In this document: piece by piece, positions 1 through 24,721 of the stretch
How positions within the stretch are numbered: position 1 is the first letter of the stretch
How the letters are laid out: each line of letters begins with the position of its first letter
From: a virus
Reading direction: 5' to 3' (one strand)
DNA: 24,721 nt
Virus record (IMG/VR): IMGVR_UViG_3300034068_000061
Location: 1-24,721 of that record
The notes under the pieces: generated by a model
The model's database searches: none
The model's input: the letters and a program-made list of their open reading frames with translations, nothing else
Told to the model about the DNA's origin: nothing
Translations under genes and position numbers: made by a program

Positions 1-47
1 ATAAAGCAATTTGGGATGCATTTGTAACAATGATAAAATCTAAATAA
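1..47 (+). CDS. C-terminal end of an upstream gene (partial)
   Basis: An open frame enters from the left edge (first full codon at base 3) and ends at a TAA at 45-47, giving the tail KAIWDAFVTMIKSK. The stop lies two bases before the next start codon, the tight spacing seen throughout this block, so it is probably the end of a co-transcribed gene. Too short to assign a function; a virion or tail-fibre gene is likely from position only. Confidence 0.5.
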   Translation, partial: KAIWDAFVTMIKSK

Positions 48-49
48 TC

Positions 50-547
50 ATGGCAGTAACAGCAGTAACAACAACAATGGCAGGTGCTATTAACTACACA
101 GTAGTCACTGTTGATTCAACGGATTGGCCTTCAGTAGCTAGTTCAACTTATTTTTATGATAAAGCAGCAAAGATTGTTTATTATAAAGATGCTAATGGTG
201 TAGTTCAAAATGTTTATAGAACTTTACCATCAGTTCAATCTATAGTAAGTGCTGCAACAGTAACTCCAACTGCAAATGATGACTTAGTAGTTATAACAGC
301 TCAAACGGCTGCATTAACTTTAGCAGCACCAACAGGAAGCCCTGTTCAAGGTCAAGCATTGATGATAAGAATCAAAGACAACGCAACTGCTCAAACTATT
401 ACTTGGACATCAGGAACTGGTGGATATAGAGCAATAGGAGTAACTTTACCTACTACAACTGTAATAAGTAAAACAACTTATGTTGGATTAATATATAACT
501 CAACAGACTCGCGTTGGGATGCAATTGGTGTAACAACAGAAGCTTAA
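50..547 (+). CDS. Small fibre-like virion protein (hypothetical)
   Basis: A 165-residue protein rich in Thr, Ala and Val with almost no Cys or charged helices, the composition of a beta-structured phage fibre or head-decoration protein. Residues 1-60 look like an N-terminal attachment part with the sequence KIVYYKDANGVVQNVYRT. Residues 70-165 form a repeating beta pattern (TPTANDDLVVITAQTAALTL, then GQALMIRIKDN, ITWTSGTGG and a final WDAIG) resembling the C-terminal domain of the 135-residue protein at 4890-5297. It is followed after one base by the large adhesin gene. No signal peptide or membrane segment is visible. Start is the ATG at 50, two bases after the upstream stop. The specific role (tail fibre, head fibre or adhesin tip) cannot be told from sequence alone. 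Confidence 0.6.
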   Translation: MAVTAVTTTMAGAINYTVVTVDSTDWPSVASSTYFYDKAAKIVYYKDANGVVQNVYRTLPSVQSIVSAATVTPTANDDLVVITAQTAALTLAAPTGSPVQGQALMIRIKDNATAQTITWTSGTGGYRAIGVTLPTTTVISKTTYVGLIYNSTDSRWDAIGVTTEA

Positions 548-548
548 A

Positions 549-1979
549 ATGAGTTACTATCCGTTAATCTCTTTAATGCCTAAAGCACCTCCTTTACTTT
601 TGGACTTTTTTCCAAATGCAGCAGCTGCTTACTCTTTACGTAAACTTAGAAATGGGTACACAGGAAGTGCAATTCAAGTAAGAAGAGAATCTGATGATGC
701 AACTCAAAATATTGCGTTTGATTTATTAGGAGAACTAGATACATCAACATTATTAAATTTTGTAGGTTGGAATTTATTTGCGTGGTCAGAACAACTTCAA
801 GAATCTTTTTGGGGTAAATCCAATTTAACAGTAACACCAGATATACTTGTTGCGCCAGACGGAAATATGACTGGAGATGTTTTATTTGAAAATACAACAA
901 ATGCTGCACACACATTTCAACGAAACCAAACTTTGGTATCAGGTAAAACTTACACAGTCTCATTTTGGATAAAAGCACAAGGACGGAATAATGTAAGATT
1001 AGTAACATCATCTGGATTTTCACAAAGTGCGAGTAATGCTATTGCTTGGTTAAATTTATCATCAGGAACAATTGTTTCTCAAAATAGTGGATTTATAGGT
1101 TCTAATCTAACGATTACAGCTGATGGAAGTTGGTATAAAGTAAGCTATACAATGCCGTCTACTCAAACTGGTATTGTTTTAGTGCTAGCTTTAAACCCAT
1201 CCCCTGATGGTATTAATACATCATACATTGGAGATCCATCATTAGGGATTGCAGTTTGGGGTTTACAATTTACTGAATCATCAACAATTAAACCATATAG
1301 ACAAACATTAGCAATTGCGGAGGGGAATGGATTTGTTACAACGTGGTATGACCAGTCAACAAATGGTGTAAATGTAACACAACCAACAGCATTATATCAA
1401 CCAAGGATAGTTAATGCTGGAGTTATAGAAGTAGAAAATGGAAAAAATGCGTTGAATTGGTATAGCACAGCTCAATTTTTTAATGGTGGAAATATTTTAG
1501 GATTAGATAATAAGTCACTACAAATTTATGTTGTAGCAAGAAATACAGTAACTTCAAATAGAGCACAATTAGTATCTAAATCAGTTTCTACAGGTGACAC
1601 AAATAGATATGGTTTAGCAACTGGAGGTGCAGCAGGAACTTCAATGTTTGTTCACACTACAACAAATGAATACACGGCAAATTCAAATGTTGCAGATGCA
1701 AACCAAAGGTTGTTTAATGGAAATTATTTAATAAACAATGAGGTTAGAGCTTTAGTTAACAACTTAAGTGTTGCTGATTTATCTTCACCTAATGGAACGG
1801 TTCAAAATTTTAGCAGAAGATTTTTAATTGGAGCAACTAACAATACAACTAACAATGGAGAAATAGCTTATTTTAGAGGTACTATTCAAGAAGTAATATT
1901 ATATATTGCACCAACAGTAGATTTACCTAGTCTTAGTAATGTTAACACAAATATCAACTCATTTTATACAATATACTAA
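549..1979 (+). CDS. Phage adhesin with LamG/arabinofuranosidase-B-like fold and inserted carbohydrate-binding-like domain
   Basis: A 476-residue probable receptor-binding protein. Residues 1-73 (AYSLRKLR, GSAIQVRR, DTSTLLNFVG) and about 258-476 (GFVTTWYDQS, QPRIVNAGVIEVENGK, ending NINSFYTIY) match the paralogue at 2185-3006 and resemble the concanavalin-like jelly-roll related to the AbfB catalytic domain that is common in phage tail proteins. Between them, residues about 74-255 are an extra domain absent from the paralogue, starting NLFAWSEQLQESFWGKSN and containing TYTVSFWIKAQG and a late GLQF strand. This looks like the widespread CBM-type module of phage and environmental surface proteins. 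The stop overlaps the start of the next gene (TAATG), implying coupled translation. Enzyme activity is not implied; binding to host glycans is the likelier role. Confidence 0.72.
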   Translation: MSYYPLISLMPKAPPLLLDFFPNAAAAYSLRKLRNGYTGSAIQVRRESDDATQNIAFDLLGELDTSTLLNFVGWNLFAWSEQLQESFWGKSNLTVTPDILVAPDGNMTGDVLFENTTNAAHTFQRNQTLVSGKTYTVSFWIKAQGRNNVRLVTSSGFSQSASNAIAWLNLSSGTIVSQNSGFIGSNLTITADGSWYKVSYTMPSTQTGIVLVLALNPSPDGINTSYIGDPSLGIAVWGLQFTESSTIKPYRQTLAIAEGNGFVTTWYDQSTNGVNVTQPTALYQPRIVNAGVIEVENGKNALNWYSTAQFFNGGNILGLDNKSLQIYVVARNTVTSNRAQLVSKSVSTGDTNRYGLATGGAAGTSMFVHTTTNEYTANSNVADANQRLFNGNYLINNEVRALVNNLSVADLSSPNGTVQNFSRRFLIGATNNTTNNGEIAYFRGTIQEVILYIAPTVDLPSLSNVNTNINSFYTIY

Positions 1980-2188
1980 TGTTAGGTTATCAGTACTTTA
2001 CAGAACAAGAAGCAATAGACGCACGTAAGCAGTGTGCAGATTATTATGGTTTACCTGTTCATCCTGATGATGTTACTCAATACTGGGTAGATTATAATTA
2101 TTCAGAGCTTGGATTTTGGTATATAATTTTTTATGAAAGTATAAGAGATATATTAGGAGAACCAACTAATTTTGAAGTAATAACATGA
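1979..2188 (+). CDS. Small adhesin-partner protein B1 (hypothetical)
   Basis: A 69-residue acidic, aromatic-rich protein (YQYFTEQEAIDARKQCADYY at the start, YWVDYNYSELGFWYIIF in the middle). It has no signal peptide or membrane segment. Its ATG overlaps the stop of the adhesin gene (TAATG), and its own stop overlaps the next adhesin start (ATGA). A paralogue at 3006-3209 sits in the same position behind the second adhesin. Constant pairing of one small protein with each adhesin suggests a dedicated assembly chaperone or a small tip subunit, similar in logic to known fibre-chaperone pairs, but this is inference from context. I do not recognise the family. Confidence 0.65.
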   Translation: MLGYQYFTEQEAIDARKQCADYYGLPVHPDDVTQYWVDYNYSELGFWYIIFYESIRDILGEPTNFEVIT

Positions 2189-3006
2189 GTTACTATAGTC
2201 TAATTTCTTTGATGCCTAAAATTAGTGGAACACTATTATTAGACTTATATCCAAGTGCATCGGTAGCTTATTCGTTGCGTAAACTTAGAACAGCTTATGC
2301 AGGTAGTGCAATAAGAGTTAGAAGAACAGATTTAACAGAACAAGACATAGGGTTTGTTGGTGATGTTTTAGACACAGCTAGTTTGTTAGCGTTTGTTGGA
2401 ACTGGAGCTTTAGATAATGGATTTATAACAACTTGGTACGACCAAAGTGGTAATTCTAAAAATGCAACACAAGCAACTGCGATTAACCAACCGAGAATAG
2501 TAAATGCTGGAGTTATAGATTTGGTAAATGGAAAACCAGCAGTGTTAGGTGACGGAGTAAATGATACGTTAACTAATAATACACTTTCATTAACCAATCC
2601 TTCATCTATTTTTACAGTAGTTGATAAAGTTGGTACAAGTGGTAATTTTGGGTTATTTGCTGCAGGTTTAGCAGGTGCTTTTATATTAACAGCAACTGGT
2701 CACACGTTTTATCAAAATGGAGCTTCTTTTTCTCCAGCTTATGTTAATAATAATCAATCTTTACTTGTGGCTAAAACGGCAACAACTGGCACAGATTGGG
2801 AGTTTTATGGTAACAACACAACAGTACTTAATGGAGGTCAAAATATAGGTACAGCAATAGGTACAAGTGTAAGTTTATTTGATAGGTTAGGTGCAGCATC
2901 ACGAGCTAATATGTATATGCAAGAATTTATAGTCTGGAATAGCAACCAAATGAGTAATAGGATAAATATTCAAAATAATATAAATTCATTTTATACAATA
3001 TACTAA
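2185..3006 (+). CDS. Phage adhesin with LamG/arabinofuranosidase-B-like fold (short form)
   Basis: A 273-residue paralogue of the adhesin at 549-1979, lacking its central insert. It begins MSYYSLISLMPK, has AYSLRKLR and GSAIRVRR near residues 28-46, then LLAFVG directly followed by NGFITTWYDQSGNSKNATQ, then QPRIVNAGVIDLVNGKPAV, and ends NINSFYTIY. This order of motifs resembles the AbfB-like jelly-roll used in many phage tail appendages. The C-terminal nonapeptide is shared with the first copy, which may mark a common docking or trimer-ending strand. The gene overlaps its neighbours by 4 bases upstream and 1 base downstream. Probably a second receptor-binding protein or a shorter version in the same appendage; hydrolase activity is unproven. 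Confidence 0.72.
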   Translation: MSYYSLISLMPKISGTLLLDLYPSASVAYSLRKLRTAYAGSAIRVRRTDLTEQDIGFVGDVLDTASLLAFVGTGALDNGFITTWYDQSGNSKNATQATAINQPRIVNAGVIDLVNGKPAVLGDGVNDTLTNNTLSLTNPSSIFTVVDKVGTSGNFGLFAAGLAGAFILTATGHTFYQNGASFSPAYVNNNQSLLVAKTATTGTDWEFYGNNTTVLNGGQNIGTAIGTSVSLFDRLGAASRANMYMQEFIVWNSNQMSNRINIQNNINSFYTIY

Positions 3007-3209
3007 TGTTAGGCTACCAATATTTTATAGAACAAGATGCCATAAATGCACGTAAAGAATGTGCTGATTATTATGGATTGCCAAAGTCACCTGAAGATGA
3101 GACTATCTATTGGGTAAATTATGACTATTCAGAACTTAATTTTTGGTATATTATTTTTGATGAAAGTATTGAGGCTATATTAGGAAAACCAACAAATTTT
3201 GAGATATGA
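3006..3209 (+). CDS. Small adhesin-partner protein B2 (hypothetical)
   Basis: A 67-residue paralogue of the protein at 1979-2188: MLGYQYFIEQDAINARKECA, then YYGLPKSPEDETIYWVNYDY and SELNFWYIIFDESI. Conserved positions cluster in the aromatic core and the Cys-Ala-Asp-Tyr-Tyr segment. The start overlaps the adhesin stop (TAATG) and its stop overlaps the start of the lysis lipoprotein gene (ATGA), so fibre and lysis genes are continuous. Function unknown; candidate chaperone or tip subunit by association with the adhesin. Confidence 0.65.
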   Translation: MLGYQYFIEQDAINARKECADYYGLPKSPEDETIYWVNYDYSELNFWYIIFDESIEAILGKPTNFEI

Positions 3210-3685
3210 AAACTAAACTATTATTAATACTACTATTGTTATCATCTTGTTCTTTAGAACGTAGATTAGAAAAGTATTGTCCTCTGTGCGTTCAAGAATC
3301 TAAAACTGAAACAATCATTGAATATAGAGATACTACTATTGAAATACCTGGTGAAACAGTTACAATAGTTGACTCATTGTATTGCGATAGTTTAGGAAAC
3401 GTAGTGTCTAAGTTTGGAGATATATTAAAAGATAAGAACGGAAAGATATTAAGTTTAGAAACAAGATTAAGAAACAATGTTTATTATTCAAGAGCTAAAG
3501 TAGACACTGTTTATAAAACTATAAAAGGTAATACAATATACAAAAAAGAGGTTATCTACTTGAAGGGCAAGGACATAAAGTATATACCTTCATGGGTTAT
3601 CTTCCTATCTTATTTAGGAGGAATTTTATTAACTTTGTTATTAATATATATTGTTTACCGAATCATTAAAGCTCACACACTTTGA
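3206..3685 (+). CDS. Candidate unimolecular spanin (lipoprotein with C-terminal membrane segment)
   Basis: A 159-residue protein. Residues 1-14 are a short lipoprotein signal (MKTK then Leu-rich) ending in the lipobox L12-S13-S14-C15. Residues about 129-151 (WVIFLSYLGGILLTLLLIYI) form one C-terminal membrane helix followed by a short basic tail. The region between is periplasm-sized and rich in beta-prone Thr/Ile/Val segments (TIIEYRDTTIEIPGETVTIV). A lipid anchor at the N-terminus plus an inner-membrane helix at the C-terminus is the architecture of unimolecular spanins such as T1 gp11, which fuse inner and outer membranes at the end of lysis. The holin and amidase genes follow directly, which supports this. 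No sequence similarity to a known spanin is claimed. Confidence 0.6.
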   Translation: MKTKLLLILLLLSSCSLERRLEKYCPLCVQESKTETIIEYRDTTIEIPGETVTIVDSLYCDSLGNVVSKFGDILKDKNGKILSLETRLRNNVYYSRAKVDTVYKTIKGNTIYKKEVIYLKGKDIKYIPSWVIFLSYLGGILLTLLLIYIVYRIIKAHTL

Positions 3686-4110
3686 AAACAAAACTAATAC
3701 TGTTAGTAACATCTTTTTTATCTATACTATCACCAGTGATGCCTATGATTTATATAGCATTTTTTGTTATATTGGTTGATACTGGATTTGGTATTTGGAG
3801 ATCCGTTAAAAAGGGAGGATGGAAAGCATTTAGAAGTAGACGTTTGAGCCATACATTAAGTAAGGCATTTTTATATTCAGGAGCGATATTAATGGTATTT
3901 TTAATAGAGAAGTATATTGCTGGAGACTTGATAGGTCATTTTATATCTGTTGATTTGGTAATGACAAAAATGATAGCATTCTTTTGTGTAGCTACAGAGA
4001 TTAAGTCAATCAATGAGAGCTATGAGGATGTAACTGGAAAAAATATGATCAAAGCAGTTCGTGAGTTTGTTACGAGAGCAAAAGAAGAAGCAAAAGATTT
4101 AACTGAATAA
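3682..4110 (+). CDS. Phage holin (Phage_holin_4-like)
   Basis: A 142-residue membrane protein starting at a TTG that overlaps the spanin stop (TTGA). The next in-frame ATG is about 19 codons downstream, inside the first hydrophobic segment, so TTG is preferred. Hydrophobic stretches lie near residues 4-32, 62-80 and 90-108. The motif VDTGFGIWRSVKKGGW with following Ser/Arg residues, and TEIKSINESYEDVTGKN near the C-terminus, match the pattern of the toxin-secretion/phage lysis holin family (D-x-x-x-G then E-x-x-S-I-x-E). The tail is charged and cytoplasmic. It would permeabilise the inner membrane and release or activate the amidase encoded next. Confidence 0.75.
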   Translation: MKTKLILLVTSFLSILSPVMPMIYIAFFVILVDTGFGIWRSVKKGGWKAFRSRRLSHTLSKAFLYSGAILMVFLIEKYIAGDLIGHFISVDLVMTKMIAFFCVATEIKSINESYEDVTGKNMIKAVREFVTRAKEEAKDLTE

Positions 4111-4117
4111 TAAGAAA

Positions 4118-4765
4118 ATGGATTTAGATACATCTAAAATAGTTCAAAGCAGACTGAAAAAAACTCAGTATTTTCAGGAGGATACTCCTAAGAATCAAAT
4201 ATATTTACACCACACAGCTGGTGGAGGTAACGCTGTGGCTGTAGCTAATTATTGGAACGGAACGAAAGAGAGAGTTGCAACTGCATTTGTTATAGGTAGT
4301 AAAGGAACTATTGTTCAATGCTTTTCGTCTAAGGAGTGGGCGTATCATTTAGGTTTAAAAAGTTCAGCATTCTCAAATGTAGGTGTTCCGTACAAGTCGC
4401 TAGATAAGTTTTCTGTTGGCATTGAGGTATGTAATTATGGACCATTAAAAGAGAAGGACGGAAAATTCTATAACTATGTTGGTGGGCTTATTGATCCGAG
4501 TCAAGTAACTAAATTAGATAAGCCATTTAAAGGTCATGTTTATTGGCAAAAATATACTGACGATCAGATTGAGAGTTTACGTCAATTGTTAGTTTATTTA
4601 TGCAAGACTTATGACATTCCGAAAGATTACAATGATGATATTTGGGATGTATCAAAAAGAGCGATAAGTGGGGATGATGGTATATTTACTCATAACTCAG
4701 TAAGAAAAGATAAATCTGATATGTATCCATGTCCACGAGTAATTGATATGTTAAAAAGTTTATAA
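4118..4765 (+). CDS. Endolysin: N-acetylmuramoyl-L-alanine amidase
   Basis: A 215-residue member of the Amidase_2 / T7 lysozyme-type zinc amidases, which cut the bond between N-acetylmuramic acid and L-alanine in peptidoglycan. The first zinc-site motif is IYLHHTAGGG with H31/H32. The substrate groove has TAFVIGSKGTIVQCF and WAYHLG. The second zinc site is near the C-terminus in FTHNSVRKDKSDMYPCP, where H192 and C205 are the probable ligands and K199 the likely catalytic lysine region. No signal peptide is present, so export depends on the holin. Length is somewhat above T7 lysozyme, due mainly to an insert around residues 110-170. It is the third gene of the lysis cassette. Confidence 0.9.
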   Translation: MDLDTSKIVQSRLKKTQYFQEDTPKNQIYLHHTAGGGNAVAVANYWNGTKERVATAFVIGSKGTIVQCFSSKEWAYHLGLKSSAFSNVGVPYKSLDKFSVGIEVCNYGPLKEKDGKFYNYVGGLIDPSQVTKLDKPFKGHVYWQKYTDDQIESLRQLLVYLCKTYDIPKDYNDDIWDVSKRAISGDDGIFTHNSVRKDKSDMYPCPRVIDMLKSL

Positions 4766-4893
4766 TGAAAAAAGAAGGAAATATAAAGATAGATAGATCA
4801 ATTGATCGACCAGGGGTACACGCTAAGACTAAGGTATCTAAATTGAAAGCAAGTAAAAATTACGTTAAAAAATATAAAGGACAAGGACGATGA
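4765..4893 (+). CDS. 42-residue basic peptide (hypothetical)
   Basis: A short open frame of 42 codons plus TGA that overlaps the amidase stop (TAATG) and the next start (ATGA), matching the coupling of all its neighbours. The peptide is strongly basic (about 13 Lys/Arg) with the ending KNYVKKYKGQGR. Perfect fit between two overlapping junctions makes a chance frame unlikely. The charge suggests contact with DNA or acidic capsid interior. Similar short basic peptides occur in crAss-like structural blocks as far as I recall, but I cannot name a family. Confidence 0.7.
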   Translation: MKKEGNIKIDRSIDRPGVHAKTKVSKLKASKNYVKKYKGQGR

Positions 4894-5297
4894 GAGTAAA
4901 TAATTATCAAGTAAAATCACCAAGCGTTAATGATTTAATTTTTGGAACTAAGAGTTCTAGTAATGAGACTGTTAATTTTAGAATTCAAGATGTAGTTAAT
5001 TTAACTCAAGCTCCATCTGTTGTTTCTACAAATACATTAACTGCTTATACTATAGTAAATATAAACACTTACTTCACTGGTACAGCTGGTGCTAGCTTTG
5101 CAATAACTCTTCCCACGGCAAGTGAGGCTATTGATGGCTTGAAATATGTTATTATGTCGACAACAAATAGAGCCACTACTACATGGGTAATTCCTGGTGC
5201 TTCTGCTATAGTAGGTGCTCCTTCATCATTAGTTGCACAAACTCCTATTTGTTTTCAGTATAATAATTCTAATACTACATGGTATATATCTATGTAA
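4890..5297 (+). CDS. Fibre-like virion protein with short N-terminal anchor (hypothetical)
   Basis: A 135-residue protein. Residues 1-40 (MRVNNYQVKSPSVNDLIFGT, then NETVNFRIQDVVNL) resemble the anchor segment found at the start of many phage fibre proteins, where a ND-x-x-x-GT motif precedes a T-x-N-F strand. Residues 45-135 form a beta-rich domain (AYTIVNIN, FAITLPTASEAIDGLKYVIM, TTTWVIPG, TTWYIS) that parallels the C-terminal half of the 165-residue protein at 50-547. Probably a head or tail fibre. Its start overlaps the stop of the 42-residue peptide gene, so it ends the lysis-linked operon. The next gene has its own promoter. Confidence 0.6.
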   Translation: MRVNNYQVKSPSVNDLIFGTKSSSNETVNFRIQDVVNLTQAPSVVSTNTLTAYTIVNINTYFTGTAGASFAITLPTASEAIDGLKYVIMSTTNRATTTWVIPGASAIVGAPSSLVAQTPICFQYNNSNTTWYISM

Positions 5298-5304
5298 TAT
5301 TTTA

Positions 5305-5312
5305 TATATTTG
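5305..5312 (+). promoter_or_regulatory. Bacteroidota-type -7 element TATATTTG
   Basis: Exact match to the TAnnTTTG -7 element known from Bacteroidota, 16 bases before the ATG at 5329, so transcription would start about 10 bases before that codon. No TTTG -33 element is seen 19 bases upstream. It lies in the only gap between the fibre gene and the small-protein genes. Confidence 0.55.
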
Positions 5313-5328
5313 CAATAAATTAAATACA

Positions 5329-5565
5329 ATGAATAAAATCGAACAAGAACAATTAGAAAGGTTAACGGAATTAAACCGTAGCTTTAGAGATCTTAAATTT
5401 CAAATAGCTGACATTGAACTTTCTTTAGAGAGATTAAAGAATCAAAAGAAAGCAACTCTAGTAAACCTAGAAGTTTCTGTGCATGACTTGGCTAAATATC
5501 AAGAAGAACTTACTACAGAGTATGGCGACATAACGATCAATCTTCAGACTGGTGAATATCATTAG
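5329..5565 (+). CDS. Small coiled-coil protein (hypothetical)
   Basis: A 78-residue protein starting MNKIEQEQLERLTELNRSFR. The frame is open further upstream into the preceding gene, but the ATG at 5329 lies just downstream of a TATATTTG promoter element and the longer version would read through the fibre gene and a hydrophobic stretch with no supporting features, so the short form is chosen. Residues 1-65 form a continuous heptad-like helix rich in Leu, Glu, Lys and Gln, predicted to be a coiled coil; the tail ITINLQTGEYH is a short strand. It overlaps the next gene by 14 bases. Function unknown; first gene of the group leading to terminase. Confidence 0.7.
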   Translation: MNKIEQEQLERLTELNRSFRDLKFQIADIELSLERLKNQKKATLVNLEVSVHDLAKYQEELTTEYGDITINLQTGEYH

Positions 5566-5770
5566 AAAAATATCAGTCGGTCCTGACTACATGAAGTCAA
5601 TGAACTACACTGTAGGTCAGGAAGTTCTTGATAAAAGTTATACTATCTATCAAATAATTAGAAATAGTGAAGGTACAAAGCTTTATATAATCAAGGATAG
5701 TGAGATTACCTTATGGAAGGAATTCTCGATTGCAATGCCAATATCAATAGAGTTTAATATCAATTTCTAA
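5552..5770 (+). CDS. Small conserved-looking beta protein (hypothetical)
   Basis: A 72-residue protein with a GTG start at 5552 inside the end of the coiled-coil gene. Internal ATGs exist at codons 14 and 17, but the preceding residues KISVGPDYMKSMNY read as one folded unit with YTVGQEVL, so the GTG is preferred. The pattern (short beta strands, IYQIIRN, LYIIKDSEITLWKEF) suggests a small SH3-like or beta-barrel fold. From memory, similar VGPDY-x-x-x-MNY-x-VGQ proteins occur in Bacteroidota phages without known function. The next gene starts immediately after its TAA. Confidence 0.6.
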   Translation: MNIIRKISVGPDYMKSMNYTVGQEVLDKSYTIYQIIRNSEGTKLYIIKDSEITLWKEFSIAMPISIEFNINF

Positions 5771-6331
5771 ATGAAAGCTCCATACTGCTTTATCATCAAG
5801 CCAGTTGATGGGAGGCGGTACGACAATATAAGAACTTACGGTAATAGTGAGTTCATTATAAGTGCCTCCCAAGAAGATTACACTGTGTCTAATAGATTCG
5901 GTGAGGTCGTTTCTACACCTATATACTATAATGGTCCAGTAAAGCCAGGAGACGTTGTTGTAGTGCATCATAATGTGTTTAAGTACTACTATGATATGCG
6001 TGGCAGACAAAAGAGCAGCTGGCATCATCTAATGGACGATTTATTTATCGTAGAACCTGAGCAAGTATATTTGCATACAACAGACAATGTTAATTGGTCT
6101 GCTCTATCACCTTTCTGTTTTATACGACCAATTTCTTCGGAGGACAAGATGATAAGTACATTAAGTGGTCTTGAAGAACTTTGGGGTGAGGTTGTGTTTA
6201 AATCTGAAGATCTGAATGAAGTCTCAGTTGGAGACGTAGTATCCTTTACTCCAGATAGTGAGTATGAGTTTAGGATTAACGATGAGATTCTTTATAGAAT
6301 GTTTAATAAGAATATATGTCTAAAAAAGTAG
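5771..6331 (+). CDS. Hypothetical protein upstream of terminase
   Basis: A 186-residue protein that starts at the base after the previous stop. It appears to hold two related halves: residues about 1-85 (APYCFIIKPVDGRRYDNIRT, then GEVVSTPIYY, KPGDVVVVHHNVFKYYYD) and about 105-180 (SPFCFIRPISSEDKMISTLS, then WGEVVFKSE, VSVGDVVSFTPDSEYEFRIN). The shared order is a C-F-I-x-P strand, then GEVV, then GDVV followed by an aromatic strand. This suggests an internal duplication of a small beta-barrel domain. The GDVV turn is typical of GroES-like or other small barrels, but no family is assigned. It overlaps the next gene by 16 bases. Confidence 0.65.
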   Translation: MKAPYCFIIKPVDGRRYDNIRTYGNSEFIISASQEDYTVSNRFGEVVSTPIYYNGPVKPGDVVVVHHNVFKYYYDMRGRQKSSWHHLMDDLFIVEPEQVYLHTTDNVNWSALSPFCFIRPISSEDKMISTLSGLEELWGEVVFKSEDLNEVSVGDVVSFTPDSEYEFRINDEILYRMFNKNICLKK

Positions 6332-6585
6332 AAATATTAGAAGCTGCAAAGATAGCTATTGACGAGCTGGTTAAAGTGCTTAGAGCACCTATCGTGACTC
6401 ATAGTGAGGACGATATATCAGCCGACAAATTAAAGAACGCTGCATCGGCTAAAAGACTTGCTTTCGAGGATGCATTAAATATGCTTGCAAAGATTGAGGA
6501 GGAAGAGAATAGGGATTCAAGTACATCTACAGTTGTAACGGCTGGCACTGGAGGCTTCGCTGAGGGTAGAGCTAAAAAGAAATAG
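6316..6585 (+). CDS. Small helical protein, candidate small terminase subunit
   Basis: An 89-residue charged helical protein. Residues 1-25 and 35-66 (ADKLKNAASAKRLAFEDALN, then MLAKIEEEEN) are two helices separated by a linker; the tail is Ser/Thr/Gly-rich with a basic end (EGRAKKK). It lies directly upstream of the large terminase, the usual place of the small subunit that recognises phage DNA, and is of plausible size for a helical oligomer. No helix-turn-helix is evident, so the assignment is positional. It could instead be a small packaging or head protein. Confidence 0.5.
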   Translation: MSKKVEILEAAKIAIDELVKVLRAPIVTHSEDDISADKLKNAASAKRLAFEDALNMLAKIEEEENRDSSTSTVVTAGTGGFAEGRAKKK

Positions 6586-6606
6586 TTTTTACAAAAGCAT
6601 ATATAA

Positions 6607-8826
6607 ATGGAAAATAGTCTTTACATTGTACTTAATGATTACATACCTAAAAATGTAGTAACAACTAAAAACAAGAAGCAATCTTGGAATTATGGTTATA
6701 ATTCTGACTATGATGTGGTTGTTATATCTAAGGATGGAACTATAGGTGATGTGTATGAGATTAATAGCATAAAGGTTGCACTTCCAGCCACTCCTAAAAA
6801 GGTAGATGACATTGGTAATAAATGGAAAGCTAAAGAGTATCCATCTGAATTACAGAAGATTAAAACCATATTTGACTGGAACAGAAGGGATAACGTTTTC
6901 AAATCAAAGTATGTAGATTACATTGAGGGAGAGTTTGATAAACGTGATAATGGTTATTGGTTTATAAATAATGGTAAGCCAACATACATTACTGGAACTC
7001 ATTATATGTATCTTCAATGGACCAAAATTGATATTGGTCTACCTGACTTTAGGGAATCAAATAGAGTTCTTTACATATACTGGGAAGCTTGTAAGGCTGA
7101 CAATAGATCGTTTGGAATGTGCTATCTAAAGAACAGACGTTCTGGATTCTCTTTTATGTCTAGTGCTGAGGTATGTAATATTGGCACAATGGTTCGTGAC
7201 TCCAGGATTGGGATTATGTCTAAAACTGGTTCTGATGCTAAGAAGATGTTTACTGATAAGGTTGTTCCTATAGCTAGAAATTATCCATTCTTTTTTAAAC
7301 CTATTCAGGATGGTATGGATAATCCAAAAACTGAACTAGCATTTAGAGTTCCAGCAAGTAAGATCACTCGCAAGAACATGGATCAAGAAAACCAAGAAGA
7401 GTTTGATGGTTTAGATACTACTATTGACTGGAAGAATACAGCTGATAATAGTTATGACGGTGAGAAATTATTGTTATTGATAGAGGATGAAGCTGGGAAG
7501 ATTGAAAAGCCAGAAAACATACAGAACGGATGGAGAGTCAGAAAGACTTGTTTACGTCTAGGTAGTAAGATCGTAGGTAAGTGCATGATGGGATCAACAT
7601 CAAATGCATTGTCTAAAGGCGGTGAGAATTTTAAGAAGTTATTCAATGACAGCAATCCAAGGAACAGATCGGCAAACGGACAGACTAAAAGCGGTTTGTA
7701 CTCATTGTTTATTCCGATGGAATGGAATTATGAGGGTTATATTGACGAGTATGGATGGCCAGTTTTTAATGATCCTACTAAACCAGTAAAGGGTGTTGAC
7801 GGAGAATTGATTTATAATGGGGTTATTACTTACTGGAATAATGAGGTTGCTGCTAATAAGGGAGATGCTGATGCATTAAATGAACATTACAGACAGTACC
7901 CTAGAACGGAATCGCACGCATTTAGAGATGAGTCTAAGCAGTCGGTATTTAACTTAACTAAGATATATCAGCAGATAGATTATAATGACTCACTTATAAA
8001 GGACCACGTACTAACTAGAGGTTATTTTCATTGGAAGAATGGAAAGCTTGACAGTGAGGTTGTTTGGACTCCTGATCCTAAAGGTAGGTTTTTGGTCTCT
8101 TGGATACCCGAGCAGAACATGAGAAATAATGTAATAATGAGGGGTGGTAAGAAGTACCCTGGAAATGAAGATATTGGTGCATTTGGATGTGACCCATACG
8201 ATATATCTGGTGTAGTAGGTGGTGGTGGATCGAATGGTGCGTTACATGGAATGACTAAGTATCACATGGCAAAAGCTCCAGTTAATGAATTTTTCTTAGA
8301 GTATGTAGCTAGACCACAGACGGCAGAGATATTTTTTGAGGACGTATTGATGGCGTGTATTTTTTATGGTATGCCTATATTGGCAGAGAACAATAAGGCA
8401 CGATTACTTTATCATTTTAAGAATAGAGGATATAGAGCATACTCAATGAATAGACCTGATAAGCATAAAACAAAGCTATCAAAAACAGAGCTAGAGATTG
8501 GTGGAGTACCTAACTCCTCTGAGGATATGCGTCAAGCGCACGCATCATCAATTGAGACATATATTGAGGAGTATGTTGGTCTTGATACTGAGGGTACGTA
8601 TAGAGATCCTGACAATATGGGATCTATGTATTTTACTAAAACATTAGAGGACTGGGCTAAGTTTGATCCGAACGATAGAACAAAGTATGATGCATCCATT
8701 AGTTCAGGTTTAGCTATTATGGCTACACGTAGGCATTTGTTTACTCCAGAGAAAAAAGAATCGAAAATAAGTATTAAATTTGTAAAATACGACAATCGTG
8801 GTACAAGAAGCGAAATAATAAAATAA
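6607..8826 (+). CDS. terL: Terminase large subunit (DNA packaging ATPase/nuclease)
   Basis: A 739-residue motor that pumps DNA into the capsid through the portal and cuts concatemers. The ATPase half shows a variant Walker A loop at residues 174-182 (LKNRRSGFS, lacking the classical GxxxxGK spacing), Walker B LLLLIEDEAGK at 288-298 with catalytic E295, and a GSTS coupling motif near 329-332. The nuclease half (RNase H-like) shows GCDPYD near 527-532, giving D529 as a metal ligand, and AENNKARLL near 593-600 with E594. Arg-rich and acidic residues at 640-690 probably supply the third metal site. The N-terminal extension of about 130 residues and overall length are typical of crAss-like TerL proteins. 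The portal gene follows with no gap. Confidence 0.92.
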   Translation: MENSLYIVLNDYIPKNVVTTKNKKQSWNYGYNSDYDVVVISKDGTIGDVYEINSIKVALPATPKKVDDIGNKWKAKEYPSELQKIKTIFDWNRRDNVFKSKYVDYIEGEFDKRDNGYWFINNGKPTYITGTHYMYLQWTKIDIGLPDFRESNRVLYIYWEACKADNRSFGMCYLKNRRSGFSFMSSAEVCNIGTMVRDSRIGIMSKTGSDAKKMFTDKVVPIARNYPFFFKPIQDGMDNPKTELAFRVPASKITRKNMDQENQEEFDGLDTTIDWKNTADNSYDGEKLLLLIEDEAGKIEKPENIQNGWRVRKTCLRLGSKIVGKCMMGSTSNALSKGGENFKKLFNDSNPRNRSANGQTKSGLYSLFIPMEWNYEGYIDEYGWPVFNDPTKPVKGVDGELIYNGVITYWNNEVAANKGDADALNEHYRQYPRTESHAFRDESKQSVFNLTKIYQQIDYNDSLIKDHVLTRGYFHWKNGKLDSEVVWTPDPKGRFLVSWIPEQNMRNNVIMRGGKKYPGNEDIGAFGCDPYDISGVVGGGGSNGALHGMTKYHMAKAPVNEFFLEYVARPQTAEIFFEDVLMACIFYGMPILAENNKARLLYHFKNRGYRAYSMNRPDKHKTKLSKTELEIGGVPNSSEDMRQAHASSIETYIEEYVGLDTEGTYRDPDNMGSMYFTKTLEDWAKFDPNDRTKYDASISSGLAIMATRRHLFTPEKKESKISIKFVKYDNRGTRSEIIK

Positions 8827-11256
8827 ATGGAGAAATTATCAGTTGTAATTTATCAGTCACCCTTCCCTAATCAGATGGCTACAGATGAAGAGAAAGCCAC
8901 TACAGAATACGGATTAAGAGTAGGAAAAGCGGTTGAAGGGGAGTGGTTTAAAAGAAAAGCAAATACTTGTAGATTTTACGATCAATGGGGAGAATTTCAC
9001 CGTTTAAGATTATACGCAAGAGGAGAGCAGCCAATTCAAAAATATAAGGATGAGTTGTCAGTTAATGGCGATATGTCTATGATGAATTTAGACTGGACTC
9101 CTATTCCAATTATACCAAAGTTCGTTGATATTGTTGTTAACGGAATGAACGATAGGTTATTCACAATCAAAGCCGAGTCTCAGGACGTAATGTCCGCTGA
9201 GAAGAAGAATATATTCCAGGACATGATAGAGGCTGACATGATAGCCAAAGAGTTCTTACAATTAACAAAAGATCAGTTTGGAGTTGACGCATTTAATGTT
9301 GACCCAAATGAATTGCCAGAGAACGATGAGGAGTTGTCTCTTTATATGCAACTTAAATACAAACCAAGTGTTGAGATCGCAGAAGAGGTAGCTATTGATA
9401 CAGTTCTTAAAATGAATGACTATCCTAAGATTAAGAAGATGGTTGATTATGACCTTACTGTTTTAGGTAAAGCGGTTGTTCGTCATACATTCTTGATTAA
9501 TGATGGTTTAAAAATTGATTATGTAGATCCTACAAATTTTATCCATAGTTATACAGAGAAGCCAGATTTCTCAGATTGTTATTATTTTGGAGAGGTTAAA
9601 CAAGTTCATTATACTGAGCTTCTTAAAATTGATCCTACCTTAACGGATGAGCAATTAAATGAGATTAGAAATGCTGCATCTGCTTGGTATGACTACTTCC
9701 CTATCATTAGAAGTTATCAAGACAGCGCATTTTTAAATGAGGTTGTTACATTGTTATATTTCAACTATAAGACTCATAAGAATTTTGTATGGAAGAAAAA
9801 GATTCTTGAGAATGGCGGTGAGCGAGTTATTAGAAAAGACGAGTCGTTCAATCCTCCAGTTGAAGAAGGTGTTCCATTCGAAAGAGTAGAAGCAGTTCGT
9901 GACGTTTGGTACGATGGTATATTAGTTGGTGGATCAAACATTGTGTTGAAATGGGAGATGATGAAGAATATGGTTCGTCCAAAATCAGCATCACAAATGG
10001 CTCTACCTAACTATGTGGTATTTTCACCAAGAATGTATAAAGGAAACTCTGAGTCTTTAGTTAGACGTATGATTCCTTTTGCTGATCAGATTCAGTTGAC
10101 TCACTTAAAATTACAGCAAGTAATGGCAAGAGTAGTTCCTGATGGGGTGTTTATTGATGCTGATGGTATTAATGAAGTTGACCTTGGAACTGGAGCAGCA
10201 TATAATCCAGAGGATGCATTAAAGATGTATTTCCAAACTGGTAGTGTTATCGGTAGAAGCTACACTCAAGATGGTGACTTTAATAATGCAAGAATTCCTA
10301 TTCAAGAGTTAAACTCTAATAGTGGTCAGTCTAAGATGGCAGCATTGATTGGTAACTATAACCACTATCTAAATATGATACGTGATGTTACTGGTATTAA
10401 TGAGGTTAGAGATGGATCGACACCAAATCCAGATGCATTAGTTGGGGTTCAAAAATTAGCTGCATTAAGTTCAAATACCGCAACAAGACACATTCTTGAG
10501 GGCGGTTTATCTATGACTAAAAAATTAGCTGAATGTATTTCGGTTAGAATTGCGGACATTTTAGAGTACGCTGATTTTGCTGAGGAGTTCGCTATGCAGA
10601 TAGGTAAATATAACGTTGCGATATTAGACGATGTTCGTGAGTTGTACTTGCATGACTTCGGTATCTTTATAGAGGTATCTCCAGATGAGGAGCAAAGACA
10701 AATGCTTGAGGCTAATATTCAAGTTTCGTTACAACAACAAACAATTGACTTAGAGGATGCTATTGACATTAGAATGATCAATAATATTAAGCTGGCAAAT
10801 GAGATGCTTAAAGTTAAGAGAAAGAAAAGAATGGAGCAAAAGCAAAAGGAAACAGAAATGAATTTCCAGATGCAGATGCAAACTAATCTACAGTCTCAAC
10901 AAGCAGCTGCTGAATCTAAAGCTCAAATGATACAGCTAGAAGCTCAATCTAAAATACAGTTAAGAGAAGCTGAAATGAATTTTGCTGTACAACAAATGCA
11001 AGCAGAGGCTCAAATAAAGGCTCAGTTAATGGATAAAGAGTTCCAGTATAATATGGCATTGAAAGGTGTTGATACTGAGAATTTGATGAAGCGTGAAGAT
11101 AAAAAAGAAGAAGCAAAAGATAAACGTGTAGATCTTCAAGCTACAAGACAGTCAGAGCTTATTAATCAAAGAAAGAACAATCTACCTCCATTAAATTTCG
11201 AATCAACAGAGGATTCTTTAGATGGTTTTGATTTAGAATCATTTGGACCTAAATAA
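8827..11256 (+). CDS. Portal protein with long helical C-terminal barrel
   Basis: An 809-residue protein, start codon directly after the terminase stop. Twelve copies would form the ring at the capsid vertex that DNA passes through. Residues 1-450 have the wing and clip features of crAss-like portals (for example NLDWTPIPIIPKFVDIVVNG near 90-115, YDLTVLGKAVVRH near 210, and the stem region RRMIPFADQIQLTHLKLQQ near 415). Residues 500-600 contain GINEVRDGSTPNPDALVGVQ and TATRHILEGG, typical of the crown-side helices. Residues about 615-780 are a very long Gln/Glu/Met/Lys-rich helix, which fits an extended internal barrel. It ends in a short acidic tail. Family call rests on recollection of crAss-like portal sequence; confidence in portal function is high. 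Confidence 0.9.
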   Translation: MEKLSVVIYQSPFPNQMATDEEKATTEYGLRVGKAVEGEWFKRKANTCRFYDQWGEFHRLRLYARGEQPIQKYKDELSVNGDMSMMNLDWTPIPIIPKFVDIVVNGMNDRLFTIKAESQDVMSAEKKNIFQDMIEADMIAKEFLQLTKDQFGVDAFNVDPNELPENDEELSLYMQLKYKPSVEIAEEVAIDTVLKMNDYPKIKKMVDYDLTVLGKAVVRHTFLINDGLKIDYVDPTNFIHSYTEKPDFSDCYYFGEVKQVHYTELLKIDPTLTDEQLNEIRNAASAWYDYFPIIRSYQDSAFLNEVVTLLYFNYKTHKNFVWKKKILENGGERVIRKDESFNPPVEEGVPFERVEAVRDVWYDGILVGGSNIVLKWEMMKNMVRPKSASQMALPNYVVFSPRMYKGNSESLVRRMIPFADQIQLTHLKLQQVMARVVPDGVFIDADGINEVDLGTGAAYNPEDALKMYFQTGSVIGRSYTQDGDFNNARIPIQELNSNSGQSKMAALIGNYNHYLNMIRDVTGINEVRDGSTPNPDALVGVQKLAALSSNTATRHILEGGLSMTKKLAECISVRIADILEYADFAEEFAMQIGKYNVAILDDVRELYLHDFGIFIEVSPDEEQRQMLEANIQVSLQQQTIDLEDAIDIRMINNIKLANEMLKVKRKKRMEQKQKETEMNFQMQMQTNLQSQQAAAESKAQMIQLEAQSKIQLREAEMNFAVQQMQAEAQIKAQLMDKEFQYNMALKGVDTENLMKREDKKEEAKDKRVDLQATRQSELINQRKNNLPPLNFESTEDSLDGFDLESFGPK

Positions 11257-11257
11257 T

Positions 11258-11356
11258 ATGTTTTTACATATAATAATTGGTATATCTATCATATTATATG
11301 CTTATGCACATAATTACGGTAAACGACTACAGTTACCGTATATTTGTTTACAGTAA
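11258..11356 (+). CDS. Possible 32-residue membrane peptide (doubtful)
   Basis: A short frame starting two bases after the portal stop: hydrophobic start MFLHIIIGISIILYAYAH, then a basic tail ending ICLQ. The close spacing to the portal gene and one membrane helix fit a small phage peptide. Against this, the frame overlaps three of the four TTACNGTAA palindromes and a promoter element, so the sequence here may be kept for DNA-binding rather than coding. Treat as a candidate only. Confidence 0.25.
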   Translation: MFLHIIIGISIILYAYAHNYGKRLQLPYICLQ

Positions 11357-11370
11357 GTAGTTTACTGTAA
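11314..11370. promoter_or_regulatory. Operator cluster: four TTACNGTAA palindromes
   Basis: Four 9-bp sites within 57 bases: TTACGGTAA (11314-11322), TTACCGTAT (11333-11341, one mismatch), TTACAGTAA (11348-11356) and TTACTGTAA (11362-11370). The central base is different in each, while the arms are kept. Start-to-start spacings are 19, 15 and 14 bases. They bracket and overlap a TATATTTG element, so a dimeric repressor or activator binding here is the simplest explanation. Confidence 0.6.
11339..11346 (+). promoter_or_regulatory. TATATTTG -7 element inside the operator cluster
   Basis: Exact TAnnTTTG match, overlapping the second TTACNGTAA site by three bases and lying just before the third. 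Transcription would start near 11353, within the third site, and run rightward through the intergenic region toward the scaffold and capsid genes. No -33 TTTG is visible. Confidence 0.45.
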
Positions 11371-11372
11371 AC
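11346..11372. repeat. 11-bp perfect inverted repeat
   Basis: GTTTACAGTAA (11346-11356) and TTACTGTAAAC (11362-11372) are exact reverse complements separated by GTAGT. It contains the third and fourth operator-like palindromes. There is no T-run on either side, so it is not an intrinsic terminator; a DNA-binding site or a 5' stem-loop of the rightward transcript is more likely. Confidence 0.7.
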
Positions 11373-11374
11373 TA

Positions 11375-11431
11375 GCTAATATATTATGCAGAATAGCTGT
11401 TTATCGGTTGTTTTGGCTAATATATTATACA
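11375..11431. repeat. Direct repeat GCTAATATATTATNCA, two copies 41 bp apart
   Basis: Copy 1 at 11375-11390 and copy 2 at 11416-11431 differ only at one base (G or A at position 14). Each contains the 10-bp palindrome TAATATATTA. The 41-bp period is close to four helical turns, which would put both on the same DNA face. Likely a second protein-binding site pair. Confidence 0.5.
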
Positions 11432-11476
11432 AAAGAAACCCACGCAGTTTTCTATTCGTCAATAGTCTTACGTGGG
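11429..11476 (-). terminator. Structured element with terminator form on the minus strand
   Basis: Outer stem 11439-11446 with 11469-11476 (8 pairs on the minus strand, including one G-U wobble that becomes a C-A mismatch on the plus strand), and inner stem 11452-11456 with 11461-11465 (CTATT/AATAG). Reading leftward the outer stem is followed by TTTCTTTTG (11438-11430). GC content of 11439-11476 is 18 of 38, high for this DNA. It could end minus-strand transcription or form the second domain of the RNA starting near 11580. One terminal wobble (11447/11468) favours the plus strand instead. Confidence 0.5.
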
Positions 11477-11516
11477 GATTTGTCATAAGTTATACCTTTC
11501 GGATTTCCTTTACACA

Positions 11517-11580
11517 GAAAAAGACCTCCGTAAGTGTGCCCGACTAGAACTCCAGTCCGTTATAAGCCTCAGAGGTACTG
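11517..11580 (-). ncRNA. Candidate minus-strand small structured RNA
   Basis: Predicted RNA of about 60 nucleotides read leftward. The closing stem pairs 11576-11570 with 11530-11524 (ACCTCTG with CGGAGGT, 7 pairs with one G-U). An inner hairpin GACTGG-AGTT-CTAGTC (11557-11542) has 6 pairs with one G-U. It ends in CTTTTT (11523-11518), like an intrinsic terminator. On the plus strand each of these wobbles becomes a C-A mismatch, so pairing points to the minus strand. GC content of 11521-11580 is 31 of 60, far above the surrounding genes. A TATATTTG element lies directly upstream on the minus strand. No known RNA family is recognised; tRNA was considered and rejected. Confidence 0.5.
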
Positions 11581-11585
11581 TTCCG

Positions 11586-11593
11586 CAAATATA
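11586..11593 (-). promoter_or_regulatory. Minus-strand TATATTTG -7 element
   Basis: The plus-strand sequence CAAATATA reads TATATTTG on the minus strand. It would start transcription near 11580, right at the base of the structured RNA element. A TTTA sits 19 bases upstream, one base from the TTTG -33 consensus. It forms a back-to-back pair with the plus-strand element at 11605-11612. Confidence 0.45.
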
Positions 11594-11604
11594 AAAAATA
11601 TAAT

Positions 11605-11612
11605 TATATTTG
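11605..11612 (+). promoter_or_regulatory. TATATTTG -7 element for scaffold and capsid genes
   Basis: Exact TAnnTTTG match, 18 bases before the ATG at 11631, giving a short A-rich leader. Same element and similar distance as at 5305 and 15384. It likely drives the scaffold and major capsid genes up to the terminator at 14163-14200. No -33 TTTG is visible. Confidence 0.6.
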
Positions 11613-11630
11613 TAAAAAAAATATAATAAA

Positions 11631-12728
11631 ATGTCAGAAGAATTTAAAGTACGTGCTGTTGACTTTGAAGAAAAGTCGGTAGCTGAGATTGAACAACAGT
11701 TGCTTGATGAACACGCAGAAAAGACTGGAGCAGTTGAAGAAGAGGCAGTTGATACTGTAGTAGTCGAAACTCCAGCGGTAGTGGAAAGTCAAGAAATTGA
11801 GATTGATGATAATAGAGTTCTTTCATATATTGGGAAAAGGTACAATAAGGAGATTACTAATCTTGATGAGTTATTTGAGCAAAGATCAAATAATGAGGAT
11901 TTAGATCCAGAGGTAGCAACATACTTAAAGTACAAGAAAGAAACTGGTCGTGGGATCGAGGATTTTATTCAGTTGAATAAAGATTACGATTCAATGGACC
12001 AAGATCAGTTGTTATTCGAATATCATAAAGGTGTAGATAAAGATTTAGACGTTGATGATATTAAGTTTGACCTTGAATCAAAGTTTGCATACGATACTGA
12101 TTATGATGACGAGAAAGAAATTAAGAAGAAACAACTGGCAAAGAAAAGAGAACTTACAAAAGCTAAGGAGTATTTTAACGGATTAAAAGAACAATACAAA
12201 GTTCCACTTGAGTCAAGGGAGTCTTTAGTTCCAAATGAAGAGAAAGAAACATACGAAGCTTACAAAAGTTATAAACAAGCTGCGTCACAAGCGGATGAGG
12301 AGCAACAAAAAAAGTCAAAGTATTTCTCTGACAAAACCAATGAACTATTCTCTGATAAATTCGAAGGTTTCGGATTCAACATTGATGAGAATAAGAAGGT
12401 GGTATATAAACCAGGGGATTCGACAGACTTACTTAAAGAACAATCTAATTTAGAGAACTTCGTATCGAAGTTTTTAAATGATGAGGGTTATCTTAAAGAT
12501 GCTGAAGCATTTCACCGTTCTATTGCAGTGGCATCAAACCCTGAGAAGTTTGCTAAATTCTTTTATGAAAAAGGAATGGCAGAAGCGGTAGGTAATGTAG
12601 CTAGAGAGTCTAAAAATATTGATATGACTCGTCAAGCAACACAGATTACACCGCCTCAAGGAATGAAGGTTACAGCTTTAGATGATGGTCGCAACGGAAG
12701 ATTAGTTATAAGGAATATTAAAAATTAA
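11631..12728 (+). CDS. Capsid scaffolding protein (probable)
   Basis: A 365-residue, highly acidic, helix-rich protein located between portal and major capsid genes, the normal place for an internal scaffold. Residues 1-60 are Glu/Val-rich and low-complexity. Residues 60-240 are charged helices with coiled-coil character (KEIKKKQLAKKRELTKAKEY near 165). The C-terminal part 280-365 is more mixed and ends in a basic strand (RNGRLVIRNIKN), fitting the capsid-binding end of many scaffolds. No protease motif is seen. Scaffold would organise capsid assembly and leave before packaging. Identification rests on composition and gene order, not on a motif. Confidence 0.75.
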   Translation: MSEEFKVRAVDFEEKSVAEIEQQLLDEHAEKTGAVEEEAVDTVVVETPAVVESQEIEIDDNRVLSYIGKRYNKEITNLDELFEQRSNNEDLDPEVATYLKYKKETGRGIEDFIQLNKDYDSMDQDQLLFEYHKGVDKDLDVDDIKFDLESKFAYDTDYDDEKEIKKKQLAKKRELTKAKEYFNGLKEQYKVPLESRESLVPNEEKETYEAYKSYKQAASQADEEQQKKSKYFSDKTNELFSDKFEGFGFNIDENKKVVYKPGDSTDLLKEQSNLENFVSKFLNDEGYLKDAEAFHRSIAVASNPEKFAKFFYEKGMAEAVGNVARESKNIDMTRQATQITPPQGMKVTALDDGRNGRLVIRNIKN

Positions 12729-12742
12729 AAACAAAAAACAAA

Positions 12743-14152
12743 ATGGCTGGAACAATCGCAGCGAACCCAGGTGTATCAATTACACCTAGCGCAGTAAAGG
12801 CAACATTGCCTTCAAATTACATTACAAACTTTGATTTCTTGAATCAGTATTTACCAGATACTTACGAGAAAGAATTCGAACGTTACGGTAATCGCTCTAT
12901 CGCATCATTCTTAAGAATGGTTGGAGCTGAGTTACCATCTAACTCTGACTTGATCAAATGGGCAGAGCAAGGTCGTTTACACACTAAGTATACTGCTTGT
13001 TCTATCGCTTATGGACCAAATAATGATACAGCTGTATTAACAGTTGCTGATGCTGGAATTACTGCTTGTAACTTTAGAGTTGGTCAAACAGTTTTCTTAT
13101 CGTCTAACGTTAACTCAGCACAGTCTGATAAAGCTATCGTTACAGCAGTATCTGCTTTAACATTTGACGTTGCTTATTATGCAGCAGCTGGTGGTACAAT
13201 CACTGACTCTGGAAACAACGATATTACAGCTTTCGTTTACGGTTCAGAGTTCAAAAAAGGAACTAGTGGAATGTCTGGTTCATTGGAAGCTCAAGATAGT
13301 TTCTTTGAGGTTTCTCCAATCATCATCAAAGATAAGTATGTAGTATCAGGTTCTGATATGGCACAAATCGGATGGGTTGAGGTTACAACTGAGAACGGAG
13401 CTACTGGTTACTTGTGGTACATGAAGTCAGAGCACGAAACACGTTTACGTTTTGAGGACTACCTTGAAATGACAATGGTAGAGGGTGTTCCAGCTGAAGC
13501 TAATTCAGGAGCTGCTGCACTTGGATTAAGTAGTGCTTTAGGAAATAAAGGAACAAACGGTTTATTTAACACAGTTGAAAGTCGTGGTAATGTTTGGTCT
13601 GGAGGTAATCCAACTACATTGTCTGATTTCGATACAATCGTTCAGCGTTTGGACAAACAAGGAGCTATTGCTGAGAATGCATTGTTCTTAAACCGTCAAT
13701 TCTCTTTTGATATTGATGATATGTTAGCTGCTCAAAACTCTTATGGAGTTGGTGGTACATCTTACGGTTTGTTTGACAACAGTGAGCAAATGGCATTGAA
13801 TTTAGGTTTCACAGGTTTCCGTAGAGGTTATGAGTTCTACAAAACTGACTGGAAATACTTGAACGATGCTACATTGCGTGGTGGTCTAGTAGGTGGTGCT
13901 GTAAATGGAGTTTTAGTTCCAGCTGGAACAACTACTGTTTATGACCAAGTATTAGGTAAAAACGCAAAACGTCCATTCTTACACGTACGTTACCGTGCTT
14001 CTGAAGCAGAGAACAGACGTTACAAAACTTGGATGACTGGTTCAGCTGGTGGAGCACAAACAAGCGACTTGGATGCAATGGAGGTTAACTTCTTGTCTGA
14101 AAGAGCGTTGTGTACATTAGGAGCAAACAACTTCTTTATCTTCAAAGGATAA
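12743..14152 (+). CDS. Major capsid protein
   Basis: A 469-residue HK97-fold capsid subunit. The N-terminal region (NFDFLNQYLPDTYEKEFERY followed by GNRSIASFLRMVGAELPSNS and QGRLHTKY) closely resembles what I recall of crAss-like major capsid proteins. Residues about 85-170 look like an inserted beta domain (NNDTAVLTVADAG, FRVGQTVFLSS, DKAIVTAV) over the axial domain, a known site of variation in this group. The rest carries long spine-helix and P-domain segments (YLWYMKSEHETRLRFEDYLE). Codons are noticeably richer in C/G-ending choices (aac, tac, cgt) than those of neighbours, as expected for the most highly expressed gene. Ends at a strong terminator. Confidence 0.92.
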   Translation: MAGTIAANPGVSITPSAVKATLPSNYITNFDFLNQYLPDTYEKEFERYGNRSIASFLRMVGAELPSNSDLIKWAEQGRLHTKYTACSIAYGPNNDTAVLTVADAGITACNFRVGQTVFLSSNVNSAQSDKAIVTAVSALTFDVAYYAAAGGTITDSGNNDITAFVYGSEFKKGTSGMSGSLEAQDSFFEVSPIIIKDKYVVSGSDMAQIGWVEVTTENGATGYLWYMKSEHETRLRFEDYLEMTMVEGVPAEANSGAAALGLSSALGNKGTNGLFNTVESRGNVWSGGNPTTLSDFDTIVQRLDKQGAIAENALFLNRQFSFDIDDMLAAQNSYGVGGTSYGLFDNSEQMALNLGFTGFRRGYEFYKTDWKYLNDATLRGGLVGGAVNGVLVPAGTTTVYDQVLGKNAKRPFLHVRYRASEAENRRYKTWMTGSAGGAQTSDLDAMEVNFLSERALCTLGANNFFIFKG

Positions 14153-14162
14153 GAATAAATAT

Positions 14163-14200
14163 TAACAGAGTGTCATCAGTGACACTCTGTTATTTTTTTT
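14163..14200 (+). terminator. Strong intrinsic terminator after the capsid gene
   Basis: A perfect 13-bp stem (14163-14175 with 14180-14192) with loop TCAG, followed by eight T (14193-14200). It lies 10 bases after the capsid stop. It would end most scaffold/capsid transcripts and raise capsid mRNA stability. Confidence 0.9.
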
Positions 14201-14222
14201 AGTAAAAATTAAATTATATAAA

Positions 14223-15005
14223 ATGGAAAAATTAGCAATCAAGAAAGTAGTTCTTGAACCAAAAGATCGTTTATACATCTTAAAAAACAACAGTGCGCCA
14301 CTAGCGTACTATATCGCATCAAAAGACACCCCGAGAAAGCGTTTGCTTTTTTATGATGAGTTAACAAACACAAATCACCCACTTCGATACGCACGTAATT
14401 CTAATAGTCCTTTTCAAGAGGAGCAAGATCAAAATGTGATCGTTGAACCAATCGTATTTGAAGACGGAACATTAAACGTTCCAAAAAATAACCCAGTATT
14501 ACAACAATTCTTACATTACCATCCAGGTAATGGGCATGAGTTTGTTGAATTTGACAATGAGAAAGATGCTGAAGAAGACATGGCTTTTATGTACTCAGAA
14601 TTAGATGCTCAATTAGCTGCTAGAGATTTGGCTGCAAATGACTTCAATACACTTGAAGCTGTTGCACGCATCTTAGTAGGCGGTAGAGTTGAGAAAATGA
14701 GTAGTTCAGAAATTAAGAGAGATATGATGCTTTATGCAAAACGTTATCCTCAAGATTTCTTGGAAGCTGTAAATGATCCATCGTTAAAAATTAACAATAT
14801 TGCCGCTAGAGCATTCTCTGATGGTTATATGTCGTTAAAGAATCACGGTAAGGATATTTACTTTAACTTGAAAGAAAATAAGAAGAAATTAATTACAATT
14901 CCATTTGGAGATAACGCTAACTCTGTATTAGCATCTTACCTTCAATCGAATGAAGGATTGGAATTATATAAGTTCTTAGAAGAAAAAATATCAGATAATT
15001 TTTAG
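14223..15005 (+). CDS. Capsid-adjacent structural protein (hypothetical)
   Basis: A 260-residue protein after the capsid terminator. Residues 1-45 (MEKLAIKKVVLEPKDRLYIL, then SAPLAYYIASKDTPRKRLLF) form a beta-hairpin-rich start, 110-190 are helical (AFMYSELDAQLAARDLAAND, then IKRDMMLYAKRYPQDFLEAV), and the C-terminus returns to strands (KKKLITIPFGDNANSVLASY). The mixed design fits a head-completion, head-vertex or minor capsid protein, but no family is recognised. No clear promoter lies between the terminator and this ATG, so it may depend on read-through. Confidence 0.6.
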   Translation: MEKLAIKKVVLEPKDRLYILKNNSAPLAYYIASKDTPRKRLLFYDELTNTNHPLRYARNSNSPFQEEQDQNVIVEPIVFEDGTLNVPKNNPVLQQFLHYHPGNGHEFVEFDNEKDAEEDMAFMYSELDAQLAARDLAANDFNTLEAVARILVGGRVEKMSSSEIKRDMMLYAKRYPQDFLEAVNDPSLKINNIAARAFSDGYMSLKNHGKDIYFNLKENKKKLITIPFGDNANSVLASYLQSNEGLELYKFLEEKISDNF

Positions 15006-15013
15006 TATATTTG
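15006..15013 (+). promoter_or_regulatory. TATATTTG -7 element for the 94-residue protein gene
   Basis: Exact TAnnTTTG match directly after the preceding stop codon and 31 bases before the ATG at 15045. Together with the terminator at 15355-15380 it defines a one-gene transcription unit. Confidence 0.6.
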
Positions 15014-15044
15014 TGTCAGTATTAACCCATTAAATTTTTGAACA

Positions 15045-15329
15045 ATGGAAAAATTTTTATCTATCCCTGTAACTTCTCAGGGCGCACAATTGGTATCAGC
15101 TAATAACATCATTTTAGTTGAAGCTGCCGCTGATTCAGCAACAGCAGTAACAACTTTGATTACTTATGCTGGTGGTAAAGTAGTAACACTAACTCATGCA
15201 GCTCAAGTAGCATTTAGTATGAAATTAGCGATTCAAGCAGCTATCGTTGCAGCTTTACAAACATCTTGGACTAATGTTGTCTATGATGTTACAGTTCCAC
15301 AAGCAGTTAGTGATATTGACGTAGCTTAA
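15045..15329 (+). CDS. Candidate capsid auxiliary (decoration) protein
   Basis: A 94-residue protein rich in Ala, Val and Thr with no charged clusters (for example ATAVTTLITYAGGKVVTLTH near 32, KLAIQAAIVAALQTSW near 62). The pattern strand-strand-strand-helix-strand suggests a compact beta domain. It is flanked by its own promoter element and terminator, implying high expression. In crAss-like phages a small auxiliary capsid protein (gp36 of phicrAss001) is encoded between the capsid and ring genes, and this gene has that position and size range. The equivalence is inference from context. Confidence 0.5.
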   Translation: MEKFLSIPVTSQGAQLVSANNIILVEAAADSATAVTTLITYAGGKVVTLTHAAQVAFSMKLAIQAAIVAALQTSWTNVVYDVTVPQAVSDIDVA

Positions 15330-15354
15330 TAGCACAACCTAACTAGAACAAATG

Positions 15355-15380
15355 AGCCACTTTAACGAGTGGCTTTTTTT
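15355..15380 (+). terminator. Intrinsic terminator after the 94-residue protein gene
   Basis: Stem AGCCACT (15355-15361) with AGTGGCT (15368-15374), loop TTAACG, then a run of seven T (15374-15380). It is followed at once by the next promoter element. Confidence 0.85.
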
Positions 15381-15383
15381 ATT

Positions 15384-15391
15384 TATCTTTG
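15384..15391 (+). promoter_or_regulatory. TATCTTTG -7 element for the ring-protein operon
   Basis: Match to TAnnTTTG, 15 bases before the ATG at 15407 and four bases after the terminator T-run. It would drive the overlapping genes from 15407 through the muzzle region. No -33 TTTG is visible. Confidence 0.55.
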
Positions 15392-15406
15392 TAAAAAGAC
15401 AATTCG

Positions 15407-16132
15407 ATGATCAACGAAGTTAGAAATACCGTTCTATCAATATTAGCAAAAGACAATCGAGGATATGTTACTCCATTTGAATTCAATCTGTTTGCTAGAC
15501 AAGCACAATTGGATGTATTTGAGAGATATATCTATCTGTATAGTAATGCTATAATTAAACAGAATGCAAGAATGCATGGGGAAGGTTACGCTGATGTTCC
15601 TAAAAAAATAGCTGAAGTAATAGATTCATTTTATAAAGTAAACACATTGACTTATGACGATCCTTATTTTGAAGTTCCGCCTGATAGCTATTTTGTTCAA
15701 AAATTGGTTTATAACAACTCGAAAGAAATCGAAAAAGTAAGCCAGCAAAAGATTTTTAATTTATTGGCTTCTAATTTAACTGCTCCAACGGTAGCTTATC
15801 CAGTCTATATAATGGCTGATAATTATGACGGAATTACAGTATCTAAAAACAACTTCACGGTTTATCCTGATACTATAACATCCAATGTAACTGCACATTA
15901 TATTAGGTATCCAAAAGATCCTAAGTGGACGTATGTTGCTATGGGAGCTAACGATTCAGATCCTTTATTTAATCCCTCAGCTAATGACTATCAAGACTTT
16001 GAGTTACCACTAAGTGATTTCTCTGATTTGGTAGTTAAAATATTACAATATTCTGGAATGTCTATTAGAGAAGCAGACGTTGTAGCAGCAGCTAAATCAG
16101 AAGAAGTTCAAGAAACACAACAAAAACAATAA
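15407..16132 (+). CDS. Portal-tail adaptor/ring protein (probable)
   Basis: A 241-residue protein. Residues 1-50 are helical (MINEVRNTVLSILAKDNRGY, then FNLFARQAQLDVFERYIYLY), residues 75-180 are beta-rich (FEVPPDSYFVQKLVYNN, YPVYIMADNYDGITVSKNNF, VTAHYIRYPKDPKWTY) and 195-230 are helical (DFELPLSDFSDLVVKILQYS). This helix-beta-helix order is that of head-tail adaptors of podoviruses (T7 gp11 / P22 gp4-like) and of crAss-like ring proteins. It overlaps the next gene by one base (TAATG). Which ring position it occupies is not determined. Confidence 0.65.
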   Translation: MINEVRNTVLSILAKDNRGYVTPFEFNLFARQAQLDVFERYIYLYSNAIIKQNARMHGEGYADVPKKIAEVIDSFYKVNTLTYDDPYFEVPPDSYFVQKLVYNNSKEIEKVSQQKIFNLLASNLTAPTVAYPVYIMADNYDGITVSKNNFTVYPDTITSNVTAHYIRYPKDPKWTYVAMGANDSDPLFNPSANDYQDFELPLSDFSDLVVKILQYSGMSIREADVVAAAKSEEVQETQQKQ

Positions 16133-17040
16133 TGTCATACATAACTAATTATCAATACTACACTAATAATGGTGTTATTCCAGAGGATCAGAACTGGGGT
16201 TCTTATCAGTATGTCAGTTTAGCAGACATTGTAAATAACTTTATGCTGATGTATGTCGGCAATGATAAGTTGGTCAATAATGTTGAGAGATATACCGTTT
16301 TGTTTCATGCAAAGAGAGCTATCCAAGAATTGAACTATGATGCATTAAGAAACATTAAAGTTCTTGAGTTGCATCTAGGAGAGCAGTTAAAGATGGTTCT
16401 ACCTCCTGACTATGTGAATTATGTTCGTATATCAATGCTTCGAAATGGAGTATTGTTTAAGTTAACAGAAAACAGAACAGTTATGTCGGCAACGGCATAC
16501 TTACAAGATAATGACAATCAGATCCTTTTTGACTCAAATGGTCAAGTTGTAACTGGTCAATCAAAACTAGACATTCTTCGTCAAGACGCACAACTATACA
16601 CTGGTCCTGGACCTTATAATGGTGGATACGGTTGGGCTTACGATGGTAATTGGTATTTTGGTTATGCAGTAGGTGGACGTTTTGGTTTAGCAACTGATGA
16701 AGCTAATTCAAGCCCTAAGTTCACAATCAATAAAGCGGCTGGTGTTATTGACTTCTCTACTGGAGTTGAGAACGGCTACATTGTTCTTGAGTACATTTCT
16801 GATGGAATGGAGAACGGTGACGACTCTTTGATAACAATTAATAAGTTAGCCGAGGAGTATATATATAACTATCTTAAATGGGCTGTATTGAATAATAAAT
16901 ACGGTGTTCAAGAGTACGTTGTAAATAGAGTTAAGAAAGAGAAAACAGCATCGCTTAGAAATACTAAAATCAGATTAAGTAATTTACACCCAGCAAGACT
17001 ATTGATGAGCTTGAGAGGCCAAAATAAAATAATTAAATAA
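16132..17040 (+). CDS. Tail ring/adaptor protein (crAss-like, probable)
   Basis: A 302-residue protein. Residues 20-100 contain YVSLADIVNNFMLMYVGNDK, helices with HAKRAIQELNYDALRN, and LGEQLKMVLPPDYVNYVRIS, a pattern I recall from crAss-like neck/ring proteins. Residues 160-205 are a Gly/Tyr-rich surface loop (GPGPYNGGYGWAYDGNWYFG), which may contact the muzzle. The C-terminal third is helical with basic segments (LKWAVLNNKYGVQEYVVNRV, then KKEKTASLRNTKIRLS). Both gene borders overlap neighbours by one base, coupling it to the adaptor and muzzle genes. Confidence 0.7.
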   Translation: MSYITNYQYYTNNGVIPEDQNWGSYQYVSLADIVNNFMLMYVGNDKLVNNVERYTVLFHAKRAIQELNYDALRNIKVLELHLGEQLKMVLPPDYVNYVRISMLRNGVLFKLTENRTVMSATAYLQDNDNQILFDSNGQVVTGQSKLDILRQDAQLYTGPGPYNGGYGWAYDGNWYFGYAVGGRFGLATDEANSSPKFTINKAAGVIDFSTGVENGYIVLEYISDGMENGDDSLITINKLAEEYIYNYLKWAVLNNKYGVQEYVVNRVKKEKTASLRNTKIRLSNLHPARLLMSLRGQNKIIK

Positions 17041-20000
17041 TGGAATTAAAAAAGACGTTTATTGCTGGTAAGATGAATAAGGACCTCGATGAGAGACTTG
17101 TTCCTGACGGTGAATTTATTGATGCGTTAAATATAACAATAGATACGGCTGGTGGATCAAATATCGGATCTGTATCTAATTCACTAGGTAATTCGAAAGT
17201 TAGTGATATTCAAGCTATTGTTGAGAATGAAGGTATTACTTACATTGGATCAAATCCAAAAACAATTGGTTCGGTAACATTTGAAGCTAACAATCTAATC
17301 TATTGGATGGTTGTTAGTGATACATTTGAGGCAATATTCGAATATAGTGAGATTTTTAGTTCTACTAGCATTGTATTAATGCGTACTGATGGTTTGCTTG
17401 GTTTCAACAAGAACTACCCTATTACTGGTATTAATTATATTCCTGAGACAACTGGTGAAGGTCCATTCTTGTATTGGACAGACGGCATTAACCCTCCGAG
17501 AAGAATTAATATATCAAGAGCTAAGAGTTATGTAACTGATGATGTTAGAATGCTTGAGGACATTAATGTTATACTTAGACCACCATTATACGCACCAAAA
17601 ATTAATTTGTCTTTTGATCCAGCGGTTTCTGTTTCAAATAACATTCAAGATAAGTTTTTATACTTTTCTTACAGATTTAGATATACAGACAATCAATATA
17701 GTTCTCTAGCTCCGTTTTCAGCTGTGGCATTTCAAGCAAATAGCTTCTCGTATGATTACGCAACTGGAGATAATAAAGGGATGTTAAATAAGTATAACAA
17801 GGTTGACATTACGTTTGATACTGGGAATGAATTTGTACAAGAAATTCAAGTATTGTTTTTTGATACCTTCTCGCTTAATGTGTCTATCATTGATAACTAC
17901 AATAAGGTTGATCTTAATATAGATGATAATTTTAGAAGTACAATTGTATTTAGTGCAAATAAGATTTATACACCGCTTGAATCAAGCGAGGTGACTAGAT
18001 TATTTGACAATGTACCATTAACAGCAAAGGCACAAGATATTATTGGAAACAGATTATTGTATGGTAACTACGTTCAATTCAGAAATATAGTAAATGAAGA
18101 TGAGGTTAAAATTATACCTAGTTATACACTTACGTTAAGTCCTGAAGCAATTACTACCAATCCAGTTAAGACGTTTAGAAGTGATCGTGATTATGAGATT
18201 GGTATTATTTACACTGATGAGTACGGTCGAATGACTACAGCTCTTACAAGTAAGACCAATACTTTATATATTCCAGCTACTAATTCAGATACAGCTAATT
18301 CTATAAGATTAGAGCTTATCAATGAAGCTCCATTTTGGGCTACAAATTATAGATTTGCTATCAAGCAAGCACAAGGAGATTATTACAATATTTTTCCATA
18401 TACATTTGTTGTAGATGGTGTTTTTAGGTATTTTTTAATTAATGAAGCTGATAGAGATAAAATTACTGTTGGTGGTTATATTATATTCAAAACATCAAAT
18501 GGCGTAGCAACTCACTCAAACAAGCAATTTAAAATATTAGAATTAGAGTATAAAGCTGTGTCAACATTATTTCTTAGAGAAGGACTATACTTTAAAGTTA
18601 AGGCTGATCCAAGTGATTTATTTTTAGCTGATCCTATCACTCAAAACATATTTGATGATGGATCTGGAAGAGGCATAAACAATTCTGGCTTTTACCCATT
18701 AAATGCTGTTCAAGACCGTTCTTCTTCTGTTGAATTTGACTATGCATATTATGCTAATAATGGAGATAACACTTTAATATATCCGTATCAAAATAATTCA
18801 GGAAATATAACAGCTAACTATAATGGACCTATATCTAATAACGATATTGATTATAGAATAACTATTCAAATATTAAACCCTTCAAACCCATCAGCAGATT
18901 TTGGAACTCATTTTAGATGGACATATAGGTTAAACGGATCTAATTATAGTTCAGCCATTTTAATATCTGATTTTGTAGATATAACTGTTTCTCCTCCATA
19001 TACAGATGATTTTAGGTTATATTTTGATACATTAAGTAATTATAATGTAGGAGATTTACATATTGTAAATGTCAGAGGTTCAGTTAGAGACCCATTACTA
19101 CCAACAAGATTTAGTTCTACTGTTTATAGTAAAATTGTAACTATACCTGAAACAGGTCTTTTTCCATATAATTCAACTTCTATATCTGATTATAGAGGTC
19201 ATGCTATATTACTATATAATGGACCAATATATCCAGGTGCTGTAATTGATATAAATATATTAAGAGACGAATCTCCAACTTCTAGCAATCCAGATAGAGC
19301 TATTAACAATACTTGGACTAGCAATAATTATTATAAAAATATAGAAGAATGGTTTTGGCAATCTGGTGCTTATGCTTCATTTCAGTATATCGCAAATGAT
19401 TACACTACTAAAACTTCTCCAATAAATTTAATATTTAGAAGAGCTGCTGTTCCTCCTGGTAAGCAATCAACTCCTTCACCTTTTGTTACTCAATACATAG
19501 ATGAGGATACTGATGTTAATTCTGGAAGTTTATGTCTTTTAATAAGAGGTGTAGGCGATTATAATGGTTCTTCTCCTAACGAGATAAAGGCAGAGTTGAA
19601 AATAAATCAAACTCCTACAGTTGCTTTAACAGCTGAAACAGTGCCATTAAAATCTGATGTTGATTTGTTTTACGAGATGAGAAAGACTTATCGAATTGAC
19701 GATAATTATAATCATTTGGTAGGATGGTCTTACGTTGATTACACTTCAGCTGGTGGTACGTTTGCTGGTAAGACAGTATTAGGACCAGCTAATCCAAGTG
19801 CTCCTACATCAACGGATTTGATGCATTCATTTAATGTTGGAGAAAGAGTATGGGTTCAAAATTCAGATACTATTATACCGATAGTTGGTCCTATTAGCGA
19901 TTATTATACTATTTTAGCAATAACTGAATACTCAATAACTATTGACTTAAATTTTCCAGGTGACGGAGTAACAACTCCAGGTAAGGTATTCTATAAGTCT

Positions 20001-20999
20001 TGGGAGCAAGATCAAGATGGAGCAACCCCACTTATACTTGAGTTAAATAATACAACATCTCATAATTCAGACTTCAACGCTTTTGCTTTTGGTAATGGTG
20101 TTGAGTCTAATAGAATTTACGATAACTTCTTGAGACCTATAATGAAATATAGTCCAAGAGCAACTAGCGTTATAGAGGACTATCAACAACAAAATAAGTT
20201 TGCATCACTATGCTATAGTGGTATCTATAAGGGCGACACATCGGCAAATAGATTGAACTCTTTTAATTTATCTCAAGCTAACTTTAAGAACTTAGACCAG
20301 AAGTACGGACCAGTACAAAAATTGTACGCTCTTGATACCAACTTAATGGCTTTTCAGCAAGACAAAATAACGTCTGTTCTATATGGCAAAAACTTATTAG
20401 TTGATGCTGTAGGCGGTGGTCAAGTAGCATCTGTACCAGAGGTGCTAGGTAATCAGATAGTTCATCCATCAGAGTATGGTATCAGTAATAACCCTGAGAG
20501 TTTTGCTACGTTTTCCAATATCATGTTCTTCTCAGATTCAAGGAGAGGTGCTGTGTTGCAAATGACTGGTGATCAAGTTGTTGAGATATCGGCTAATGGT
20601 ATGCAGAATTACTTTAGAGACGAGATGAAGGACAGTCCTAATACTCAAAAATTAGGTGTGTTTGATCCATATAATAGTACGTATGTATTATCGTTTACCG
20701 ATGAAAAACAAGGGTCTTGCGACTTATCTATCAGTCCTACTAGTAGAGAAATTAAAAAAGATAGTGATAATTTATTCATGTTTAGTATCTCATCTAATGA
20801 TTTCTGGGTGGTATCTTTAGTAGATGATGGTTTTGGCACTGATTGGTTAAGTATAGGTATTGATTCTGGATATGGAAGTCAAGACATAACTGCCTCTGTA
20901 GATCAAAACCTTAGTGTAGATAGATCTGTAATCTTTAGGGTTACTTACTGTGATGGAGAAACAGTTGATTTTATTTTAACTCAAAATGGACCTGTATAA
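17040..20999 (+). CDS. Muzzle/tail stabilization protein with C-terminal BACON-like domain
   Basis: A 1319-residue tail protein. The start (ELKKTFIAGKMNKDLDERLV followed by PDGEFIDALNI) is the hallmark of the stabilization/muzzle proteins of crAss-like and related podoviruses, relatives of T7 gp12 and P22 gp10. Residues 50-500 are repeated beta blades. Residues about 550-840 look like an inserted domain with more AT-rich codons. Residues 1040-1215 carry the conserved core (IMKYSPRATSVIEDYQQQNK, RLNSFNLSQANFKNLD, EYGISNNPESFA, FFSDSRRGAVLQMTGD). Residues 1226-1319 form a BACON-like domain: strand, then FWVV, DWLSIGIDSGYGSQDITASV, R-x-x-x-F-x-V and the final FILTQNG. This domain may bind host glycans. 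The stop overlaps the next gene. Confidence 0.85.
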   Translation: MELKKTFIAGKMNKDLDERLVPDGEFIDALNITIDTAGGSNIGSVSNSLGNSKVSDIQAIVENEGITYIGSNPKTIGSVTFEANNLIYWMVVSDTFEAIFEYSEIFSSTSIVLMRTDGLLGFNKNYPITGINYIPETTGEGPFLYWTDGINPPRRINISRAKSYVTDDVRMLEDINVILRPPLYAPKINLSFDPAVSVSNNIQDKFLYFSYRFRYTDNQYSSLAPFSAVAFQANSFSYDYATGDNKGMLNKYNKVDITFDTGNEFVQEIQVLFFDTFSLNVSIIDNYNKVDLNIDDNFRSTIVFSANKIYTPLESSEVTRLFDNVPLTAKAQDIIGNRLLYGNYVQFRNIVNEDEVKIIPSYTLTLSPEAITTNPVKTFRSDRDYEIGIIYTDEYGRMTTALTSKTNTLYIPATNSDTANSIRLELINEAPFWATNYRFAIKQAQGDYYNIFPYTFVVDGVFRYFLINEADRDKITVGGYIIFKTSNGVATHSNKQFKILELEYKAVSTLFLREGLYFKVKADPSDLFLADPITQNIFDDGSGRGINNSGFYPLNAVQDRSSSVEFDYAYYANNGDNTLIYPYQNNSGNITANYNGPISNNDIDYRITIQILNPSNPSADFGTHFRWTYRLNGSNYSSAILISDFVDITVSPPYTDDFRLYFDTLSNYNVGDLHIVNVRGSVRDPLLPTRFSSTVYSKIVTIPETGLFPYNSTSISDYRGHAILLYNGPIYPGAVIDINILRDESPTSSNPDRAINNTWTSNNYYKNIEEWFWQSGAYASFQYIANDYTTKTSPINLIFRRAAVPPGKQSTPSPFVTQYIDEDTDVNSGSLCLLIRGVGDYNGSSPNEIKAELKINQTPTVALTAETVPLKSDVDLFYEMRKTYRIDDNYNHLVGWSYVDYTSAGGTFAGKTVLGPANPSAPTSTDLMHSFNVGERVWVQNSDTIIPIVGPISDYYTILAITEYSITIDLNFPGDGVTTPGKVFYKSWEQDQDGATPLILELNNTTSHNSDFNAFAFGNGVESNRIYDNFLRPIMKYSPRATSVIEDYQQQNKFASLCYSGIYKGDTSANRLNSFNLSQANFKNLDQKYGPVQKLYALDTNLMAFQQDKITSVLYGKNLLVDAVGGGQVASVPEVLGNQIVHPSEYGISNNPESFATFSNIMFFSDSRRGAVLQMTGDQVVEISANGMQNYFRDEMKDSPNTQKLGVFDPYNSTYVLSFTDEKQGSCDLSISPTSREIKKDSDNLFMFSISSNDFWVVSLVDDGFGTDWLSIGIDSGYGSQDITASVDQNLSVDRSVIFRVTYCDGETVDFILTQNGPV

Positions 21000-22012
21000 T
21001 GTGTGATTGTATAAAAATAAGCTATATTCCGATAGGTGAAGAACCTGTCACTATTGAAGTAATATCTAATGGTGTTGAGGTAGGTAAGAATTCCTATGAG
21101 TTCAGTGCTCCGCAGCTATTCACAGTATCTTGGGATGGTGTAAGCTGGAATTTACTAGATGATGAAAATACTTTGTGGGAGCTAAGTGAAGATACTGATT
21201 GTCCTATTGGTATATGGACCAATGTTGATGACACTACAAACTTCTCAGGATTTAGTATAGAAGAGTGTAACCCTAGAAAAACGGTAACATATTCAAAAGT
21301 TGCTGAGGGGTGGAATTCATTCTGGTCTTATCAGCCTGATTGGATGACAGAAATGAATAGCATCTTCTATACGTTTAAGAATGGTGAATTGTGGAGACAT
21401 AATGTAAATACCACTAGAAATAATTTCTATGGTGAACAATACTCATCGACTATAAGAGGGATATTCAATAATGATCCTTTGACGGTAAAGATGTTTAATA
21501 CCCTATCGTTAAATAGTACTCACCCTTGGTCGGCAGATGTATATACCAATATAAATGCTGGAGCTATAAGTTACACATATTTTGTTGAGAAGGAAGGTCA
21601 ATGGTTTGCTTATATAAGACGATTTGACGATACGATTGACGTTAAGGCTTTATCGACTCAAGGTATAGGTAACCCTAGTCTTGTAACAGTAGTTAGTGCG
21701 TCATTAGTTGATGTTAGTTTTTCTTTCAAATTAGACTCATCAATTAGTGTTGGCGATCAGGTGTATAAAAATTCAAGTGGCAACTTGGTATTGATTGGAA
21801 CTATTACTGAATTAGCGACAGATATTATGAGAATAGACATATCTGTTGGTGGAGCACCTACGACATCAGACTTCTTAATATGTGTTAAAAATAGCCAAAC
21901 AGAATCATTTGGTGCTAGGGGATACTACATGAATGTGTATCTATCTAACGACCTTACAGAACAAGTAAAATTATTTTCAATAGGTACGTCAGTATTCAAA
22001 AGTTTTCTGTAA
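20999..22012 (+). CDS. Muzzle C-terminal-domain protein (split stabilization protein)
   Basis: A 337-residue protein starting one base inside the muzzle stop. Residues 1-93 are a small beta domain with VSWDGVSWNL and three Cys near the start and end. Residues about 94-200 (VTYSKVAEGWNSFWSYQPDW, MNSIFYTFKNGELWRHNVNT, RNNFYGEQYSSTI) match the pattern that I recall as the C-terminal domain of undivided podovirus stabilization proteins. Residues 200-337 are more beta structure. It is probably a separate muzzle subunit, assembled with the 1319-residue protein. No signal peptide or membrane segment. Confidence 0.65.
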   Translation: MCDCIKISYIPIGEEPVTIEVISNGVEVGKNSYEFSAPQLFTVSWDGVSWNLLDDENTLWELSEDTDCPIGIWTNVDDTTNFSGFSIEECNPRKTVTYSKVAEGWNSFWSYQPDWMTEMNSIFYTFKNGELWRHNVNTTRNNFYGEQYSSTIRGIFNNDPLTVKMFNTLSLNSTHPWSADVYTNINAGAISYTYFVEKEGQWFAYIRRFDDTIDVKALSTQGIGNPSLVTVVSASLVDVSFSFKLDSSISVGDQVYKNSSGNLVLIGTITELATDIMRIDISVGGAPTTSDFLICVKNSQTESFGARGYYMNVYLSNDLTEQVKLFSIGTSVFKSFL

Positions 22013-22020
22013 ATTTGTAT

Positions 22021-22413
22021 ATGGAAGTTAGGCTTTTAAAGAGTGAAGATTACAATACATTATCGGCTTGGTGGAAGGACTGGAGATGGACACCTCCTCC
22101 AGCGGATATGCTACCAGATACTGGTTTAATGGTATATAAAGATGACGTTGAGATTTGTGCTGGATTCGTTTACACAACTAACTCAAAGACCGCTTGGGTA
22201 GAATTTATAGTATCAAACTTTCATTACAGAGAGGATGATAGACATGAAGCTCTTGAGTATCTTATAGATGTATTAACTGAATTAGCTAAAGAAATTAGCG
22301 ATTGTAAGTATGTTTATACTTCACTTAAAAGTAAAAGTCTAATTGATAAATATAGTAATTGCGGATTTCAACTAGGAGATTCGAATTGTCAAGAAATGGT
22401 TAAAATATTATAG
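22021..22413 (+). CDS. GNAT-like acetyltransferase-fold protein
   Basis: A 130-residue protein. The ATG at 22021 is used; a TTG six bases upstream is possible but adds only two residues. The sequence MEVRLLKSEDYNTLSAWWKD, then a WRWTPPPADMLPD loop, GLMVYKDDVEICAGFVYTTN (beta 2-4), WVEFIVSNFHYRED (beta 4 and pyrophosphate-loop region) and KSLIDKYSNCGFQ near the end follows the order of the GNAT fold. The usual Q/R-x-x-G-x-G/A loop is replaced by REDDRHEAL, so catalysis is uncertain. From memory, similar proteins sit in the structural block of many Bacteroidota phages. Role unknown; modification of virion or host protein is possible. Confidence 0.65.
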   Translation: MEVRLLKSEDYNTLSAWWKDWRWTPPPADMLPDTGLMVYKDDVEICAGFVYTTNSKTAWVEFIVSNFHYREDDRHEALEYLIDVLTELAKEISDCKYVYTSLKSKSLIDKYSNCGFQLGDSNCQEMVKIL

Positions 22414-22414
22414 T

Positions 22415-23023
22415 ATGCCAGCAGTAACATCAACAATAGTAGCTCTAGGCGGATTAGGTCTTAGTGCCGCTCAAGCGATTAAAGGACAACAGCAAATGCA
22501 ACAAGCTTCAAAAGCTGCCGCACAAGCTGCTAATGAACTTAAAGCAATCAAAGAAATAAATCCTTTTAAACAAGTTCAAGTACCTACACTTGGTTTTAAT
22601 TTGGCACAACAGTCAAAAGCTCAGGGCACTGCTCAAGCATTACAGTCACTACAAGGTGCTGGTGCTGAGGGTGTGATTGGAGGAGTTGGAAATGTAGTTC
22701 AAGCTGGCAATGAGCAAGACTTACAGTTGGCTGCTCAAGCACAAGAGGCACAGTTTAAAAGAGACGCAATGCAAGCTGAGGCTGAGTCTGGTATTCAAGC
22801 AAGAAAACAAGAGAGAGATTTTTCTATAGGTGCTTATCAACTTGAAGGTGCTCAAGCAGCTCGTGCTGCTGCTGAAACTAAAAGAAATTCAGCTATTGAA
22901 GGTATGTTTGGTTCTGCTGGAAAGGCATTGACGAGTTCTAGTGATTTACTTAGTTTATATAAAAAAGATAAAAACGCTGCCAATTCAGATGTTTCAGAAT
23001 TGAGTAAAATATTTGCAAAATAA
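22415..23023 (+). CDS. Ala/Gln-rich helical protein, likely internal virion (cargo) protein
   Basis: A 202-residue protein. Residues 1-25 contain a hydrophobic Gly/Ala-rich segment (VTSTIVALGGLGLSAAQAIK). Residues 25-50 and 105-165 are Ala/Gln/Glu helices (QQASKAAAQAANELKAIKE, then LQLAAQAQEAQFKRDAMQAE, EGAQAARAAAETKRNSA), with a Gly-rich hinge GAGAEGVIGGVGNVV between. This make-up fits podovirus ejection proteins (like T7 gp14) that leave the virion and form a channel. It lies between the tail genes and two more probable cargo genes. No family match is claimed. Confidence 0.6.
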   Translation: MPAVTSTIVALGGLGLSAAQAIKGQQQMQQASKAAAQAANELKAIKEINPFKQVQVPTLGFNLAQQSKAQGTAQALQSLQGAGAEGVIGGVGNVVQAGNEQDLQLAAQAQEAQFKRDAMQAEAESGIQARKQERDFSIGAYQLEGAQAARAAAETKRNSAIEGMFGSAGKALTSSSDLLSLYKKDKNAANSDVSELSKIFAK

Positions 23024-23034
23024 TAAACATTAAA

Positions 23035-24510
23035 ATGGCAGAAAACATAGAATACGCTGGATACAAAGCAAGTGCACCAATAGATTGGGCTAAGTTAACT
23101 GGAGGATTGGTTGATACCATTCAAGGTATTGGTGCAGATCGTGAGAAACAAAGACAAGATTTAGAGAAGTTAAAAACAGACAATACCAAGATTCTACAGA
23201 ATGTTGAGCTTGGCAAAAGTCAGAACTTAAATCAATTAATTTTGGCTGGATCTAACGATGGTAGGTCTATGATGCAAGAATGGAATAGACAGTTAAAAAG
23301 CGGTCAAATTAAGCCAGTTGAATATCGAAATAGAATAAACAATCTCATGGATAGTTGGTCTACATTTGCTAACACAGCAAAGACATTCGACCAACAAGTA
23401 CAAGAGTCAATGAAACGTCAACAAGCTAATGAAAACGGCAAAATTGAAGGATCTGGATTAGAAGAAGAATTAAATTTAAGAAAAGCTCAATTAGGAGATC
23501 TTAGAAATAAAAAAGTACAAGTCGATCCAGTTACTGGTAATTTTGTAATAGGTCAATTAAATAACGAAGGTATTTTTGATCCATCAAGCATAATAGATGT
23601 AAGAGCTTTAGCTAAACCAGGTAATATGGTCGACAATAGAATTGACTTAACTGCAATTGTAGATAGTGGAACTAAAGGTTGGGAAGAATGGACTATAGAA
23701 AAAGGAGGTACAACTATAACAGATCCATTACAAAACCCAGCTATTCAACGAGCTAGATTAGATTTAGCTAATGGCATATTAAGTAACCCTAGATCTATCA
23801 CCAGTGTTTTAAAGGATAATTCTAGTGGGGATTATGGTTTTTATTATAATGGAGAAGATTTAAGAAGTAAAATTAGTGAAAGAGTTTCTAGGGAGAACGA
23901 ATTAAATAAACAGTTAGGTAAAAAAGAACTTTCTGGTGATGATTTAGATAAGTTTATTAATTCTGAAAAGAATAAATTTGTTTTACTTATACAAGATGAT
24001 CAAGGTGTATATCAGCCAGAGTTAACAAAGGATCAGTATGAATCAGCTAAGAAAACAGTACTTGACGCAATTGATGCTAGATTAGTTAGAAAAGTAGAAC
24101 TAGACGAACCTAATTATGGTGGATCAAGAGGTGGAGGCTCAGATGCAAAAGATCAAGCTAAACAAGCGGATGAAAATGCAACTATGTTAGCTGGATATAA
24201 GGCTACATTGAGAGCCTTTGGTGCTGATCCTGACGCAACAATATCTAGTGGCAATTGGACTAAATCTTCAGAAGGTCCTAATTTTGGTGGTTTAAAAGCT
24301 GGATACAATTACACATCTAAAAACGGTGGGATTGAAGTGACTAAAGGTAGAGATGTAGTTTTCTTCGCAAAAACACCAAAAGATTTAGCTCAATTTGTTT
24401 ATAATTCTGAACCAGCAAAAGCTTCTCTTAAATGGGAAGATGCAAGAAAGTTAGTAAAAGGTAATAGTGTAAAATCAACAACAAATGATCCATTAGGATT
24501 AGGACTTTAA
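23035..24510 (+). CDS. Probable internal virion (cargo) protein
   Basis: A 491-residue hydrophilic protein. Residues 1-140 are helical and Gln/Lys/Glu-rich (GIGADREKQRQDLEKLKTDN, then NQLILAGSNDGRSMMQEW, QVQESMKRQQANENGK). The middle contains beta segments (VDPVTGNFVIGQLNNEG, IDLTAIVDSGTKGWEEWTIE), then a charged helical region 290-390, a Gly/Ser linker (GGSRGGGSDAKDQ) and a C-terminal domain ending NDPLGLGL. No enzyme motif is visible. Position after the small Ala-rich protein and before another long-appearing gene fits crAss-like cargo proteins stored in the capsid or tail. From about 23500 onward the codons are more AT-rich than at the start. Confidence 0.55.
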   Translation: MAENIEYAGYKASAPIDWAKLTGGLVDTIQGIGADREKQRQDLEKLKTDNTKILQNVELGKSQNLNQLILAGSNDGRSMMQEWNRQLKSGQIKPVEYRNRINNLMDSWSTFANTAKTFDQQVQESMKRQQANENGKIEGSGLEEELNLRKAQLGDLRNKKVQVDPVTGNFVIGQLNNEGIFDPSSIIDVRALAKPGNMVDNRIDLTAIVDSGTKGWEEWTIEKGGTTITDPLQNPAIQRARLDLANGILSNPRSITSVLKDNSSGDYGFYYNGEDLRSKISERVSRENELNKQLGKKELSGDDLDKFINSEKNKFVLLIQDDQGVYQPELTKDQYESAKKTVLDAIDARLVRKVELDEPNYGGSRGGGSDAKDQAKQADENATMLAGYKATLRAFGADPDATISSGNWTKSSEGPNFGGLKAGYNYTSKNGGIEVTKGRDVVFFAKTPKDLAQFVYNSEPAKASLKWEDARKLVKGNSVKSTTNDPLGLGL

Positions 24511-24523
24511 TAAATAAATAGAT

Positions 24524-24721
24524 ATGCCATTAGATTATATAGAGTTTTCGAAAAAAATTAAAACAAAATATCCTGAATATAGTGATGTTGATGATTTGAC
24601 ATTAGCTAAAAAAATGATTGAGAAATATCCTGAATATAAAAACGAAGTTACTTTTGGAGATCAACCAGTAAAAAAAAAAGAGGTTTCACAATCAATGTTC
24701 GATCAAGGAGGTTTTTCATCG
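24524..24721 (+). CDS. N-terminal part of a large internal virion protein (partial)
   Basis: An open frame from the ATG at 24524 to the window end (66 codons). It begins MPLDYIEFSKKIKTKYPEYS, then DDLTLAKKMIEKYPEYKNEV and TFGD. The doubled KYPEY motif, with D-D-L-x-L-A-K between, is the recurring N-terminal motif of long phage virion proteins, often large ejection proteins or virion-associated enzymes. The true length and function lie outside the window. Confidence 0.7.
   Translation, partial: MPLDYIEFSKKIKTKYPEYSDVDDLTLAKKMIEKYPEYKNEVTFGDQPVKKKEVSQSMFDQGGFSS

Follow-up and report, generated by a model that had tools for sequence, protein, structure and literature searches.

The window, the whole 24,721-nucleotide stretch of viral DNA analysed here, carries on its minus strand a structured small RNA gene of about 150 nt, which is a member of a previously undescribed RNA family found in many different phages. 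The RNA is predicted to be transcribed from its own Bacteroidota-type promoter and to end at its own terminator, and its first hairpin (P1) appears to mimic, and probably derives from, the abiF-type antitoxin that Bacteroidota encode upstream of abortive-infection genes of the AbiD/AbiF (Abi_2, HEPN RNase) kind. On the basis of the comparisons described below, the RNA is probably a stand-alone antitoxin mimic that neutralises AbiF-type RNases of the host. The order on the minus strand is promoter, P1 hairpin, P2 middle domain, and P3 hairpin with U-tract (terminator), and the features of the region are as follows.

11257–11630, no strand assigned: accessory insertion site, the 374-nt gap between the portal-like gene (8827–11256) and the scaffold-like gene (11631–12728)
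11430–11581, minus strand: the whole small RNA gene, about 150 nt, from the alignment of 21 distinct copies and covariance model R1
11586–11593, minus strand: putative promoter −7 element TATATTTG of the Bacteroidota TAnnTTTG type, 4 nt upstream of ACAGUACC
11524–11576, minus strand: P1, abiF-antitoxin-like hairpin, from compensatory pairs and the match to host RNA L212
11484–11514, minus strand: P2, stem UGU(A)AAG/CUUAUG with a conserved internal loop GAAA/UAUAA and a small hairpin CC-GAAA-GG, from covariation
11431–11476, minus strand: P3, terminator hairpin (11476–11470/11445–11439, apical CUAUU-GACG-AAUAG at 11465–11452) and U-tract (11438–11431)
11605–11612, plus strand: putative promoter TATATTTG of the downstream scaffold-like gene, with TAnnTTTG similarly spaced from the start codon in RNA-less relatives

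The 24.7-kb record appears to be a fragment of a Bacteroidota phage, and the promoter type and marker proteins point to hosts among the Bacteroidia. All of its long genes are on the plus strand. The major capsid protein (12743–14152) has 63% identity to a homologue from an uncultured phage and about 50% to those of Flavobacterium elemo phages, and it also matches Cellulophaga and Maribacter phages. The names portal-like and scaffold-like (365 aa) are taken from gene order. Four IMG/VR relatives (L002/L082, L085, L088, and L090) have the same gap as the window and share with it a conserved stretch that runs from P1 through GUGUAAAGGAAAUCCGAAAGGUAUAACUUAUGAC (P2) and P3 to a U run on the minus strand. 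Other relatives have the same portal-like and scaffold-like genes without the RNA, and in relatives the interval is often merely 30–50 nt or is occupied by small ORFs, among them one of 210 aa and one for a GIY-YIG-like endonuclease. The GIY-YIG-like ORFs (MTGIYKI.SPSG.IYIGQ) occupy the insertion site of L085 and L028, adjoining the RNA in L085, and a homing endonuclease could be the route by which the cassette entered the site between the portal-like and scaffold-like genes. The gap also contains, at 11346–11372 and 11375–11434, an inverted repeat of 11 bp without mismatch, GTTTACAGTAA/TTACTGTAAAC, together with GCTAATATATTAT motifs that recur; similar motifs are present in the RNA-less relatives L030 and L013. 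Elsewhere in the window, two adjacent gene pairs (476 aa + 69 aa at 549–2188 and 273 aa + 67 aa at 2185–3209) look paralogous, as from a local duplication.

The sequence-only reading had placed a minus-strand small RNA gene at 11517–11580. Both of the helices that it described are present: the closing helix 11576–11570/11530–11524 (ACCUCUG/CGGAGGU) has 7 bp including one U-G pair and the inner hairpin 11557–11552/11547–11542 (GACUGG/CUAGUC) has 6 bp including one G-U pair, and these pairs would read C-A on the plus strand, as had been argued for the polarity of the element. The GC content (31 of 60 bases, as compared with 34.5% for the record) and the upstream TATATTTG at 11593–11586 are likewise as first noted. 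The proposal of a structured minus-strand gene with its own putative promoter stands, but its extent does not, because the gene is about 150 nt rather than 64 nt and the element first noted is only its 5' third. The CUUUUU that had been taken as the end of the element does follow the hairpin but is not the main terminator, and the RNA runs about 90 nt further to P3. An inverted repeat at 11438–11478, considered as a second and inverted copy of the element, was rejected as such; it is the terminator hairpin P3 of this same RNA.

The start of the RNA is put near 11580, and the promoter and terminator are predictions from sequence. TAnnTTTG is found 4–5 nt before ACAG/ACUG in all family members that have upstream sequence, and its nn positions differ between members (TATCTTTG, TACATTTG). 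The minus-strand element folds at −25.6 kcal/mol (z −2.30), with 2 of 200 dinucleotide shuffles equally good, and the plus strand at −12.8 (z −0.66), with 45 of 200 shuffles equally good; for the whole RNA, single-sequence folding gives weak z-scores of −0.8 to −1.6. Folding alone is thus above chance but modest.

The family was collected by two pattern scans of IMG/VR, one with the P3 core and one with the P2 core, followed by the covariance model R1, with which 26 first copies were found, as well as three tandem copies that have diverged and a partial one (L171). R1 covers 11430–11581 of the window at 137 bits, the window being part of its training set. At least 26 IMG/VR phage records carry the RNA, and the proteins that immediately flank it fall into nine groups, so the cassette is not tied to capsid genes; the phages are not wholly unrelated, since counting any shared protein within 9 kb joins all contigs into one group. 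In a 38-pair structure drawn on 21 distinct sequences, 93.9% of cells are paired and 15 pairs show changes on both sides. When partners are slid by 1–3 columns, pairing falls to 34–43%, and none of 500 shuffles reaches the observed values on any measure, a count that is not a probability because the structure was drawn from the same sequences and the copies are related. A stronger argument is the variety of pair types, with C-G, G-C, G-U, and A-U all occurring at pair 10–54 and five different basal stems in P3. Run independently, RNAalifold recovers the stems of P1 and P3 and counts 11 compensatory pairs in them. The substitutions in relatives, which had been proposed as a test of strand, keep the minus-strand pairs, G-U pairs included, and conservation and covariation settle the reality of the element.

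No match to the window or the element was found in Rfam scans, a scan for tRNA and tmRNA found nothing, and distant blastn searches of GenBank phages and plasmids with three family members yielded no member of the family. Two matches to the P3 hairpin pattern in a genome collection were rejected as chance, the rest of the RNA being missing there. A second, diverged copy of the RNA lies directly upstream of the first in three records (L184:3702–3846, L199:5271–5415, and L198:1259–1403, all minus strand). This copy has a terminator to itself and, still farther upstream, a promoter-like TAnnTTTG; in L184 and L199 the inner P1 hairpin is also duplicated within the first copy. One phage contig has a sub-threshold match to a type III hammerhead ribozyme (L197:51–105, minus strand; 29.7 bits, E 0.021).

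The three domains differ in how they vary. (i) P1 comprises a stem (11576–11570/11530–11524), a bulged A (11569), a second stem (11567–11564/11541–11538), an apical stem (11557–11552/11547–11542), and a 3' internal loop ACACUUA (11537–11531), with compensatory changes at alignment pairs 10–54, 11–53, 12–52, 15–44, 16–43, 25–40, 26–39, and 28–37. (ii) P2 is supported mainly by pair 73–131, which has changed from A-U to G-C in three sequences, and by the tandem copy of L184/L198, in which its stem is remade as GUUACCGG/CUGGUAAC around an unchanged internal loop; four pair types also occur at 118–123. P2 is absent in L167, enlarged in L170 and L173, and remade in the second copy of L184, while the loop GAAA/UAUAA stays. 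(iii) P3 has the basal stems CCCACG/CGUGGG, CCCAUG/CAUGGG, CCCUUG/CAAGGG, CCCAAA/UUUGGG, and CCCACU/AGUGGG and the apical stems CUAUU/AAUAG, AUAUU/AAUAU, and CUAGU/GCUAG, and its U-tract is found only on the minus strand.

The resemblance of P1 to host antitoxins emerged from a comparison of R1, built from phage sequences only, with 295 Bacteroidia genomes. Under strict filters, by which weak matches are lost, a single match was obtained (L205/L206); it consists of P1 alone, ends in a U-tract, and lies about 20 nt before a gene assigned as Abi_2 by Pfam (1e-56) and as AbiD by PADLOC (7e-79). Chance was assessed with 59 Bacteroidia loci drawn purely by their Abi_2 protein and an R1 cut-off of E<0.1, at which 21 loci gave a match: 15 of 32 (three of these loci being from the first genome) and, in a further set of 27 from one family, 6. 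Both strands of 201 kb were searched, and each of the 21 matches starts about 140–245 nt before the Abi_2 domain, on the coding strand. This count is conservative because abiF-type hairpins can be seen by eye at several of the unmatched loci (L209, L216, L221, L224, L227, L229, and L230). The Rfam abiF model (RF03085) scores the L206 hairpin from the host at 25.6 bits against a gathering score of 37 and does not match the phage RNA at gathering or permissive thresholds. Its consensus nevertheless has the architecture of P1, namely a 6-bp stem, an A, a short stem, a loop, a 6-nt 3' internal loop starting with CA, and a stem, and alignment and pair counts against the Rfam consensus place the phage P1 within this architecture. 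The loop has 7 nt in the window, where a G-A stands in place of the first pair beyond the bulge, and host RNA L212 reads alike at that pair. Host and phage RNAs have in common an ACARUACC start, the bulged A, a CA-containing 3' internal loop, and a GGUCUUUU tail, and the promoter spacing of Bacteroidota abiF RNAs is similar to that of the phage family. The Bacteroidota host RNAs matched by R1 are abiF-type antitoxins.

The phage RNA itself does not lie upstream of an Abi_2/AbiF gene, as its host look-alikes do, and no PF07751 (Abi_2) gene was found in 24 phage records, all genome fragments, of which 23 have the RNA and one has a partial copy. Not all Abi_2 loci show the hairpin: upstream of Abi_2 proteins that start MGxxATT or similarly (L232–L236 and L264–L269) no abiF hairpin is visible, and these proteins may use a different RNA. 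At L207, a promoter-like TATATTTG and a structured, GC-rich stretch are divergent from a weak (30-bit) minus-strand Abi_2 gene of 240 aa; this stretch is possibly a different class of antitoxin RNA.

Different phages carry versions of P1 that, by sequence, resemble different host subtypes. P1 of the window (ACCUCUGAGGCUU...GCACACUUA...GGAGGU) is closest to L212 (ACCUCUCAGGCUU...GCACACUU...GGGGGGU), which lies upstream of an Abi_2 gene, with a z of 4.6 and a score of 36 that was reached by 0 of 300 shuffles; P1 of L085, L168, and L170 is closest to the host RNAs L206/L222 (z 7.4–7.9, with 7.9 for L085 and L168), and the second copy in L184 has AGCAUACCGUAAG(A/C)UCUGC in common with L220, L221, and L229 (z 5.6 against L229). 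The host RNAs in these comparisons were hand-picked, and the z-scores are accordingly indicative rather than exact. P1 of L167 and of L197 gave no significant primary-sequence match among the sampled host RNAs. L085 has the backbone of the window, but the variable part of its P1 is letter for letter that of L168, which indicates that modules have been swapped.

Retention of the antitoxin form, the lack of an adjacent toxin gene, the RNA's own promoter and terminator, and module swapping together make a counter-defence mimic the best explanation. AbiF and AbiD proteins are HEPN RNases. In the mechanism that we propose, the phage would supply the antitoxin in trans during infection, binding of the RNA would hold the host's AbiF toxin in an inactive state, and the infected cell would not be shut down before phage production. 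P1 would be the swappable specificity part, exchanged between phages to fit AbiF subtypes, and P2 and P3 would stabilise and end the RNA or act on further partners. Transcription during infection, AbiF binding, neutralisation, and the benefit to the phage are the steps that we infer within this scheme. AbiF-type RNases are considered ancestors of Cas13, and their RNA antitoxin has been characterised only recently; a widespread phage copy of it, if confirmed, would be a natural counter-defence to AbiF, and each phage P1 variant with its host AbiF subtype would be a directly testable matched pair.

AbiF blocking may be only part of the function, because more than half of the RNA consists of P2 and P3, for which no counterpart is known upstream of Abi_2 genes; a search for them near these genes found nothing convincing. 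An extension of the mimic reading, which we hold as tentative, is that each of the three domains copies a host RNA of its own, such as an antitoxin or another RNA cofactor of a defence system. Like P1, the other two domains are conserved and structured, the P2 loop is kept through the loss, enlargement, and remaking of the domain around it, and some phages have two whole RNAs in tandem, all of which would fit such a decoy. Against it, the P2 model had zero matches in the 295 Bacteroidia genomes (strict filters, scan without a positive control), the matches of the P3 model in these genomes resemble ordinary terminators, and toxins of the ToxN family are almost absent from the Bacteroidia sample. 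Mimicry of ToxI was considered and is unlikely, ToxN (PF13958) being essentially absent in Bacteroidia. In its broadest and equally speculative form, the extension would make the RNA a modular, transferable cassette of Bacteroidota phages in which interchangeable domains copy different host RNA cofactors and hairpin swapping re-targets it to several Abi enzymes. A single transcript, or a tandem pair, might then put several abortive-infection enzymes out of action together, and P2 and P3 may hint at additional defences that depend on RNA.

It is unlikely that the RNA is an ordinary regulatory RNA whose P1 form was inherited from an abiF antitoxin and now serves base pairing or another protein. 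Three domains with their own promoter and terminator are indeed the layout of a trans-acting small RNA, but the bulged A and the 3' internal loop are kept in P1, the variants resemble different host subtypes, and the freedom of the stem sequences to change argues against base pairing by the stems. An RNA anti-CRISPR that mimics a repeat is highly improbable; solitary phage mimics of CRISPR repeats are known (PMC10651486), but the bacterial look-alikes found here lie upstream of Abi_2 genes, not of CRISPR arrays. The suggestion made with the first description of the element, that it regulates the capsid/portal operon or serves in packaging, has very little left to recommend it. In the window the RNA does lie between the portal-like and scaffold-like genes, and its promoter diverges from the plus-strand promoter of the scaffold-like gene, but this neighbourhood is confined to one small phage group, the RNA is beside other genes in eight other contexts, and relatives with the same two genes do without it; with nine flanking contexts, the constant association with packaging or capsid genes expected of an RNA of the phi29 pRNA kind is not seen. 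That there is no gene, only a hairpin that arose by chance or a terminator serving the portal operon on the plus strand, might have been entertained from the modest folding scores but is scarcely credible given the covariation, the spread of the family, and a promoter and U-tract that are consistently on the minus strand.

The mimic reading can be set beside several known systems. In Clostridioides difficile, AbiF is neutralised both in cis and in trans by RCd22, an RNA that has two abiF motifs and binds the toxin directly; PDB entry 8vz6 shows an AbiF dimer from Prevotellaceae together with its ncRNA (PMC12373285). The Abi protein encoded next to L212 gives a match of 1e-46 to this entry. The phage RNA is like abiF RNA (RF03085) and RCd22 in the architecture of the P1 hairpin and its conserved unpaired positions, and like the Bacteroidota abiF versions in the ACARUACC 5' flank and GGUCUUUU 3' flank, but it has no toxin gene, has two extra domains, and falls outside the Rfam model. 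A match to Rfam abiF (51.6 bits, 37 nt) has been listed for cyanophage S-CREM1, with no defence interpretation in the part of the report consulted (PMC9964418); S-CREM1 is likewise a phage genome with an abiF-type hairpin but belongs to another phage and host group. The solitary Racr RNAs of phages (PMC10651486) similarly copy the RNA partner of a defence protein, but they imitate CRISPR repeats, whereas the RNA described here resembles antitoxins. In the literature searched, no report of a phage mimic of the abiF antitoxin was found. The closest parallel in kind is pseudo-ToxI of Pectobacterium phage PhiTE, a phage mimic of a host RNA antitoxin that allows escape from abortive infection (PMC3475682). 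In both cases a phage-borne RNA resembles the RNA antitoxin of an abortive-infection system, here in 24 phage records without the toxin gene, and repeat expansion and module recombination are seen; pseudo-ToxI targets ToxN and is a pseudoknot, whereas the target here would be AbiF, a HEPN protein, the RNA is a bulged hairpin, and it is a dedicated multi-domain gene present in many different phages. If the mimic reading is correct, mimicry of RNA antitoxins would be recurrent and not confined to the single case of PhiTE. PhiTE already provides an example of a phage RNA that copies an RNA antitoxin; new here are the three-domain cassette and its fold, its proposed target, and its wide distribution.
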